A stretch of 64,000 bases of DNA from Aerolutibacter ruishenii (GTDB lineage Bacteria > Pseudomonadota > Gammaproteobacteria > Xanthomonadales > Xanthomonadaceae). Positions 1-64,000 of the stretch are shown here, in pieces (within the stretch, counting starts at the first letter, position 1; each line of letters opens with the position of its first letter). The position numbers and the translations under genes are program-made. The stretch is from contig NZ_VLKP01000011.1 of the NCBI RefSeq assembly GCF_007830115.1, positions 62,001 through 126,000 of the forward strand. The letters are read 5' to 3'. The notes under the pieces were generated by a model. That model searched no databases, was not told the origin of the DNA, and saw only the letters and a program-made list of their open reading frames with translations.

Positions 1-738
1 AAGGTGCCGATGACGTTCGTCACCAGCGAGCCGTACATCGGCCACATGGGCCTGGGCGGGGTGGGTGACTCCAAGGGTCTGATGGAGTCGGAGATGCGCC
101 AGCGCCACGTCCACTGGATCACCAATGCCAAGGTGCAGGAAGTGCGCCCGGGCGAAGTGGTGGTGGTCGAGCACGATGCGCAGGGCCAGCCCCTGAAGGA
201 ACACGTGCTGCCCTTCAAGTACTCGATGCTGCTGCCGGCGTTCAAGGGCGTGGATGCGGTGGCTGCGGTCGAAGGCCTGTGCAACCCGCGCGGCTTCGTC
301 ATCGTCGACAAGCACCAGCGCAGCCCGAAATACCCGCAGATCTTCGCCGCTGGCGTGTGCGTGGCGATCCCTCCGGTGGAGGCTACGCCGATCCCGACCG
401 GCGCGCCCAAGACGGGTTTCATGATCGAGTCGATGGTCACCACCATCGTGCGCAACATCCACGCCGAGTTGCAGGGCAAGCCCGCCACGTTCGAAGGCAC
501 GTGGAACGCGGTGTGCCTGGCCGACATGGGCGACACCGGCGCCGCGTTCGTGGCATTGCCACAGATCCCGCCGCGCAACGTGACGTGGACGAAGATCGGA
601 AAGTGGGTGCACCTGGCCAAGTTGGGATTCGAGAAGTACTTCCTCTACAAGATGCGCCACGGCACCTCCGAGCCGATCTACGAGAAGTACGCGCTTGGTG
701 TGCTGGGCATCGAACGCCTCAAGAACGGCGACAAGTAA
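1..738 (+). CDS. Sulfide:quinone oxidoreductase-like FAD flavoprotein, C-terminal part
   Basis: The reading frame is open from base 1, so the N-terminus with the FAD dinucleotide fold lies outside the window; 245 residues remain. The part seen matches the C-terminal half of the sulfide:quinone oxidoreductase/FCSD-like pyridine nucleotide-disulfide fold: a second nucleotide-domain strand ending IFAAGVCVAIPP and the following PTGAPKTGFMIESMV, which in this family lies by the flavin and quinone site. Cysteines occur in GLCNPRG and AAGVCV; one may be a redox cysteine, but the alignment was not run. Such enzymes oxidise sulfide to polysulfide or persulfide at the membrane and pass electrons to quinone. 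The following DUF2892, OsmC, thioredoxin and DUF442 genes fit sulfide detoxification. The family call is good; the exact SQR subtype is not known. Confidence 0.8.
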   Translation, partial: KVPMTFVTSEPYIGHMGLGGVGDSKGLMESEMRQRHVHWITNAKVQEVRPGEVVVVEHDAQGQPLKEHVLPFKYSMLLPAFKGVDAVAAVEGLCNPRGFVIVDKHQRSPKYPQIFAAGVCVAIPPVEATPIPTGAPKTGFMIESMVTTIVRNIHAELQGKPATFEGTWNAVCLADMGDTGAAFVALPQIPPRNVTWTKIGKWVHLAKLGFEKYFLYKMRHGTSEPIYEKYALGVLGIERLKNGDK

Positions 739-836
739 GCCAACGTCACGCCACTCGCTCCATCACCACGAACTTAGGGCCCGTGGTCCACCTCATCACC
801 ACCCTTCAAACCGCTGCATTTTCCAGGAGAACCACC

Positions 837-1052
837 ATGAGCCTCGACCGCGCCATCATGGCCTTTGCCGGCGTCATGATCCTCGTCAGCATCGTGCTGA
901 CCAAATTCGTGCATCCCAACTTCTGGTGGCTGACTGCCTTCATCGGCGCGAACCTCTTCCAGTCCGCGTTCACCGGGTTCTGCCCGGCGGGCATGGTGAT
1001 GAAGAAGCTCGGTATTGGCCGCAACGGCAACGGCACCAGCTGCTGCAATTGA
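837..1052 (+). CDS. DUF2892 (YgaP-type) small inner-membrane protein
   Basis: This 71-residue protein has two hydrophobic segments (about residues 6-25 and 30-47) followed by FCPAGMVMKKLG, the hallmark of the DUF2892 domain that also forms the C-terminal membrane part of the YgaP rhodanese. It ends in a Cys-Cys-Asn tail. The start was chosen at the ATG behind CAGGAGAACC, a good ribosome site 5-8 bases away. DUF2892 proteins often sit beside persulfide dioxygenases, rhodaneses and SQR genes and are thought to act at the membrane in sulfur handling, but no biochemical role is established. It lies 98 bp behind the SQR-like gene and is probably co-transcribed with it. Confidence 0.85.
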   Translation: MSLDRAIMAFAGVMILVSIVLTKFVHPNFWWLTAFIGANLFQSAFTGFCPAGMVMKKLGIGRNGNGTSCCN

Positions 1053-1121
1053 CCGCCGCACGCGTCCCCCTCCGTTCCGCATGAGGCGGGCCGGCTTTTT
1101 ACCCCACGGATTGCCTTTGCG

Positions 1122-2219
1122 ATGAAGCCGCTGCGTACCGCCCTGATTGCCTCCACGTTGCTCGCCCTGGCGGCCTGCGGCAGTGAACCCACCGCACCGG
1201 CGATGCCACCGTTGCCCAAACTGCAGACCCTGACCGTGGGTGGCACCACCGACGCAACGGGCAGCCGGTGGGACGGCGTGGTCGAAGCCGTGCAGCAGGC
1301 CGACCTGACCGCGCAGACCGCCGGCCGGGTCACGGTCGTCAACGTCGACGTCAACGCCCGCGTGGACAGGGGCGACGTGCTGCTGCGGCTGACCGCGGTG
1401 GAGCAGCAGGCAGGTGTCAACACCGCACGCGCACAGCTGCGTGCGGCCGAGGCGGCTGCGGCGGAAGCGGAGGCCAACTACCGCCGCTACGCCGCGCTCG
1501 CGAGTGGGCAGTACGTGTCGCGTTCGCAGATCGACCAGGCACGCGCCGCGCGTGACAGTGCCGTGGCCGCACGTGACGCGGCGCGTGCGCAGGTGGCGCA
1601 GGCCAGCCAGCAGACGGATTACACCGTGGTCCGCGCGCCATTTTCCGGCATCGTCAGTGCGCGGCGCGTGGAGCCGGGCGAAAGCGTGGCCCCGGGCCAG
1701 CCGCTGATGGCGATGTATGCACCGGGCGCGTTGCGCATCGAGGTGCAGGTGCCGCAGTCGGAGGCCGACGCCATCCGCGCAGCCGGACGTGCCCGTGTCG
1801 CGCTGGCCGATGGCCGCACGGTCGACGCTGCCGAAGTGGTGGTGTTTCCCGCGGCCGATCCCGCCACGCACAGCGTCAGTGTGCGCGTAACACTGCCGGA
1901 CCTGGAAAAGGCCCCGGTGCCGGGCGTCACGGCCAAGGTGTTGTTCCCGATCGCGGCCGCGGTCCCGGTCGGCACGGTCAACATTCCGGCCAGCGCGCTG
2001 GTGCAGCGCGGCGAGGTCAGCGGCGTGTATGTCATCGCCGGCAACCGCATCGCCCTGCGGCAGGTGCGTCTGGGCCAGCGCAGCGGCGAGCGCATCGAGG
2101 TGCTGGCCGGGTTGAAGGCAGGCGACGTGGTCGCCGCCGATCCGATCGCGGCGGTGCAGGCGCTGGCCGCGCAGCGCAAGGCCGCCGGCGCGGGAACGGG
2201 AGCGGCGGGCCATGACTGA
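1122..2219 (+). CDS. RND efflux periplasmic adaptor (membrane fusion lipoprotein)
   Basis: 365 residues. The N-terminus carries a lipoprotein signal with lipobox LALAAC (cysteine near residue 19), so the protein should be anchored to the inner membrane. Residues about 45-75 and 165-205 form the two halves of a biotinyl-lipoyl-like domain (QQADLTAQTAGRV and TVVRAPFSGIVSARRVEPGE) flanking an Ala-rich alpha-hairpin coiled coil at about 85-160, then a beta-barrel and a membrane-proximal domain. This is the HlyD/AcrA layout. It overlaps the pump gene by 8 nt, showing translational coupling. The substrate cannot be read from sequence; the position inside a sulfur gene set suggests a sulfur compound or thiol conjugate, which is inference only. 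Confidence 0.92.
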   Translation: MKPLRTALIASTLLALAACGSEPTAPAMPPLPKLQTLTVGGTTDATGSRWDGVVEAVQQADLTAQTAGRVTVVNVDVNARVDRGDVLLRLTAVEQQAGVNTARAQLRAAEAAAAEAEANYRRYAALASGQYVSRSQIDQARAARDSAVAARDAARAQVAQASQQTDYTVVRAPFSGIVSARRVEPGESVAPGQPLMAMYAPGALRIEVQVPQSEADAIRAAGRARVALADGRTVDAAEVVVFPAADPATHSVSVRVTLPDLEKAPVPGVTAKVLFPIAAAVPVGTVNIPASALVQRGEVSGVYVIAGNRIALRQVRLGQRSGERIEVLAGLKAGDVVAADPIAAVQALAAQRKAAGAGTGAAGHD

Positions 2220-5200
2220 ACCGCGCAACCGCTTCGGCATATCCGGGCGGTTGGCCGCGGCGTTCCAGGCCAATCCGCTGACCCCGATCCTGGCGATCAT
2301 GGGCCTGCTGCTGGGCCTGGTGGCGGTGTTGATCACCCCGCGCGAGGAAGAACCGCAGATCGACGTGACCATGGCCAACGTGTTCGTGCCGTTCGCGGGC
2401 GCGAGCGCGCGCGACGTGGAGCAGCTGGTCAGCACGCCGCTGGAACAGAAGCTGTCGGAGATCGAAGGCGTCAAGCACGTCTACTCGATCAGCCGACCCG
2501 GCATGGCGGTGCTCACCGTGGAATACACCGTGGGCGTGGAGCGGCAGCCGGCCATCGTGCGCCTGTACAACCAGGTGTTTTCCAACCAGGACTGGCTGCC
2601 GCCCGGCATGGGCGTGGGCCAGCCGCTGATCAAGCCCAAGGGCATCGACGACGTGCCGGTGATGGCACTGACGTTGTGGACCGACGATCCGCGGCGCGGG
2701 GCCACCGAACTGACGGAAGTCGCGCACTCGCTGGAAACCGAACTCAAGCGCATCCCGGGCAGCCGCGATGTCTATACCATCGGCGCGCCGGACCGGGTGG
2801 TGTCGGTGACGCTGGACCCCACCAAGCTCGCCGCGTATGGCCTGACCGTGGCCGACCTCGGCCAGGCATTGCGGGCAGCGAATGCGGTGCAGCAGGTGGG
2901 CGAGCGCGTGGGCAGCGGCGCGGCTGTGCCGGTCACCGCCGGCACCTTCCTCGCCAATGCCGACGACGTGCGTGAGCTGGTCATTGGCCTCTCCGGTGGC
3001 CAGCCGTTGCGCCTGTCTGACGTGGCGCAGATCCGCGCCGGCGGCGACATCGCCAGTCGCTATGCATGGCACGGTGCGCCGGCCGGAAAGGCCGGTCCCG
3101 CGCAGGGCATTGCACCGGCGGTGACCATCGCCATCGCCAAGAAGCCTGGCAGCAATGCCGCCGACATCACCACGGGGGCCACCCAACGCGTCGAGCAGCT
3201 CAAGGGTGAGTTGATCCCCGAAGGCGTCAACGTCACGGTGACCCGCGATTACGGCCAGACCTCCACCGACAAGGCGCAGAAGCTGATCCAGAAGCTGGTG
3301 TTCGCCACCGGCTCGGTGGTGCTGCTGGTGCTGTTCGCGCTGGGCTGGCGCGAGGCGATCGTGGTCGGCAGCGCGGTGGTGCTGACGCTGGCGCTGACGT
3401 TGTTCGCTTCGTGGGCGATGGGCCTCACCCTGAACCGCGTGTCGCTGTTCGCGCTGATCTTCTCCATCGGCATCCTGGTCGATGACGCCATCGTGGTGGT
3501 GGAGAACATCCACCGGCACATGGCCCGGGGCGGCAAGACCCTGCGCGAGGCGATCCCGCCGGCGGTGGACGAAGTGGGCGGCCCGACCATCCTCGCCACG
3601 TTCACCGTGATCGCGGCGCTGATGCCGATGGCGTTCGTGTCCGGGTTGATGGGCCCGTACATGCGCCCGATCCCGATCAATGCGTCGGTGGGCATGCTGC
3701 TGTCGCTGGCCATCGCGCTGATCGTGACGCCGTGGCTGTCGCTGAAGTTGTTGCGACGGCACGGGCCTGCGCATGCGACGGGTCAGGTTTCAACTTCCGA
3801 TGTTGGCACACGGGTGGCCACTTCGGACTCGGACGGCAGAACCGTCGAACCCTCCGCGCAGCCCGCCGTTGACACCTCCATGCGTGTGCCCGACCATCTC
3901 GACACTTGGCTGCACCGCCTGTTCGGCAGGATCATGCGTCCGTTCCTCGACGCCAGAACGGGCGGGCGTCGCCGCCAGGTGCTGTTTGGCGGCATGGCCG
4001 CGCTGGTGGTGCTGGCGGCGTCATTGGCGGTGTTCCAACTGGTGGTGATGAAGATGCTGCCGTTCGACAACAAGTCGGAACTGCAGGTGATCGTCGACCT
4101 GCCCGAGGGGCGCACGCTGGAAGACACCAACGCGCTGCTCACCGAGCTGGCGGCGGTGGTCGACACCGTGCCCGAAGTGCTGGACTACCAGGGCTATGCT
4201 GGCACCGCCGCACCCATCAACTTCAACGGCCTGGTGCGCCAGTACTTCCTGCGCAGCGGCAGCAACGTGGGCGACCTGCAGGTCAACCTGGTGGACAAGC
4301 ACGAGCGTGACCGCCAGAGTCACGAGATCGCCCGCGACCTGCGGCCGAAGCTGGCCGAAGTCGGTCGCCGCCACGACGCCTCGGTGAAGGTGGTGGAAGT
4401 GCCCCCCGGCCCTCCGGTGCTGTCGCCGCTGGTGGCGGAAGTCTACGGCCCGGATTACGCCACCAGCCGCAAGCTGGCCAAGGCGCTGGAGCAGCGTTTC
4501 CTCAACACCGAGGGCATCGTCGATGTCGATACCACGGTGGAGACCGATGCGCTGCGCGAAGTGATGGTGGTCGACCGTGCCCGTGCCGCGCGCCTGGGCG
4601 TGCCGCAGGTCGCGATCAGCGACGCACTCGCCGCCGCCGTGGCGGGTTTCGACGCCACCTACGTGCACGATGGCGCGTCCAAGTACCCACGTCCGGTGCG
4701 CCTGCGCCTGCCGCCTGGCGACCAGGCCAGCACCGAGCGCCTGCTCGCGGTGAAGGTGCGCGGCGGCCAGGGCCAACTGGTGCCGCTGTCGGAACTGGTG
4801 ACGGTGCGCAAGGCCCCGTGGGACGGCGCCATCCACCACAAGGACCTGCTGCCCGTGGTCTATGTGCTGGGCGACGAGGCCGGCGAGTTCGACAGCCCGC
4901 TGTACGGCATGTTCGACCTGGTCGGCCAGGTGTCGGACAACGCCATCGGCGGGCAGACGCTGGCGCAGACCTTCATCGCCCAGCCACAGGACACCAGCGG
5001 CTTCGCCATCAAGTGGGACGGCGAGTGGCAGATCACCTACGAGACCTTCCGCGACATGGGCATCGCCTATGCCGCCGGCATGGTGCTGATCTACCTGCTG
5101 GTGGTGGCGCAGTTCCGCAGCTACGTGGTGCCGCTGGTGATCATGGCGCCGATCCCGCTGACCGTGATCGGCGTGATGCCGGGCCATGCGCTGCTGGGCG

Positions 5201-5547
5201 CGCAGTTCACCGCCACCAGCATGATCGGCATGATCGCGCTGGCCGGCATCATCGTGCGCAATTCGATCCTGCTGGTGGACTTCATCAACCAGGAAACCGC
5301 GCGCGGCGTGCCGCTGGCCGAAGCCGTGGTCGATGCCTGCGCGGTGCGTGCCAAGCCCATCGTGCTGACCGGCGTGGCGGCGATGCTGGGTGCGTTCTTC
5401 ATCCTCGACGATCCCATCTTCAACGGACTGGCGGTATCGTTGATCTTCGGCATCCTCGTCAGCACCGTGTTGACGCTGGTTGTGATTCCATTGCTGTACT
5501 ACGCGTTGCTGTCCGTCCGCGATCGCACGGTCGGGCAGGCGGCCTGA
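2212..5547 (+). CDS. RND efflux pump, inner-membrane permease
   Basis: 1111 residues, slightly longer than the usual 1030-1060. It shows the full RND layout: TM1 near residues 25-45, a first porter domain, TM2-6, a cytoplasmic link, TM7, a second porter domain and TM8-12. The proton-relay aspartates are in SIGILVDDAIVVVENI of TM4. The link between TM6 and TM7 (about residues 515-570) is unusually long, Ser/Thr/Asp-rich and of low complexity, which explains the extra length. The gene begins inside the 3' end of the adaptor gene and is followed 83 bp later by an OsmC gene. No outer-membrane channel gene is present here, so a TolC-type partner must be encoded elsewhere. Substrate unknown. Confidence 0.93.
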   Translation: MTEPRNRFGISGRLAAAFQANPLTPILAIMGLLLGLVAVLITPREEEPQIDVTMANVFVPFAGASARDVEQLVSTPLEQKLSEIEGVKHVYSISRPGMAVLTVEYTVGVERQPAIVRLYNQVFSNQDWLPPGMGVGQPLIKPKGIDDVPVMALTLWTDDPRRGATELTEVAHSLETELKRIPGSRDVYTIGAPDRVVSVTLDPTKLAAYGLTVADLGQALRAANAVQQVGERVGSGAAVPVTAGTFLANADDVRELVIGLSGGQPLRLSDVAQIRAGGDIASRYAWHGAPAGKAGPAQGIAPAVTIAIAKKPGSNAADITTGATQRVEQLKGELIPEGVNVTVTRDYGQTSTDKAQKLIQKLVFATGSVVLLVLFALGWREAIVVGSAVVLTLALTLFASWAMGLTLNRVSLFALIFSIGILVDDAIVVVENIHRHMARGGKTLREAIPPAVDEVGGPTILATFTVIAALMPMAFVSGLMGPYMRPIPINASVGMLLSLAIALIVTPWLSLKLLRRHGPAHATGQVSTSDVGTRVATSDSDGRTVEPSAQPAVDTSMRVPDHLDTWLHRLFGRIMRPFLDARTGGRRRQVLFGGMAALVVLAASLAVFQLVVMKMLPFDNKSELQVIVDLPEGRTLEDTNALLTELAAVVDTVPEVLDYQGYAGTAAPINFNGLVRQYFLRSGSNVGDLQVNLVDKHERDRQSHEIARDLRPKLAEVGRRHDASVKVVEVPPGPPVLSPLVAEVYGPDYATSRKLAKALEQRFLNTEGIVDVDTTVETDALREVMVVDRARAARLGVPQVAISDALAAAVAGFDATYVHDGASKYPRPVRLRLPPGDQASTERLLAVKVRGGQGQLVPLSELVTVRKAPWDGAIHHKDLLPVVYVLGDEAGEFDSPLYGMFDLVGQVSDNAIGGQTLAQTFIAQPQDTSGFAIKWDGEWQITYETFRDMGIAYAAGMVLIYLLVVAQFRSYVVPLVIMAPIPLTVIGVMPGHALLGAQFTATSMIGMIALAGIIVRNSILLVDFINQETARGVPLAEAVVDACAVRAKPIVLTGVAAMLGAFFILDDPIFNGLAVSLIFGILVSTVLTLVVIPLLYYALLSVRDRTVGQAA

Positions 5548-5630
5548 CCGGCCGGTCCGCGCCATCGCACGACGGTGGCCGGGTTGGACGCCCTGCGAAT
5601 GAAGTGCGTGTTCCCACAAGGAGAACCTCG

Positions 5631-6110
5631 ATGAGCGCCGAATCCCCCATCCGCCTGACGCTGGAGCAGGACCGCGACTACGCGTTCCGCATCCATTTCG
5701 ACGAGACGTCGCTGGAGCCGCTGCTGGCCGACGAGGACTCGCCGTTGGGCCATGACCGCGGCCCAACGCCCTCGCGCCTGCTGCTGGCCAGCATTGCCAA
5801 CTGCCTGAGCGCGAGCCTGCTGTTCGCGCTGCGCAAGTACAAGAACCAGCCCGGTACGCTGCGCGCGGAGATCACCGCCACGCCGTCGCGCAACGCCGAT
5901 GGCCGCCTGCGCATCCCCAAGGCCTTCGTCACCCTGCAACTGCCCGAAGGCAACGAGGACTACCAGCACCTGGAGCGCATCCTCGACCAGTTCGAGAACT
6001 TCTGCACGGTGACCCAGAGCGTGCGCCACGGCATCGAGGTGGACGTGACGGTCAGGGATGCCCATGGCCGCACATTGCTGGGCGACAAGAGTTTCGAGGC
6101 AGGGTCATGA
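5631..6110 (+). CDS. OsmC/Ohr family thiol peroxidase-like protein
   Basis: 159 residues with the OsmC fold. The two redox cysteines of the family are present, one in SIANCLSASL on the central helix and one in ENFCTVTQSVRHGI near the C-terminus. OsmC proteins reduce organic hydroperoxides through a Cys-sulfenic/disulfide cycle, and some act on persulfides. The start ATG lies behind AAGGAGAACCTCG. The stop overlaps the thioredoxin start by 4 nt (ATGA), so the reductant gene directly follows the peroxidase gene. The context argues for peroxide or persulfide defence within the sulfide module. Confidence 0.88.
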   Translation: MSAESPIRLTLEQDRDYAFRIHFDETSLEPLLADEDSPLGHDRGPTPSRLLLASIANCLSASLLFALRKYKNQPGTLRAEITATPSRNADGRLRIPKAFVTLQLPEGNEDYQHLERILDQFENFCTVTQSVRHGIEVDVTVRDAHGRTLLGDKSFEAGS

Positions 6111-6553
6111 GCGAGGGGATGCATATCGCCTGCCCGCGCTGCCATGCGCTCAACCGCATGCCGCCGGAGCGCCTGGGCGAAGCGCCGGCATGCGGGCGCT
6201 GCCACCGCGCGCTGTTCGACGGCCACCCCGTCGAGCTGGGCGTGGACCACTTCGCCACGCATTACACGCGCAGCGAGCTGCCGTTGCTGGTGGACTTCTG
6301 GGCGCCGTGGTGCGGACCGTGCCAGGTGATGGCGCCGCAGTTCGAACAGGCAGCGAAGCTGCTGGAGCCGCGCGTGCGCCTTGCCAAGGTGAATACCCAG
6401 AACGAGCCGACGCTGGGCCAGCAATTCGGCATCCGCAGCATTCCGACCCTCGCCCTGTTCCAGCAGGGCCGGGAGCTGGCGCGGCAGGCGGGTGCAATGG
6501 GCGCGTCGGACATCGTGCGCTGGACCCGGCAGCAACTTGGCGCGCAGCAGTAG
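6107..6553 (+). CDS. trxC: Thioredoxin 2 with N-terminal zinc-binding module
   Basis: 148 residues. Four cysteines at about residues 9, 12, 29 and 32 (CPRC and CGRC) form the zinc ribbon that distinguishes TrxC from TrxA. The thioredoxin active site WAPWCGPC sits at residues 65-72, followed by the cis-proline loop in RSIPTLALF. It is a cytoplasmic disulfide reductase, often induced by oxidants, and may recycle the OsmC protein encoded just upstream; that pairing is an inference from the 4-nt overlap of the genes. Confidence 0.93.
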   Translation: MSEGMHIACPRCHALNRMPPERLGEAPACGRCHRALFDGHPVELGVDHFATHYTRSELPLLVDFWAPWCGPCQVMAPQFEQAAKLLEPRVRLAKVNTQNEPTLGQQFGIRSIPTLALFQQGRELARQAGAMGASDIVRWTRQQLGAQQ

Positions 6554-6590
6554 AATCCACGGCAAATCCGGCCGTGCAGGAGACAATGCC

Positions 6591-7187
6591 ATGACCCATC
6601 GAATGAACCTTCGTGTCGTAACACTTGGCTTGTTGGCGGCCGCACTGACCGTGGCCTGTTCCTCCGCGCCGGACACCGTCGCCAGCACCGCGCCGGCCGC
6701 TGCCGGGGCGGTGGGCGGCCAGTCGGTGGCCGGTCCCCAACTCGCGGGGCTGCGCCAGCCGAGTCCGGGCTTGTACACCGGCGGCCAGCCCACCGCCGAC
6801 GCCTGGGGGGCGATGGCGGCTGCCGGCGTGGGCACAGTGATCAATCTGCGCCCCGACGCCGAACTCGCGGGCCGCGACGAGGCCGGCGAAGTGCGCGCCG
6901 CCGGTATGGCCTACCACCAGATCCCGGTGGCGGGTGCGGGCGACCTCACCGCCGAGAATGCCGACAAGCTGTGGACGTTGCTGCAGCAGGCCAAGGGGCC
7001 AGTGGTGGTGCATTGCGCATCGGGCAACCGCGTTGGCGGACTGCTGTCGATCGCCATGGCCCGCCACGGCGGACTGGAGCGGGATGCGGCACTGCAACTG
7101 GGCCGCGAAGCCGGCATGGTCAGCACCGAGGCCCGGGCCCGCGAAGTACTGGACTCCGCGGACGGTCGCTGCGTCTCCAACTGCTGA
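6591..7187 (+). CDS. DUF442 (TIGR01244-type) phosphatase-like lipoprotein
   Basis: 198 residues. The N-terminus is a lipoprotein signal ending LTVAC, so the mature protein should be periplasmic and lipid-anchored, unlike most DUF442 proteins, which are cytoplasmic. The body (about residues 50-185) has the tyrosine-phosphatase-like fold, starting GLYTGGQPTADAW and carrying the loop VVHCASGNRVGG. In this loop the cysteine and arginine are separated by four residues, as is usual for DUF442 and unlike the CX5R of true phosphatases. The family is the N-terminal half of Blh persulfide dioxygenase fusions, which supports the sulfur theme. The start follows AGGAGA with 7-nt spacing. Activity is unproven. 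Confidence 0.82.
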   Translation: MTHRMNLRVVTLGLLAAALTVACSSAPDTVASTAPAAAGAVGGQSVAGPQLAGLRQPSPGLYTGGQPTADAWGAMAAAGVGTVINLRPDAELAGRDEAGEVRAAGMAYHQIPVAGAGDLTAENADKLWTLLQQAKGPVVVHCASGNRVGGLLSIAMARHGGLERDAALQLGREAGMVSTEARAREVLDSADGRCVSNC

Positions 7188-7193
7188 GGCCGA

Positions 7194-8057
7194 TCAGGGC
7201 GTCAGCGCGGCATTCAGCAGCAGTGCCAACTGGGTGCCTGCGCGCCGCAACTGCTCTTCGGCCAGCGGTCGCCAGGTGTCGGCGTAATCGGCAGGCAGCT
7301 TGGCGCCGTTCGGGTACACGCCCGGCTGCGTGGCAATGGTGCAGGCCTGCTGCGCCCATTCGGCGCTGGTCGGTGGCAGGGCCCGTGCCGGCAGCGGCAC
7401 CGCCACCGGCAATGTACGCAGGTGCGCCAGATAGCCCGCCTCGTCCAGCCCCGCCGACTCCAGCAGGCGCCCGTCCCATAGCGAATGCAGGTTGGTGCCT
7501 TGTCCGTTGAACCGCACCTGCACCGTGTTGCCGCCCTTGTCGTGGGCGTAGCCGGCGTGCATGGGCTGGTGCACATCACCCACGAAATGCACCACGAACT
7601 TCAATGCCTGGGCGCGTTCGGCGCGGTCGCGCGTGCGGTCGGCCAGGATGGCCGTCTGTGCGGTGATGGCCGCGACCACGCAGTTTCCCTGCGGACAATC
7701 GCGCGCGACCTCGTAGAGGCAGGCATGCTCGCCCAGGTTGACGTAATGCCATGGGCTGCTGCGGCGGCCCAACTCCGGGTCGTTTGCGCGCAGTTCGTCG
7801 GCCCAGGTGGCAATGGCGGGTAGCAGCATGCCGGTCTCGCCTTGCAGCGGGCCTTCGCCTTCCTGCTGCCCGGTGTCTGCGAGCAGTCCCTTGATTTGGC
7901 TGCGCGCCGCGTCGGTCAATTCGTCATCGGCGAGTGCCGCGACCAAGCGGTGCCCCATCGCGCTCCACGCCAGGGCGGGGGCGGGCAGGGCGACCAGTGT
8001 GGCGAGGGCCAATGCGGCCAGCGCCTGGGTACCGGGAACAAAAAGAATACGGGCCAT
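7194..8057 (-). CDS. S1/P1-family secreted nuclease
   Basis: 287 residues from the chosen start, with an N-terminal signal peptide ending at PALA, after which the mature protein begins with WSAMGHRLVA. In S1/P1 nucleases the N-terminal tryptophan and the following histidine bind zinc. Further ligands are visible in WHYVNLGEH, HFVGDVHQPMHAGYAHDKGGN and the NLHSLWD loop. The enzyme cleaves single-stranded nucleic acid and removes 3'-phosphates. A second in-frame ATG 21 nt upstream (8078) is possible; both lie in the arms of a perfect inverted repeat. The gene is convergent with the DUF442 gene (6 bp apart) and lies 62 bp downstream of ompW on the same strand. Confidence 0.9.
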   Translation of the reverse strand: MARILFVPGTQALAALALATLVALPAPALAWSAMGHRLVAALADDELTDAARSQIKGLLADTGQQEGEGPLQGETGMLLPAIATWADELRANDPELGRRSSPWHYVNLGEHACLYEVARDCPQGNCVVAAITAQTAILADRTRDRAERAQALKFVVHFVGDVHQPMHAGYAHDKGGNTVQVRFNGQGTNLHSLWDGRLLESAGLDEAGYLAHLRTLPVAVPLPARALPPTSAEWAQQACTIATQPGVYPNGAKLPADYADTWRPLAEEQLRRAGTQLALLLNAALTP

Positions 8058-8083
8058 GTCCGCAAGGGTATCGGACATGGCCC
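8051..8083 (-). repeat. Perfect 12-bp inverted repeat over the nuclease start
   Basis: Arms GGGCCATGTCCG (8051-8062) and CGGACATGGCCC (8072-8083) are separated by 9 nt. Each arm contains one of the two candidate start codons of the nuclease. In the mRNA this would fold into a stable hairpin that hides both starts, and no clear ribosome site precedes either ATG. Confidence 0.7.
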
Positions 8084-8092
8084 GTCATGGCA

Positions 8093-8112
8093 GCCCTGAC
8101 CTTGGTCAGGGC
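8093..8112 (-). terminator. Hairpin downstream of ompW
   Basis: GCCCTGACC and GGTCAGGGC pair over 9 bp with a 2-nt loop, 8 bp beyond the ompW stop. No T-run follows in the ompW direction, so it may attenuate or protect the mRNA end rather than terminate fully. Confidence 0.5.
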
Positions 8113-8119
8113 CGCTGCA

Positions 8120-8740
8120 TCAGAACGAGAACACGTAGGCGACGCCGTACACCAGCGGGTCGATGTTGACCGTGCCCAGGTCCTGGCCATCCAGCTTCAC
8201 GTCGGTGTCGATGTCGATCCAGCGCGCATCCACGCGGATCGCGCCCTTCTCGCCAACCTTGAAGTCGATGCCGGCATGCGCGGCCAGGCCCCACGAAGCG
8301 TCCAGTTCCAGCTTCGAGCCCTCCAGCGCGCCGGAGGCGTCCTCGCTGAAGAACTTGGTGTAGTTGATGCCGGCGCCGACAAACGGCTTCACCTTGCCCT
8401 GGCCGAAGTGATACTGCAGCGACACGGTCGGCGGCAGGTGCTTGGTGTCGCCCACGGTGCCCAGGCCCTTGATGGCGATGTCGTGCTGGAACGGCAGTGC
8501 GGCCAGCACCTCGATACCGAGGTTGTCGCGGATGAAGTATTCGCCGGTGATGGTCGGACGGATGTCGCTGTCCACCTCGACCGGCAGCGTGCCGCCGGCA
8601 AGCTTGCCGTTGTCGGACTTCGGGTTGACCTGGTGCGCGCCGATGCCAACAGTCCAGGTGCCGGCGGACTGGGCCAGGGCCGGGGTGGCGGCGCCGCCGA
8701 GGACGAGGGCGAGCGCAAGGGCGGATGTGCGGAACTTCAT
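8120..8740 (-). CDS. ompW: OmpW-family outer-membrane beta-barrel protein
   Basis: 206 residues with a cleavable signal (ALALALVLGGAATPALAQ). The mature chain has alternating amphipathic strands, the RPTITGEYFIRDNLGIEVLA segment typical of OmpW, an HLPPTVSLQYHF strand and the terminal aromatic residue of GVAYVFSF needed for BAM insertion. OmpW forms an 8-stranded barrel with a hydrophobic channel for small molecules. The ATG start was preferred over an upstream TTG because AGAGG lies 7 nt before it. Two FNR/CRP-type dyads lie upstream, which agrees with oxygen control of ompW in enteric bacteria. Confidence 0.9.
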   Translation of the reverse strand: MKFRTSALALALVLGGAATPALAQSAGTWTVGIGAHQVNPKSDNGKLAGGTLPVEVDSDIRPTITGEYFIRDNLGIEVLAALPFQHDIAIKGLGTVGDTKHLPPTVSLQYHFGQGKVKPFVGAGINYTKFFSEDASGALEGSKLELDASWGLAAHAGIDFKVGEKGAIRVDARWIDIDTDVKLDGQDLGTVNIDPLVYGVAYVFSF

Positions 8741-8784
8741 GTGCAAACCTCTGTGGGAGATGACGTGGGAAACTCGTTGCCGTC

Positions 8785-8847
8785 ATTGTCCGCAGCGGGT
8801 CAAACGCTCGCTTGATCATCGTCAAGTGCTTGTTTGACATGGGTCAA
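8785..8847 (-). promoter_or_regulatory. ompW promoter with two FNR-type dyads
   Basis: On the minus strand a -10-like GACAAT lies at 8790-8785. Box 1, TTGAT-N4-GTCAA, is at 8812-8825 and box 2, TTGAC-N4-GTCAA, at 8834-8847. The FNR consensus is TTGAT-N4-ATCAA. Box centres are 22 bp apart, two helical turns. With a start point 7 nt below the -10 element, near 8777, box 1 is centred at about -41.5, the class II activation position, and box 2 at about -63. A CRP-like protein such as Clp is a less likely binder, because its consensus is TGTGA-N6-TCACA. Confidence 0.6.
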
Positions 8848-8920
8848 ATCGTGTTGTTGCGGGGGCTGCTACGCGTGCGCGAGCGCCTCGTGCCGCGGGG
8901 CAGGGGGCGGCGGGATGGGG

Positions 8921-9970
<1,050 letters not shown>

Positions 9971-10000
9971 GCCGCAACGCCCGCTGACTGCAGCACCCCG

Positions 10001-10024
10001 GAAGCCCCGCACCCGCGGGGCTTC
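10001..10024 (+). terminator. Terminator hairpin after gap
   Basis: GAAGCCCCGC and GCGGGGCTTC form a perfect 10-bp stem with an ACCC loop, followed by TTCG. The T-run is short, so efficiency is uncertain. Confidence 0.65.
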
Positions 10025-10093
10025 TTCGTAGAATGGCCATGGCGTCCCGCGCATCCCGCCGCGACAGGCGCCGCCACGCAGGACCGTTTCCGC

Positions 10094-10507
10094 ATGAACG
10101 ACACCGTCTGGCTGGACGAAGCGCGCATCGCGCTGCTGGTCGACCGCTTCTACGCCAAGGTGCGCCGCCACCCGGAGCTCGGGCCGGTGTTCAACGCCGC
10201 CGTGCACGATTGGGACGACCACCAGCGCACGCTGACCTCGTTCTGGGCATCGGTGGTGCTCAAGCACGGCACGTACCGCGGCAACCCCATGGCCAGGCAC
10301 CACGGGCATCCGATCCGCCACGAGCACTTCGACCAGTGGCTGGCGCTGTGGCGCGAGACCACCGCCGAGGTGCTGTCCCCGGATGATGCGACCCAGTTCA
10401 ACCATTACGCCGAACGCATCGGCCAGAGCCTGCGTTATGGACTGGGGTTGAATGGCGGCGTGGGCGCGCGTTCGCTGGGGCTGCCGGTGGTGGGGCCGGC
10501 CCGCTGA
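10094..10507 (+). CDS. Group III truncated haemoglobin
   Basis: 137 residues. The pattern RFYAKVRRHPELGPVFNAAV, then W..H...L..FW.S..L, an H at HHGHPIRHEHFDQWLALW and a final helix is that of group III truncated globins. The proximal haem-ligand histidine is most likely in the HGHPIRHEHF segment. These proteins bind oxygen or nitric oxide, and group III members are linked to microaerobic growth in Campylobacter; a role here is inferred only. The gene lies 123 bp behind gap after a hairpin. The last 20 residues, Gly-rich, extend beyond the globin fold. Confidence 0.85.
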   Translation: MNDTVWLDEARIALLVDRFYAKVRRHPELGPVFNAAVHDWDDHQRTLTSFWASVVLKHGTYRGNPMARHHGHPIRHEHFDQWLALWRETTAEVLSPDDATQFNHYAERIGQSLRYGLGLNGGVGARSLGLPVVGPAR

Positions 10508-10931
10508 CCTGCGGGAAAAGGGGCAGCGGCATCCCTGCCGCCCGTCCGCCGGCGTCCCGCCGGTTCCCCGCCATCCTGGCCCAACAACGTCGATGTCCCT
10601 CCGACGCGGGCGAGCTTCCTGCCGCCCAGCGCCCCACGGCCGTGTAGGGGGTCACGTCGGGCAGCCGCCTCCGGCGGAGTCCGACAACGGCGTTACCGCC
10701 GTACTGCGCCTGCCTCCCCGAAGTTCCAGGCGGCGCAGATCTACCGGAGCCCACGGCGACATGGCCTGTCAGCCGGGGCCCTGCCTACCTTCACAACGCG
10801 GGGGGCGGTCTCGCCCCCTACCTTGGCGTGCACCGTCCCGCCAGGCCTGGGCTCCCCCGGTCCGGTCGGAGCCCGCTTGAGGGGCAGCGGCCGGTTGGCC
10901 GGTTGGCCGGTTGGCCCCGGCCCGGCGCCGC
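10508..10931. other. Gene-free interval between globin gene and nrdB end
   Basis: These 424 bases hold no convincing gene. Open frames on both strands here are GC-rich, lack ribosome sites and read as low-complexity Arg/Pro/Gly. It contains a small hairpin just after the globin stop (GCGGCA/TGCCGC, 10526-10541), a 7-bp GC hairpin at 10801-10818 (GGGGGCG/CGCCCCC) and the octamer repeats near nrdB. It may be a decayed repeat element. Confidence 0.5.
10891..10914. repeat. Three tandem CCGGTTGG octamers
   Basis: CCGGTTGG occurs three times head to tail, with partial continuation on both sides, just beyond the nrdB stop codon. It is a simple microsatellite-like repeat prone to slippage; no function is visible. 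Confidence 0.75.
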
Positions 10932-11954
10932 TCAGAACGCCGCGTCGAACGCCACCTCGCCTTCCACCCCCACCTGGTAGGCCGAGACCCGCCGTTCGAA
11001 GAAGTTGGTCACCTCCTGCACGTCCTGCAGGTCCATGAACGCGAACGGGTTGCTGGCGCCAAAGTGTTTGGCCAGGCCCAGCTGCGCCAGACGCTGGTCG
11101 GCGCAGTACTGCAGGTACTGGCGCATGTCGCGCGGCGACAGGCCGGCCACGCCGCCGGACAGCACGTCCTCGGCGAACTGCATCTCGCACTCCACCGCCT
11201 CTTCCAGCATCCGCATCACCAGCCCTTGCAGTTCCTCGTCGAACAGGCCGGGCTCCTCGACGCGCGCGGTGCGGATCACCTCGAAGGCGAAGGCCATGTG
11301 GCAGCTCTCGTCGCGGAATACCCAGTTGGTGCCGGAGGCCAGGCCGTGCAGCAGCCCACGCGAGCGCAGGTAGTACACGTAGGCGAAGGCGGCGAAGAAG
11401 AACAGGCCCTCGATGCAGCAGGCGAAGCAGATCAGGTTGAGCAGGAACTGGCGGCGCTGCTCGCGCGTCTCGACCCGCTTGAGGCCTTGGATGGAGTCAA
11501 TCCACTTGAAGCAGAACGCGGCCTTGGTGCGGATCGAGGGGATGTTCTCCACCGCGGCGAATGCCTTGGCGCGCGCGACCGGATCGGGCAGGTAGGTGTC
11601 GAGCAGGGTGAGGTAGAACTGCACGTGCAGCGCTTCCTCGTACAGCTGGCGCGACAGGTACATGCGCGCCTCGGGCGCATTGATGTGCTGGTACAGGTTC
11701 AGCACCAGGTTGTTGGCCACGATGCTGTCGCCGGTGGCGAAGAACGCCACCAGCCGCTCGATCAGGTGGCGTTCGGCCGGTCCGAGCTTGTGTTTGAGGT
11801 CGTTGACGTCCAGCGAGAAGTCGACCTCCTCCACGGTCCAGGTGTTGCGGATCGCGTCGCGATACATCTCGTAGAACTGCGGGTAGCGCATCGGCCGCAG
11901 GGTCAGGTCGAAGCCGGGGTCGAGCAGGCGCGGGGCAGTGGGCTGAGCGGACAT
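10932..11954 (-). CDS. nrdB: Class Ia ribonucleotide reductase, beta (radical) subunit
   Basis: 340 residues. The di-iron ligands can be placed: Asp in EEVDFSLDVND, Glu107 and His110 in YEEALH, Glu and His in IEGLFFFAAF and RDESCHMAF. Tyr114, four residues after His110 as in the E. coli enzyme, is the expected tyrosyl radical. The subunit makes and stores the radical used by NrdA. It needs oxygen and iron or manganese and is B12-independent. The start follows AAGGAACGCCC. The gene lies 85 bp downstream of nrdA and is probably transcribed with it from the riboswitch-controlled promoter near 15104. Confidence 0.97.
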   Translation of the reverse strand: MSAQPTAPRLLDPGFDLTLRPMRYPQFYEMYRDAIRNTWTVEEVDFSLDVNDLKHKLGPAERHLIERLVAFFATGDSIVANNLVLNLYQHINAPEARMYLSRQLYEEALHVQFYLTLLDTYLPDPVARAKAFAAVENIPSIRTKAAFCFKWIDSIQGLKRVETREQRRQFLLNLICFACCIEGLFFFAAFAYVYYLRSRGLLHGLASGTNWVFRDESCHMAFAFEVIRTARVEEPGLFDEELQGLVMRMLEEAVECEMQFAEDVLSGGVAGLSPRDMRQYLQYCADQRLAQLGLAKHFGASNPFAFMDLQDVQEVTNFFERRVSAYQVGVEGEVAFDAAF

Positions 11955-12039
11955 GGGCGTTCCTTGGCGTTCGGTGTGCGGGTCGGCGCTCGGGTGACCG
12001 CCGGGCGGACGGCGGCGCCTGGGGCGCCCAACGTGGGGG

Positions 12040-14628
12040 CTACTGGCAGGCATCGCAGGCTTCCGGGTTCTCCAGCGAGCAGGCCACGGCTTCGCCCGGG
12101 GTGTACTCCGGCGTGGGCGCGGCGGTGCCCGCGCTGCTCACCGTGGTCTTGGCGATGCGCGTGGCCGGACGCGAGCGCAGGTAGTAGGTGGTCTTCAGCC
12201 CCTGCTTCCACGCGTACATGTACATCGAGGACAGCTGGCCGATGTTCGGGCTCTCGATGAACAGGTTCAGCGACTGGCTCTGGTCGATGAACGCGCCACG
12301 CTCGGCGGCCATGTCGATCAGCGAGCGCATCGGCAGTTCCCATGCGGTGCGATAGACATTGCGCAGCGATTCGGGAATGGCGTCCACGCCCTGGATCGAG
12401 CCTTCGGCCACTTTGATCGCATCACGCAGTTCCGGCGTCCACAGGCCCAGTACCTTCAGTTCCTGCACCAGGTAGCGGTTCACCACCAGGAAGTCGCCCG
12501 ACAGCGTTTCGCGCTTGAACAGGTTGGACACCTGCGGCTCGATGCATTCGTAGCAGCCCGCAATCGAGGCGATCGTGGCGGTCGGCGCGATCGCGATCAG
12601 CAGCGAGTTGCGCAGGCCGTGCGCCTTGACCCGCGCGCGCAGGCCGTCCCAGTCCAGTGCGGTGTCCGGTGCCCCGCCCCATGCATCGAACTGCAGCTCC
12701 CCCTGCGAGGCACGGGTGTCGCCGAAGCCCGGGTGTGCCCCGTGTTCCAGCGCCAGCTCGTTCGATGCCGTCAACGCGTGGAAGTAGATCGTCTCGGCGA
12801 TATCGCGCGACAGCTTGCGCGCCGCGGCCGAATCGAATGGCAGGCGCAGCTTGAAGAACACGTCCTGCAGGCCCATCGTGCCCAGGCCCACCGGGCGCCA
12901 CTTCAGGTTGGCATTGCGCGCGGTGTCGATCGGGTAGAAGTTCAGGTCGATGACCCGGTCGAGCTGACGCACGGCCAGGCGCACCGTCTCGGCCAGCTTT
13001 TCGAAGTCGAAGACACCCGCGACGCGCTGGCCGGTGGCATCGTCCACGGGGCCCTGGGTTGCGTTGCCGGTGTCGTCGGCAAACAGGACCACGTGGTGCG
13101 AAAGATTGATCGAGCCAAGGTTGCAGACCGCGGTCTCGTCCTGCGAGGTCACCTCCAGGATCTCGGTGCACAGGTTGGACAGGTGCACCACGTTGCCGTC
13201 GCGCAGGGTCTGGTTGCACGCGCGGTTGGACTTGTCCTTGAAGTTCATCCAGCCGTTGCCGGTCTGCGCGAGCGTGCGCATCATGCGCGCGTACAGCTCG
13301 CGCGCCTTGACCTGCTTTACCGCTTGTCCCGCCTTTTCGGCGGAACGGTAGGCCTGGTCGAAGGCGTGGCCCCACAGGTCCGTCAGCTGCGGCACCTTGT
13401 GCGGGTCGAACAGCGACCACAGGCCATCGGCCTCGACCCGGCGCATGAACTCGTCCGGGATCCAGTTGGCGAGGTTGAGGTTGTGGGTGCGCCGCGCCTC
13501 GTCACCGGTGTTGTCGCGCAGTTCGAGGAACTCCTCCACGTCTGCGTGCCACGGTTCCAGGTATACGCAGGCCGCGCCCTTGCGCTTGCCACCCTGGTTC
13601 ACTGCCGCCACCGACGAATCCAGCGTCTTCAGCCACGGCACGATGCCGTTGCTCAGGCCGTTGGTGCTGCGGATCAGCGAGCCGCGCGAGCGGATGCGCG
13701 TGTACGACAGGCCGATGCCACCGCTGAACTTGCTCAGCTTGGCCACGTCCATGTAGCGCTTGTAGATGCTCTCCAGCGAGTCCTCGGGCGAGTCCAGCAG
13801 GAAGCAGCTGGACAGCTGCTCATGCGTGGTGCCGGCGTTGAACAGCGTGGGTGAGCTGGGGATGTAATCCAACTGCGCCATGCGCCGGTACAGCGCCAGG
13901 GCGTCGCCGACGTCGGCGCTGAGCGCGCACGCGATGCGCAGGAAGAACTGCTGCGGCGTCTCCATCACCGTGCGCAAGGTAGGGTGGCGCAGCAGGTAGC
14001 GGTCGTAGAGGGTGCGCAGGCCGAAGTAGTCGAACAGGCGGTTGAGCGTCGGATCGATGGCGTCGTTGAGCTTGCGCGAATTCGCCTGCACGAAGGCCAG
14101 CAGACGGTCGTTGATCAGTCCCAGTTCGTGGCCGTACTGCACCGACTGCGAGAATGCGTGGATCTCCAGTCCGGCGACTTCCTTTTCGATCACCTGTGCC
14201 AGCAGACGCGCGGCCAGGCGGCCGTATTCGGGCTCCTCGGCAGTGAGCAGTGCAGCCGTGCGGATCGACAACTCGTCCAGTTCGCGGGTGCTGGCACCGT
14301 CATACAGGCCGCTGATGGTGCGGGTGGCCACGCGCATCGGATCAACCGCATGCAGGCCGTCGCAGTTGCGTGCCACCGCACGCACGATCTTGTTCAGGTC
14401 CACTGGTTCGCGGTGGCCGCTGCGTTTGGTCACCGCCATGCTGAAGGCGGTGGCCGGCGGGGTCAGGGCGAAGTCGCGGGTGCTGGTGGCGGCCGCCGCA
14501 TCGTGGACGCGGATCGAGGGCGCTTCGACGCTGGCGGCGTTGCCGCTGGCCAGCTCGGTGGCGCGGTCGTTGGCCGTGTGGTCGGTGGCTTGGTTGACGA
14601 TGACGACGTCGGGCGGGGAAACAGTCAT
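12040..14628 (-). CDS. nrdA: Class Ia ribonucleotide reductase, alpha (catalytic) subunit
   Basis: 862 residues. An Ala/Thr-rich N-terminal tail of about 63 residues precedes an ATP-cone (about 64-155), the allosteric activity site sensing ATP/dATP. Catalytic residues are visible: the cysteine in [12 protein letters not shown], the Asn-Cys-Glu triad in LSNLCTEI, and the partner cysteine in [10 protein letters not shown]. The C-terminal ACDACQ carries the CXXC pair that is re-reduced by thioredoxin or glutaredoxin. The ATG start was chosen because GGAG precedes it by 8 nt and because the upstream open frame is riboswitch leader. The enzyme reduces ribonucleoside diphosphates for DNA synthesis. 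Confidence 0.97.
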
Positions 14629-14932
14629 GGCGTGGCTCCGGTGCATGGGCGCACGGTTGTCGTCCTCTCCCACGGAGGGCGGCACACGGGAGCAAGGACG
14701 GCAGTCGACGGCCACCGCAATGCGGCGCCGACAGCACGACCAACGCCCCCGCGGGCGGGCAATCCACAGGCTGCTACGGAGGTGTCGCGCGGACCGGGAC
14801 GGATCCTGCCGTGCATCGCGCCGCAGGGCGTCGACGCATGGCAACCGCTGCGGCTGCCCGCGCGGCGCGACACCGACCGTCCTCCCCCGAGGACTCCCTG
14901 GCCGGTCACCGCGCGGTGTGCTTCGCGCGGCT
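14629..14932 (-). promoter_or_regulatory. nrdAB mRNA leader between riboswitch and start codon
   Basis: About 300 nt of leader separate the cobalamin aptamer from nrdA. It is GC-rich, carries no convincing gene, and presumably holds the expression platform. Several GC hairpins can be drawn, but I could not pick out one terminator or one element sequestering the ribosome site without folding software. Confidence 0.5.
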
Positions 14933-15084
14933 GTCGGCAGGTCTTCGGGCTCGGGACACGACGCCGTGCGTCACCTACTGGCGGTCGCTTCCCGGGCCAG
15001 GAGGCCCAGTGCCAAGACCGCGGTCGTTTCCCATACCGCTGCGGGGCAGCGCCGGCATCTCACCGGCTTCCCTTTTCAGCCGAC
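14933..15084 (-). promoter_or_regulatory. Cobalamin (AdoCbl) riboswitch upstream of nrdAB
   Basis: Read on the minus strand, this holds the conserved parts of the B12 element in order: GTCGGC closing strand of P1, the core GGGAAGCCGGTGAGATGCCG, the GCGCTGCCCCGCAGCGG segment that replaces the usual CCCGCNACTGT region, a variable arm, then GAGCCCGAAGACCTGCC and the pairing GCCGAC. B12 elements normally switch off expression when adenosylcobalamin is high. In front of nrdAB this would repress the B12-independent reductase when B12 is available, as known for Streptomyces nrdABS, and predicts a class II NrdJ elsewhere in the genome. Confidence 0.92.
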
Positions 15085-15106
15085 CCGCGAGGATCGGCAC
15101 CGACGA

Positions 15107-15153
15107 CCACAAGATATCGAGTTTTCTTGTCCAGTCAACACCAAATGTTGGGT
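15107..15153 (-). promoter_or_regulatory. nrdAB promoter overlapped by two NrdR-like boxes
   Basis: On the minus strand TTGACT (15138-15133) and TATCTT (15116-15111) form a sigma70-type promoter with a 16-bp spacer and start point near 15104. Two sites resembling the NrdR consensus ACACWATATWTWGTGT cover it: 15107-15122 (core CACAAGATATCGAG) and 15138-15153 (ACACCAAATGTTGGGT). Their centres are 31 bp apart, three helical turns, the spacing typical of NrdR box pairs. NrdR is the ATP/dATP-sensing repressor of ribonucleotide reductase genes. The riboswitch begins about 20 nt downstream of the start point. Confidence 0.75.
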
Positions 15154-15206
15154 GTCCGTGCGCGACCCTCGTGGCGCAATGGTTTGCACCCATCGGGGTG
15201 CCTCGT

Positions 15207-15235
15207 TTGCCCCCGGACAGGCCGGGCGGGACAAT
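15207..15235 (+). promoter_or_regulatory. Candidate pgk promoter
   Basis: TTGCCC (15207-15212) and GACAAT (15230-15235) are spaced by 17 bp, each matching the sigma70 consensus at 4 of 6 positions, 67 bp before pgk. The region 15154-15206 between this and the nrdAB control sites shows nothing else. Confidence 0.35.
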
Positions 15236-15302
15236 AACCGGCTCGGCGCCGATCGCCCGGATCGTGCCGCGCCCCATCCCCATCGCCCCAATGGAACCGA
15301 CC

Positions 15303-16475
15303 ATGTCCATCGTCCGCATGACCGACCTCGATCTCGCCGGCAAGCGCGTGCTGATCCGCGAAGACCTCAATGTCCCCATCGAGGACGGCCGCATCACCTC
15401 CGAGCAGCGCATCACCGCCTCGCTGCCCACCATGCGACTGGCGTTGGAGAAGGGGGCCGCCGTGATGGTGACCTCGCACCTGGGCCGCCCGAAGGAAGGC
15501 GTATGGTCGGAAGCCGATTCGCTGGCGCCGGTGGCCAAGCGCCTGTCCGAGCTGCTGGGCATCGACGTGCCGCTGGTCAAGGACTGGGTCGATGGCGTCG
15601 AAGTCGCGCCGGGCCAGCTGGTGCTGCTGGAAAACTGCCGCATGAACGTCGGCGAGAAGGCCGATGACGAGGGCCTGTCGAAGAAGTACGCCGCGCTGTG
15701 CGATGTGTTTGTCATGGACGCCTTCGGCACTGCGCACCGCGCGCAGGCCTCCACCCACGGTGCGATCCGCTTCGCCAAGGTCGCGGCCGGCGGCCCGCTG
15801 CTGATGGCCGAGCTCGACGCGCTGGCCAAGGCGCTGGAGCACCCGGCGCGGCCGCTGCTGGCGATTGTCGCGGGCAGCAAGGTCAGTACCAAGCTGGAGT
15901 TGCTGTCGTCGCTGGTGGGCAAGGTCGACCAGCTGATCGTCGGTGGCGGCATCGCCAACACCTTCATCGCGGCGATGGGGCACTCGGTCGGCAAGTCGCT
16001 GGTGGAGATGGACCTGCTCGATACCGCGAAGCAGATCATGGCCGACGCCAGGGCCCGTGGCGCCGACATCCCGGTGCCGACCGACGTGGTCGTGGCGCCG
16101 GCCTTCGCCGCCGATGCGCCGGCCACGGTCAAGGCCGTGGACGCGGTGGGCGCCGACGACATGATCCTCGACATCGGCCCGGATACCGCGGCTGCCTATG
16201 CCGCGCTGATCGCCAAGGCGGGCACGGTGGTGTGGAACGGTCCGGTGGGCGTGTTCGAGTTTGACGCGTTCGGCAAGGGCACCGAGGCGCTGGCGCGCGC
16301 GATCGCGGCGTCGCAGGCGTTCTCCATCGCCGGTGGCGGCGACACCCTGGCCGCGGTGGACAAGTACGGCATCGAGCGCGACGTGTCCTACATCTCCACC
16401 GGCGGCGGTGCGTTCCTGGAATTCCTGGAAGGCAAGGAACTGCCCGCGGTCACCGCGCTCAAGGCGCGCGGCTGA
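15303..16475 (+). CDS. pgk: Phosphoglycerate kinase
   Basis: 390 residues, normal size. The N-domain signature [20 protein letters not shown] with the substrate-binding basic residues, and the C-domain nucleotide motifs [20 protein letters not shown] and the final GGGDTLAAV are all present. It makes ATP from 1,3-bisphosphoglycerate in glycolysis. The start ATG begins MSIVRMTDL as in close relatives; an in-frame ATG 12 nt upstream is possible. The gene is divergent from nrdAB and followed by a HAD phosphatase gene 89 bp downstream. Confidence 0.97.
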
Positions 16476-16564
16476 GGCCGGATGGCGACCGCGCGGTGCA
16501 ACCCCGGTCGCCCCATGCGGGCCGGTGCGGGCCGGTCCGCGTTGTTTCACCTCCAAGGCTCCTG

Positions 16565-17263
16565 ATGGCACACGACAGACCGACGTTGTTCTTCGACATG
16601 GACGGCACGCTGATCGATTCCGAGGTCGGCATCACCCGCTGCGTCGCGCACGCCCTGACGCGGATGGGGCTGGAGGTGCCGTCGGACGAGGAACTGCGAC
16701 GCTGGATCGGCCCGTCGTTGCGCACCAGCTTCGCGCCGCTGCTGCACGACGCGGCCCGCGTGGAGCAGGCGGTGGAACACTACCGCGAGCGTTTCGAAAG
16801 CCACGGCTGGGCGGAGCACACGGTCTACGCGGGCATCGACGAGACGGTGCGCGCGCTGCATGCCGCCGGTCATCGGCTGGCCATCGTCACCGCCAAGAAC
16901 GAGCCGCACGCGCGCAAGATCGCCGCACACCTGCCGTTCGGGCACCTGTTCGAGGAGGTGATCGGCGCCACGCCCGATGGCAGCCGCAGCCACAAGCCGG
17001 AACTGATCGGCGAGGCGCTGCGCCGGCTGGCGCTGGCGCCCGGGCAATGCGTGATGATCGGCGACCGCCACATGGACATCGAGGGCGCGCGCCACCACGG
17101 CATGCGCGGCATCGGCGTGCTGTGGGGCTTTGGCGGCGAGGTGGAGCTGCACGCGGCCGGGGCGTTGCACATCGCGATGACTCCCACGCACCTTCCGATG
17201 TTGCTGGCGGCCTGGGAACCTACGTGCACGTCGCGTAGTGGGTGTGCGGTCCGGGTGCCATGA
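16565..17263 (+). CDS. HAD-superfamily hydrolase, phosphoglycolate phosphatase-like
   Basis: 232 residues of the HAD-IA type with an alpha-helical cap. Motif I is FFDMDGTLID (nucleophile and acid Asp), motif II is IVTAKN, motif III lysine is in SHKPELIGE and motif IV is MIGDRHMDIEGA. Cytoplasmic phosphatase; substrate not readable, though the family includes phosphoglycolate phosphatases and pyrophosphatase-like enzymes. The start ATG was taken where the fold begins. The position between pgk and pyk may reflect repair of phosphorylated by-products of glycolysis, which is speculative. Confidence 0.85.
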   Translation: MAHDRPTLFFDMDGTLIDSEVGITRCVAHALTRMGLEVPSDEELRRWIGPSLRTSFAPLLHDAARVEQAVEHYRERFESHGWAEHTVYAGIDETVRALHAAGHRLAIVTAKNEPHARKIAAHLPFGHLFEEVIGATPDGSRSHKPELIGEALRRLALAPGQCVMIGDRHMDIEGARHHGMRGIGVLWGFGGEVELHAAGALHIAMTPTHLPMLLAAWEPTCTSRSGCAVRVP

Positions 17264-17291
17264 TCCGGGCGCGCACCCAACGCGCACTGGC

Positions 17292-17876
17292 TCAACGCTG
17301 TCCGGCAAACCACTCCCGCGCCAGCAGCCCGTACAACGCCGTGTCCTGCAGTTCTCCGCCCACCTGCCAGCGTTCGCGCAGCAGGCCTTCGCGGGTGAAG
17401 CCCAGGCGTTCCACCAGCCGACACGACGCCAGGTTGCGTGGATCGATGTCCGCCTCCACCCGGCGCAACCCCAGCGCGCCGAAGGCGTGGTCCAGCACCG
17501 CGCGCAGCGCATGGCGCGCATGCCCGCGGCCCCATTGCGAGGAATGCAGCGCGTAACCGATTTCCGCGCGCCCCTGCGCGGGATCGATCGCGAACAGGGT
17601 GACGCCGCCGATCAGGCGATCACGCTCCGCGTCGGCCACCGCCCAGCACAGCAGCTTCGACGGATCATCGCCGGCAAGCGCGCCTTCGAATCGTTCGCGC
17701 GCCTGGTCGACGTGGGTCCAGGCCGGGAAGCTCCAGTAGCGCATCACCTGCGGGTCCGAATACAGCGCGAAGAAGTCCAGCAGGTCGTCCGCACGGTGCG
17801 GACGCAGGCGTACGGTGCCCGCGTCCAGCATCGCCAATGCGGGTCGGGTTGGCCGGGACGTGTCGGCGATTGGCAT
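17292..17876 (-). CDS. GNAT N-acetyltransferase (RimJ/RimL type)
   Basis: 194 residues with the GNAT layout: VRLRPHRADDLLDFFALYSD at the N-terminus, the acetyl-CoA pyrophosphate loop in SSQWGRGHARHALRA, and the late RRVEADIDPRNLASCRLVE and GFTREGLLRERW segments typical of the RimJ/RimL subgroup. These transfer acetyl groups to protein N-termini, amino acids or antibiotics; the substrate here is unknown. No clear ribosome site precedes the first ATG; an ATG 45 nt further in is an alternative start. It is convergent with the HAD gene and divergent from pyk. Confidence 0.85.
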   Translation of the reverse strand: MPIADTSRPTRPALAMLDAGTVRLRPHRADDLLDFFALYSDPQVMRYWSFPAWTHVDQARERFEGALAGDDPSKLLCWAVADAERDRLIGGVTLFAIDPAQGRAEIGYALHSSQWGRGHARHALRAVLDHAFGALGLRRVEADIDPRNLASCRLVERLGFTREGLLRERWQVGGELQDTALYGLLAREWFAGQR

Positions 17877-17938
17877 ACGTATTCAATCCGTTCGGTCGCA
17901 GCGCTGTGCTAGCGTGGATCCATCCAAGGAAGTCTGAC

Positions 17939-19405
17939 ATGCCCAACACGCTACGCCGCACCAAGATCCTCGCCACCCTCGGCCCGGCCACCGATGCGCC
18001 GGGCGTTCTCGACGCGCTGCTCGCCGCTGGCGTGGACTGCGTCCGCCTCAACTTTTCGCACGGGGATCCGGCGGGGCAGCTTGCGCGCGCGCACGCGCTG
18101 CGCGAAGCCGCCGGTCGCGCCGGTCGCGAGGTCGGCATCCTCGCCGATCTGCCGGGCCCCAAGATCCGGATCGAGCGCTTTGCCGAAGGCAAGGTGCAGC
18201 TCAGGGCCGGCGACCGCTTCGATCTGGTCGCGCGCGCCGATGCGCCGACGGGTACCGTGCACGAAGTGGGCGTCAGCTACCTGGGCCTGCCCGGTGACGT
18301 GAAACCGGGCGACGTGCTGTTGCTGGACGACGGGATGATGCAACTGCGGGTGGAGGCGGTGGAAGGCGATCGCATCGTCAACACCGTGCTCAATGACGGC
18401 GCGCTGTCCGACCGCAAGGGCTTGAACAAGCAGGGCGGTGGCCTGTCGCTGGGGGCCCTGACCGAGCGCGACCGCGAACTGATCGCGGTCGCCGCGGAAC
18501 TGGGTGCGGACTTCATTGCGGTGTCGTTCTGCCGTACCGCCGAGGACATGCACGAGGCGCGGCGCGTGGCGCGCGCGGCTGGCAGCAAGGCCGCGCTGGT
18601 ATCCAAGATCGAGCGCGCCGAGGCGATCGAGAACCTGGCCGAGATCGTCGACGCCAGCGACGTGGTGATGGTCGCGCGTGGCGACCTGGGCGTGGAGATC
18701 GGCGACGCCGAGCTGCCGGGCCTGCAGAAGAAGATCATCCGTGAGGCCCTGGCGCGCAACCGCGTGGTGATCACCGCCACGCAGATGCTGCAATCCATGG
18801 TCGACAGTCCCATCCCGACCCGCGCCGAGGTGCTGGACGTGGCCAACTCGGTCATCGACGGCACCGACGCGGTGATGCTGTCGCAGGAATCGGCCGCCGG
18901 GCGCTACCCGGTGAAGGCGGTGGAGGCGATGGCGCGCATCTGCCTGGGCGCCGAGCGGCAGTTCAACCACGACACCGACTTCGAGGAAGCCGAACGGGGG
19001 CTGGAACGGGCCGACCAGGCCATTGCGATGGCGGCGATGTTCCTGTCCGAGCACATCGGCGTGCGCGCGATCGTGACGATGACCGAATCCGGGGGCACCG
19101 CGCGGTTCCTGTCGCGGTTCCGCGCCCCCTCGCCGGTGTTCGCGCTGTCGCGCCATGCCGACGCCCGCCGGCGCATGGCACTGATGCGGGGTGTTACCCC
19201 GATCGCCTTCGACAGCCGCGGCATGGCCTCGCGCGACGCGGCGCGCGCCGCGGTCCGCCAGCTGTTCGACGGGGGGTTCCTGGTGCCCAGCGACCGGGTG
19301 ATCTTCACCAGCGGCGACACGATGGAGCAGCACGGCGCGACCAACACCCTGCGCCTGCTGCAGGTGGGGGCCGACGGCGGCGCGCAGGGACTGGGGGAAC
19401 TCTAG
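17939..19405 (+). CDS. pyk: Pyruvate kinase
   Basis: 488 residues. It opens RRTKILATLGPATD, contains the catalytic SKIERAEAIENL (lysine and glutamate), the metal-site MVARGDLGVEIG and the TATQMLQSMVDSP motif, followed by the C-terminal regulatory domain. It transfers phosphate from phosphoenolpyruvate to ADP. The start follows AAGGAAG at 6-7 nt. A 62-bp intergenic space separates it from the divergent acetyltransferase gene. The C-domain ending SDRVIFTSGDTMEQHGATN is of the type II (PykA) kind. Confidence 0.97.
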   Translation: MPNTLRRTKILATLGPATDAPGVLDALLAAGVDCVRLNFSHGDPAGQLARAHALREAAGRAGREVGILADLPGPKIRIERFAEGKVQLRAGDRFDLVARADAPTGTVHEVGVSYLGLPGDVKPGDVLLLDDGMMQLRVEAVEGDRIVNTVLNDGALSDRKGLNKQGGGLSLGALTERDRELIAVAAELGADFIAVSFCRTAEDMHEARRVARAAGSKAALVSKIERAEAIENLAEIVDASDVVMVARGDLGVEIGDAELPGLQKKIIREALARNRVVITATQMLQSMVDSPIPTRAEVLDVANSVIDGTDAVMLSQESAAGRYPVKAVEAMARICLGAERQFNHDTDFEEAERGLERADQAIAMAAMFLSEHIGVRAIVTMTESGGTARFLSRFRAPSPVFALSRHADARRRMALMRGVTPIAFDSRGMASRDAARAAVRQLFDGGFLVPSDRVIFTSGDTMEQHGATNTLRLLQVGADGGAQGLGEL

Positions 19406-19589
19406 GCCGCGGCTGGAGCGCAGGGGCGGGAGCCCAGTCGGGCGCTCGCCGGTGCTGGCCCGTTGCCCGGCCCGTTGCCTTCAACCTGGCGGTCGCATCG
19501 GCGCCTGCGGGGCGGGGCCCGGGGATATTTCGCCAGTCCTGCCAATGATTTGCGCCGGCGGTGGCGGGACGTGGGGAGGAGGAGCGGGC

Positions 19590-19595
19590 TATAAT
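19590..19595 (+). promoter_or_regulatory. -10 element of fba promoter
   Basis: A perfect TATAAT stands in very GC-rich sequence, 34 bp before the aldolase start. The -35 region shows no good match, so an activator may be needed. Confidence 0.6.
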
Positions 19596-19629
19596 CCCGG
19601 TTCTTTCCCTCCCGCATCGTCAGGATCCC

Positions 19630-20637
19630 ATGAGCATCGAACAGCTTGCAGAAACCGCCCTGGCCATGGTCGCCCCGGGCAAGGGCATCATCGCCATCGA
19701 CGAGTCCAACGCCACCTGCAAGAAGCGGTTCGACGGCGTCGGCATCGAGTGCACCGAGGAGACCCGCCGCGCCTACCGCGAGTTGCTCCTGACCGCCCCG
19801 AAGCTGGGTGACTACATCTCCGGCGCGATCCTGTTCGACGAGACCATCCGCCAGTCGACCAAGGACGGCGTGCCGTTCACCAAGGTCATGATGGACAACG
19901 GGATCCTCCCGGGCATCAAGGTCGACAAGGGCACCTTCCCGCTGGCTGGCTTCCCGGGTGAAGTGGTGACCGAAGGACTGGACGGCCTGCGCGCGCGCCT
20001 GGAGGAGTACTACAAGCTCGGCGCCCGCTTCGCCAAGTGGCGCGCGGTGATCAACATCAGCGACGAGACCCCGTCGGGCACCTGCATCGACGCCAACACC
20101 CACGCGCTGGCCCGCTACGCGGCGCTGTGCCAGGAACAGGGCCTGGTGCCGATGGTCGAGCCGGAAGTGATCATGGACGGCAGCCACGACCTCGACACCT
20201 GCTACGACGTCACCGAAGTGACCCTGCGTTCGCTGTTCGCCTCGCTGCATGAGCACAACGTGATGCTCGAGGGCACCATCCTGAAGGCCTCGATGGTGAT
20301 CTCCGGCACCACCAGCGCCGAGCAGGCCTCGGTGGAGGAAGTGGCTGCCGCGACGCTGCACTGCCTGAAGGCCACCGTGCCGGCCACCCTGCCGGGCATT
20401 GTGTTCCTGTCGGGCGGCCAGTCGGACCTGGCGGCCACCTCGCACCTCAACGCCATGAACCAGATGGGCCCGAAGCCGTGGCCGCTGTCGTTCTCCTACG
20501 GTCGCGCCATGCAGCAGGCCGCGCTGAAGCTGTGGGCGCAGGACATGGTCGGCAATTACGCGGCCGCGCAGCAGACCGTGTACGAGCGCGCCCGCGACAA
20601 CGGCCTGGCGGCGCTGGGCGAGTGGAAGGCCGCGTAA
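19630..20637 (+). CDS. fba: Class I fructose-bisphosphate aldolase
   Basis: 335 residues. It begins IEQLAETALAMVAPGKGIIA and carries the class I residues: IDESNATCKKRF, the FAKWRAVI lysine, VEPEVIMDG and the Schiff-base Lys219 in EGTILKASMV, then FLSGGQSD. It is therefore the metal-independent, eukaryote-like type, common in Xanthomonadales, rather than the zinc class II type. It cleaves fructose 1,6-bisphosphate to two triose phosphates. The start ATG follows CAGGATCCC. A strong terminator lies 28 bp after the stop. Confidence 0.97.
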   Translation: MSIEQLAETALAMVAPGKGIIAIDESNATCKKRFDGVGIECTEETRRAYRELLLTAPKLGDYISGAILFDETIRQSTKDGVPFTKVMMDNGILPGIKVDKGTFPLAGFPGEVVTEGLDGLRARLEEYYKLGARFAKWRAVINISDETPSGTCIDANTHALARYAALCQEQGLVPMVEPEVIMDGSHDLDTCYDVTEVTLRSLFASLHEHNVMLEGTILKASMVISGTTSAEQASVEEVAAATLHCLKATVPATLPGIVFLSGGQSDLAATSHLNAMNQMGPKPWPLSFSYGRAMQQAALKLWAQDMVGNYAAAQQTVYERARDNGLAALGEWKAA

Positions 20638-20664
20638 GCGACCTCGCCACTGTTGCGCCACGGG

Positions 20665-20696
20665 AAACGCCGGTCTTGCGACCGGCGTTTTTCTTT
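20665..20696 (+). terminator. Rho-independent terminator after fba
   Basis: AAACGCCGGTC and GACCGGCGTTT form a perfect 11-bp stem with a 4-nt TTGC loop and run into TTTTTCTTT. In the other direction it also closes cysK, whose stop is 30 bp away, though the T-run is weaker there. Confidence 0.9.
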
Positions 20697-20726
20697 GATG
20701 CGGCGGATATCCAGCGCCTGTCGCGA

Positions 20727-21683
20727 TCAGGGCAGGCTCGCCAGCCAGTCTTCGTCCGAGCCTTCGTTCACATCCTCGAACAGGAAGGTGCTGAGGTAGC
20801 GCTCGCCGGTGTCGGGCAGCATCGCCAGGATTGCCGCGCCGGGTTCGGCGCTGCGTGCCACCTCCAGCGCCGCGGCCACGGTGGCGCCGGCTGAGATGCC
20901 GACGAACAGGCCTTCCTCCGCCGCCAGCCGGCGCGCGGTATCGCGCGCGAGCACATCGTCCACCGGCAGGATCGCATCGGCGACGTTGCGATTGAGGACC
21001 TCGGGCACGAAGTCGGGGGTCCAGCCCTGGATCTTGTGCGGCTGCCATTCCTTGCCCGACAGCATTGCGGCGCCGGCGGGCTCGCAGGCGGTGATCCGCA
21101 CCTCGGGCCGTGCCACTTTCAGCACCTCGCCCACGCCGGTCAGGGTGCCGCCCGTGCCCCAGCCGGTGACGAAGTGGTCCAGCCGCCGGCCGGCGAAGTC
21201 GCGCAGGATTTCTGCCGCCGTAGTCTGCCGGTGGTACGCCGGGTTGGCGGGATTGGCGAACTGGCGGGCCAGGAACCAGCCGTGCTGCTTCGCCAGTTCC
21301 TCCGCGCGCCGCACCATGCCGCTGCCGCGCTCGGCGGCGGGGGTCAGGATCACCTTGGCGCCGTACGCGCGCATCAGCTTGCGGCGCTCGATCGAGAACG
21401 TTTCGGTCATCACCGCCACGAACTTGTAGCCACGCGCCGCGCAGACCATCGCCAGGGCCACGCCGGTATTGCCCGAGGTCGCCTCGACCACGGTGTCGCC
21501 GGGTTTCAGCAGGCCGCGGGCCTCGGCATCGAGGATGATCGCGATGGCCAGGCGGTCCTTCACCGAGCCGCCGGGGTTGAAGGCTTCGACCTTGGCGTAG
21601 AGCGCGATGCCCTGGGGGGCGATGCGGTGCAGGCGCACCACCGGGGTGCTGCCGATGGTGTCGAGGATGCTGTCGTGGATCAT
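20727..21683 (-). CDS. cysK: Cysteine synthase (O-acetylserine sulfhydrylase)
   Basis: 318 residues of the fold type II PLP family. Lys42 in NPGGSVKDR binds PLP, TSGNTG is the substrate-binding loop, GWGTGGTLTG holds the PLP phosphate, and GISAGATVAAAL is near the end. It makes cysteine from O-acetylserine and sulfide. The sequence is CysK-like rather than CysM-like, although the loop EPAGAAMLSGKEW is not sufficient to separate them. It is convergent with fba and divergent from the RND adaptor gene. It offers a sink for sulfide, but it is 13 kb from the SQR module and linkage is not implied. Confidence 0.95.
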   Translation of the reverse strand: MIHDSILDTIGSTPVVRLHRIAPQGIALYAKVEAFNPGGSVKDRLAIAIILDAEARGLLKPGDTVVEATSGNTGVALAMVCAARGYKFVAVMTETFSIERRKLMRAYGAKVILTPAAERGSGMVRRAEELAKQHGWFLARQFANPANPAYHRQTTAAEILRDFAGRRLDHFVTGWGTGGTLTGVGEVLKVARPEVRITACEPAGAAMLSGKEWQPHKIQGWTPDFVPEVLNRNVADAILPVDDVLARDTARRLAAEEGLFVGISAGATVAAALEVARSAEPGAAILAMLPDTGERYLSTFLFEDVNEGSDEDWLASLP

Positions 21684-21909
21684 GGAGGCCTCGCGTTGGG
21701 CGGGGTTGAGGAATGGGCGGAGACCGGCTCCGTCCCGGCATGATGCCCTTGAACACGGTATGGGGCCCCGCGAAGGGCCATGTCCCGTTCCGGGCGAGGC
21801 TACGGCCGCCCACGTTCACGCGCCGTCATTCCGCCGCCGTACCTGTCCGATTCTGGCGGATGCGGCCAGGGTCAACCTTTGGCCCACGCGTGCGTTAACA
21901 ACCTGCTAC

Positions 21910-21915
21910 TAGAAT
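21910..21915 (+). promoter_or_regulatory. Possible -10 element for the second RND operon
   Basis: TAGAAT matches 5 of 6 positions of the -10 consensus, 31 bp before the adaptor gene, just after the AT-rich TTAACAAC. No convincing -35. No repressor gene is adjacent. Confidence 0.35.
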
Positions 21916-21946
21916 CGGGGTCCCTTGCCCGATACCGGCCTGTCGA

Positions 21947-23113
21947 ATGCACTCTCGCCCCCTGTTCCGTGCCGCCTGCATCCTTGCGCTTGGCCTGACC
22001 CTCAGTGCCTGTGGCGGCGACGGGGAGGGGCCGGCCAAGGGCGGCGGCGACCGGCCGACGATGGTCACCACCACGGTGGTACAGCCGCGGGCGTGGAACG
22101 ACACGGTGCAGGCCCTGGGCACGGTGAAGGCGCATGAATCGGTCACCGTGACCGCCAAGGTCAGCGAGACCGTTGACGCAGTGCACTTCGACAGCGGTGA
22201 CGTGGTGGCCCGCGGCGCGGCGCTGGTGACCCTGAGCGGGCGCCAGCAACAGGCCGCCCTGGCCGAGGCGCAGGCCAGCGCCGACGAGGCCCAGCGCCTG
22301 TTCAAGCGCCAGGAGGAACTGGCGGCGCAGCAGTTGATCGCGCGCGCTTCGCTCGACAGCCAGCGCGCCACCCGTGACGCCGCCAATGCCCGCGTCGCGC
22401 AGATCCGCGCCAACCTGGGCGACCGGGTCATCCGCGCGCCCTTCTCTGGTGTGCTGGGCCTGCGCCAGGTGAGTCCGGGCGCACTGGTGACCCCGGGCAC
22501 GGTGATCACCACGCTGGACGACACTTCGCGCGTTTACGTGGACTTTCCGGTGCCGGAAGCGGCACTGGGCCATGTCGCGTCGGGCCAGCGCGTGAGTGGC
22601 ACCAGCGTGGCATGGCCGGGGCGCACCTTTGACGGCACCGTCGCCACGGTGGATTCGCGCCTGGACGAAGCCACCCGCGCACTGGTGGTGCGTGGCGATT
22701 TTCACAATCCGGATCGCGCATTGCGCCCGGGCATGCTGCTGCAGGTCACGCTGAGCCGCCCCGAGCGCCAGGCGCTGCTGCTGCCGGAAATCGCGGTGGT
22801 GCAGGTGGGCAACGCGAGTTACGTGTTCCGTGTGGGCGCCGATGGCAAGGCCGAGCGCGCGGACGTGAAGGTGGGCGTGCGCCGCGATGGCCTCGCCGAG
22901 ATCGTCGAGGGCCTGGCCGCCGGCGATCGCGTCGTGGTGGACGGCACCGGCAAGCTTCGCCCGGGCGCGACAGTCGTGGAGGCGCAGGGTGGCCCGGAGA
23001 AGGCAGGCGCGAGCCCTGCGACGCAGCCGGCCGCCGAAGGTGTGAAGGCGCCGGCTCCGCAGACAGGTGCCAGCGCGGCTTCGACCTCCACGCCCGCCCG
23101 CGCCAAGGGCTGA
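21947..23113 (+). CDS. RND multidrug efflux periplasmic adaptor lipoprotein
   Basis: 388 residues. The signal ends LGLTLSAC, a lipobox. The lipoyl halves are TVTAKVSETVDAVHF and VIRAPFSGVLGLRQVSPG, bracketing an Ala/Gln-rich alpha-hairpin (about residues 95-150), then the barrel and membrane-proximal domains. The C-terminal 45 residues are an Ala/Pro/Thr-rich tail. It lies 6 bp before the pump gene. It should bridge the inner-membrane pump and a TolC-like channel not encoded here. Confidence 0.93.
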   Translation: MHSRPLFRAACILALGLTLSACGGDGEGPAKGGGDRPTMVTTTVVQPRAWNDTVQALGTVKAHESVTVTAKVSETVDAVHFDSGDVVARGAALVTLSGRQQQAALAEAQASADEAQRLFKRQEELAAQQLIARASLDSQRATRDAANARVAQIRANLGDRVIRAPFSGVLGLRQVSPGALVTPGTVITTLDDTSRVYVDFPVPEAALGHVASGQRVSGTSVAWPGRTFDGTVATVDSRLDEATRALVVRGDFHNPDRALRPGMLLQVTLSRPERQALLLPEIAVVQVGNASYVFRVGADGKAERADVKVGVRRDGLAEIVEGLAAGDRVVVDGTGKLRPGATVVEAQGGPEKAGASPATQPAAEGVKAPAPQTGASAASTSTPARAKG

Positions 23114-23119
23114 CCGGCC

Positions 23120-26100
23120 ATGCTGCTCTCCGACATCTCGATCCGCCGCCCCGTCTTCGCGACGGTGATGAGCCTGCTGCTGATCGTGCTGGGCATCATG
23201 GCGTACTCGCGCCTGACCCTGCGCGAACTTCCGGCCATCGACCCGCCCATCGTCTCGGTGACGGTCAGCTACCCCGGCGCCTCCGCCGCGGTGGTGGAGA
23301 CCCGCATCACCCAGGTGCTGGAGGACGCGCTGGCCGGCACCGAAGGCATCGAGACCATCGAGTCGCGCAGCGTCAACGGTCGCTCGGGCATCACCATCGA
23401 GTTCAGCCTGGAGCGCGATATCGAAGCGGCGGCCAACGACGTGCGCGATGCGGTCAGCCGCGTGGTCGACCGCCTGCCCGACGAGGCCGACGCGCCGGAG
23501 ATCGAGAAGGTCGAGAGCGACGCCGAGACCATCCTCTGGCTCAACATGAGCTCGGAGAAGATGGACACCATGGAGCTCAGCGATTACGCCGAGCGCTACG
23601 TGGTGGACCGCCTGTCCAGCATCGACGGCGTGGCCCAGGTGCGCCTGGGCGGCGGCCAGCGCTATGCGATGCGCGTGTGGCTGGACCGCGACGCGCTGGC
23701 CGCGCGCGGAATCACCGTGGGCGACGTGGAAAGCGCGCTGCGCGCAGAGAACGTGGAGCTGCCCGCCGGCCGCATCGAATCGGCCGACCGCGACTTCACC
23801 CTGCGCGTGGCGCGCGGCTACCAGCGCGCGGAAGAGTTCGCGCAGATGCCGCTACGCAAGGGCAATGACGGCTATGTGGTGCGCCTGGGCGACGTGGCCA
23901 AGGTCGAACTGGCCGCGGCCGAGCGCCGCGCCTACTACCGCAGCAACGGCGCGCCCAACATCGGCCTGGGCATCATCAAGACCTCCACCGCCAACTCGCT
24001 GGACGTGGCCAAGGCGGTACGCGCCGAGGCCGAGCGCATCCAGCCGAGCCTGCCGCAAGGCACGAAGATCTTCGTCGCGTTCGACAGCACGGTGTTCATC
24101 GAGGCCTCGGTGGATCGCGTGTACAGCACGCTGTTCGAGGCCATCGCGCTGGTGCTGATCGTGATCTGGCTGTTCCTGGGCAGCGTGCGCGCGGCGCTGA
24201 TCCCGGCGGTGACCGTGCCGGTGTGTCTGGTGGCGGCGTTCATTCCGCTGTACCTGTTCGGCTTCTCGATCAACCTGTTGACCCTGCTGGCGCTGGTGCT
24301 GTGCATCGGCCTGGTGGTGGACGATGCGATCGTGGTGCTGGAGAACATCCAGCGCCGTGCCGACCTGGGCGAGCCGAAGCTGGTGGCGTCCGCGCGCGGC
24401 ACCCGGCAGGTGGCCTTCGCGGTCATCGCGACCACGGCGGTGCTGGTGGCGGTATTCCTGCCGGTGGGCTTCATGGAAGGCAACACCGGTCGCCTGTTCC
24501 GCGAGCTGTCGGTGGCGTTGGCCGGCGCAGTGGCCATCTCCGCGTTCGTGGCGCTGACGCTGACGCCGATGATGTCATCCAAACTGGTGCGCCCGCACAA
24601 GGAGGAGAAGTCGCTGGCGCTCAACCGCTGGGTCAATGCGGGTCTGGACGGGCTGGTCGTGCGCTATCGCCGGTTCCTCGACCGCAGCGTCGAGCGCCCG
24701 TGGTTCTTCGGCGCGCTGATGGTGGCGGCGCTGGTGGCCAGTGCGGTGCTGTTCAAGCTGGTGCCCTCGGAGCTGGCTCCGCCGGAAGACCGCGGTTCGT
24801 TCTTCGTCTCGGTGCAGGGACCGGAAGGTGCGGGCTTTGACTACACCGTCGGCCAGATCCAGCAGGTGGAGCAGGTGCTGGCCAAGCACATTGGCGACGG
24901 CCAGCCGATCCAGCGCGCCAACACCCGTGTGCCCGGTGGCTTTGGCGCCAGCGAGGAGATGCACACCGGCCAGGTGATCGTGTTCCTGCAGGACTGGGAC
25001 AAGCGCGACGTGACCACCAACGACGTGGTCGACAGCCTGCGCAGCGAACTGGGCAAGCTGCCGGGCGTGCGCGCCAACCCGTCGGTGCGCACCGGCCTGG
25101 TGCGCAGCCGCGGCCAGCCGCTGCAGATCGTGCTCGGCGGCCCGGATTATGCCGAACTGGCGCAGTGGCGGGATCGCTTGCTGGCGCGCATGGAGCAGAA
25201 CCCCGGACTGTTCTCGGTCGACTCCGACTACAAGGAAACGCGCCCGCAGATGCGCGTGGACATCAACCGCCAGCGCGCGGCCGACCTGGGCGTCAGCGTC
25301 ACCGCCATCGGCAGCGCGCTGGAGTCGATGATGGGCAGCCGCCGCGTCACCACCTTCGTGCAGGACGGCGAGGAGTACGACGTGGTGGTACAGGCGGGCA
25401 AGGAAGGGCGTGCTTCGCCGGCCGACCTGGCCGCGATCCAGGTGCGCGCGCGCGACGGCAGCCTGGTGCCGCTGTCCAACCTGGTGACGCTGCGCGAGCT
25501 GGCCGAGCCGGGCAGCCTGAACCGCTTCAACCGCCTGCGTGCGATCACCATCAGTGCGGGCCTCGCGCCCGGTTACCGCATGGGCGATGCCATCGAGTGG
25601 CTGCAGGGCGTGGTCCGGGAGGAGTTGCCCGAGCATGCGCAGATCGACTGGAAGGGCGAGTCGCGCGAGTACCAGCAGGCCGGTGGCGCGGTGCTGATGA
25701 CCTTCACGCTGGCGCTGCTGATCGTGTTCCTGGTGCTGGCGGCGCAGTTCGAGAGCTTCATCCATCCGCTGGTGATCATGCTGACCGTGCCGCTGGGCGT
25801 GCTGGGCGCGCTGCTGGGACTGTGGTTGACCGGTGGCACGCTGAACCTGTTCAGCCAGATCGGCATCGTGATGCTGGTGGGCCTGGCGGCCAAGAACGGC
25901 ATCCTGATCGTGGAGTTCGCCAACCAGCTGCGCGACGAAGGCCGGAAAATCCACGACGCCATCGTCGAAGCCTCGGCGGTGCGCCTGCGGCCGATCCTGA
26001 TGACCTCCATCGCCACCGTGGCCGGCGCGCTGCCGCTGGTGCTGGGCGGCGGCCCGGGGTCGGCCAGCCGCGCCACCATCGGCGTGGTGGTGATCTTCGG

Positions 26101-26245
26101 CGTGTCGTTCTCGACCCTGCTGTCGCTGGTGGTGGTGCCGGTGTTCTACGTGCTGCTGGCGCGCTATACCCGCTCGCCGGAGGCGGTAACCCGCGAGTTG
26201 GAGCATCAGGAAGCCACCACGCCGCAGGCGGGCGGGCACGCATAA
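23120..26245 (+). CDS. RND multidrug efflux pump (HAE1 type)
   Basis: 1041 residues, standard HAE1 length. It starts SDISIRRPVFATVMSLLLIV, contains the porter-domain repeats, TM4 CIGLVVDDAIVVLENIQRR with the proton-relay aspartates, and the second half GLAAKNGILIVEFANQLRD of TM10 with its lysine. It pumps hydrophobic or amphiphilic compounds out using proton import. Unlike the pump at 2212, it has no insert between TM6 and TM7. No regulator or outer-membrane gene is adjacent. Confidence 0.95.
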   Translation: MLLSDISIRRPVFATVMSLLLIVLGIMAYSRLTLRELPAIDPPIVSVTVSYPGASAAVVETRITQVLEDALAGTEGIETIESRSVNGRSGITIEFSLERDIEAAANDVRDAVSRVVDRLPDEADAPEIEKVESDAETILWLNMSSEKMDTMELSDYAERYVVDRLSSIDGVAQVRLGGGQRYAMRVWLDRDALAARGITVGDVESALRAENVELPAGRIESADRDFTLRVARGYQRAEEFAQMPLRKGNDGYVVRLGDVAKVELAAAERRAYYRSNGAPNIGLGIIKTSTANSLDVAKAVRAEAERIQPSLPQGTKIFVAFDSTVFIEASVDRVYSTLFEAIALVLIVIWLFLGSVRAALIPAVTVPVCLVAAFIPLYLFGFSINLLTLLALVLCIGLVVDDAIVVLENIQRRADLGEPKLVASARGTRQVAFAVIATTAVLVAVFLPVGFMEGNTGRLFRELSVALAGAVAISAFVALTLTPMMSSKLVRPHKEEKSLALNRWVNAGLDGLVVRYRRFLDRSVERPWFFGALMVAALVASAVLFKLVPSELAPPEDRGSFFVSVQGPEGAGFDYTVGQIQQVEQVLAKHIGDGQPIQRANTRVPGGFGASEEMHTGQVIVFLQDWDKRDVTTNDVVDSLRSELGKLPGVRANPSVRTGLVRSRGQPLQIVLGGPDYAELAQWRDRLLARMEQNPGLFSVDSDYKETRPQMRVDINRQRAADLGVSVTAIGSALESMMGSRRVTTFVQDGEEYDVVVQAGKEGRASPADLAAIQVRARDGSLVPLSNLVTLRELAEPGSLNRFNRLRAITISAGLAPGYRMGDAIEWLQGVVREELPEHAQIDWKGESREYQQAGGAVLMTFTLALLIVFLVLAAQFESFIHPLVIMLTVPLGVLGALLGLWLTGGTLNLFSQIGIVMLVGLAAKNGILIVEFANQLRDEGRKIHDAIVEASAVRLRPILMTSIATVAGALPLVLGGGPGSASRATIGVVVIFGVSFSTLLSLVVVPVFYVLLARYTRSPEAVTRELEHQEATTPQAGGHA

Positions 26246-26383
26246 GGGAGCAGAAGGGCGCCGGCCGGACGCCGATTGCGTCCCACCGGGTGCCTGGCCG
26301 TGTCGCGAGCGCCCCGATGCGGTTATCGTGGGCGCCTCAGGCGTGCGTCCGGGGGCGCGCGTTCCACATCCGGGGAGACACTG

Positions 26384-27892
26384 GTGGAATCACTGCTTTC
26401 TGCAATCAACGGCATCATCTGGAGCAAGGCGCTGATCGCCATGTGCCTGGGCGCCGGCATCTTCTTCACCATCCGCACGCGTTTCATGCAGGTGCGCGGC
26501 TTCGTGGAGATGGCACGGCTCACGGTCAGCGGGCAGAGCTCCGCGGCCGGCGTTTCCTCGTTCCAGGCGCTGGCCATGTCGATGGCAGGCCGCATCGGCA
26601 TCGGCAACATCGCCGGCGTGGCCACCGCCATCGCCTTCGGCGGCCCTGGCGCGGTGTTCTGGATGTGGGTGATGGGCTTCCTGGGCGCGTCCACCTCGTA
26701 CGTGGAGTGCACCCTGGCGCAGATCTACAAGGTCAAGGACGCGGAAGGCCGCTATCGCGGCGGCCCGGCGTACTACATCGAGAAGGCGATGGGCCTGAAG
26801 TGGTACGCGCTGCTGTTCGCGTTCGCCACCATTGTCGCCGCCGGCTTCCTGATGCCCGGCGTGCAGGCCAATGCGATCGCCGACAGCGTGGCCAACGCCT
26901 GCCAGGGCACGGCGCTGTGCGGCCCGATGGACGGCGAGTGGATGGGCCTGTCGGCGCGCGAGACGCTCAAGCTGGGTATCGGCCTGGGCGTGTCATTGCT
27001 GCTTGCCGTGATCATCTTCGGCGGCGTCAAGCGCATCGCCAACTTCGCCGAGATCGTGGTGCCGTTCATGGCCGGCGGCTTCATCCTGATGGCACTCACC
27101 GTGATGGTGCTCAACGCCGAACAGGTGCCGGCGATGTTCGGCCTGATCTTCAGCAGCGCGTTCGGTGCCAATGCCGCGTTCGGGGCGATGATCGGCCTGG
27201 CGGTGGAGTGGGGCGTCAAGCGCGGCGTGTACGCCAACGAGGCCGGCCAGGGCACCGGCCCGCATGCCGCCGCTGCCGCCGAGGTCTCGCACCCGGCCAA
27301 GCAGGGTTACGTGCAGGCCTTCGCCATCTACATCGACACCATGCTGGTGTGCACTTCCACCGCGTTCCTGGTGCTGGCTTCGGGCATGTACAACGTGCAT
27401 GCGCCCGACGGCGTGACGATGCTGCACAACGCGCTGCCCGGCATTGAAGCCGGTCCGGGCTACGCCCAGGCGGCGGTGGAATCGATCCTGCCGGGTTGGG
27501 GCGCGGGGTTCGTGGCAGTGGCGCTGTTCTTCTTCGCCTTCACCACGATCATGGCCTACTACTACATGGCCGAGACCAACCTGACCTACGTGGCCGGCAC
27601 CAACCGCACGCACCCTCTGGCGATCCTGCTGCTGCGCCTGGGCATCATGGCCATGGTGGTCTTTGGCGCGTTCCACAACGCCGGCCAGGCCTGGGCGCTG
27701 GGTGACATCGGCGTGGGCCTGATGGCATGGCTGAACATCATCGCCATCCTGATCCTGCACAAGCCGGCGATGCTGGCGCTGCGCGACTACGAGGCGCAGA
27801 AGAAGGCGGGCAAGGATCCGGTGTTCGATCCCGATGCGCTGGGCATCCGCAATGCCGAGTTCTGGCGTCGCCAGGGCGGCGGCAATCCGTAA
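26384..27892 (+). CDS. Sodium:alanine/glycine symporter (AGCS family)
   Basis: 502 residues with about 11 membrane segments. The family signature is seen in GRIGIGNIAGVATAIAFGGP and in the later VYANEAGQGTGPHAAAAAEV with TSTAFLVLASG. It imports alanine or glycine with sodium. I chose the GTG start because CGGGGAGAC lies 6 nt upstream and the following residues form the first amphipathic segment; the frame stays open further upstream without a ribosome site. The rRNA methyltransferase gene follows after 12 bp, so the two are probably co-transcribed. Confidence 0.9.
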   Translation: MESLLSAINGIIWSKALIAMCLGAGIFFTIRTRFMQVRGFVEMARLTVSGQSSAAGVSSFQALAMSMAGRIGIGNIAGVATAIAFGGPGAVFWMWVMGFLGASTSYVECTLAQIYKVKDAEGRYRGGPAYYIEKAMGLKWYALLFAFATIVAAGFLMPGVQANAIADSVANACQGTALCGPMDGEWMGLSARETLKLGIGLGVSLLLAVIIFGGVKRIANFAEIVVPFMAGGFILMALTVMVLNAEQVPAMFGLIFSSAFGANAAFGAMIGLAVEWGVKRGVYANEAGQGTGPHAAAAAEVSHPAKQGYVQAFAIYIDTMLVCTSTAFLVLASGMYNVHAPDGVTMLHNALPGIEAGPGYAQAAVESILPGWGAGFVAVALFFFAFTTIMAYYYMAETNLTYVAGTNRTHPLAILLLRLGIMAMVVFGAFHNAGQAWALGDIGVGLMAWLNIIAILILHKPAMLALRDYEAQKKAGKDPVFDPDALGIRNAEFWRRQGGGNP

Positions 27893-27904
27893 CAGGTTCC
27901 TACG

Positions 27905-28960
27905 ATGAGCGAACGACGTCCTCCCCGACCGGGTCAGAACCGCGGCCAGCCGCCGCGGCGGGAGGGAGGTGCGGGCCCGTGGCGCGAGCCGCGCCCCGAG
28001 CGGCCGCAGACGACGGACCGGCCGCCGCGCCCGCAGATCGAGCGGGAGCAGGAGCGGGAGCGGCCGGCTCGGCCAGCCGAGCGACCATGGGGCGAGCGTG
28101 CCGCCCGCGGTGGTGCGCTGGACCGCGCTCCCGGCCGTGAGCAGGATCGCGAACGGGCGCCTCGTGCTCGGCCGCCGATGGCGGCATCCCCTGAGCTGGA
28201 AGGCACCGAGTCCCCGGCTCCGCGCGGACCGCGCGAGTTGCGCCTGTATGGGCTCAATGCCGTGCATGCGGCGTTCGCCAAGCGGCCCGAAGCCATTCGC
28301 AAGCTGTACCTGGTCCAGTCGCGCATCCCCGCGCTCCAGCCGCTGCTGGCGTGGTGCGTGGCGCACCGCGTTGGTTACCGCGTGGTGGAGGAGGCCGACC
28401 TGGAGAAACTGTCGGGCAGCGCCCACCACGAAGGCGTGGTCGCCGACGTGTTGCGCGCCGAGCCCGAGTCGCTGTCCACCTGGCTGCGTGACTTGCCGGC
28501 CGGTCCGCAACTGGCGATCTGGCTGGACGGCGTGGGCAATCCGCACAACCTCGGTGCGATCCTGCGGTCGGCCGCGCACTTTGGCGTGGCCGCGGTGTTG
28601 TTGCCCAAGCATTCCAGCCTGGCCCTGTCCGGGGCGGCCGCGCGCGTGGCCGAGGGCGGTGCCGAGCATGTGCCGATGGTGCGCCTGGGGCGTACCGACA
28701 ATGCGCTGGCGCAGTTGCGTGGCGCCGGTTTTGCCCTGGCGGCGACGGTGGTGGCGGGGGGGCGCGACGTGTTCGCCGCCGATCTGCCGACGCGGTTGGT
28801 GTACGTGATGGGCGCCGAGGGCGAGGGCATGGACCGCGAGTTGGCGCGTGCATGCGACCTGCAACTGTCCATCCCGGGCACCGGTGCGGTGGAAAGCCTG
28901 AATGTGGCGGCCGCCACCGCGGTGCTATTGGCCGCCTGGCGTTCGCGACGCCCCGGCTGA
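27905..28960 (+). CDS. rlmB: SpoU-family rRNA 2'-O-methyltransferase (RlmB-like) with long basic N-terminus
   Basis: 351 residues, about 100 more than E. coli RlmB. Residues 1-110 are Arg/Pro/Glu-rich low complexity. The substrate-binding domain starts at LYGLNAVHAAFAKRPEAI, and the SPOUT catalytic domain has the motifs LDGVGNPHNLGAILRSA, VYVMGAEGEGMDRE and IPGTGAVESLNVAAATAVL, which form the trefoil knot binding S-adenosylmethionine. RlmB methylates G2251 of 23S rRNA; a TrmH-like tRNA target is possible. If the tail is not translated, an in-frame ATG near residue 91 is an alternative start, but the upstream ATG has the better position behind the symporter gene. Confidence 0.87.
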   Translation: MSERRPPRPGQNRGQPPRREGGAGPWREPRPERPQTTDRPPRPQIEREQERERPARPAERPWGERAARGGALDRAPGREQDRERAPRARPPMAASPELEGTESPAPRGPRELRLYGLNAVHAAFAKRPEAIRKLYLVQSRIPALQPLLAWCVAHRVGYRVVEEADLEKLSGSAHHEGVVADVLRAEPESLSTWLRDLPAGPQLAIWLDGVGNPHNLGAILRSAAHFGVAAVLLPKHSSLALSGAAARVAEGGAEHVPMVRLGRTDNALAQLRGAGFALAATVVAGGRDVFAADLPTRLVYVMGAEGEGMDRELARACDLQLSIPGTGAVESLNVAAATAVLLAAWRSRRPG

Positions 28961-29010
28961 CGGCTATCCGGAGCACTGGGTGGGAGGCGTCGCCCTCTGC
29001 GGGGCTGGCT

Positions 29011-29054
29011 TGAATTAATCCTGCGCCTACACCGAATTAAGTCGGCGCCTATGC
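29011..29054. repeat. Two tandem AT-rich 22-bp repeats before the chemosensory operon
   Basis: Units 29011-29032 and 29033-29054 agree at 16 of 22 positions; both contain GAATTAA and, 5 nt later, GCGCCTA. They form an AT island in the 227-bp gene-free space before the STAS gene, where the promoter of the chemosensory operon must lie. The 22-bp period equals two helical turns, as for tandem activator or repressor sites. Confidence 0.6.
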
Positions 29055-29187
29055 AGGAATTGGCATTGTACCGGTAGCGTCGTGCGCTCGAATGCCGCTG
29101 CGGACACGCCATGACAGGACTCATCGTCGCCCGGTTGGCACCCTGCGCGCCGGGCCGAATGCCTTTTCGCAAGGGCGGCGAAGCACG

Positions 29188-29568
29188 ATGGGTGACGGGC
29201 GGGAACACATGGATCAAGGCGCTCCCGCGGGGTGCCGCGTGAAGGTCGAGATCGGGGTATTGGCCGACGGTGCGCGTGCGCGGCTTTCCGGGGATCTGGA
29301 CATCAGCTGCGTGGCGTCGGCGAAGGCGGCGTTGCTGGATGCGATCGAGTGCCATCCCGAGCTTGAGTTCGACCTGTCCGGCATACGCCGCCTGGATGCG
29401 GCCGGCATGCAGTTGCTGATCCTTTGCAAACGCATGGCATCGCAGCGCCGGCACGGCCTCAGGCTGGTGGACCACAGCCCCGCGGTCATTGAGCAGTTCG
29501 AACTGTTCAACCTGGCGGCGGTGTTCGGCGACCCGATGGTCGTGCCTGCCAGGAGCAACGAAGGATGA
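29188..29568 (+). CDS. STAS-domain protein, first gene of chemosensory operon 1
   Basis: 126 residues. After a short variable N-terminus the STAS fold runs ARLSGDLDISCVASAKAALL, then LEFDLSGIRRLDAAGMQLLI, and ends near the stop. In anti-anti-sigma STAS proteins a Ser or Thr before the Gly is phosphorylated; here the sequence is LDAAG, so that switch is missing. It may bind a partner without phosphorylation. A second ATG 21 nt downstream is an alternative start. It overlaps cheA by 4 nt, so it is part of the operon. Confidence 0.85.
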   Translation: MGDGREHMDQGAPAGCRVKVEIGVLADGARARLSGDLDISCVASAKAALLDAIECHPELEFDLSGIRRLDAAGMQLLILCKRMASQRRHGLRLVDHSPAVIEQFELFNLAAVFGDPMVVPARSNEG

Positions 29569-31754
29569 GTGGCCGAGTGGACAGCATCGCAGACGTGCTG
29601 AAGACCTTCTTTGCCGAATGCCACGGTTTGCTGGAGCAGATGGAGGACGGTCTGTTGCGGTTGAGGTCGGCGCCTGCCGATTTCGATGCGATCAACGAGG
29701 TGTTTCGTGCCGCGCACACCATCAAGGGATCGGCCGGGCTGTTTGCGCTGGACCACGTGGTGACGTTCACCCACCACGTCGAAGGCGTCCTGGATCGTGC
29801 TCGCGACGGCCGATTGGCCTTGGACATGGAAGGTGTCGGGTTGCTGCTGAACTGTCGCGACCACGTGGAGCGCCTGCTCGACGCGGCGGTGGCGGAAACA
29901 ACCCCCGATGCCGACGTCCAGGAGGAAAACCAGCATCTGGTGCGATGCCTGTCGGCGTTGCTCGACGAGGACGAACGGTCGCCGCCCAACAAGGGGGGGG
30001 CGGCCCCCGGCGAAGATGCCAGCACCGTTTCGGACGATGACGCCTGGCACATCTCGGTCCGTTTCGGGACGGACCTGTTCCGCAAGGGCATGAGCCCGAC
30101 ACCGCTGCTTCGCTGCCTGGCGCGAATGGGCGAGCTGGTTCATGTCATCACCGTCGCCGACGCGCTTCCGGTGACGCCGGACATGGATCCGGAATCCTGC
30201 TACCTGGGCCTGGAAATACGGCTCCGCAGTGCCGCATCCAAGGCCAGCATCGAGGACGTGTTCGAGTTTGTACGCGACGACTGCCTGCTGCAGATCCTGC
30301 CGCCAGGCAGCCGGGTCGCCGACTACATGCGCCTGATCGATGAACTTCCCGAGGATGATGCGCGAATCGGCGAGATGCTGTTGGCCTGCGGCGCGATCAC
30401 GCAGGGCGAGCTGGAGGAGATCCTCGCCATCCAGGCGGACCAGCGCCGCAGCGCCGGGATCACGCAGCCGATCGGCGAGTTGGTGGTGCAGCAGCATGCC
30501 GCTCCGGCCGAAGTGGTGCGGGCGGCCTTGCTGAAGCAGCGTGAAACACGGCTTCGGCACAACGACGCGGCGCGCCTGATCCGGGTCCAGTCGGGCAAGC
30601 TCGATGGGCTGATCGATCGCGTGGGCGCGCTGGTGATTGCCAGTGCGGGAATTGGCCAGATGGCGGCGCAGTCCGGCGAAAACGGCCTGCTTGAGGCCGT
30701 GGCCGGCATGGCCCGCCTGGTCGAGGACATTCGCGACGACGCAATGCGCCTGCGCATGGTGGAAATTGGTGAAACCTTCAGCCGGTTCCGCCGGGTGGTG
30801 CGGGACCTGAGTGCCCAGTTGGGGAAGGACATCGAACTGGAGATCGAGGGTGCGGACACCGAACTGGACAAGAACCTGGTCGAGAATATCGCCGACCCTC
30901 TTACCCACCTCGTCCGCAACGCGATAGACCACGGAATCGAATCGGCCGAACGGCGCGAGGCCGCCGGCAAGCCGGTGCGCGGGGTGATCCGGCTTGCAGC
31001 CCGGCACGAAGCGGGCAGCGTGATCATCGAGGTCAGTGATGATGGCGGCGGCCTTGACCGGGAGGGCATCCTCGCCAAGGCGCGTCAACGCGGCATGCTG
31101 GCCGATGGGGCCCAGCCCGCGGATGCGGACGTCTGGAAGCTGATCTTCCTCCCCGGGTTCTCCACCGCCAAGCAGGTGAGCAACCTGTCCGGCCGCGGCG
31201 TCGGAATGGACGTGGTGAAGGAAAGCATCGAGGCGATGCGCGGCAACATCGAAATTGACTCGGTGCGTGGCCAGGGAACCACGTTCCGGGTCCGCCTGCC
31301 GCTGACGCTGGCGATCATTGACGGCTTTCTGATGGGCGTGGCTGGCAGCCACTACGTCACGCCGCTCGATACGGTCATCGAATGCGTCGAGCTGGAGGCG
31401 CAAGACGACGGTCGTGGTTACCTGAACCTGCGCGGAGAAGTGTTGCCGCTGCTGCGCCTGCGCGAGCACTTTGGCCTGGAAAGCGGCCTGGGGCGGCGGC
31501 AGAGCGTGGTCGTGGTGGCCAACCTCGGATTCAAGCTCGGGCTGGTGGTGGACCAGCTGGAGGGGGAGCTGCAGGCGGTGATCAAGCCGCTGGGCCGCCT
31601 GTTCTCCCGACTGGTCGGTATTTCCGGCACCACCATTCTCGGGTCGGGGGAGATTGCACTCGTACTCGACATTCCCTCACTGCTGGCGAGCATCACCCAC
31701 GGTGGACGTGACGCAATTCCGCCCAAACCCATGCAGCCCAACCAGGCGCTATAA
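29565..31754 (+). CDS. cheA: Chemotaxis histidine kinase CheA, system 1, with MshEN-like insert
   Basis: 729 residues. An Hpt domain comes first with phosphoacceptor His51 in AAHTIKGSAGLF. A middle region (about 160-250) resembles the P2 domain. Residues 266-328 hold two copies of an IGEML..CG.IT..ELEEILA-type helical repeat like the N-terminal domain of type II secretion ATPases (MshEN). Then come dimerisation helices, the ATPase domain (N-box LVRNAIDHGIES, G-boxes DDGGGLDREG and GRGVGMDVVKES) and a CheW-like domain. It should phosphorylate CheB of this operon; no CheY is encoded beside it. The receptor gene starts 10 bp after the stop. Confidence 0.95.
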   Translation: MSGRVDSIADVLKTFFAECHGLLEQMEDGLLRLRSAPADFDAINEVFRAAHTIKGSAGLFALDHVVTFTHHVEGVLDRARDGRLALDMEGVGLLLNCRDHVERLLDAAVAETTPDADVQEENQHLVRCLSALLDEDERSPPNKGGAAPGEDASTVSDDDAWHISVRFGTDLFRKGMSPTPLLRCLARMGELVHVITVADALPVTPDMDPESCYLGLEIRLRSAASKASIEDVFEFVRDDCLLQILPPGSRVADYMRLIDELPEDDARIGEMLLACGAITQGELEEILAIQADQRRSAGITQPIGELVVQQHAAPAEVVRAALLKQRETRLRHNDAARLIRVQSGKLDGLIDRVGALVIASAGIGQMAAQSGENGLLEAVAGMARLVEDIRDDAMRLRMVEIGETFSRFRRVVRDLSAQLGKDIELEIEGADTELDKNLVENIADPLTHLVRNAIDHGIESAERREAAGKPVRGVIRLAARHEAGSVIIEVSDDGGGLDREGILAKARQRGMLADGAQPADADVWKLIFLPGFSTAKQVSNLSGRGVGMDVVKESIEAMRGNIEIDSVRGQGTTFRVRLPLTLAIIDGFLMGVAGSHYVTPLDTVIECVELEAQDDGRGYLNLRGEVLPLLRLREHFGLESGLGRRQSVVVVANLGFKLGLVVDQLEGELQAVIKPLGRLFSRLVGISGTTILGSGEIALVLDIPSLLASITHGGRDAIPPKPMQPNQAL

Positions 31755-31764
31755 AGGAACGCAC

Positions 31765-33383
31765 ATGTTTGCCAACATGAAAATCGGAACGCGGCTCGGT
31801 CTTGGTTTCTCGTTGATCCTCGCGTTGATGATGGCCATCGTCGCCTTGTCCATACCATAGACCGGCTTGCGACGCTCAATGACGATGTCGCGTTGCTGGT
31901 CTCCGATCGCTACCCGAAGACCGTGCAGACGAACGACATCATCGACGGCGTCAACGTCATCGCCCAAGCCATGGCCACCAGCCTTGTGGTGCGCGATGCG
32001 GAAGGCGTGGCGAGACAGCGGGCACTGATCGAGAGCACGCGCAAGACCATCGGCGATCGTCTGGCCGTGCTGGACGAAACCATCACCCTGCCGCAGGGCC
32101 GGGAGCTGCTCAACACGATCAAGTCATCGCGGGCGGCCTACGTCGAGGCGCAGAATCGCTTCCTTGCGGAGGTCGGCGACGGCCGGTTCGACGCGGCACG
32201 GGAGCGCTATCTGACCGAAGTGGAGCCTTTGCAGAAGAGCTATGTTGCGGCGGCCTCCGCGATGACCGCGTTCCAGGGCAAGTTGATGGTGGAAACGGGC
32301 ACCGCGGCGACCGAGGACTATCGGTTTGCGCGTTGGATCCTGCTGGTGATCGCATCCGTTTCCGTACTGCTGGCAGCCGCCATCGGTTACGTGGTCGCCC
32401 GCAGCGTCACCAAGCCCGTTGCGAGGGCGGTCGAGGTCGCTACCCAGCTGGCCAACGGGGACCTGACCGCGCGGATCGTCGTCGACCGCCACGATGAAAC
32501 GGGGCGGCTGCTGGCGGCGATGAAGGCGATGATGGAAAAGGTGGCGCAGGTCATCGGCGAGGTGCGTGCCGCTTCGGAGAATCTGTCGAGCGCTTCAGAG
32601 CAGGTCTCGGCGACCGCGCAGAGCCTGTCGCAAGGTGCCAGCGAGCAGGCCGCCAGCGTGGAGGAAACCTCGGCGTCGGTTGAGCAGATGAGCGCATCGA
32701 TTGCCCAGAACACCGAGAACGCGAAGGCTACCGACGGGATTGCGGGCGTGGCGGCGAAGGAGGCGGTGGATGGCGGCGACGCGGTGAAGCAGACGGTCTC
32801 CGCGATGAAGAGCATCGCCGGCAAGATCGGCATCATTGATGACATTGCCTACCAGACCAACCTGCTTGCGTTGAACGCCGCGATCGAAGCGGCCCGTGCG
32901 GGCGAGCACGGCAAGGGCTTCGCAGTCGTTGCGGCCGAGGTACGCAAGTTGGCCGAGCGCAGCCAGGTCGCCGCACAGGAAATCGGTGAGCTGGCAGGAA
33001 GCTCCGTGCAGCTGGCCGAGCGGGCCGGACAGCTTCTGGATACCATGGTCCCCTCCATACGCAAGACGTCTGACTTGGTGCAGGAGATCGCCGCCGCCTC
33101 GGAAGAGCAGTCCAGCGGGGGGCGCCAGATCAACGCTGCGATGAGTCAGTTGAGCCTCGCGACCCAGCAGAATGCGTCCGCCGCCGAGGAGTTGGCCGCT
33201 ACTTCGGAGGAGATGAGCAGCCAGGCCGAGCAGTTGCAGGTGCTGATGGGCTTCTTCCGACTGGATCAACAGACTGCGCGCGTCGTCGAGGCAGCGCAAC
33301 CGGTCAAGCGTTCCAAGAGCGGAATACGTCCGGCAATGGTGCCGGCAATGGCCGAGGCCGAGTCCGAATTCGTCCGCTTCTGA
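31765..33383 (+). pseudogene. Methyl-accepting chemotaxis receptor, broken by a 1-nt frameshift
   Basis: Translation from the ATG behind AAGGAACGCAC gives a normal receptor N-terminus, [20 protein letters not shown] with TM1, then meets TAG at 31858. The continuation, [20 protein letters not shown] onward, is intact in the next frame to 33383: four-helix-bundle sensor, TM2 ([19 protein letters not shown]), HAMP, and a full signalling domain with tip [20 protein letters not shown]. One base is missing around 31846-31857 relative to an intact gene. No slippery heptamer is seen. It could be a real mutation, a sequencing error or rare frameshifting; a start at or after 31893 would yield a protein lacking TM1. 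Confidence 0.85.
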
Positions 33384-33398
33384 GCGCGCGGGGTAGTG

Positions 33399-33932
33399 AT
33401 GAACGCACTGGTCAAAGTCGCCGTCGCACCGCCCGGGGCTGGGCGCGGCGCCCAGCAATACCTGACTTTCATGCTGTGTGGCGAGGCTTTCGCCATCCCG
33501 ATCCACAACATCAAGGAAATCATCGAGTTCGGAACCCTCACCGCGGTGCCCATGATGCCCCAGTGCATCCGAGGGGTCATCAACCTGCGCGGCGCGGTGG
33601 TTCCCGTTGTTGACCTGGGCAGTCGGTTTGGCTGGAGCCGGAGCGAGGTCACGCGACGCTCGTGCATCGTCATTCTCGAGGTTGCCTTGGATGCGCACGA
33701 TCCGGACGGAACGCCGCCGCAAGTGATTGGACTGGTGGTCGATGCGGTCAATGAAGTGGTCGACATTGCGGATGCCGATGTCGAGCCGCCACCGGCGTTT
33801 GGACCGCGTATCCGGACCGAGTTCATCTCGGGAATGGGCAAGCTGGACGGAAAGTTCGTGGTCATACTCGACGCCGACCGGATACTGTCGGTCGACGAGC
33901 TTTCGCAGCTTGGCGAGGCGGGATCGGAGTGA
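33399..33932 (+). CDS. cheW: Chemotaxis coupling protein CheW, system 1
   Basis: 177 residues with the CheW double barrel: YLTFMLCGEAFAIPIHNIKE, the receptor/kinase contact MPQCIRGVINLRGAVVPVVDL, then IGLVVDAVNEVVDI. It links receptors to CheA in the membrane array. The N-terminal 20 residues and the late FGPRIRTEFISGMGKLDGKF are normal for the family. ATG was preferred over the GTG one codon upstream. It lies 15 bp after the receptor gene. Confidence 0.95.
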   Translation: MNALVKVAVAPPGAGRGAQQYLTFMLCGEAFAIPIHNIKEIIEFGTLTAVPMMPQCIRGVINLRGAVVPVVDLGSRFGWSRSEVTRRSCIVILEVALDAHDPDGTPPQVIGLVVDAVNEVVDIADADVEPPPAFGPRIRTEFISGMGKLDGKFVVILDADRILSVDELSQLGEAGSE

Positions 33933-34012
33933 TTGCGAATGCCTGGGCCCTGTGACCGTTTCGGCATGAACGTGGTCGTCCCGGCGTTGGCGGTTGCGGT
34001 GGCGAGGGCCTG

Positions 34013-34846
34013 ATGAACGGCCACGCGTCGTTTCGCCAGGGCGTTGCCGAGGCGGTGCCGCTCAGCGACTCCGCCTTCCGGCTGTTCCAGGACATGCTCC
34101 TGCAGTCAGCCGGCATCAGTTTGGCGTCGGGCAAGAAGGCGATGGTTGCGGGCCGGTTGGCGAAGCGCCTGAAGCACCTGCAGCTGGACAGCTACGAGGC
34201 CTATCACCAGGCCGTTGCGCGATCGCCGGAGGAGATGCAGGTCGCGGTCGACTTGTTGACCACCAACGAGACGCATTTCTTCCGGGAACAGCCGCATTTC
34301 GATCTGCTCCGGGAGCGGATCCTGCCGAGTCTGTCGAAGGCGCGTCCGCTGCGCATATGGAGTGCCGCGGCATCGACGGGACAGGAGGCCTACAGCCTGG
34401 CGATGCTGCTCGCGCGCCATGTCGCGCATAACGACTGGGAGGTTTTTGGTTCGGACATCAGCTCACGCGTACTGGAACAGGCGCGGCGCGGACAGTACGA
34501 CATGAGCCAGGCCCGGGAGCTGCCAGACGGCTATCTGCGCGCCTATTGCCTGCGCGGTATCGGCCGTCAGGAGGGTTCGTTCGTCATTGCGCCGGAGCTG
34601 CGGCAGAAGGTCCGTTTTTCGCAGATCAACCTGAATGCGTCGCTTCCGGACATCGGTCTGTTCGATGTCGTCCTGTTGCGCAATGTGCTGATCTATTTCC
34701 AGCCCGACGTGAAGCAGCGGGTGATCGGGCACGTACTGGAACGCCTTCGCCCGGGAGGGTGGCTGCTGGTGGGCCATTCGGAAAGTTTCGGCAGCACCTC
34801 CCGCGGGCTCGTCAACGTGGTTCCGTCGGTCTATCGGAAGCCATGA
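34013..34846 (+). CDS. cheR: Chemoreceptor methyltransferase CheR, system 1
   Basis: 277 residues. An N-terminal helical domain (FRLFQDMLLQSAGI, then NETHFFREQPHFDLL) precedes the Rossmann methyltransferase domain with the S-adenosylmethionine motif IWSAAASTGQEAYSLAM and VVLLRNVLIYFQPDVKQ. It methylates receptor glutamates. The gene is 80 bp behind cheW and overlaps cheD by 4 nt (ATGA). Confidence 0.96.
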   Translation: MNGHASFRQGVAEAVPLSDSAFRLFQDMLLQSAGISLASGKKAMVAGRLAKRLKHLQLDSYEAYHQAVARSPEEMQVAVDLLTTNETHFFREQPHFDLLRERILPSLSKARPLRIWSAAASTGQEAYSLAMLLARHVAHNDWEVFGSDISSRVLEQARRGQYDMSQARELPDGYLRAYCLRGIGRQEGSFVIAPELRQKVRFSQINLNASLPDIGLFDVVLLRNVLIYFQPDVKQRVIGHVLERLRPGGWLLVGHSESFGSTSRGLVNVVPSVYRKP

Positions 34847-35355
34847 AAGACTCCCCGGCGTCGCGCGAGGTGCACCTGCAGCCCGCCCAGGTCTGGTTCG
34901 GCGGAGGCGCGGTGCAGGTACGCACGATCCTTGGCTCCTGCGTTGCGATCACGCTGTGGCATCCGCAGCGGCGTATCGGTGGCATGTGCCACTTCATGTT
35001 GCCCGAGCACGTCGGTCGACAGCTGGCCGCTCCCGACCCGCGCTACGCCACTGATGCGGTGCGGCTGTTGCTGCGGGAAGTCCAGGCGAGTGGTTGTCGG
35101 GCCAGCGAGTTCGAGGCAAAGCTTTTTGGCGGTGGACGGATGTTCCATGGCGGCAACGGCAACGTTGGCGTACAGGAACGGAACGTGGACATGGCGCGCA
35201 AGTTGATGTCCAGCCATGGATTCCAGGTCAAGGCCGAGCACCTGGGCGGATACGGGCATCGCCAGGTGCTGTTTGACGTGGCGAGCGGAGATGCGTGGTT
35301 GAAACATACGCCGCTGCCGCCTCCGGCGATGGTGCAGGTCAGAGGCGCGGCATGA
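34843..35355 (+). CDS. cheD: Chemoreceptor glutamine deamidase CheD, system 1
   Basis: 170 residues. The catalytic cysteine Cys33 in [12 protein letters not shown], His50 in GGMCHFMLP and the threonine of the same loop form the known CheD site; [13 protein letters not shown] follows. It deamidates receptor glutamines to glutamates so that CheR can methylate them. It overlaps cheR and cheB by 4 nt each, so all three are translationally coupled. Unlike the CheD at 38833, it ends in VQVRGAA without a VELF tail. Confidence 0.95.
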
Positions 35356-36413
35356 GCCGGATCCAGGTGCTGGTCGTGGACGATTCGGCGACCGTGCGGC
35401 AGGTCCTGTCCATGGTATTGGCACAGCAGGCCGACATCGACGTGATCGGCACTGCGTCCGATCCACTGTTCGCGATGGAGAAGATGGCGCGGCAATGGCC
35501 TGACGTCATCCTGCTGGATATCGAAATGCCGCGCATGGACGGCCTGACCTTCCTGCGCAAGCTGATGGCAGAGCGCCCGACGCCGGTGATCATCTGCTCC
35601 TCACTGACCGCGAGGGGCGCGGAGACCACGATGCAGGCATTGGCAGCGGGCGCTGTCAGCGTGATCGCGAAGCCGACAGTGGAACTGCGACAGTTCCTGG
35701 AGTCGGCGGCCTCGGAGATCACCGAGGCGGTACGTGGGGCGGCCCGCGCCAACGTATCGCGGATGCTGCCGTTTTCGGCGGGTGGACGAGGGGGCGATGT
35801 GCGTGCACTCGTCGACAAGGGTGCATCCTCGACGGCGCAAAGCACCGAAAAAGTGGTGGCGCTGGGCGCCTCCACCGGAGGCACGCAGGCGCTGGAGGCA
35901 GTGCTGACCCGGTTGACGCCATCGTGTCCTGGCATCGTGATCGTGCAGCACATGCCGGAAAAGTTCACCGCGGCGTTTGCCGCGCGGCTGGATACCCGTT
36001 GTGCGATCACGGTGTGCGAGGCGCGCGACGGCGATCCGGTGGTGCCGGGGCAGGCATTGGTCGCGCCTGGCGGCCGGCACATGATGCTCAGGCGCAGCGG
36101 CGGGAAACTGCAGGTTGAAGTGGTGGCCGGGCCGCGGGTCAATCGGCATTGCCCGTCGGTGGATGTGCTGTTCCGCTCGGTGGCCCGTAGCGTTGGGCGC
36201 AACGCCATGGGCGTGATCATGACCGGAATGGGGGACGACGGTGCACGCGGCTTGAAGGAACTTCGCGACGCCGGTGGAAGAACCTTCGCCCAGGACGAGG
36301 CCAGTTGCGTGGTGTACGGAATGCCGCGCGAGGCCGTGAAACTTGGGGCGGTGGAGCGCAGCGTGACGCTGTCGGTCGCGGCCGCTGAGATCAGCCGATA
36401 CGGCCTGTCGTGA
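35352..36413 (+). CDS. cheB: Chemoreceptor methylesterase CheB, system 1
   Basis: 353 residues. An N-terminal receiver with Asp10/11, phosphorylation site Asp56 in DIEMPRMDG and Lys107 is followed by a linker and a methylesterase domain with catalytic Ser174 in [10 protein letters not shown], His200 in VQHMPEKF and an Asp in MTGMGDDGA. Phosphorylated by CheA, it removes receptor methyl groups, giving adaptation. It is the last gene of the operon; a GC hairpin 65 bp downstream separates it from the convergent receptor gene. Confidence 0.97.
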
Positions 36414-36477
36414 CAGACCGCTGGTCGCGGCATCCGCCACGGCTCCAATCGGAATGATGCGTGCTTGTAAAACGCCA

Positions 36478-36501
36478 AGCCCCCTGTGGGAACAGGGGGC
36501 T
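36478..36501. terminator. Hairpin between convergent cheB and receptor gene
   Basis: AGCCCCCTGT and ACAGGGGGCT form a perfect 10-bp stem with a GGGA loop. In the minus direction TTGGCGTTTTAC follows, giving a partial T-run; in the plus direction none. Probably serves the minus-strand operon best. Confidence 0.65.
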
Positions 36502-36538
36502 CGGTGGTCGGCAGGGTACGCCCGAAACGGGCTGGGCG

Positions 36539-37717
36539 TCAGAACAGTTCCACGCTGCCCACGTCCATGGATTGCTGCGAGACGGGCTTGTGCGGCGGCC
36601 GTTCCCATTCGCCGCGCATCTGGGCGACGCGGTCGCCGATCTTCTTGAGTGCGCGCTTGACGTCGTCGTCCTGCGGATTGCCACCGCTGCGGTGCAGCAG
36701 TTCCTGCAGCGAGGTGGCCTCGCGGTTGATCTCCAGCATGCGGTCCAGGTGAAGCTGGGCCGCGCCCAGCGCCTGGGTGGCGATGTCCTCGAACTGCAGC
36801 GAGCGCACGGCCTCGGCGACGGAGGTGTCGATGGCGCGACCGCAGTCGGCGATCTCGCGCATGCCGTTGCCGAGGTTGCGGTTGATGCCCTCCACGTGCT
36901 CGAGCATCTGCGCGGCTTCGGCGCGGGCACCGCGGGAGCGGTCCAGGTCGCGCGACGCCATGTGGGACACGGTGTCGCGCACCTTGGCGATGGCGTCCTT
37001 GGAGCTGTGCGCGAGTTTGCGGATCTGCTCGTTGAAGGCGGTGGAGCGTTCGGACAGGTTGCGCACCTCGTCGGCCACGACCGCGAAGCCGCGTCCCGCC
37101 TCGCCGGCACGCGCCGCTTCGATCGCGGCGTTGAGCGCCAGCAGGTTGGTCTGGTCGGCGATCGACTTGACGTCCTCGAGCAGGGCGAAGATGCCGTCCA
37201 GATGCTCGGCCATCGCGTCGATGTGGGTGACGGTGTTGCTGCTCTGGCCGCTGACGGCTTCCAGCGCCTCCACCAGTTGTTCCATCTTCTGGCTGGCCTG
37301 CAGCGCGAAGCGATGCACGTCAAGGCCGCCCTGGTCGCCGTCGGTGCGATCGAGAATGCGCTTGATCGAGTCGTTCTGCTGGCGCGACTGGCGGTTGACC
37401 GCGTCGAAGCTGGTGCCCAGGCGGGCGACCGAATCGCGGATCAGGTCGCGGGTTCGTTCGATCTCGGTACGGGAGCCCTGGATCTCGCTGCCAACGAAGG
37501 TACGCAACTCGTCGAGCAGGCGGGACTGTTCGCGCAGTGCGGCCGATTGCACGGCATCGGGGCGCGTGGCGGCCCAGAAGGCGAACAGCCATGCCGCTGT
37601 CATCGCCACGAGGGTGCCCCAGCGCACCGCACCCGGCCAACCCAGGGCCTCGGCGAGCAGGAGCAACAGAGTAAGTACCAAAGGCGGAGCCAGGCGGATC
37701 AGGATGCGGGGAGCCAT
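36539..37717 (-). CDS. Methyl-accepting receptor without sensor domain, C-terminal VELF
   Basis: 392 residues. Two adjacent hydrophobic segments (about residues 4-24 and 33-46) leave almost no periplasmic loop and no HAMP domain can be recognised, so it should sense a cytoplasmic or membrane cue. A coiled-coil stalk leads to the signalling tip [20 protein letters not shown]. After the tip the descending helix carries [15 protein letters not shown], usual in this receptor subgroup. The protein ends GSVELF, nearly the same as the end of the CheD encoded at 38833. A FliA promoter stands immediately upstream; the gene also lies 70 bp behind cheB. Confidence 0.9.
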
Positions 37718-37745
37718 TGCAGTTCTCGTCGGGACTTCAACCGCG

Positions 37746-37772
37746 GTATCGGCGGCGTGAGGCGTGGCTTGA
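37746..37772 (-). promoter_or_regulatory. Sigma28 (FliA) promoter before the VELF receptor
   Basis: On the minus strand TCAAGCCA (37772-37765), 11 nt, then GCCGATAC (37753-37746). The consensus is T[AC]AAGTTT-N11-GCCGATAA. The start codon lies 28 bp further on. Confidence 0.75.
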
Positions 37773-37787
37773 GCGTGCGAGGCCGAA

Positions 37788-38831
37788 TCAGGCCGCACTC
37801 TGGAGGGTGGATGAGAGCAGGCGCGCGGTGACCATGTGCAGCGGCACGACTTCGGTGGCGGCACCGAGCGCTACCGCCGAGCCCGGCATGCCCCATACCA
37901 CGCTGCTGTCGTGGTCCTGCGCGAAGGTGGCGGCGCCGGCATTGCGCAGTGCCAGCAGGCCACGAGCACCGTCGTCGCCCATGCCGGTGAGCAGCGCCGC
38001 GCTGGCGTTGCTGCCCACGTGCTCGGCAATGGACTCGAACAGCACGTCGACGCTGGGACGGTGGCGGCGCACGGGCGCATCGTCGTCCAACTGGCACCAC
38101 CACCGCGCGCCGTTGCGCACCACGCGCAGGTGACGGCCGCCTGGCGCCACGTAGGCGTGGCCGGTGAGCAGCGGCTGGCCCCGGGCTACTTCGACCACGG
38201 TCATGCGGCTGTGCCGGTCCAGGCGCTGGGCGAAGGGTCCACTGAACGCGGCGGGGATGTGCTGCACGATCACGGTGGCCGGCGCGTCAGCCGGCATGGT
38301 TTCGAGCACGGTGCGAATGGCCTCGGTGCCGCCGGTGGACGCGCCGATGGCGAACAGGCGGTCGGTGGTGCGGTAGCCGATGGCGCCGACCGGGGCGGGT
38401 GACGCGCGATCGTCGATGACGTGGACGCGCGCGCGCGCGGCATTCTTCACCTTTTCGACGAGCAACTCGGCGTAACCGGCCATCGTGCGGGCCACGTCGA
38501 TCTTCGGCTTGGTGACGAAGTCCACGGCGCCGGCTGCAAGGGCATCCAGGGTGACCGCGGCGCCCTGCTCGGTGAGCGAGGACACCATCACCACCGGCAT
38601 CGGGCGCAGGCGCATCAGGTTGCGCAGGAACGTGAGGCCGTCCATGCGCGGCATCTCCACGTCCAGCGTGAGCACGTCGGGCGAGAGTTGCTTGATCTTT
38701 TCGCGGGCGATGAACGGATCGGCGGCGGTGCCGACGACCTCGATGCGGGGATCGGCACCGAGGATCTCGCTCATCAGGGCGCGGATGAGTGCAGAGTCGT
38801 CTATCACCAGGACGCGGATGGGGCGGGACAT
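37788..38831 (-). CDS. cheB: Chemoreceptor methylesterase CheB, system 2
   Basis: 347 residues. Receiver with Asp57 in [14 protein letters not shown], then the esterase domain with Ser165 in [20 protein letters not shown] histidine and [11 protein letters not shown] aspartate. It starts 1 bp after the cheD stop, so it is coupled to it. Since the flagellar cheA cluster (52985-55821) has no cheB, this enzyme may serve receptors of both systems; that is inference. Confidence 0.97.
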
Positions 38832-38832
38832 C

Positions 38833-39429
38833 TCAGAACAACTCCACGCCACCGGACAATGGGCGTCGCGCCAGGCGGCCGTAATAGTCGCGTTCGGCGC
38901 TGGTGATCTCGCCATCGCGCGTGGACGGCAGGCGGCGCACGAGGGCGCGTCCGGTCTGCGGGTAGAACGCCACCTTGCGCGGATGCACGTCGCCCAGGTC
39001 CTGGGCCAGCAGCGGGATCCGTTCGGCTTCGAGATACTCGAGGATGAAACGTGCGTTGCGCGTGCCGATGGGGTCGCTGTAGAACCCGTTGAGCACGTTG
39101 CCACCGCCAAACACCTTGGCCTGCAGCCGGTTGCGCTTCGCACCGCGCTTGAGCAGGCCGTTGACCAGCAGTTCCATTGCATGCACGCCGTAGCGCGCGC
39201 TGTTGCCGTCGCCGGCGCCGCCGGCCGGCAGCATGAAGTGGTTCATGCCGCCGGTCTGGAGGGCGGGGTCGTACAGGCAGGCGGCCACGCAGGAGCCGAG
39301 CAGGGTGACCAGCGGTTCGGGGAGGTTGCTGACCCGGTACTCGGCGGGCAGCAGTTTGTAGGCCGCGGTCTTCAGGGCGCTGTCGAAGTAGGTTCCGGCC
39401 TCGCTCTCGAGGCGTTCGGCGACGCTCAT
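38833..39429 (-). CDS. cheD: Chemoreceptor glutamine deamidase CheD, system 2, C-terminal VELF
   Basis: 198 residues. Cys47 in [12 protein letters not shown] and His64 in [12 protein letters not shown] make the active site; [11 protein letters not shown] and the NARFILEYL segment are typical. The C-terminus extends beyond the fold (about residues 165-198) and ends SGGVELF. The receptor encoded two genes downstream ends GSVELF, suggesting a shared docking tail. It overlaps cheR by 4 nt. Confidence 0.95.
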
Positions 39430-40349
39430 GCGGTGCGCTCCGCGCGCTTCGGTTTGGCGGCGCGGTAGCTGGTGCGGCCGGCCGGGCGCACCAGGTCGGC
39501 GGCGTGGGTGAAGCTTTCGGAGTGTCCGGCGTACAGCACGCCATCGGACTCGAGCAGCGGCACGATCCGCGAGAGGACCTGCAATTGGGTGGGTTTGTCG
39601 AAATAGATCATCACGTTCCGGCAGAACACGGCCGAGAATCCGCCCGCGAGGCCGTAGTGCGGCGCCAGCAGGTTGAGCGGACGAAATTCGATCAATGCCT
39701 GGAGTGCGGGCAGCACGCGGCAGAGCCCGGCATTGGGGCCGGTGCCCCGCTGGAAATAGCGATGGCGAAGTGCCGGGGGTACCGCCTCCGCGCGTTCGAT
39801 GGGGTACACGCCGCGGGCGGCGGTGTTCAGCACGTTGGTGTCGATGTCCGTCGCCAGGATGCGCACCGGTGGCGCCAGCGTGCCAAACGCTTCGCAGGCG
39901 GTGATGGCGATGGAGTAGGGCTCCTCGCCGGTGGATGCCGCGCAGCACCACAGTTCGTGCGTGCGTCGCGGCGCGGCGCGCAGCTGCTCGCCGAGCATGT
40001 CGAAGTGGTGGCTTTCGCGGAAGAACGACGTGAGGTTGGTGGTCAGCGCATTGACGAAGGCCTGCACGTCGTCGTGGTCACCGCGCTCGACGTGGTCGAG
40101 GTAGTCGGCGAACGACGCCGTGCCTGTGCTGCGGATGCGCCGCGCGAGGCGGCTGTACACCATGTCGCGCTTGTGCGTGCCGAGGCTGATGCCCGCATGT
40201 TCGTGGATCAGGCGGCACGCGCGCTGGAAGTCGCGTTCGGTGAAGGCAAACTCGCGGTCGCCGCTGGGGGCGTGGGCCGATCCCCCGCCGGGGCCCGTCG
40301 TGGGTGCCTGGCGGGTTTCACGGTGCAGGGCGCGGGGACCAGCGGCCAT
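39426..40349 (-). CDS. cheR: Chemoreceptor methyltransferase CheR, system 2
   Basis: 307 residues. An unstructured Gly/Pro/Thr-rich N-terminus of about 35 residues precedes FTERDFQRACRLIHEHAGI and the helical domain, then the methyltransferase fold with WCCAASTGEEPYSIAI and AVFCRNVMIYFDKP. Of two adjacent ATGs I took the second, because the CGGAG ribosome site is then 5 nt away. The preceding receptor gene ends 22 bp upstream, and that receptor has a possible CheR-binding tail. Confidence 0.95.
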   Translation of the reverse strand: MAAGPRALHRETRQAPTTGPGGGSAHAPSGDREFAFTERDFQRACRLIHEHAGISLGTHKRDMVYSRLARRIRSTGTASFADYLDHVERGDHDDVQAFVNALTTNLTSFFRESHHFDMLGEQLRAAPRRTHELWCCAASTGEEPYSIAITACEAFGTLAPPVRILATDIDTNVLNTAARGVYPIERAEAVPPALRHRYFQRGTGPNAGLCRVLPALQALIEFRPLNLLAPHYGLAGGFSAVFCRNVMIYFDKPTQLQVLSRIVPLLESDGVLYAGHSESFTHAADLVRPAGRTSYRAAKPKRAERTA

Positions 40350-40371
40350 CATTGCTCCGAGGGTGTGTCCC

Positions 40372-43053
40372 TCAGAACTCCTGCCAGTGCTGGTCGCTCG
40401 CGGCCGGTTTGGCGACGCGCTGGGTCACCAGCTTCGGTGCGCGCGGTGCGTGCTTGGGTGCGGCAGGCTCGCGCACGCGTGCGTGGGTGTGCGCATGCGC
40501 GCGACGCGTGGCGGCAGCGCTTTCGACCGGCCCCGGCTCGCCCGCGTCGACGGCCGTGAGGCGGAAGGCCGCGACCGTGTGCACCAGGCTGGCGGCCTGC
40601 TGTTCCATGCTCGCGGCGGACGCGGACGCCTCTTCGACCAGTGCGGCGTTCTGCTGCGTGCTTTCTTCCATCTGGGTGATGGCCTGGTTGACCTGTTCGA
40701 TGCCAGCGGTCTGTTCCTGCGAGGCGGCGCTGATGTCGGCGATGATGTCGGTCACGCGCTTCACGCTGGTGACGATCTCGTTCATGGTCTTGCCGGCCTG
40801 GTCGACCAGCACCGAGCCCTCCTCGACCTTGTCGACCGAGTCGCTGATCAGCTGCTTGATTTCCTTGGCGGCACCGGCCGAGCGCTGCGCCAGCGAGCGC
40901 ACCTCGGCGGCGACGACGGCGAAGCCGCGGCCCTGTTCGCCGGCGCGGGCCGCTTCGACAGCGGCGTTGAGCGCCAGGATGTTGGTCTGGAACGCGATGC
41001 CATCGATGACGCCGATGATGTCGACGATGCGGTGCGAGGAACGGTTGATCTCGGCCATGGTGTCGACCACTTTGCCAACCACCTCGCCGCCCTTGGACGC
41101 GACGTCCGCGGCGCCCACCGCCAGCTGGTTGGCCTGGCGCGCGTTGTCGGCGTTCTGGCGCACGGTGGAAGTGAGTTCCTCCATCGAGGACGCGGTTTCC
41201 TCCAGTGCGGCGGCCTGTTGTTCGGTGCGGCCGGACAGGTCGTTGTTGCCGCTGGCGATCTCGCCGGCGGCGGCGCTGATGGCGTCGCTGCCGCTGCGGA
41301 TGTTGCCGACGATCGCGGCGAGCTTGTCGACGGTGGCGTTGGCATCGGCCGCCAGCTGGCCGAACTGGCCCGGCAGCTCGGCGTCGGCACGGCGGTCGAG
41401 GTCGCCGTCGGCGACGGCGGCGAGCAGGTCGCCGACTTCCTGGATGCCACGGTCGGCGGTGGCCATCAACGTGTTCAGGCCTTCGACCATGTCGCGGTAC
41501 GCGAACTGGAAACCTTCGGCGTTGCCGCGCTGGTGGAAGTCACCGGCGACGGCGGCGTTCACCAGGCGCGAGATTTCCTGGTTGACCTGCACCAGGCCGG
41601 CCTTGACCGCATCGACCGCCTCGGTGACGCGGGCCTTCTTGCCGGGCAGGCGCTCGATGTCGAGCGACAGGTCGCCCCGGCCATAGTGCGAGACGATGTC
41701 GATGACGCGCGAATTGAGCTCGATGTGCGAGCCGACCAGCGTGTTGATCTCGTCGGCCATGACGCCGAACGAACCGGGGTAGAGGCCCGTATCCAGGCGC
41801 GCGTCGATGTCGCCGGCCTGGTGGGAGCGGAACAGTTCCTGCTGGGCGTCGGCGAATTCACGCAGGGTTCGTATCGCACTGGCCATGCCGTCGGCGATGT
41901 CGCGCAGTTCGTCGCGCGTCTCCACCGTGATGCTGGCGGGGAACTGGCCGATGGCCAGCAACTTGGACGCTTCGTCGATCCTGGTCAGTGCGGTGCGGGT
42001 GCTGCGCGAGAAGCCGGCGAACAGGTAGGCCGAGAGCAGCAGCACCAGAATGCAGGTCAGTGCGGTGAGCGCGGTGCGGCGCTGCAGGCTGGCGATCTGG
42101 CTGTCGGCGGCCTGCTGCAGAGCCTGGTTGGCGCCGTCCAGGGCCGTGGTGATGGCGACACGGGTGGCGTCGTCGCGCAGGGCCATCGTCTTCACCGGCA
42201 ACACCGGGGTCTCGGCGTCGAGGACGTGGGTCTGGATCGCCTTGTTCTGCTTGTCGATCGCGGCCAGCGCGAGCTTGAGGGGCTTGCCGATATCGGCGTC
42301 GAGGCTCGGCATCTCCTTCTGCGCGTTGCGGACGTCCTGTTCGATGCGGCCGCGCAGGAACGACTGCATGGTCTGCGACACGGCGAAGCCGGTGCGGTCC
42401 TCCACCCAGATGGCGCCTTCGCCCAGCACCCGCAAGCCGACGGTGGCCTGCTGGCTGGTGTATTCGGACAGGGTCGGCAGCCACTCGCTGGAGGCGCGGC
42501 CCATGTACAGCATCGGCGCGCTGGTGGCGTGCGACAGGCTGGTGTGCTCGGCCACCAGGCTCATCTGGTGGCGGAGCGCGGCGATGGCGGCGTTGTGCAG
42601 GTCCATCGACGTGCTGGCTTCGTCCTGTCCGGCGGCCTTGGCCCAGGCGGTGCGCACGTCCTTCAGGGACTTGGCCAGCGGCGCTTCGGACAGGTTGGCC
42701 GATTGCCATGCTTCATAGCCATCAAGCGCGCCCTTGGCCCTCTCTGCACTGGAGGTCATTGCGCCCGTGGTCACGGCGTCCTTGGCCGCGCGCCGCACCA
42801 GCAACTGCCGGTGCTGCTGCATGGCCCCCATCGCGACGTGCAGGTGGTGCAGGGCTTCCACCGCCGTGCGCTGCTGCCTGGCCGATGACAGCTCCTGCAG
42901 CGAGCGCGTCATGAGGATGCCGCCGAGCACCAGGCAGGTCAGCAGGAACGAGGTGCCGATGACCATCGCCTTCTGCGCGAACCTGAAGCGGGACATGAAA
43001 TGGACCGACGGTGCGAGGGCGCGGTCCAGGAGCGTAGTAGGACGGAAGGACAT
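40372..43053 (-). CDS. Methyl-accepting chemotaxis receptor with large helical sensor and CheR-docking tail
   Basis: 893 residues. TM1 is at about 28-48 and TM2 at about 328-347, enclosing a roughly 280-residue all-helical periplasmic domain rich in Ala and Gln, like helical bimodular or nitrate/nitrite sensor domains. Several HAMP-like units follow (about 350-600), then the signalling domain with tip IAFQTNILALNAAVEAARAG. A flexible Ala/His/Arg-rich tether of about 45 residues ends DQHWQEF, which fits the pattern of the NWETF pentapeptide that recruits CheR. A FliA promoter stands upstream. The start follows CGAGGCTGTTC. Confidence 0.93.
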   Translation of the reverse strand: MSFRPTTLLDRALAPSVHFMSRFRFAQKAMVIGTSFLLTCLVLGGILMTRSLQELSSARQQRTAVEALHHLHVAMGAMQQHRQLLVRRAAKDAVTTGAMTSSAERAKGALDGYEAWQSANLSEAPLAKSLKDVRTAWAKAAGQDEASTSMDLHNAAIAALRHQMSLVAEHTSLSHATSAPMLYMGRASSEWLPTLSEYTSQQATVGLRVLGEGAIWVEDRTGFAVSQTMQSFLRGRIEQDVRNAQKEMPSLDADIGKPLKLALAAIDKQNKAIQTHVLDAETPVLPVKTMALRDDATRVAITTALDGANQALQQAADSQIASLQRRTALTALTCILVLLLSAYLFAGFSRSTRTALTRIDEASKLLAIGQFPASITVETRDELRDIADGMASAIRTLREFADAQQELFRSHQAGDIDARLDTGLYPGSFGVMADEINTLVGSHIELNSRVIDIVSHYGRGDLSLDIERLPGKKARVTEAVDAVKAGLVQVNQEISRLVNAAVAGDFHQRGNAEGFQFAYRDMVEGLNTLMATADRGIQEVGDLLAAVADGDLDRRADAELPGQFGQLAADANATVDKLAAIVGNIRSGSDAISAAAGEIASGNNDLSGRTEQQAAALEETASSMEELTSTVRQNADNARQANQLAVGAADVASKGGEVVGKVVDTMAEINRSSHRIVDIIGVIDGIAFQTNILALNAAVEAARAGEQGRGFAVVAAEVRSLAQRSAGAAKEIKQLISDSVDKVEEGSVLVDQAGKTMNEIVTSVKRVTDIIADISAASQEQTAGIEQVNQAITQMEESTQQNAALVEEASASAASMEQQAASLVHTVAAFRLTAVDAGEPGPVESAAATRRAHAHTHARVREPAAPKHAPRAPKLVTQRVAKPAASDQHWQEF

Positions 43054-43106
43054 GAACAGCCTCGGAAGTGCTTGGGCAGCGCCCGGGACGGGGGGCTCAT
43101 CCGAAG

Positions 43107-43133
43107 TCATCGGCAGCGCGGGGGCGAACTTTA
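43107..43133 (-). promoter_or_regulatory. Sigma28 (FliA) promoter of the receptor-cheR-cheD-cheB operon
   Basis: On the minus strand TAAAGTTC (43133-43126), 11 nt, GCCGATGA (43114-43107); 14 of 16 consensus positions match. The start codon is 54 bp away from the promoter's -10 end. Confidence 0.9.
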
Positions 43134-43145
43134 GCGGCGCTAAAG
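43129..43145. repeat. Palindrome joining two divergent FliA -35 elements
   Basis: CTTTAGCG G CGCTAAAG is a perfect 8-bp inverted repeat with one central base. Each arm is the -35 element of one of the two back-to-back FliA promoters. Confidence 0.85.
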
Positions 43146-43167
43146 GTCCCGCCGGCAGGGCCGATAC
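43141..43167 (+). promoter_or_regulatory. Sigma28 (FliA) promoter of the TonB-domain gene
   Basis: TAAAGGTC (43141-43148), 11 nt, GCCGATAC (43160-43167), a near-consensus FliA promoter; the gene starts 39 bp downstream. Confidence 0.9.
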
Positions 43168-43206
43168 CTGCGATGCAGTCACCCGAATTGTTCCCAGGAG
43201 TCCTCC

Positions 43207-43518
43207 ATGTCCCGCCCCCTCCCGTTTGCCGCCGCGATCCTCGCTTTGGCATTCGTCCTGCCTGCGCAGGCCCAGCCGAAGCCGACCAAGCGCGTCGAGC
43301 CGCAGTACCCGGCCGAGGCTGTGCGTGCCGGCACCACCGGTTTTGTCGAACTCGAGTTCACCGTGGGTGGCGACGGCAAGGTCAGCAAGGTCTCGGTGCT
43401 CAACGCCAAGCCTGCCCGCACCTTCGAGTCGTCCGCCGTGCGTGCGGTGAAGCAGTGGGAGTTCGTCGCGTCCGGTGCCGAGCAGCGCGGCAAGATCCGC
43501 CTCGACTTCAGCCTCTGA
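43207..43518 (+). CDS. Small secreted TonB-C-domain protein of the flagellar regulon
   Basis: 103 residues. A cleavable signal peptide ends LPAQAQ; the mature chain of about 81 residues is just a TonB C-terminal domain: RVEPQYPAEAVRAGTTGFVE, FTVGGDGKVSKVSVL and AVRAVKQWEFVASG. True TonB proteins have an uncleaved membrane anchor and a Pro-rich spacer and work with ExbB/ExbD; none of these is here. The gene is alone on the plus strand inside a minus-strand chemotaxis cluster, has a FliA promoter and its own terminator. It follows CAGGAGTCCTCC. Function unknown; it may bind peptidoglycan or an outer-membrane protein. Confidence 0.9.
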   Translation: MSRPLPFAAAILALAFVLPAQAQPKPTKRVEPQYPAEAVRAGTTGFVELEFTVGGDGKVSKVSVLNAKPARTFESSAVRAVKQWEFVASGAEQRGKIRLDFSL

Positions 43519-43560
43519 TCCCCGAAGGGTGTGCCGGCCTGGATGGGCTGGCGCACTGCG

Positions 43561-43595
43561 AGGGCACCGCCGGGTTACCAGCGGTGCCCTTTTTT
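43561..43595 (+). terminator. Rho-independent terminator after the TonB-domain gene
   Basis: AGGGCACCGC and GCGGTGCCCT form a 10-bp stem with a 10-nt loop, directly followed by TTTTT. It also lies just beyond the stop of the convergent receptor gene. Confidence 0.9.
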
Positions 43596-43618
43596 GCGCG
43601 CGCGCGGCCGTGGGGCCG

Positions 43619-45850
43619 TCAGGCCGCCGTGCCGGCCAGGCGGAACTCGGCGACGGTGCGCTGCAACTGTGCCGACTGGTCGGCCATGCTCGCGGCGGCG
43701 GCGGCGGCCTGCTCCACCAGCGCGGCGTTCTGCTGCGTGGTTTCCTCCATCTGCATGACCGCCTGGTTCACCTGTTCGATGCCCATGCTCTGTTCGCGCG
43801 AGGCGGCATTGATCCCGGCCACGAGTTCGGACACCTGGCGGATGCTGCCCACCACCTGGTCCATGGTGGCGCCGGCCTGCTGCGCAAGCGTGGCGCCACC
43901 GCGGATTTCGGCCACCGAATCGGTGATGAGCTGCTTGATCTCGCGGGCCGCCGCGGCGGAGCGCTGGGCCAAGGCACGCACCTCGCCCGCCACGACCGCG
44001 AAGCCGCGGCCTTCCTCGCCGGCACGGGCGGCTTCGACCGCGGCATTCAGCGCCAGGATGTTGGTCTGGAATGCGATGCCGTCGATCACGCCGATGATGT
44101 CGGCGATGCGGTCGGAGCGCTCGCGGATGGCCTGCATCGACTGCACCACGTTGCCGACGACCTGGCCGCCGTCGGCGGCGATGGCCGCTGCTTCGTGGGC
44201 CAGGCGGTTGGCCTCGCCCGCACTCTGGGCATTCTGGCGGACGGTGGAGGTCAACTCCTGCATCGATGCGGCGGTTTCCTCCAGCGAGGCCGCCTGCTGT
44301 TCGGTGCGGCGGGACAGGTCGTCGTTGCCCGCCGCGATCTCGGCCGCGGCGTGGTCGATGGCCGTCGAGGTGTCGCGGATGGTGGCCACCATGCCGTCGA
44401 GGTGGTCGAGGGTGGCATTGGTGCTGTCCTTCAACTCGCCAAACACGCCTTCCATGTGCGAGGCGATGCGCGGCCGCAGGTCGCCATCGGCAAGCGCGGA
44501 CAGCACGGTGCGGGTTTCGAGCAGGCTGGCGGAGGTGGCCTCGAGCAGGCGGTGGATGCCTTGCGAGAGGACGCGCAGGAAGCCCTGCTTGTCGTCCAAC
44601 GCGAGCCGCCGGCCCAGGTCGCCGCGCGCGGCCGCGTCGACCAGCTCCTGGACCTCGCGCTCCAGCGCCAACTCGACGGTGCGGTCGCGCCATTCGGTCA
44701 CCACGCCGATGCGTTCGTCGCGTTCGTTGCGCACCGGGGTGATCAGCAGGTCGAGGGTGCGGCCACCGGCGCGGATGGTGGCGTGGTGGGTGTCCTGCAG
44801 GGTGTCGAGCAGGGTGTGCTGGTGCGTGGGGTCGCGGTGGAACAGGTCGATGCTGCGGCCGATGACGTGGTCGGCGTCGAACTCGGGCAGGTGCTGGCGC
44901 AAGTCGGACTGGGCGGTGCGCAACAGGCCCAGCATGGACGGGTTGGCGTAGACGATGGTGTGGTCGTGGTCGGCGACCATGACGTTGGCGTCGGCGGCGT
45001 CGAGCGCACGGCGGATGCGGATGGCCTCGTTGGCGCGCCGCGTCTGGTCCTCGATCAGGAAGCCCTGGCGGATCTGCATCGACTTGAGCGCCATCAGCAC
45101 GCGGCCGACCTCGTCGTCGCGGTCGACGCGGATGTCGCGGCCGTAGTCGCCGCCGGCGATGTGGCGGAACTCGTCCACGGCATCGTCCAGGCGGTCGACC
45201 ACGTCATGCGACAACCACCACATCGAGTAGACGGTCATGGCGGTGGCGATGGCACTCATGCCCAGCAGCAAGGGGATACCCGCGCCGCGCGACGCCAGCA
45301 GGGTCATGGCGCCGCCGAACACCGCGACGCCCAGGCCGGACAGCATCATGCGCTGGCGCAGCGACAGCAGCCACAGCGGATTCAGTTGCCGCAGGCGGTC
45401 GGGCAGGGCCACATGGCCGTGGCGGATGCGCAGCGCGGAGTTGCCGGTGCGCAGCGTGGCGTAGTCGCGCTCGGCGGCGACGATCCGCTCGCGGCTGGCC
45501 TTGCGGCGCACCGACATGTAGCCGGCGAGCTTGCCGTCCTCGTAGACCGGCGTGGCCTGCGCTTCGACCCAGTAGTGGTCGCCGTTCTTGCGCCGGTTCT
45601 TGACCAGCCCCACCCACGGCCGACCGGCCTGGAGCGTGGCCCAGAAGTCGGCGAAGGCCGCCGCGGGCATGTCCGGGTGGCGGATGAGGTTGTGTGGCTG
45701 GCCGATCAGTTCGGCTTCGGTGAAACCGCTGACGCGGACGAAGTCCTGGTTGACCCGCGTGATGACGCCTCGCAGATCGGTACGTGAGGTCAAGCGGTCA
45801 CTGTCGGCGAGGTCGAATTCCTTACCGGTGACCGGGAGGTTCTTGCGCAT
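43619..45850 (-). CDS. Aer-like PAS chemoreceptor
   Basis: 743 residues. An N-terminal PAS domain (about 15-120) resembles the FAD-binding PAS of Aer: DLRGVITRVNQDFVRVSGF, NLIRHPDMPAAAFADFW, WVGLVKNRRKNGDHYWVEA. Two close membrane segments (about 165-210) are followed by HAMP, a second PAS (about 285-390, NVMVADHDHTIVYANPSML), and a signalling domain with tip IAFQTNILALNAAVEAARAG. It should report redox or oxygen status to CheA, which is inferred from Aer. It begins 1 bp after the upstream cheW-like gene. It ends AGTAA without a docking tail. Confidence 0.92.
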   Translation of the reverse strand: MRKNLPVTGKEFDLADSDRLTSRTDLRGVITRVNQDFVRVSGFTEAELIGQPHNLIRHPDMPAAAFADFWATLQAGRPWVGLVKNRRKNGDHYWVEAQATPVYEDGKLAGYMSVRRKASRERIVAAERDYATLRTGNSALRIRHGHVALPDRLRQLNPLWLLSLRQRMMLSGLGVAVFGGAMTLLASRGAGIPLLLGMSAIATAMTVYSMWWLSHDVVDRLDDAVDEFRHIAGGDYGRDIRVDRDDEVGRVLMALKSMQIRQGFLIEDQTRRANEAIRIRRALDAADANVMVADHDHTIVYANPSMLGLLRTAQSDLRQHLPEFDADHVIGRSIDLFHRDPTHQHTLLDTLQDTHHATIRAGGRTLDLLITPVRNERDERIGVVTEWRDRTVELALEREVQELVDAAARGDLGRRLALDDKQGFLRVLSQGIHRLLEATSASLLETRTVLSALADGDLRPRIASHMEGVFGELKDSTNATLDHLDGMVATIRDTSTAIDHAAAEIAAGNDDLSRRTEQQAASLEETAASMQELTSTVRQNAQSAGEANRLAHEAAAIAADGGQVVGNVVQSMQAIRERSDRIADIIGVIDGIAFQTNILALNAAVEAARAGEEGRGFAVVAGEVRALAQRSAAAAREIKQLITDSVAEIRGGATLAQQAGATMDQVVGSIRQVSELVAGINAASREQSMGIEQVNQAVMQMEETTQQNAALVEQAAAAAASMADQSAQLQRTVAEFRLAGTAA

Positions 45851-45851
45851 T

Positions 45852-46346
45852 TCAACCCTGGGGGTGGGCGGGGGGGATGGTGTTTTCCGGTGCGATGTCG
45901 GCCAGCAACTGGTCCACATGGAGCAGCACCAGCATGCGTTCGTCGAGCACGGCGATCGCGGCGAGATACCGCGCATCGACGATGGCGGCCATGTCCGGAA
46001 CGGGCAGGATCTGACGGCTGCCCAGGGGGATGATGTCGGACACGGCGTCGGCCACCAGGCCGACGGTGGCGACGGGCGTGTCGAGCACGATCATCACCGG
46101 CGGGCTGCCGGCATGCAGGTGGTCCGGCCGGAGGCGCTGGCGCAGGTCCAGCACCGGCACCGCGCTGCCGCGCAGGGTGACGGTGCCCAGGACATGTCCA
46201 GTCGCATCCGGCTGGTCGGTGATGCCCTCGCAATCGCGGATCTCGCGGACGGGGCGGATGTCGATCGCGTACTCCTCGCCACCGAGCGTCACGGCGAGGT
46301 AATCACCGGCGGCGGGCAGCGGGAGCGGGGGCGGAATCGTGGTCAC
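45852..46346 (-). CDS. cheW: CheW-like coupling protein, second copy in system 2
   Basis: 164 residues. The CheW fold is clear (YLAVTLGGEEYAIDIRPVRE, VLGTVTLRGSAVPVLDLRQR, VGLVADAVSDIIPLGSR), but the receptor contact region ITDQPDATGHVLG departs from the canonical P-x-x-I/V-x-G form, so it may bind another receptor class, perhaps the adjacent Aer-like one. GTG start, 7 bp after the canonical cheW. The C-terminal Pro-rich end IPPAHPQG overlaps the ribosome site of the next gene. Confidence 0.88.
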   Translation of the reverse strand: MTTIPPPLPLPAAGDYLAVTLGGEEYAIDIRPVREIRDCEGITDQPDATGHVLGTVTLRGSAVPVLDLRQRLRPDHLHAGSPPVMIVLDTPVATVGLVADAVSDIIPLGSRQILPVPDMAAIVDARYLAAIAVLDERMLVLLHVDQLLADIAPENTIPPAHPQG

Positions 46347-46353
46347 GGGGGCT

Positions 46354-46854
46354 TCAGGCGGCCTCGCTGCCGGCCAGGCCCATTTCAGCGCTGGCCATCA
46401 GGCCTTCGATGTCGAGCAGGATCAGCATGCGGCCGTCGAGCGTACCGATGCCGGTGACGAAGCGCGGGTCGACCGCGCCTTCCAGGTCGGGGTTGGGGCG
46501 GATCTGGTCCTCGGCCAGTGCGGCCACGTCGGACACGCTGTCGACCACCACGCCGACGATGCGGTCGCCGACGTTGAGCACCACCATCACGGTGAGCGCG
46601 TCGTAGGTGGCGTTGCCGAGCTGGAAGCGGATGCGCAGGTCCACCACCGGCACGATGGTGCCGCGGATGTTGACCACGCCCTTGATGTGCGCGGGCGCGC
46701 CCGGCAGGCGGGTGACGCCGTCGTAGCCGCGGATCTCCTGCACGCAGAGGATGTCGATGCCGTATTCCTCGTTGCCAAGGGTGAACGTCAGGAATTCGCG
46801 CGGTTCGCCTTGGGTGTGGTCGGCGTCGGTCAGGTCGGCGGTGGCTTGGGTCAT
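46354..46854 (-). CDS. cheW: Chemotaxis coupling protein CheW, system 2
   Basis: 166 residues with canonical CheW motifs: FLTFTLGNEEYGIDILCVQE, RLPGAPAHIKGVVNIRGTIV, VVVDSVSDVAAL. It bridges receptors and CheA. It lies 30 bp behind cheA and 7 bp before the second cheW copy. Confidence 0.96.
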   Translation of the reverse strand: MTQATADLTDADHTQGEPREFLTFTLGNEEYGIDILCVQEIRGYDGVTRLPGAPAHIKGVVNIRGTIVPVVDLRIRFQLGNATYDALTVMVVLNVGDRIVGVVVDSVSDVAALAEDQIRPNPDLEGAVDPRFVTGIGTLDGRMLILLDIEGLMASAEMGLAGSEAA

Positions 46855-46884
46855 GCGTAGGGGGCCTTGGGTACGGTGGACGAC

Positions 46885-48888
46885 TCAGGCGGCACTGGGC
46901 AGTGCCGCGGCCTGGGCCAGTCCGACCGGATCGACGATCAGGGCGACACGGCCATCGCCCAGGATGGTGGCGCCGGCCACGCCCTGGATGCGGTGGTAGT
47001 GGGTTTCCAGGTTCTTGACCACGACCTGTTGCTGGCCGACCAGTTCGTCCACCTCCAGCGCGACGCGCTGGCCGTTGGCTTCGACCACGACCGCGATCGG
47101 GTCGGCGTCGCCGACGATGGTGGGGAGGCGTGGAAGCTGGTACTGCTCGGCCAGGTTGAGCAGCGGCAGGTAGTCGTCGCGCAGGCGCATCACGCGCGAC
47201 TGCCCGCCCATGGTGCGGATGTCGGCGGCGGCGGGCTGCAGCGACTCGACGACCACGTTGAGCGGCAGGATGAACACCTCGCCGCCGGCCGACACCGACA
47301 TGCCATCGAGGATGGCCAGGGTGAGCGGCAGGCGGATGGCGATGGTGGTGCCGCGGCCGTGTTCGCTGCGGATCTCGACGGTGCCGCCGAGCGAAGTGAT
47401 GTTGCTCTTGACCACGTCCATGCCCACGCCACGCCCCGACAGGTCGGAGACCGCATCGGCGGTGGAGAAGCCGGGGTGGAAGATCAGTTCGTGGATCTGC
47501 GTGTCGGTGGCATTCTCCGGCACCGGCAGGCCGCGCTCGAGCGCCTTCTTGAGGATCTTGTCGCGGTCCAGGCCGCGGCCGTCGTCGACGATCTCGATCA
47601 GGATGTGGCCGCCCTGGTGCGCGGCCGTCAGCGCCAGCGTGCCGGTCTCGTCCTTGCCGGCGGCACGGCGTTCCTCGGGCATTTCCAGGCCGTGGTCGAT
47701 CGCATTGCGCACCAGGTGCACCAGCGGGTCGACGATTTTCTCGATCACGCCCTTGTCCAGTTCGGTGGCTTCGCCCTGGGTGCGCAGCTGCACGCGTTTG
47801 CCCAGGCGCGAGGCAATGTCGCGGACCATGCGCGGGAAGCGGCTGAAGGCGAATTCCACCGGCAACATGCGCACGCCCAGCACCGATTCCTGCAGGTTGC
47901 GGGTGTTGCGTTCCAGTTGCACCAGGCCTGCCAGCAGCGGCTCGTGCTCGTTCGGGTCGAGGGCGGCGGCGCGCTGCTGCAGCATCGCCTGGGTGATGAC
48001 CAGTTCGCCCACCAGGTTGATGAGCGCGTCGATCTTGGCCACCGCGATGCGGATCGAGCTTTCCTGCGGGGCGTCGGTGGCGCGCCGACCGGCGCGATCG
48101 ATCCCGTCGGTGGTGGGCGCCGCATCGGTCGTTGCAGGCGACGGCAGGGCAGGCGCTGGGGCGGGTGCGGCCGCGGCGGGCATCACCGCCTGGATGTCCA
48201 GTTCGCACTCGTCCTCGACCCACGCAAACACTTCGTCGATGGCGGCGCGCTTGACCGTGCCCGGCAGGGTGATGTCCCAGCCGAGGAAGGCCTGGTGCGG
48301 ATCGAGCGCCGCGAAGGCCGGCAGGGACGCGTCCAGGCAACGGCTGGTCATGGCGCCGAGCTGGTCGAGTTCGCGCAGCATGCGCAGCGGGTCGTTGCCG
48401 CTCAGGAACAGCGACGGGAATGGCTTGAACACGATGTGCCACGCCTCTGGCTCGGCGTTGGCACTGGGCTTGGCGGCGCTCGCGGGTGCCGCCGCGCCGT
48501 CGGCCGGACTGGCCAGCACGCGCTCCAGCGCGCGGCGTGCGTGCGCCACGGCCTCATCGTCGGTACCGCCGCCGTGCTCGGCGGCTTCCAGCAGGCCGCG
48601 CAGCACGTCCACCGACACCAGCAGGGCACCGGTGGCAATGCTGTCGAGCTGGCGGCGGCCATTGCGCGCCTCGTCCAGCAGCGTTTCCAGCAGGTGGGTC
48701 AGTTCGGCAATGGTGGAAAAGCCGAACGTGGCCGCGCCGCCCTTGATCGAGTGCGCGGCGCGGAACACCACGTGCAGGGTGTCCGCTTCGGCATCACCGG
48801 ATTCCATCGCCAAAAGGCCACGCTCCATCGCGTCGAGACCTTCGCGGCTTTCCTCGAAAAACGCGGCGTGGAACCGGGACATGTCCAT
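46885..48888 (-). CDS. cheA: Chemotaxis histidine kinase CheA, system 2
   Basis: 667 residues. Hpt domain with His46 in FRAAHSIKGGAATFGF, an Ala/Pro linker, a P2-like region (about 150-225), dimerisation helices (IDALINLVGELVITQAML), the ATPase domain (LVRNAIDHGLEMP, DDGRGLDRDK, GRGVGMDVVKSN) and a CheW-like domain ending near the C-terminus. It begins 5 bp after the cheY gene. It should phosphorylate that CheY and the CheB at 37788. Confidence 0.96.
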   Translation of the reverse strand: MDMSRFHAAFFEESREGLDAMERGLLAMESGDAEADTLHVVFRAAHSIKGGAATFGFSTIAELTHLLETLLDEARNGRRQLDSIATGALLVSVDVLRGLLEAAEHGGGTDDEAVAHARRALERVLASPADGAAAPASAAKPSANAEPEAWHIVFKPFPSLFLSGNDPLRMLRELDQLGAMTSRCLDASLPAFAALDPHQAFLGWDITLPGTVKRAAIDEVFAWVEDECELDIQAVMPAAAAPAPAPALPSPATTDAAPTTDGIDRAGRRATDAPQESSIRIAVAKIDALINLVGELVITQAMLQQRAAALDPNEHEPLLAGLVQLERNTRNLQESVLGVRMLPVEFAFSRFPRMVRDIASRLGKRVQLRTQGEATELDKGVIEKIVDPLVHLVRNAIDHGLEMPEERRAAGKDETGTLALTAAHQGGHILIEIVDDGRGLDRDKILKKALERGLPVPENATDTQIHELIFHPGFSTADAVSDLSGRGVGMDVVKSNITSLGGTVEIRSEHGRGTTIAIRLPLTLAILDGMSVSAGGEVFILPLNVVVESLQPAAADIRTMGGQSRVMRLRDDYLPLLNLAEQYQLPRLPTIVGDADPIAVVVEANGQRVALEVDELVGQQQVVVKNLETHYHRIQGVAGATILGDGRVALIVDPVGLAQAAALPSAA

Positions 48889-48893
48889 GGGCG

Positions 48894-49259
48894 TCAGCCA
48901 AGCACCTTGCGGACGGTGGCGACCAGCTGCTCAGGGTCGAACGGTTTGACCAGCCAGCCGGTGGCGCCGGCGGCGCGGCCTTCCTGCTTCTTGTCGGCGG
49001 CCGACTCGGTGGTGAGCATCAGCAGCGGAGTGAAGCGGTAGTCGGGCAGCTGGCGCAGCTGGCGGATCAGTTCGATACCGTCCATGCGCGGCATGTTGAC
49101 GTCGGTCACCACGGCGTCGAAGCGCGCGGTGCGGGCAATGTCGAGGGCGGCCTGGCCGTCCTCGGCCTCGCGCACCTGGTAACCGCCCGAGGTGAGGGCG
49201 AATGCGACCATCTGCCGCATGGAGGTGGAATCGTCGACGATCAGAAGCTGCGCGCTCAC
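48894..49259 (-). CDS. cheY: CheY-type single-domain response regulator, system 2
   Basis: 121 residues, receiver only. Acidic pair in IVDDSTSMRQ, phospho-Asp in VTDVNMPRMDG, Thr in MLTTES and Lys in LVKPFDP are all in place. GTG start behind GGAGACTCC, overlapping the STAS stop by 4 nt. It may bind the flagellar switch or act as a phosphate sink for CheA of the same operon. Confidence 0.94.
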   Translation of the reverse strand: MSAQLLIVDDSTSMRQMVAFALTSGGYQVREAEDGQAALDIARTARFDAVVTDVNMPRMDGIELIRQLRQLPDYRFTPLLMLTTESAADKKQEGRAAGATGWLVKPFDPEQLVATVRKVLG

Positions 49260-49555
49260 ACGGAGTCTCCAGTGGAATCTGAGGGGGCATCGACACCCAG
49301 GGATGCGGCCAGGCCAAGCAGGCGCAGCGCATCCACCAGGACCGGCGATGCCTGGGTGACAAGGGTGGGGTGTCCGTGCTGCGCACGCTCGCAGGCGAAT
49401 GCGTGCAGCAACTGCACGCCCGCCGCATGCACGCGGCGGACATCGGAGGCAACCAGTTCAAGCGCCTGCGCATCATCGACGTGGGCCGACAGCAGTTGCT
49501 GCAGGCCTGAGACGTGTTCGATGCCGAGGTCGGCGGGCAGGGACAGGGCGGTCAT
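49256..49555 (-). CDS. STAS-domain protein, first gene of chemosensory operon 2
   Basis: 99 residues, one STAS domain (LGIEHVSGLQQLLSAHVDDA, LELVASDVRRVHAAGVQLLH). The position of the phosphorylated Ser/Thr is Ala (VHAAG), as in the STAS protein of operon 1. It overlaps cheY by 4 nt and follows a FliA promoter, so it is expressed with the late flagellar genes. Role unknown; a scaffold or regulator of the array is possible. Confidence 0.85.
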   Translation of the reverse strand: MTALSLPADLGIEHVSGLQQLLSAHVDDAQALELVASDVRRVHAAGVQLLHAFACERAQHGHPTLVTQASPVLVDALRLLGLAASLGVDAPSDSTGDSV

Positions 49556-49585
49556 TGGGGCAGCCGTCGGAAACTTTCACTGTCT

Positions 49586-49612
49586 CTAACGGCGGGCGCG
49601 GCGGGATCTTTA
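49586..49612 (-). promoter_or_regulatory. Sigma28 (FliA) promoter of STAS-cheY-cheA-cheW operon
   Basis: On the minus strand TAAAGATC (49612-49605), 11 nt, GCCGTTAG (49593-49586); 12 of 16 positions match the FliA consensus. It lies in the 72-bp space after parP. Confidence 0.8.
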
Positions 49613-49627
49613 GCCCGCCGCGCGCAC

Positions 49628-50488
49628 TCACTCGAACAGGCGCGATGCTTCCAGCAGGACCGTGGGCACGCTTCCCACGCGGGCGACGCCGACGGTGGCG
49701 CCGCGCGCGGCATTGGCGTGGCTGGACTCGGTGCGAGAGGGCGTGAGCAGGGCCACGTCCTCGATCAGGGTCGGGCCGGCCTGGCCCACAGGGGCGGAGC
49801 GGCGACGCTCGCGCTGCAAGGTCACCACGTCCTCGACCATCGAGACGAGGATGCCGATCAGCTCGTCGTCGCGCTCCACCACCACGATGCGCGTGGTCTC
49901 GCTGGCCGTGGCGGGGCGGCCGCCCAGCCAAGCCCCAAGGTCGATCACCGGAACGATGCGGCCGCGCAGGTTCATCACCCCCAGCGTCCAGGCCGGCGTG
50001 CCGCGCATGGCCACGATGGGCGCCGGGCGCAGGACTTCCTGCACGCGGAGGAGTTCGAGTGCGTAACTGTCACCGCCCACGCACACGCGCAGCCAGCGGG
50101 TGCCGCCGCTGTCCGCCGGGTCGCCGCCTGCGCGACGCTCGCGCTCGTCGTGGAGCGACGGAGACGAACGATCCACATAGGGCGAGTTGGCCGGGCGTTC
50201 TGCCCGCGCCGGCACAGCGGCGGGCGAGTGCGCAGGTGTCCGCGTCGGGGTGGGCGCAGGCGAGGGCGCCGGGCGCGTCTCGGCCCGCGGCTGGGCAGCC
50301 GTGGAGGGTTCGGGCATGTGCATCGGGACTTCCACGACGGGGGCCTCGGACGCGCCGTGGTGGGTCGCGGGCCCAGGTGCCGCCGGGGCGGGCGCAGCCG
50401 CCGCCGGCGCGCTGTCGGGAACCGGCGCGTGCGCGGCCTCGGGTGCCAGCAGCATGTCCACGTATTCGTCTACCCATTGGGCGTTCAT
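49628..50488 (-). CDS. parP: ParP-like CheW-domain array-positioning protein
   Basis: 286 residues. A short conserved start, AQWVDEYVDMLLAPE, leads into about 105 residues of Ala/Pro-rich linker, then a CheW-like domain (WLRVCVGGDSYALELLRVQE, WTLGVMNLRGRIVPVIDL). In Vibrio and Pseudomonas the protein in this place, ParP, joins chemoreceptor arrays and binds ParC. It overlaps parC by 4 nt, which strongly supports the pairing. The name is by synteny and domain layout, not by experiment. Confidence 0.85.
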   Translation of the reverse strand: MNAQWVDEYVDMLLAPEAAHAPVPDSAPAAAAPAPAAPGPATHHGASEAPVVEVPMHMPEPSTAAQPRAETRPAPSPAPTPTRTPAHSPAAVPARAERPANSPYVDRSSPSLHDERERRAGGDPADSGGTRWLRVCVGGDSYALELLRVQEVLRPAPIVAMRGTPAWTLGVMNLRGRIVPVIDLGAWLGGRPATASETTRIVVVERDDELIGILVSMVEDVVTLQRERRRSAPVGQAGPTLIEDVALLTPSRTESSHANAARGATVGVARVGSVPTVLLEASRLFE

Positions 50489-51255
50489 GCAGCCTCCCGG
50501 CGGCGATCGGCCACGTTGAGGATCCAGTTGAGGGCCTTCGCGTACGCCTCGGCGCCGCGACCCTGCAGTTCTTCGGCGCCGGTAATCACGGCCGGGTCGC
50601 GCAGCTTGGTGTCGGTCGGCACCGCGCCCGGCCAGATGCGCTGTTCATGGCTGTCGCGAAGGGTGTCCAGGCTCTGCACGCCCGAGCGTGTGCGGCGGTC
50701 GTACAGCGTCGGCAGGATGTAGTGCGGCAGCGGTCGCCGGCGCGAGCGCTCGACCATCGTCGCCGTGCGCAGCATGTCCGCCAGCCCATGCAGGGCCAGT
50801 GGGTCGGTCTGGGTGGGGATCACCAGGCGATCCGCGGCGGCCAAGGCATTGACCATCAGCAGGCCCAGCGTCGGCGGGCAGTCGAGCAGCACGTGGTCGT
50901 AACTGCCGCGCGCGGCGTGCAGTGCGCGCCCCAGCGCCAGTCCCAGTCCGGGCTGCGTGGCGCCGCGCCGCTCCAGCGTGGCCAGCGCCGGTTGCGCCGC
51001 GACCAGCTGCAAGCCGTCGACGGCCGTGCCGCGCGCCAGGTTGACCAGCAGGTTGGTGGCGCTGAGGAACACTTCGTGCGTGCCTGCGGGCGTGGGTTCG
51101 GCCGGCACGCCAAACGAACGCGTGGCGGAGGCATGCGGATCGAGGTCGAGCAGCAGCACGCGCTTGCCCGCCGCCGCCAACCCGCGGGCCAGGCAGATCG
51201 ACGTGGTGGTCTTGCCGACGCCGCCTTTCTGGTTTGCGATGGCCCAGATTTCCAT
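50485..51255 (-). CDS. parC: ParA-like ATPase ParC for polar array placement
   Basis: 256 residues. Deviant Walker A IANQKGGVGKTTTSICLARG, then LLLDLDPHASAT and the Walker B DHVLLDCPPTLG. The gene lies between motD and the CheW-like parP, the order found in polar flagellates, where ParC carries arrays to the cell pole; it is not the topoisomerase gene of the same name. It is 1 bp from the motD stop. Confidence 0.9.
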   Translation of the reverse strand: MEIWAIANQKGGVGKTTTSICLARGLAAAGKRVLLLDLDPHASATRSFGVPAEPTPAGTHEVFLSATNLLVNLARGTAVDGLQLVAAQPALATLERRGATQPGLGLALGRALHAARGSYDHVLLDCPPTLGLLMVNALAAADRLVIPTQTDPLALHGLADMLRTATMVERSRRRPLPHYILPTLYDRRTRSGVQSLDTLRDSHEQRIWPGAVPTDTKLRDPAVITGAEELQGRGAEAYAKALNWILNVADRRREAA

Positions 51256-51256
51256 G

Positions 51257-52219
51257 TCAGCCGACCTCCGGTGGATGGGGCGCGGATGCGTCGGCGGCTT
51301 CGGCTTCGGCCGCGGCGGTGCGCGTGGGCGAGGGGGCCGGTGTCGTGGCGTCGGGCGTATCCGGTCCTTGTGGCGAGGCCAGGATCACCAGCGTCACGCG
51401 CCGGTTGGCATTGCGTCCCTCCGGCGTGGCGTTGTCCGCCACTGGCTGGTACTCGCCGTAGCCGACCACGGCCAGCCGGTGCGGCACCACGCCATTGCCG
51501 ATCAACTCGTGGGTGACGCTGGCGGCACGCGCCGCCGACAGCTCCCAGTTGGACGGAAACTGCACGCTGCGGATGGGCAGGTTGTCGGTATAGCCCTCCA
51601 CGCGCACGGCGTTGGGCTCGGGGGCGAGCACGCCCGCCAGTTCGCGCACCGTGGCGATGGCGACTGCGCTGGGTGCGGCCGAACCGCTCTGGAACAGGAT
51701 GTCGCTCTGGATTTCCACTTCGACGAAGGTTTCGCTCTCGCGCACCTTCACCAGGCGCAACTTCACCAGTTCCCGCAGTGCCAGGCGGATGCGCGTGCCC
51801 AGGCGCTCAAGCTCCACGCGCTTGCCGGTGGCCCCGCTGGCGGCGGCGTCCTGCTGCATGCGGGACACGGCGGCGAAGGTGGGCAGGTCGAGCACCTGCA
51901 GGCGGCTGGGCGAGGCGATGGGGCTGGCAGAGGACGGGCCGGCGCGCGTGCCGGGCGTCTGCAGCGATGGGCGGTCGAACGACGAGCCGCGCAGCTGGGT
52001 GTGGCCCAGCTGGATCGGCGAGATGGTACGTGGCGGCCCGCCGAAGGCCGACGACAGCGCATCGGAGAGCACGCGGTACTTGCCTTCGTTGATCGAGGAA
52101 ATGGCGTACATCACCACGAAGAAGGCCAGCAGCAAGGTCAGCAGGTCGCCGTAGGGAATGGCCCAGGCTTCGTGGCTGGCGTGCTCTTCGTGCTGGTGGC
52201 GTTTGTGCCGGGAACCCAT
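51257..52219 (-). CDS. motD: Flagellar stator protein MotD (MotB family)
   Basis: 320 residues. A single N-terminal membrane segment, PYGDLLTLLLAFFVVMYAIS, carries the proton-binding aspartate. A plug/linker region of about 130 residues leads to an OmpA-like peptidoglycan-binding domain with VRVEGYTDNLPI and NWELSAARAASVTHEL. The C-terminal 40 residues are an Ala/Pro/Thr-rich tail. With MotC it forms the ion channel that drives rotation. It follows motC by 16 bp. Confidence 0.94.
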   Translation of the reverse strand: MGSRHKRHQHEEHASHEAWAIPYGDLLTLLLAFFVVMYAISSINEGKYRVLSDALSSAFGGPPRTISPIQLGHTQLRGSSFDRPSLQTPGTRAGPSSASPIASPSRLQVLDLPTFAAVSRMQQDAAASGATGKRVELERLGTRIRLALRELVKLRLVKVRESETFVEVEIQSDILFQSGSAAPSAVAIATVRELAGVLAPEPNAVRVEGYTDNLPIRSVQFPSNWELSAARAASVTHELIGNGVVPHRLAVVGYGEYQPVADNATPEGRNANRRVTLVILASPQGPDTPDATTPAPSPTRTAAAEAEAADASAPHPPEVG

Positions 52220-52235
52220 GCGATGCGTCTCCCGG

Positions 52236-52976
52236 TCACAGCACGAAGCCGCTGAGGCGCGACTCGATGTTGCGCGGATTCTCGCCCTGCGCGATGGCGA
52301 TGAGGCCCTCGACCATCATTTCCCGCTCCTGGGTGCGGTCGTGGACGATGCCCTTGAGCTTGGAGGCCATCGGCAACAGCGCCAGGTTGGCCGAGCCGAT
52401 GCCGTAGATGGTGGCGGTGAATGCCGCGGCGATGCCGTGGCCCAGCTTGCTGGGGTCGGCCAGGTTCTTCATCACCGCGATCAGGCCCAGCACCGCGCCG
52501 ATGATGCCGAGCGTCGGGGCGTAGATGCCCATGCCTTCATAGACCTTGGCCGCGTCGAGGTCGCGCTTGGACTGGCCGTAGAGTTCGATCTCGAGCATCT
52601 GCCGGATCGATTCGGGCTCCAGCCCGTCAACCACCATCTGCAGGCCCTTGCGCAGGAACGGATCGTCCTGCTTCTCGATTTCGGGCTCCAGCCCGAGCAG
52701 GCCCTGGCGTCGGGCGATGTTGCTCCATTCCACCATGCGCGTGATGGTCGCGGCGTTGTCCCGCGTGGGCGGACGCACGACCCAGCGCGCGATCGCCATT
52801 GCGCGCTTGAAGGTGACCATCGGCGTCTGCAGCAGCGATGCCGCCACCGTGCCGAGGATCACGATCACGAACGCAGCCGGCGACCACAGGGCCGCCAATC
52901 CGGCGCCCTTCAGGATGCTGCCACCCAGCAGCGAGCCGATGGCAAGCGTGATGCCGATAATGCTGAGTCTGTCCAT
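52236..52976 (-). CDS. motC: Flagellar stator protein MotC (MotA family)
   Basis: 246 residues, four membrane segments. The cytoplasmic loop has the charged residues that contact FliG, and YAPTLGIIGAVLGLI in TM3 and the following KLGHGIAAAFTATIYG in TM4 are signature segments. Only this one stator pair is seen in the window; polar flagellates often have a second pair elsewhere. It lies 8 bp behind cheA. Confidence 0.95.
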   Translation of the reverse strand: MDRLSIIGITLAIGSLLGGSILKGAGLAALWSPAAFVIVILGTVAASLLQTPMVTFKRAMAIARWVVRPPTRDNAATITRMVEWSNIARRQGLLGLEPEIEKQDDPFLRKGLQMVVDGLEPESIRQMLEIELYGQSKRDLDAAKVYEGMGIYAPTLGIIGAVLGLIAVMKNLADPSKLGHGIAAAFTATIYGIGSANLALLPMASKLKGIVHDRTQEREMMVEGLIAIAQGENPRNIESRLSGFVL

Positions 52977-52984
52977 TGACCGGA

Positions 52985-54814
52985 TTAACGGTCCAGCGCG
53001 CGTGGACTTGAGCGGCGCACGCCGCTGTCGTACAGGCCATCGACATCGAGGATAAGGGCCATGCGGCCATCGCCCACGAGGCTTGCGCCGGCATATCCGG
53101 CCAGTCCGCGCAGGGTGCGCGGAAGCGCCTTGATCACCACTTCCTCGCGACCGCGCACGCGGTCCACGAGCAGGCAGAAATTCAGCTCGCCCGACTGCAG
53201 CACCACCGCGGTGCGTTCGCGTCGCTCCGGGTCGCCGATGCCCAGCCAGCCGCGCAGCGAAAGCACGGGCAGTGGGCGCTCGCGCAGGTCGAGCATCGGT
53301 TGGCTGTCCAACTGCGTGGTCGCGCCCGGCGTGTGCGGCAACACTTCCACGACGCGCACCAGCGGTAGCGCATAGACATCGTCACCGATCTCCACCAGCA
53401 GCGTGGGCAGGATCGCCAGGGTGAGCGGCACGCGGATCACGAAGCGGCTGCCGCGGCCCACTTCCGAGTAGATCTGCACCTGGCCGCTGAGCTCGCGCAG
53501 CTTGGACTGCACCACGTCCATGCCGACGCCGCGGCCGGAGAGGTCGCTGATCTCGGTGCGGGTGGAAAAGCCCGGCAGGAACAGCAGCTGCAGGCATTCC
53601 TCGTTGGACATGCGTGCGGCGGCGCTGGCATCGACCAGGCCCTTGCGCACGGCGCTGTCGCGCACGTTCTCGGGGTTGATGCCCGCGCCGTCGTCCGCGA
53701 CTTCGATGGTGACGTGGTCGCCTTCCTGCTGCGCGACCAGCAGCACGCGGCCCTGTTCCGGCTTGCCCGCGGCGCGGCGCACGGCCGGCGCCTCGATTCC
53801 GTGGTCGATGGCGTTGCGCACCAGGTGCACCAGCGGGTCGGCGAGCGCTTCGACCAGGTTGCGGTCCAGTTCGGTGTCGGCGCCGATCACTTCCAGCTCC
53901 ACCGACTTCTGCAGTTGCCGGGCGACGTCGCGCGCCAGCTTGGGGAAGCGCGCGAACACGCGGCCGACCGGCTGCATGCGCACGGTCATCACCGCCGCCT
54001 GCAGGCGCGAGGTGGCCGCATCCAGCGCGGTGACGGCGCGGTCGAGCGCTTCATCGCGCAGTTGGGGGCGCAGGGTCTTCAGGCGGTTGCGCGCAAGCAC
54101 CAGTTCGCCGACCAGGTCGACCATCGAGTCCAGGCGCCGCACGTCCACGCGCACGGTGGCGTCGCCGCCTTCGGTGGCGCGCGGGCGCGCCGACGCATCA
54201 GGGCGTGCGGCGGGCTGCGCCGGTGCAGGCGCGGGCGCCGGCACTGGCGCCGTGGTCGCCGCGGCCGGTGTGGCCGGTGTGGCTGGTGCGGCTGGCGCAC
54301 CAGGAATGCCGCCGGCGCCATGCAGGCTGTCCAGCAGTGCTTCGAAATCCAGGTCGTCGATCGAATCGGGGATCGATGGCGGGGCGGCCGCCACGGGCGC
54401 CGCGACCGGTACCGGCGCTGCCGGGTGGGGCGCGCCAAGGCCGGCGCGCAGGCTCGACAACAGGGTCTGCGGCGCTTCCGGCAGCGGCGCGCCGTGGTTG
54501 ATGTCGTCGATCATCTCGACGAGCAGGTCGAGGGACTGCTGCGCATGGTCGAAGGCCGCCGCATCCAACGGCACTTCACCGGTGCGGGCGGCGTTGAGCC
54601 GGTCCTCGACCGCGTGGCAGATCGCGACCATGGAGGCGAAGTCGAGGAAGCCCGCGCCGCCCTTGATGGTGTGGAAGCCGCGGAACACCGCGTTGAGGCA
54701 CTCGCGGTCGGCGGGCGCGCGTTCCAGTTCGACCATCTGCTCGCCGAGTTGGTCCAGGATCTCGCGCGCCTCGACGAGGAAGTCGGCGCAGATGTCGGAG
54801 GCGAGCCCGCTCAT
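52985..54814 (-). CDS. cheA: Chemotaxis histidine kinase CheA of the flagellar operon
   Basis: 609 residues. Hpt domain with His48 in FRGFHTIKGGAGFLDF, an Ala/Pro-rich linker without a clear P2 domain, dimerisation helices (LDSMVDLVGELVLARNRL), ATPase domain (LVRNAIDHGIEAP, DDGAGINPEN, GRGVGMDVVQSK) and CheW-like domain. It is 3 bp behind cheZ and should phosphorylate the CheY at 55429. No cheB or cheR lies beside it, unlike the Pseudomonas order, where cheB follows cheA. Confidence 0.96.
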   Translation of the reverse strand: MSGLASDICADFLVEAREILDQLGEQMVELERAPADRECLNAVFRGFHTIKGGAGFLDFASMVAICHAVEDRLNAARTGEVPLDAAAFDHAQQSLDLLVEMIDDINHGAPLPEAPQTLLSSLRAGLGAPHPAAPVPVAAPVAAAPPSIPDSIDDLDFEALLDSLHGAGGIPGAPAAPATPATPAAATTAPVPAPAPAPAQPAARPDASARPRATEGGDATVRVDVRRLDSMVDLVGELVLARNRLKTLRPQLRDEALDRAVTALDAATSRLQAAVMTVRMQPVGRVFARFPKLARDVARQLQKSVELEVIGADTELDRNLVEALADPLVHLVRNAIDHGIEAPAVRRAAGKPEQGRVLLVAQQEGDHVTIEVADDGAGINPENVRDSAVRKGLVDASAAARMSNEECLQLLFLPGFSTRTEISDLSGRGVGMDVVQSKLRELSGQVQIYSEVGRGSRFVIRVPLTLAILPTLLVEIGDDVYALPLVRVVEVLPHTPGATTQLDSQPMLDLRERPLPVLSLRGWLGIGDPERRERTAVVLQSGELNFCLLVDRVRGREEVVIKALPRTLRGLAGYAGASLVGDGRMALILDVDGLYDSGVRRSSPRALDR

Positions 54815-54817
54815 GTC

Positions 54818-55432
54818 TTACAGCCCCAATGAAGACAGCAACTGGTTGGCGTCATCCTGGCTCGCCGGGGCGGGGTCGAGCCCCGCGACGGCCGGGCCGC
54901 TGCCGCGCGACGACAGGTGCAGGGCATCGCTGTCGGAGGCACGGTATTCGCCCAGGCCTTCGTGCACGGCGCGCACCAGCTTCACCACGCGCAGGATGAT
55001 CTGCCCGGTGAGGTCCTGGTACCCCTGCGCCGCGGTGATCTCCGACAGGCGGCTGCGGACGGCCGCGGCGGTGGTCGCGTGCGCGGCTTCGGCCTGCGGC
55101 AGCGTGGCCAGCAACGTGGTGCATTCCTGGATCAGGTCCAGCGTGCGCATGCTGGCGCTCTCGGTGAGCTCCACCACGTGTTCCAGGCGCGCGCACGCCT
55201 CGGGCAGCGAGCCGCCGGCACGGTTGCCTGCCACGGGCGCCTCGCCCAGCGCCTGGTCGAGTTCGCGCGCCAGGCGCGCCAGGCCCTGCACCAGCGGTTG
55301 CGTGCGCCATTCGATCAGCGCATCGACGTTGCTGCGCCAGGCGTCGTTGTCGTCGCGCTCCAGCGCGCTCAACGCGTCGTGCAGCCGGTCGATCACGTGC
55401 TGGCGTTCGCCGGTGCCGGGAGTGTGGTTCAT
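54818..55432 (-). CDS. cheZ: CheY-P phosphatase CheZ
   Basis: 204 residues, largely helical. The catalytic segment [17 protein letters not shown] holds the Asp and Gln that attack CheY phosphate, and the C-terminal [12 protein letters not shown] is the CheY-docking helix. It overlaps cheY by 4 nt. It ends the tumble signal at the motor. Confidence 0.95.
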
Positions 55433-55821
55433 GCGGTTGCCCCGATGCGCTCGAAGATCTTGGCCAGCTTGTCGCCCAGCGTGGCCGCGGTGAAGGGCTT
55501 GATGACGTAGCCGTTCACGCCGGCCTGGGCGGCTTCGATGATCTGCTCGCGCTTGGCCTCCGCGGTGACCAGAAGCACCGGGATGGCCTTGAGCGTGTCG
55601 TCGGCACGGATCGCCTTGAGCAGGTCGATGCCGGGCATGCCGGGCATGTTCCAGTCGGTGATCACCAGGTCGAACGGCGCACGCCGCAGTTCGGCCAGCG
55701 CGGTGGTGCCGTCGTCGGCCTCGGTCGTGTTGAAGAACCCGAGGTCGTTGAGCAGGTTCTTGACGATCCGCCGCATGGTGGAGAAGTCGTCGACGATGAG
55801 GATGCGCAGGTTCTTGTCCAT
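55429..55821 (-). CDS. cheY: Chemotaxis response regulator CheY (flagellar)
   Basis: 130 residues. [18 protein letters not shown], phospho-Asp in [11 protein letters not shown], Thr in LVTAEAKRE and Lys in [10 protein letters not shown]; very close to canonical CheY. The start ATG was taken at MDKNLRIL. Phosphorylated CheY binds FliM and changes rotation. It lies 29 bp downstream of fliA. Confidence 0.97.
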
Positions 55822-55850
55822 GGTGCTGTGACGCTCGCTAGGGAGGGGGA

Positions 55851-56606
55851 TCAGGTGGGTTCGCCGGCAAGCGTGTCCTCGCGGCCCCAGTCGCCGAGGC
55901 GGGCGCGGAGGCGAAGCACGGCCTGGCCGTGGATCTGGCACACGCGCGACTCGCTGACGGAGAGCACGGCGCCGATTTCGCGCAGGTTCATTTCCTGCTC
56001 GTAGTAGAGCGAGAGCACCAGTTGCTCGCGCTCGGGCAGCTGGCCGATGGCGTCGCCCAGCGCGGAGCGGAACGCGCCCTGCATGAACTCGCGCGCCGGG
56101 GTGGCGCCGGCGGCGGCTGCGATCCGCGGCTCGCCATCGTGCTCTTCGGCGTGCGCCTCCAGGCTGACCAGTTGGCCGCGCGCGGCATCTTCCAGCATGT
56201 GGTGGTACTCGGCCAGCGGCACTTCCAGCGCCTGCGCGATCTCCTGGGCGCTGGCGGCGCGACCCAGCCGCTGTTCCACCTCGCGGGTGGCGGCGACGAT
56301 GCTTCGGTAGCTGCGGTGCACCGAGCGCGGCACCCAGTCGCCGCGACGGATCTCGTCGATCATCGCGCCGCGGATGCGGATCGAGGCATAGGTCTCGAAG
56401 GTGGCGCCCTGGTCGGACTGGAAGTTGCGCGAGGCTTCGATCAGGCCGAGCATGCCGGCCTGGACCAGGTCGTCGAGTTCGACGCTGGCCGGCAGTCGAG
56501 CGGCCAGGTGGTGCGCGATGCGCCGGACCAGTTCGGAGTGGCGCTCGACCAGTGCGGCAGGGCTGGGGGTCTGGTGGGCCCGGTAGTGGGCGACGGCGGC
56601 GTTCAC
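55851..56606 (-). CDS. fliA: Flagellar sigma factor sigma28
   Basis: 251 residues. Region 2 ([34 protein letters not shown]), region 3 and region 4 with helix-turn-helix [20 protein letters not shown] are complete. FliA transcribes late flagellar and chemotaxis genes once FlgM is exported; four matching promoters are found in this window between 37746 and 49612. It overlaps flhG by 4 nt. Confidence 0.97.
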
Positions 56607-57478
56607 GCGGTGGCCCTCCTCGGCGCGGCTACCAGGCGTTCGACGAAGAATTCCAGGTGGCCGCGGGGGCCGGCCGGGGCATCCCAGCGGTTGACCCGCG
56701 AGGCGAGGTCACGGAAGGCGAGCGCGGACGGGGACGAGGGGTAGGCGCGGACCACCGGCTCCTGCCGCTGCACCGCCTGGCGCAACCAGGGGTCGCGCGG
56801 CACGCAGCCGAGGTAGACCATGGTCACGTCGAGGAAGCGCGCGGTCACCCGTTCCAGCTTGTCGAACAGCTGGCGCCCCTCGATGTCGTTGTGCACCTGG
56901 TTGGCGAGCACCTGCACGCGTTCCACGCCGCGTTCGCGGTTGAGCACCTTGACCAGGGCGTAGGCGTCGGTGACCGAGGCCGGGTCGTCGCAGACCACCA
57001 CCACCACGTCCTGCGCGGCCTGGCAGAAGGTCAGCACGCTGTCGGCGATGCCGGCGGCGTTGTCCACCACCATCACGTCCACGTGTTCCTGCAGCTGCGA
57101 GATCGCATGCACCAACCCGACGTGCTGTTGCTGGCTGAGTTCGGTCATGTACCGCTTGCCGGACGAGGCCGGGATCACCAGCAGCCCATCGGGGCCTTCC
57201 ATCAGCGTGTCGGTCAGCTCGCAACGGCCGGCCACGAGGTCGGCCAGGGTGAAACGGGGCGACAGGCCCAGCATCACGTCGACGTTGGCCATGCCCAGGT
57301 CGGTGTCCAGAAGCAGTACCCGCTGGCCGCGCTGGGCCAGCGCTACCGACAGGTTGATCGAGACGCTGGTCTTGCCTACGCCGCCCTTGCCACTGGCCAC
57401 CGCAATCACGCGCACCGGGGCGGGCACGCCCTGGGTGACCGGACCGGTCTGGGGGGTGGGGAAATCACGCGATGGCAT
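56603..57478 (-). CDS. flhG: Flagellar number regulator FlhG (FleN), MinD-like ATPase
   Basis: 291 residues. Deviant Walker [36 protein letters not shown], then [14 protein letters not shown]. The C-terminus should carry the amphipathic membrane helix. It limits flagella to one or few at the pole, partly by stimulating FlhF GTPase. The N-terminus (about 23 residues, [18 protein letters not shown]) lacks an obvious DQAxxLR activator motif, as in other polar FleN proteins. It overlaps flhF by 14 nt. Confidence 0.95.
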
Positions 57479-59204
57479 GGCGGTCCTCGTTCACCAGGGG
57501 GTTATCGGCCGCACGACGCAGTTTCTCCAGTCGCAGGACCAGGCGGGACGCGTCGGCGGGTTCCAGGTCGGTCGGCACCTGCTGGCCGTGGCTGGTGTAG
57601 GCCACGCGCAGTTCGTGCTCCAACAGCACCGAAAGGGCGGCACCGAGGCGTCCGGTTTCATCGATCTTGGTGAGCACCGCGGCCTCCGGGCGCAGCCCGC
57701 GGTAGCGACGCACGATGTCGGCCAGGTCCAGCGGGTTGCCGTTGGCCGGCAGCACCAGCAGGCTGCGCAGGTTGCGGGTGGTGCGCAGCCAGGCCAGTTG
57801 GCTGCCCAGTGCCCGGTCGCGGCCGGCGTACCCGGCGGTATCGACCAGCACCAGCGGGTAGTCGGCCAGTTGTTGCAGCGTGTCGGACAGCGACTCGGGG
57901 CCGGCTGCCTCGCAGACGGTGATGCCCAGGCGGCGGCCGAAGCCCTGCAGCTGCTCGCGCGCGCCGGTGCGGTGGTGATCGGTGGTGACCAGGGCCACGT
58001 CGCGGGCGCGGTGGCGGGCGGCAAAGCGGGCGGCCAGCTTGGCCGTGGTGGTGGTCTTGCCCGCGCCGGTCGGCCCCACCAGGGCGATGATGCCGCCAGT
58101 TTCGAGGGGTTCGTCGCGCTGCACCGGGAGCATCTGGGCCAGGGCGGCGAGCATCACCGGCGGGACGCGGGCAGGGTCGAGGTCGGGGTCGATGCGTTCG
58201 GCCACGGCCTGGGCCAGCGACTGGGTGCAGCCGTAGTCCAGCAACAGGTCCATGGCAAGGGCGCGCGACGCCGAGCCGCGCAGGCGTTCGCCCGCCATCT
58301 GGCCGAGCTCGCGCTCGATCATCCGTCGCATCAGGCCGAGTTCTTCGCGCATGGCGGCCATGGCGGGCTCGGCAATGGCGGCGTTGGGCACGGTCTGCAG
58401 GGCCGGTGCGCTGTCCGTGGCCGGCACCGGGTCGCCGCAGGCGGGTTCGATGCTGCTTGCGACGCACGGTTCCGTCGACGGGGCGCCAGCGGCCAGCGGT
58501 CCGGCGGGCGCGGTGTCGGCAGCGGTCGGGGGCGCGATCTGCGTGTCAAAGTCCGATGTGGTCACGGCCGCGCTCGGTTGCGCGGGGGGTGGTTCGGCGG
58601 CAGGTGCCGGAGCCGCCACGTACTGGTGGGTCAGCGCCGCCATCATCATCTCGAAACGGCTCGGAGCCGCGGACTCACGGGAGCCGGTGGCTTCCGCCAT
58701 CGGGGGCTCCTGGGTCGCCACCGCCGCCGTGGCGGTGGGCACGAGCGGCATGGCCTGGGCTTGGTCGGCCTGCGTCAGCTCGTAGCGGGACTCGAGCGTC
58801 GGACGCTCATCGATCTGGAACACCGCGCGCCGCGTGGCGGCCTGTCCGCGCTCGGCGGAGGCCAGGGCGGGCTCGCGTGCCACCGCCTCGGCGCGGGCCG
58901 ACCAGGACACGCTCTCGCCGCGGGCGCGAAACGCCGCCGGGGCCGGTTCGAACGTCGCTTGCGCCGCGGCTTCACCTGCGGGGGCCGCAGGCCGCGCAGC
59001 AGTACCCTCGGTGGCGGGCTCGCCGCTGGTGGCGGTGCGCAGTGCCTGCTGTACCAGCGTCTCGTCGTAATCGGTGGCGGCAACGATCTCGATGCCGTCA
59101 ACCGTGGTGCGATTGGACAGGATCACCGCCTCGGCACCCTGTTCGTCGCGGACCATCCGCAACGCACTGCGAATATCGGGGGCGATGAAACGCTTGATTC
59201 TCAC
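57465..59204 (-). CDS. flhF: Flagellar placement GTPase FlhF
   Basis: 579 residues, longer than the usual 400-500 because of an Ala/Pro-rich middle of about 190 residues. N-domain MRIKRFIAPDIRSALRMVR, then an SRP-type NG domain: P-loop IIALVGPTGAGKTTTTAKLA, DTAGYAGRD and LTKIDETGRLG. It marks the pole for flagellar assembly. GTG start behind TGGAGAACGAT. The flhA gene ends 72 bp upstream. Confidence 0.95.
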   Translation of the reverse strand: MRIKRFIAPDIRSALRMVRDEQGAEAVILSNRTTVDGIEIVAATDYDETLVQQALRTATSGEPATEGTAARPAAPAGEAAAQATFEPAPAAFRARGESVSWSARAEAVAREPALASAERGQAATRRAVFQIDERPTLESRYELTQADQAQAMPLVPTATAAVATQEPPMAEATGSRESAAPSRFEMMMAALTHQYVAAPAPAAEPPPAQPSAAVTTSDFDTQIAPPTAADTAPAGPLAAGAPSTEPCVASSIEPACGDPVPATDSAPALQTVPNAAIAEPAMAAMREELGLMRRMIERELGQMAGERLRGSASRALAMDLLLDYGCTQSLAQAVAERIDPDLDPARVPPVMLAALAQMLPVQRDEPLETGGIIALVGPTGAGKTTTTAKLAARFAARHRARDVALVTTDHHRTGAREQLQGFGRRLGITVCEAAGPESLSDTLQQLADYPLVLVDTAGYAGRDRALGSQLAWLRTTRNLRSLLVLPANGNPLDLADIVRRYRGLRPEAAVLTKIDETGRLGAALSVLLEHELRVAYTSHGQQVPTDLEPADASRLVLRLEKLRRAADNPLVNEDRHAIA

Positions 59205-59276
59205 ATCGTTCTCCAGTGGGTGCCGGTGGCTGGCCCCCGGTTCGCATCAGTCGCCAGGCGGGCGATGGGGCGGGCG

Positions 59277-61349
59277 TCAGCCCACCGCACCGACCAGCCG
59301 CAAGCGTTTGTCTTCCGGCACTTCGTTGTAGGCCAGCACCGAGAGCGCGGGGACGCTGTGCCGCACCAGCCTTGCCAGGGTTGGCCGCAGGTTGGCCGGG
59401 ACCAGCAGCACCGCGGGCTCGCCGCGGCTTTCCTGCTGGCCGACGCAGTCGCTGAGGTTCTGGTGGAGGCGTTCGGCAAGTCCCGGTTCCAGTGCGGCCC
59501 CTTGGCCGTTGACCGACTCCTGCAAGAGCCGTTCCAAAGCCGGCGCCAAGGTATAGACGGGCAGCTCGGGCGCCATGCCGTTGAGCTCCTGCACGATGAA
59601 GCGGCCCAGCGCCGTACGCACCGCCGCGGTCAGCAGGGCCGGGTCCTGGGTCATCGCACCGTGTTCCAGCAGGGCTTCCACGACCTGGCGCATCTGTCGC
59701 AGGGGCACCCGTTCGGCCAGCAGCGACTGCAGTACCCGCACCACCACCGAGAGCGGCAGCAGCTTGGGCGTCAAATCCTCGACGAGCTTCGGCGTCGACC
59801 GGCCGACGCTGGCCAGCAACTGCTGCACTTCCTCGTGGCCCAGCAGTTCCGAGGCGCGTTCGCGCACCACGTGCGACAGGTGGGTGGCGATCACCGAGGA
59901 GGCGTCGACCACGGTGTAGCCGAGCGATTCGGCGTGGGCGTGCTGGCTGGGCATGATCCAGACCGCGTCCAGGCCGAAGGCCGGATCCTTGCCCGGCAGG
60001 CCGTCCAAGGGGCCGAACACCTGCCCAGGGTCCAGCGCCATCTCACGGTCGGGGTGGACGTCGCCCTGGGCCACCGGCACGCCGTGCACCAGCAGCCGGT
60101 ACTGGCCCGGCGCCAGCGCCAGGTTGTCGCGCACATGCACCGCCGGGATCAGGAAGCCCAGGTCCTGCGTGAGCTTGCGGCGCACGCCCTTGAGCCGCGC
60201 CAGCAATTCGCCGCCCTGCTGTTTGTCGACCATGGCGATGAGCCGGTAGCCCACTTCCAGCGCCAGCGGCTCGACCGGGCGGATCTCGTCCCACGACAGC
60301 TCCGCGACGGCCTGCGACGGTGCCGCCGCCCCGGCCGCGGCTTCCGCCTGGGCCTCGGGGAGGTCGGAGCCCCGTATGCGCCAGGCGGCGTAGCCCATGC
60401 CCACCGCCAGCAGCAGGAACGGCACGTTCGGCATGCCCGGGACCAGGCCGATCAGGCCCATCAGCGCCGCGCCGACGATCAGCGCGCGCTGCTGCCCGAA
60501 CACCTGGTTGGACACCGCCGCGCCCATCTCCTGTTCGCGGGTGGCGCGGGTGACCAGCATGGCCACCGCGGTGGACACCAGCAGCGCCGGCAACTGCGCG
60601 ACCAGGCCATCGCCGATGGCCAGCAGCGAGTAGGTCTGGGCCGCGTCGGCAAAGCTCAGGTCGTGTTGCAGCATGCCGATCAGCATGCCGCCGATCAGGT
60701 TGATGGCCATGATCAGCAGCCCGGCGATGGCATCGCCGCGCACGAATTTGCTGGAACCGTCCATCGCGCCGTAGAAGTCGGCTTCCTCGCGCACTTCCTC
60801 GCGGCGGGCCTTGGCCTCCTCGCGGGTAAGCAGGCCGGCGTTGAGGTCGGCGTCGATGGCCATCTGCTTGCCGGGCAACGCGTCCAGGATGAAGCGCGCC
60901 GACACTTCGGCGATGCGCCCGGCGCCCTTGGTCACGACCACGAAATTGATGATGGTCAGGATGGCGAACACCACCAGGCCCACCGCATAGTTGCCGCCGA
61001 TCACGAACTGGCCGAAGGACTCGATGACGTGGCCGGCCGCGGCAGGGCCCTCGTGGCCGTACAGCAGCACCACGCGGGTGGAGGCCACGTTCAGCCCCAG
61101 CCGCAGCAGCGTGACCATCAGCAGCACGCTGGGGAACACGGAAAACTCCAGTGGGCGCTTGACGTAGACCACCGCCAGCAGCACCACCAGCGACAGCGCG
61201 ATGTTGATGGTGAACAACGCGTCCAGCATCAGCGGCGGCAGCGGCACCACCACCATCGCCAGCATGGCCAGCACCACGACCGGTGCCGCCGCGCCACTGC
61301 GCACCGCCGACGTCAATGTGCCGACGGCGGGAAGCCCCGTGCCGCTCAC
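59277..61349 (-). CDS. flhA: Flagellar export gate protein FlhA
   Basis: 690 residues. Eight membrane segments in the first 310 residues with the FHIPEP loop equivalent FILDALPGKQMAIDADLNAG, then a cytoplasmic domain that docks substrate-chaperone complexes (SYTVVDASSVIATHLSHVV-type segment near residue 480). GTG start overlapping the flhB stop by 4 nt. It forms the nonameric ring of the type III export gate. Confidence 0.97.
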   Translation of the reverse strand: MSGTGLPAVGTLTSAVRSGAAAPVVVLAMLAMVVVPLPPLMLDALFTINIALSLVVLLAVVYVKRPLEFSVFPSVLLMVTLLRLGLNVASTRVVLLYGHEGPAAAGHVIESFGQFVIGGNYAVGLVVFAILTIINFVVVTKGAGRIAEVSARFILDALPGKQMAIDADLNAGLLTREEAKARREEVREEADFYGAMDGSSKFVRGDAIAGLLIMAINLIGGMLIGMLQHDLSFADAAQTYSLLAIGDGLVAQLPALLVSTAVAMLVTRATREQEMGAAVSNQVFGQQRALIVGAALMGLIGLVPGMPNVPFLLLAVGMGYAAWRIRGSDLPEAQAEAAAGAAAPSQAVAELSWDEIRPVEPLALEVGYRLIAMVDKQQGGELLARLKGVRRKLTQDLGFLIPAVHVRDNLALAPGQYRLLVHGVPVAQGDVHPDREMALDPGQVFGPLDGLPGKDPAFGLDAVWIMPSQHAHAESLGYTVVDASSVIATHLSHVVRERASELLGHEEVQQLLASVGRSTPKLVEDLTPKLLPLSVVVRVLQSLLAERVPLRQMRQVVEALLEHGAMTQDPALLTAAVRTALGRFIVQELNGMAPELPVYTLAPALERLLQESVNGQGAALEPGLAERLHQNLSDCVGQQESRGEPAVLLVPANLRPTLARLVRHSVPALSVLAYNEVPEDKRLRLVGAVG

Positions 61350-62497
61350 CGTGACGGGTTCCCGTCAGCCGGCGGGGCGGGGGTGGGTTCCACGGCGACC
61401 GCGCCCAGCGTGGGCATTGGCCCATGGGCGGGGTGCCAGCGGCGCAACTGGTACACGTAGGTCAGCACCTGGGCGACGGCAGCGTAGAGGTTCACCGGTA
61501 TCTCCTGGTCCACTTTCGCCTGTCCATACAAGGCGCGTGCCAGAGGCGGCGCCTCGACCAGGGCGATGCGGTGCTTGCCCGCCACTTCGCGGATGCGCAG
61601 GGCTATTTCGTCCACGCCCATGGCGACCACGCGCGGGGCGCGCATCTTGTCGGCGTCGTACTTCAGCGCCACCGCGTAGTGGGTCGGATTGACCACCACC
61701 ACGTCGGCGCTGGGCACCGCCTCCATCATCCGGCGCTGGGCCATGGCGCGCGCCACCTGGCGCATGCGCCCCTTGACCTCGGGATTGCCCTCGGTCTGCT
61801 TGAACTCGTCGCGCAGTTCCTGCTTGGTCATGCGCAATTTCCTGATGTGCTGGAAGCGCTGCCACGGCACGTCCGCCAGCGCCAGCAGCCCCATGGCGCC
61901 CACCGTCCACAGCAGGATGGTGAACGCGGCCTCCACGCCCACGCCCGCGGCCACGGCCAGGTCCATCGTCGGAATCCGCAGCAGGCGCGGCATCACCGCC
62001 AGCATGGCCAGCGCGCCAGCGCCGCCCACCAGGGCCACGCGCAACAGCGAACGCACCAGTTCGACCAGGCCTTCGCCGCCATACATGCGCTTCAGCCCGG
62101 CCATCGGGTTGAGCCGGTTGAACTGCGGCTGCAGCGATTGCCCGCTGAAGCGCAGCCCGCCCATCACCGCGGGTGCGATGAAGCACGCCAGCAGCGCCAC
62201 CAGCAGCACTGGCAGCACCGCCACCACCAGTTGCAGCGTGAGGTGGCCGAAGTGGCCCAGCAGGCGGTCGGGGCGATCGAGCAGGGCCGGGTCGAAGGCG
62301 AACGCGCCGCGCATCCAGTCGTGCGCGCGCCGGGCCGCCATCGGCCCGGTGACCATCAGCGCCAGCGTGCCGGCGCCCAGTACGGCGACGTTGGACAACT
62401 CGCGCGAGCGCGGTACCTGGCCTTTCTCGCGGGCCTCGCGCAGCCGTTTTTCTGTTGGCTGTTCGGTGCGGTCTTCCTGGCTCTGTTCTTCGGACAT
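61346..62497 (-). CDS. flhB: Flagellar export switch protein FlhB
   Basis: 383 residues. Four membrane segments (about 35-210), the linker QELRDEFKQTEGNPEVKGR and the self-cleaving NPTH at residues 270-273, followed by the C-terminal domain that sets rod/hook versus filament specificity. The N-terminus EEQSQEDRTEQPTEKRLREA is typical. It lies 4 bp behind fliR. Confidence 0.97.
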   Translation of the reverse strand: MSEEQSQEDRTEQPTEKRLREAREKGQVPRSRELSNVAVLGAGTLALMVTGPMAARRAHDWMRGAFAFDPALLDRPDRLLGHFGHLTLQLVVAVLPVLLVALLACFIAPAVMGGLRFSGQSLQPQFNRLNPMAGLKRMYGGEGLVELVRSLLRVALVGGAGALAMLAVMPRLLRIPTMDLAVAAGVGVEAAFTILLWTVGAMGLLALADVPWQRFQHIRKLRMTKQELRDEFKQTEGNPEVKGRMRQVARAMAQRRMMEAVPSADVVVVNPTHYAVALKYDADKMRAPRVVAMGVDEIALRIREVAGKHRIALVEAPPLARALYGQAKVDQEIPVNLYAAVAQVLTYVYQLRRWHPAHGPMPTLGAVAVEPTPAPPADGNPSR

Positions 62498-62501
62498 GCG
62501 G

Positions 62502-63290
62502 TCAGCCCGTCACGCCGCGCGCGGCATCGAACGCCGCGTCGAACAGGTGTTGCACCGGTGCCTGCAGTTCGCGGAACAGCACGCCCAGCAACAACAGGCC
62601 CACCAGCAACGACACAGGGATGCCGATCTGGATCGGGTTGAGGGCCGCCGCGGCGCGCGACAGCACGCCGAACGCCAGGTTGACGGCCAGCAACGCCATC
62701 GTCACCGGCAGCGCCAGCAGCAGTCCGGTGCGCAACGCGGTGCCGAAGAACGTGGGCACCGCCGAGGCCAGCGCGGCCGGGTCGGGCAGCGCCGTGCCGA
62801 TCGGCAGGTGGCGGTAGCTGTCCAGCAGCAGTTGCACCAGCGCCAGATGCCCGTCGATGGCGAAGAACAGCAGGCCGAAGGCCAGGTAGAACCACTGCGA
62901 CAGCACCGGCGACGAGGCGCCGCTGAGCGGGTCGGCCAGCGTGGCGAACGACAGTGCCATGCCCTGCGACACCAGCTCGCCGGCAATCTGCCCGGCCTCG
63001 AAGGCGATGCGCAGCATCAGGCCCATCGCCACGCCCACCGCGAACTCGCGCATCACCGACAGTACGGTGGCGGCATCCACCGCTGCGGTCGGCGGCGTCG
63101 GCAACACCGGGGACAGCGCGCCGGCCAGCGCCAGCATCACGATCAGGCGCGCGCGTGCCGGCAGGCTGCGGCCGCCCAGCATGGGCATCACCTGCAGCGC
63201 CGCGCCGATGCGCAGTGCGTGCCACAGCACGGTGCCCAGCATGCCGAACAGGTTGAGCCCGTCGACGGTGGTCGCGGTCACCGGATCCAT
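62502..63290 (-). CDS. fliR: Flagellar export protein FliR
   Basis: 262 residues, about six membrane segments; RIGAALQVMPMLGGRSLPAR and the KFGSVLVDA-equivalent AVGVAMGLMLRIAFEAGQIAG fit FliR. Part of the FliPQR export gate core. It lies 4 bp behind fliQ. Confidence 0.95.
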   Translation of the reverse strand: MDPVTATTVDGLNLFGMLGTVLWHALRIGAALQVMPMLGGRSLPARARLIVMLALAGALSPVLPTPPTAAVDAATVLSVMREFAVGVAMGLMLRIAFEAGQIAGELVSQGMALSFATLADPLSGASSPVLSQWFYLAFGLLFFAIDGHLALVQLLLDSYRHLPIGTALPDPAALASAVPTFFGTALRTGLLLALPVTMALLAVNLAFGVLSRAAAALNPIQIGIPVSLLVGLLLLGVLFRELQAPVQHLFDAAFDAARGVTG

Positions 63291-63294
63291 GCGC

Positions 63295-63564
63295 TCAGCC
63301 GATCAGGTGCGGAATGCGCTGGTACAACTCGGTGGTGAAGGCCACCAGCCGGCCCAGCAGGAAGTGGCCGACCAGTGCCAGCGTGGCCACCATGGCCACG
63401 GCCTTGGCGACGAAGGCGATGGTCGGCTCGTTGATCTGGGTGGCGGCCTGCAGCACGCCCACCACCACGCCGACCACCAGCACCGCCAGCAGCAGCGGTG
63501 CGCCCAGCAGCAGCGCCATCTGCAGGCCGCGCGCGATCTCGGTGAGTGCGGTCTCGGGCGTCAT
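63295..63564 (-). CDS. fliQ: Flagellar export protein FliQ
   Basis: 89 residues, two membrane segments, with the signature LVVGVVVGVLQAATQINEPT. Four copies join FliP and FliR in the export gate. It lies 4 bp behind fliP. Confidence 0.96.
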   Translation of the reverse strand: MTPETALTEIARGLQMALLLGAPLLLAVLVVGVVVGVLQAATQINEPTIAFVAKAVAMVATLALVGHFLLGRLVAFTTELYQRIPHLIG

Positions 63565-63568
63565 GTCG

Positions 63569-64000
63569 TCAGCCCATGTTGAAACTGGCGGCCAGCGAGC
63601 CGACGACCAGCACCCAGCCGTCCACCAGCACGAACAGCAGGATCTTGAACGGCGCCGACACCAGCATCGGCGACATCATCATCATGCCCATCGACATCAG
63701 CACGCTGGCCACGACCAGGTCGATGATCACGAACGGGATGTAGATCAGGAAGGCGATCTCGAACGCGGTCTTCAGTTCGCTGGTGAGGAACGACGCGGCC
63801 AGCACGCTGAACGGCACGTCCTGTGGCGTGGCGAACGGGCCGCTGTTGGACAGCCCGGCGAAGGTCATCAGGTCCTTCTCGCGCACCTGCGCCAGCATGA
63901 AGCCGCGGAACGGCTCGGACGCGGCGGCCCACGCGGCCTTGAAGTCCATCTGCTTGTCCAGGTACGGCGCGATGCCCGTGGTCCAGGATTGCTCGAACAC
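63569..64000 (-). CDS. fliP: Flagellar export protein FliP, C-terminal part
   Basis: 143 codons to the window edge; the N-terminal part and the start lie outside. The segments FRGFMLAQVREKDLMTF, VLAASFLTSELKTAFEIAFL and FVIIDLVVASVLMSMGMMM with the Met-rich gasket are diagnostic of FliP. Confidence 0.96.
   Translation of the reverse strand: MFEQSWTTGIAPYLDKQMDFKAAWAAASEPFRGFMLAQVREKDLMTFAGLSNSGPFATPQDVPFSVLAASFLTSELKTAFEIAFLIYIPFVIIDLVVASVLMSMGMMMMSPMLVSAPFKILLFVLVDGWVLVVGSLAASFNMG

Follow-up and report, generated by a model that had tools for sequence, protein, structure and literature searches.

The window, by which we mean the whole 64,000-nucleotide stretch of Aerolutibacter ruishenii DNA analysed here, carries on its minus strand the two genes of a class I ribonucleotide reductase (RNR), nrdA and nrdB, preceded by a promoter and a long leader that begins with a cobalamin riboswitch aptamer. 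In the direction of transcription, the features are as follows.

15138..15155, minus strand: NrdR-like box 1 (ACACCCAACATTTGGTGT), overlapping the -35 element; position kept in relatives
15111..15138, minus strand: promoter TTGACT-16-TATCTT, no other promoter-like site in 14500-15400 (0.1 expected from shuffles)
15107..15124, minus strand: NrdR-like box 2 (AAACTCGATATCTTGTGG), overlapping the -10 element; consensus in relatives CCCCa.TAT.TTGtG
14919..15119, minus strand: cobalamin riboswitch aptamer, full-length RF00174 by covariance model (G000:C11:76919-77119 in the genome)
14909..14930, minus strand: hairpin right after P1, CCGCGCG-AAGCACAC-CGCGCGG, at the place of P13 in known cobalamin riboswitches; 7 of 7 pairs changed on both sides in 33 leaders, 89.9% of cells paired
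14879..14894, minus strand: second conserved hairpin, GUCCUC-GGGG-GAGGAC; 5 of 6 pairs changed on both sides, 83.2% of cells paired
14636..14639, minus strand: Shine-Dalgarno sequence GGAG of nrdA, read upstream of the ATG at 14628
12040..14628, minus strand: nrdA, class I RNR large subunit, 862 aa (TIGR02506 709.2, PF02867 646.3, PF03477 38.6 bits)
10932..11954, minus strand: nrdB, small subunit, about 340 aa from its likely start (PF00268 270.2 bits; open frame from 12053)

The Rfam covariance model RF00174 matched positions 15119-14919 of the minus strand over its full length (model positions 1-189) with 113.6 bits against a cut-off of 31.5 (E 1e-27), and it was the only Rfam family above its cut-off within the 64 kb window; 291 nt separate the end of the match from the start codon of nrdA. 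A first-pass annotation of this DNA had proposed a cobalamin riboswitch upstream of class I nrdAB, and this observation is confirmed with a score far over threshold and with nrdA and nrdB, class I by the family models, downstream on the same strand. The span given there, 14933-15084, lies within the RF00174 match but misses its 5′ part and its ends, and it came without a strand.

According to the family models, NrdA consists of an ATP cone and the barrel domain (scored over the open frame that already begins at 14844, upstream of the ATG at 14628). Its top match among solved structures was 5d1y (646.9 bits), which we take to be the human enzyme, and its closest named relatives are mostly Lysobacter proteins (top 86%). 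In NrdB, the tyrosine of the motif EEALHVQFY aligned with a tyrosine of 3hf1, presumably human p53R2, in what we take to be the column of the radical tyrosine. The NrdA and NrdB families together with this tyrosine are those of a class I (tyrosyl radical) RNR, provided that this column is indeed that of the radical.

The -10 element puts the likely transcription start near 15104, close to the P1 strand. The promoter is overlapped by two palindromic NrdR-like boxes whose centres lie 31 bp apart and which are named for their likeness to the NrdR box consensus. NrdR typically acts on pairs of boxes that are spaced by about three helical turns within a promoter, and sets initiation by nucleotide level; the nrdABS operon of Streptomyces is among those under NrdR control. 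Searching for NrdR boxes with a generic palindrome pattern yielded fewer matches than expected by chance, with no match at the promoter; the boxes were called from position, spacing and conservation. When 62 leaders were searched (five rows of the distant family f8 were left out), 56 had a promoter of the sought pattern, and the consensus of the 46 leaders of the window NrdA type was caC.AcAT.T.GtGTTGACg...cc....aaCCCCa.TAT.TTGtG.ccgtc, in which the hexamers are conserved through row selection, whereas the surrounding box letters were not so selected. The genome encodes NrdR (TIGR00244 190.3 bits, cut-off 124.65), and one similar box, CCCACTACATCTTGTGG, precedes nrdJ. The paired boxes are thus candidate NrdR control sites of nrdAB initiation.

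The leader between aptamer and nrdA is itself structured. A structure was drawn by eye for the leader of the window in an alignment of 33 leaders, and 14 of its 18 pairs changed on both sides; the shuffle mean was 6.6, none of 500 shuffles reached 14, and versions slid along the alignment reached at most 11. Such a long conserved leader might be taken to mean that a decayed, non-functional aptamer has simply been kept within it. We consider this explanation extremely unlikely, because decayed leaders give no match over threshold while the window gives a full-length one of 113.6 bits.

Between the B12 box and the start codon lie 99 to 317 nt, as measured in the 33 leaders for which an ATG or GTG start was called. 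We found no minus-strand terminator-like site in 14500-15400, and only 5 of 34 leaders have a TTTT in the interval from B12 box to start codon, so that intrinsic termination is disfavoured. RNAalifold placed no pairs in the start-codon region. With the bound state approximated by folding only the part after P13, predicted accessibility of the Shine-Dalgarno sequence hardly differed between the modelled states (0.29 versus 0.23, p 0.053, 28 leaders) and that of the start codon did not differ (p 0.58, 28 leaders); neither single-leader folding nor RNAalifold nor the accessibility comparison picked out a mechanism for the expression platform. A block following the binding of adenosylcobalamin (AdoCbl) would be translational or Rho-dependent. 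On visual inspection, the nrdA start is often shortly preceded by a small hairpin that has a loop similar to CGAGGGA and resembles an RsmA/CsrA site (14706-14626 in the window and the same place in 32 relatives).

The A. ruishenii genome (3.36 Mb, 28 contigs) has two cobalamin riboswitches, one at nrdA and one ahead of btuB. The first-pass annotation had predicted nrdJ and B12 uptake elsewhere in the genome, and both are present: nrdJ at C1:378486-380126 (TIGR02504 587.5 bits, cut-off 399.95), and btuB (TIGR01779 737.5 bits), which stands under the second riboswitch and near late corrinoid salvage genes on the same strand (adenosyltransferase, CobB, CobD, CobQ, CobU, CobT and CbiB). CobJ, the one early corrin gene sought, scored 46.8 bits, far below its cut-off of 246.35, hence the corrin ring is probably not made and the organism would depend on outside corrinoids. 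Downstream of nrdJ, a small protein matched the C-terminal part of a B12-dependent RNR model with 50.5 bits, below the model cut-off, and a few kilobases away lie arsJ and its partner glyceraldehyde-3-phosphate dehydrogenase gene (L006:2600-5033). With class I nrdAB downstream of the switch and NrdJ in the same genome, the layout is that of a B12-repressed isozyme.

We surveyed 71 genomes of the family and 48 of the order for RNR large subunits and riboswitches, taking PF02867 scores above 500 bits as class I NrdA and scores of 405-441 bits as NrdJ and deciding other scores case by case. In the family, 51 of the 71 genomes, at least 90% complete and with an NrdA above 500 bits, were scored; dropped were seven genomes less than 90% complete (G007, G014, G023, G024, G030, G041, G047), 12 with no NrdA above 500 bits (G003, G005, G013, G025, G033, G034, G036, G049, G054, G056, G060, G067) and G065, whose switch lies ahead of an NrdA fragment. 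Family riboswitches were read among the matches listed, of at least 52.9 bits, and by a laxer search where needed. In the order, 15 of 48 genomes were scored, with the switch position read from coordinates; dropped were G085 (fragments), G075, whose contig ends at the expected riboswitch place and has no match there, and 31 without an NrdA above 500 bits, including G076 and G103.

Riboswitch and class II enzyme occurred together. All 45 family genomes with NrdA and NrdJ had a riboswitch at nrdA, and it was found in none of the six without NrdJ (G017, G018, G044, G053, G063, G070; Fisher p 5.6e-8, kinship ignored). One candidate exception with NrdJ and apparently no switch, G019, was discarded when the laxer search gave an nrdA riboswitch of 50.4 bits. 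Elsewhere in the order, the riboswitch was present in 10 of 10 genomes with NrdA and an NrdJ of the usual score (G071, G072, G074, G081, G082, G090, G098, G105, G111, G117), and five genomes of f8 had NrdA and no switch. Three of these five (G077, G095, G108) have a single RNR large subunit each; the second RNR of G114 is class II (TIGR02504 522.2 bits, cut-off 399.95), and that of G102, with a PF02867 score of 319.5 bits like that of G114, was counted as class II by likeness. Pooled over the whole order, the switch was present in 55 of 57 genomes with a class II enzyme and in 0 of 9 without one (kinship ignored); a lack of nrdJ, which the first-pass annotation had named as speaking against its reading, thus went with a lack of the nrdA riboswitch in all nine scored cases. 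Among the matches listed, none of 59 NrdJ genes had a riboswitch within 2.5 kb upstream.

A second sample, 50 of 80 named loci that were checked for NrdJ, overlaps the genome survey and is not independent of it. NrdJ was over the cut-off in 34 of them, 33 with a riboswitch (26 by motif, 7 by Rfam); of the 16 others, 14 belong to Stenotrophomonas, and their loci contained no riboswitch (for L066, no more than 613 upstream bases were available).

Several records depart from this pattern. Stenotrophomonas sp. ISL-67 (L071) has NrdJ and no switch at nrdA, and G034 has a class II enzyme, an nrdAB of the E. coli type and no switch. Conversely, a switch was seen with no NrdJ detected in the incomplete, unscored genomes G007 (72%), G024 (83%) and G030 (87%), and the metagenome-assembled L078 has the riboswitch motif and an NrdJ under the cut-off in two frames. 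A Lysobacter-type nrdA with riboswitch motif, and NrdJ not over the cut-off, also appears in the record of the cyanobacterium Tolypothrix campylonemoides VB511288 (L047), where the contig is probably contamination. Two assignments were revised on closer classification: the RNRs of G005 (371 bits) and G096 (368 bits), taken as switch-free class I candidates, were shown to be second class II enzymes, and of the 155-bit second matches in Stenotrophomonas, taken as class II candidates, the one classified (G154, L141) was class I of the PRK09209 type.

A few class II loci were of unusual build. The G114 enzyme (L137:2717-5272) has 851 aa with a Cys-rich tail in the same chain, and NrdJ is one long frame with an insert in its middle in ISL-67 (L071, L140) and L. 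concretionis (L050, G130), of 1162 and 1223 aa, respectively; the ISL-67 insert reads like an intein after NPC, and that of L. concretionis is suggested by a split match. In L138 (G074), nrdJ lies about 4.5 kb downstream of the riboswitch and nrdA on the same strand, placing both enzymes in one locus. In the myxobacterium Archangium lansinium (L103), a cobalamin riboswitch of 100.8 bits accompanies an nrdA that is Lysobacter-like (72% identity), and NrdJ is present as well, which suggests that switch and enzyme were transferred together.

The absence of the switch where NrdJ is missing would be explained if B12 otherwise shut off the sole reductase, while a class II enzyme without the switch is viable, as the genomes with NrdJ or another class II enzyme and no switch show. 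If this were an ON switch, or if nrdAB were tuned for some other reason, the link to NrdJ could be an indirect one through general B12 use; G114 and ISL-67, which have a class II enzyme yet no switch, would agree with this, and the OFF direction is something we infer. Against it, all six NrdJ-less family genomes keep cobalamin riboswitches elsewhere, so that B12 use alone fails to explain the switch at nrdA, and the nrdAB and nrdDG cases described in the available extracts of PMC4991794, PMC3848588 and PMC545781 are B12-repressed or predicted to be so. We therefore judge an ON switch or another purpose quite improbable and retain repression by B12.

Kinship was addressed on an NrdA tree of 67 rows (66 genomes), made by a quick method and limited by long branches, on which the class II state changed 8 times and the switch state 7 times. 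It holds eight independent pairs, of which six were concordant, none opposed and two without a switch change (sign test p 0.031); without f8, there were 6 and 6 changes and 6 of 6 pairs were concordant. The genomes are related, the sign test comes down to six informative pairs, and two further pairs changed their class II state without the switch, all of which would suit a history in which NrdJ and switch were inherited jointly and lost jointly by chance in a few clades, as would the quality of the tree. This history is nevertheless unlikely, given six concordant changes and no opposed one, the neighbours G029/G070 and G002/G053 included, and given that aptamer remnants turn up in at least two parts of the tree. 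The functional link between NrdJ and the switch thus remains the preferred reading.

To detect these remnants, we compared the stretch after the promoter with the part from B12 box to hairpin in seven intact leaders, using 200 dinucleotide-preserving shuffles per tested leader as background. The comparison covered 22 riboswitch-less leaders drawn from two sets between which duplicates are possible. Nine of the 22 scored above all 200 shuffles, eight with scores of 32-45 (G017, G063, L061, L071, L072, L073, L074, L076) and G053 weakly with 25.5; G044 was borderline (1 of 200 shuffles), and the test gave no remnant signal in the other 12 (G018, both of G070, L058, L059, L063-L069). Twenty control stretches from elsewhere in the window scored at most 24.0. 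In the Stenotrophomonas leaders L072-L074 and L076 (L073 S. rhizophila, L074 S. bentonitica), the promoter, the 5′ strand of P1, a mutated B12 box and both hairpins are kept and the aptamer core is gone; 'remnant' here refers to the aptamer only, as the hairpins after it may be kept for another role. Records labelled S. maltophilia are split, L072 with a remnant and L058, L059, L064 and L067 without. ISL-67 has the same deletion despite its NrdJ, and therefore either the aptamer was lost first or NrdJ was regained in that lineage.

The switch was also found in front of different enzymes. Ten NrdA rows form a distant class I group, on a branch of at least 7.28 from the rest, whose one classified member, G006, matched PRK09209 with 1283 bits; six of the ten rows have the riboswitch. 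In an aptamer tree that left out G117, L024 and leaders without a clear motif, the six aptamers of this PRK09209-like group nest inside the window type and apart from three riboswitches not at nrdA, with weak support in places. G028 and G069, of one genus, have different enzymes behind the switch and partly shared flanks, and G059 and G010 have no clear shared flank, so that the case for in-place enzyme replacement rests on the aptamer tree and the G028/G069 flanks. A third class I subfamily, PRK09102, lies behind the switch in G076, and G103 looks the same by coordinates. We see about an even chance that the promoter-riboswitch leader, which stands in front of three class I subfamilies, is a unit that outlives its enzyme, with the enzyme of the PRK09209-like group seemingly swapped in under a resident switch, and that upon loss of NrdJ the aptamer was repeatedly purged, leaving remnants, as B12 became a poison.

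The interpretation of the first-pass annotation, a B12 switch on a B12-independent RNR with NrdJ as partner, is supported. We hold it very probable that the nrdAB mRNA begins with an AdoCbl-type riboswitch through which B12 turns nrdAB down and lets NrdJ take over, with NrdR separately controlling initiation. With B12 present and in its adenosylated form, the aptamer would fold and nrdAB would be turned down, and NrdJ, the AdoCbl-dependent class II enzyme, would then supply deoxyribonucleotides; when B12 is scarce, nrdAB would be expressed. NrdR binding at the paired promoter boxes would set nrdAB initiation separately, with one similar box at nrdJ. Should NrdJ be lost and the switch kept, B12 would shut off the sole reductase and stop DNA synthesis, which is the likely selective reason for losing the aptamer. 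The family provides a natural experiment on why one enzyme should be guarded by a switch sensing the cofactor of another. If the reading is true, loss of NrdJ with an intact switch amounts to a B12-triggered growth arrest, riboswitch remnants reveal in which order the losses took place, riboswitch decay can be followed through a family of which many members have been sequenced, and sequence alone predicts which members B12 should inhibit after deletion of nrdJ.

A B12-independent RNR under a B12 switch is an already known arrangement, to which the Lysobacteraceae case and an evolutionary test, both sequence-based, would be added here; NrdDG, one of the enzymes so controlled, is class III. Among the matches listed in the open-licence literature, no title or abstract opening dealt with this switch in Lysobacteraceae or with cobalamin riboswitch remnants, and the founding surveys may include it. 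The available parts of PMC545781 formulate a rule by which B12 elements control B12-independent RNRs where NrdJ is also present, PMC3766115 has a category 'isozymes of B12-dependent enzymes', with 'nrd' absent from the main text in the portion available, and excerpts of PMC9600662 treat the L5-L13 kissing loop and isozyme repression. The delta-proteobacterial cases resemble the window in that a B12-independent RNR stands under a B12 element in a genome with NrdJ, and differ in that this RNR is NrdDG rather than class I (PMC545781, in the same parts). In Propionibacterium acnes, riboswitches with nrd-boxes precede nrdAB and nrdDG according to the sections of PMC3848588 available; as in the window, nrdAB there combines a cobalamin riboswitch with an NrdR box and nrdJ lacks a riboswitch, whereas its nrdAB has a single box and RNA-seq data fitting early termination, compared with a box pair and no visible terminator here. 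The arrangement had also been described in the first-pass annotation as known in Streptomyces, which agrees with PMC4991794, an extract of which, citing Borovok 2006, places nrdABS under a cobalamin riboswitch. That operon is likewise a class Ia RNR operon with a class II partner, but it belongs to another phylum, and in the window the leader continues for about 290 nt beyond the aptamer and contains covarying hairpins.
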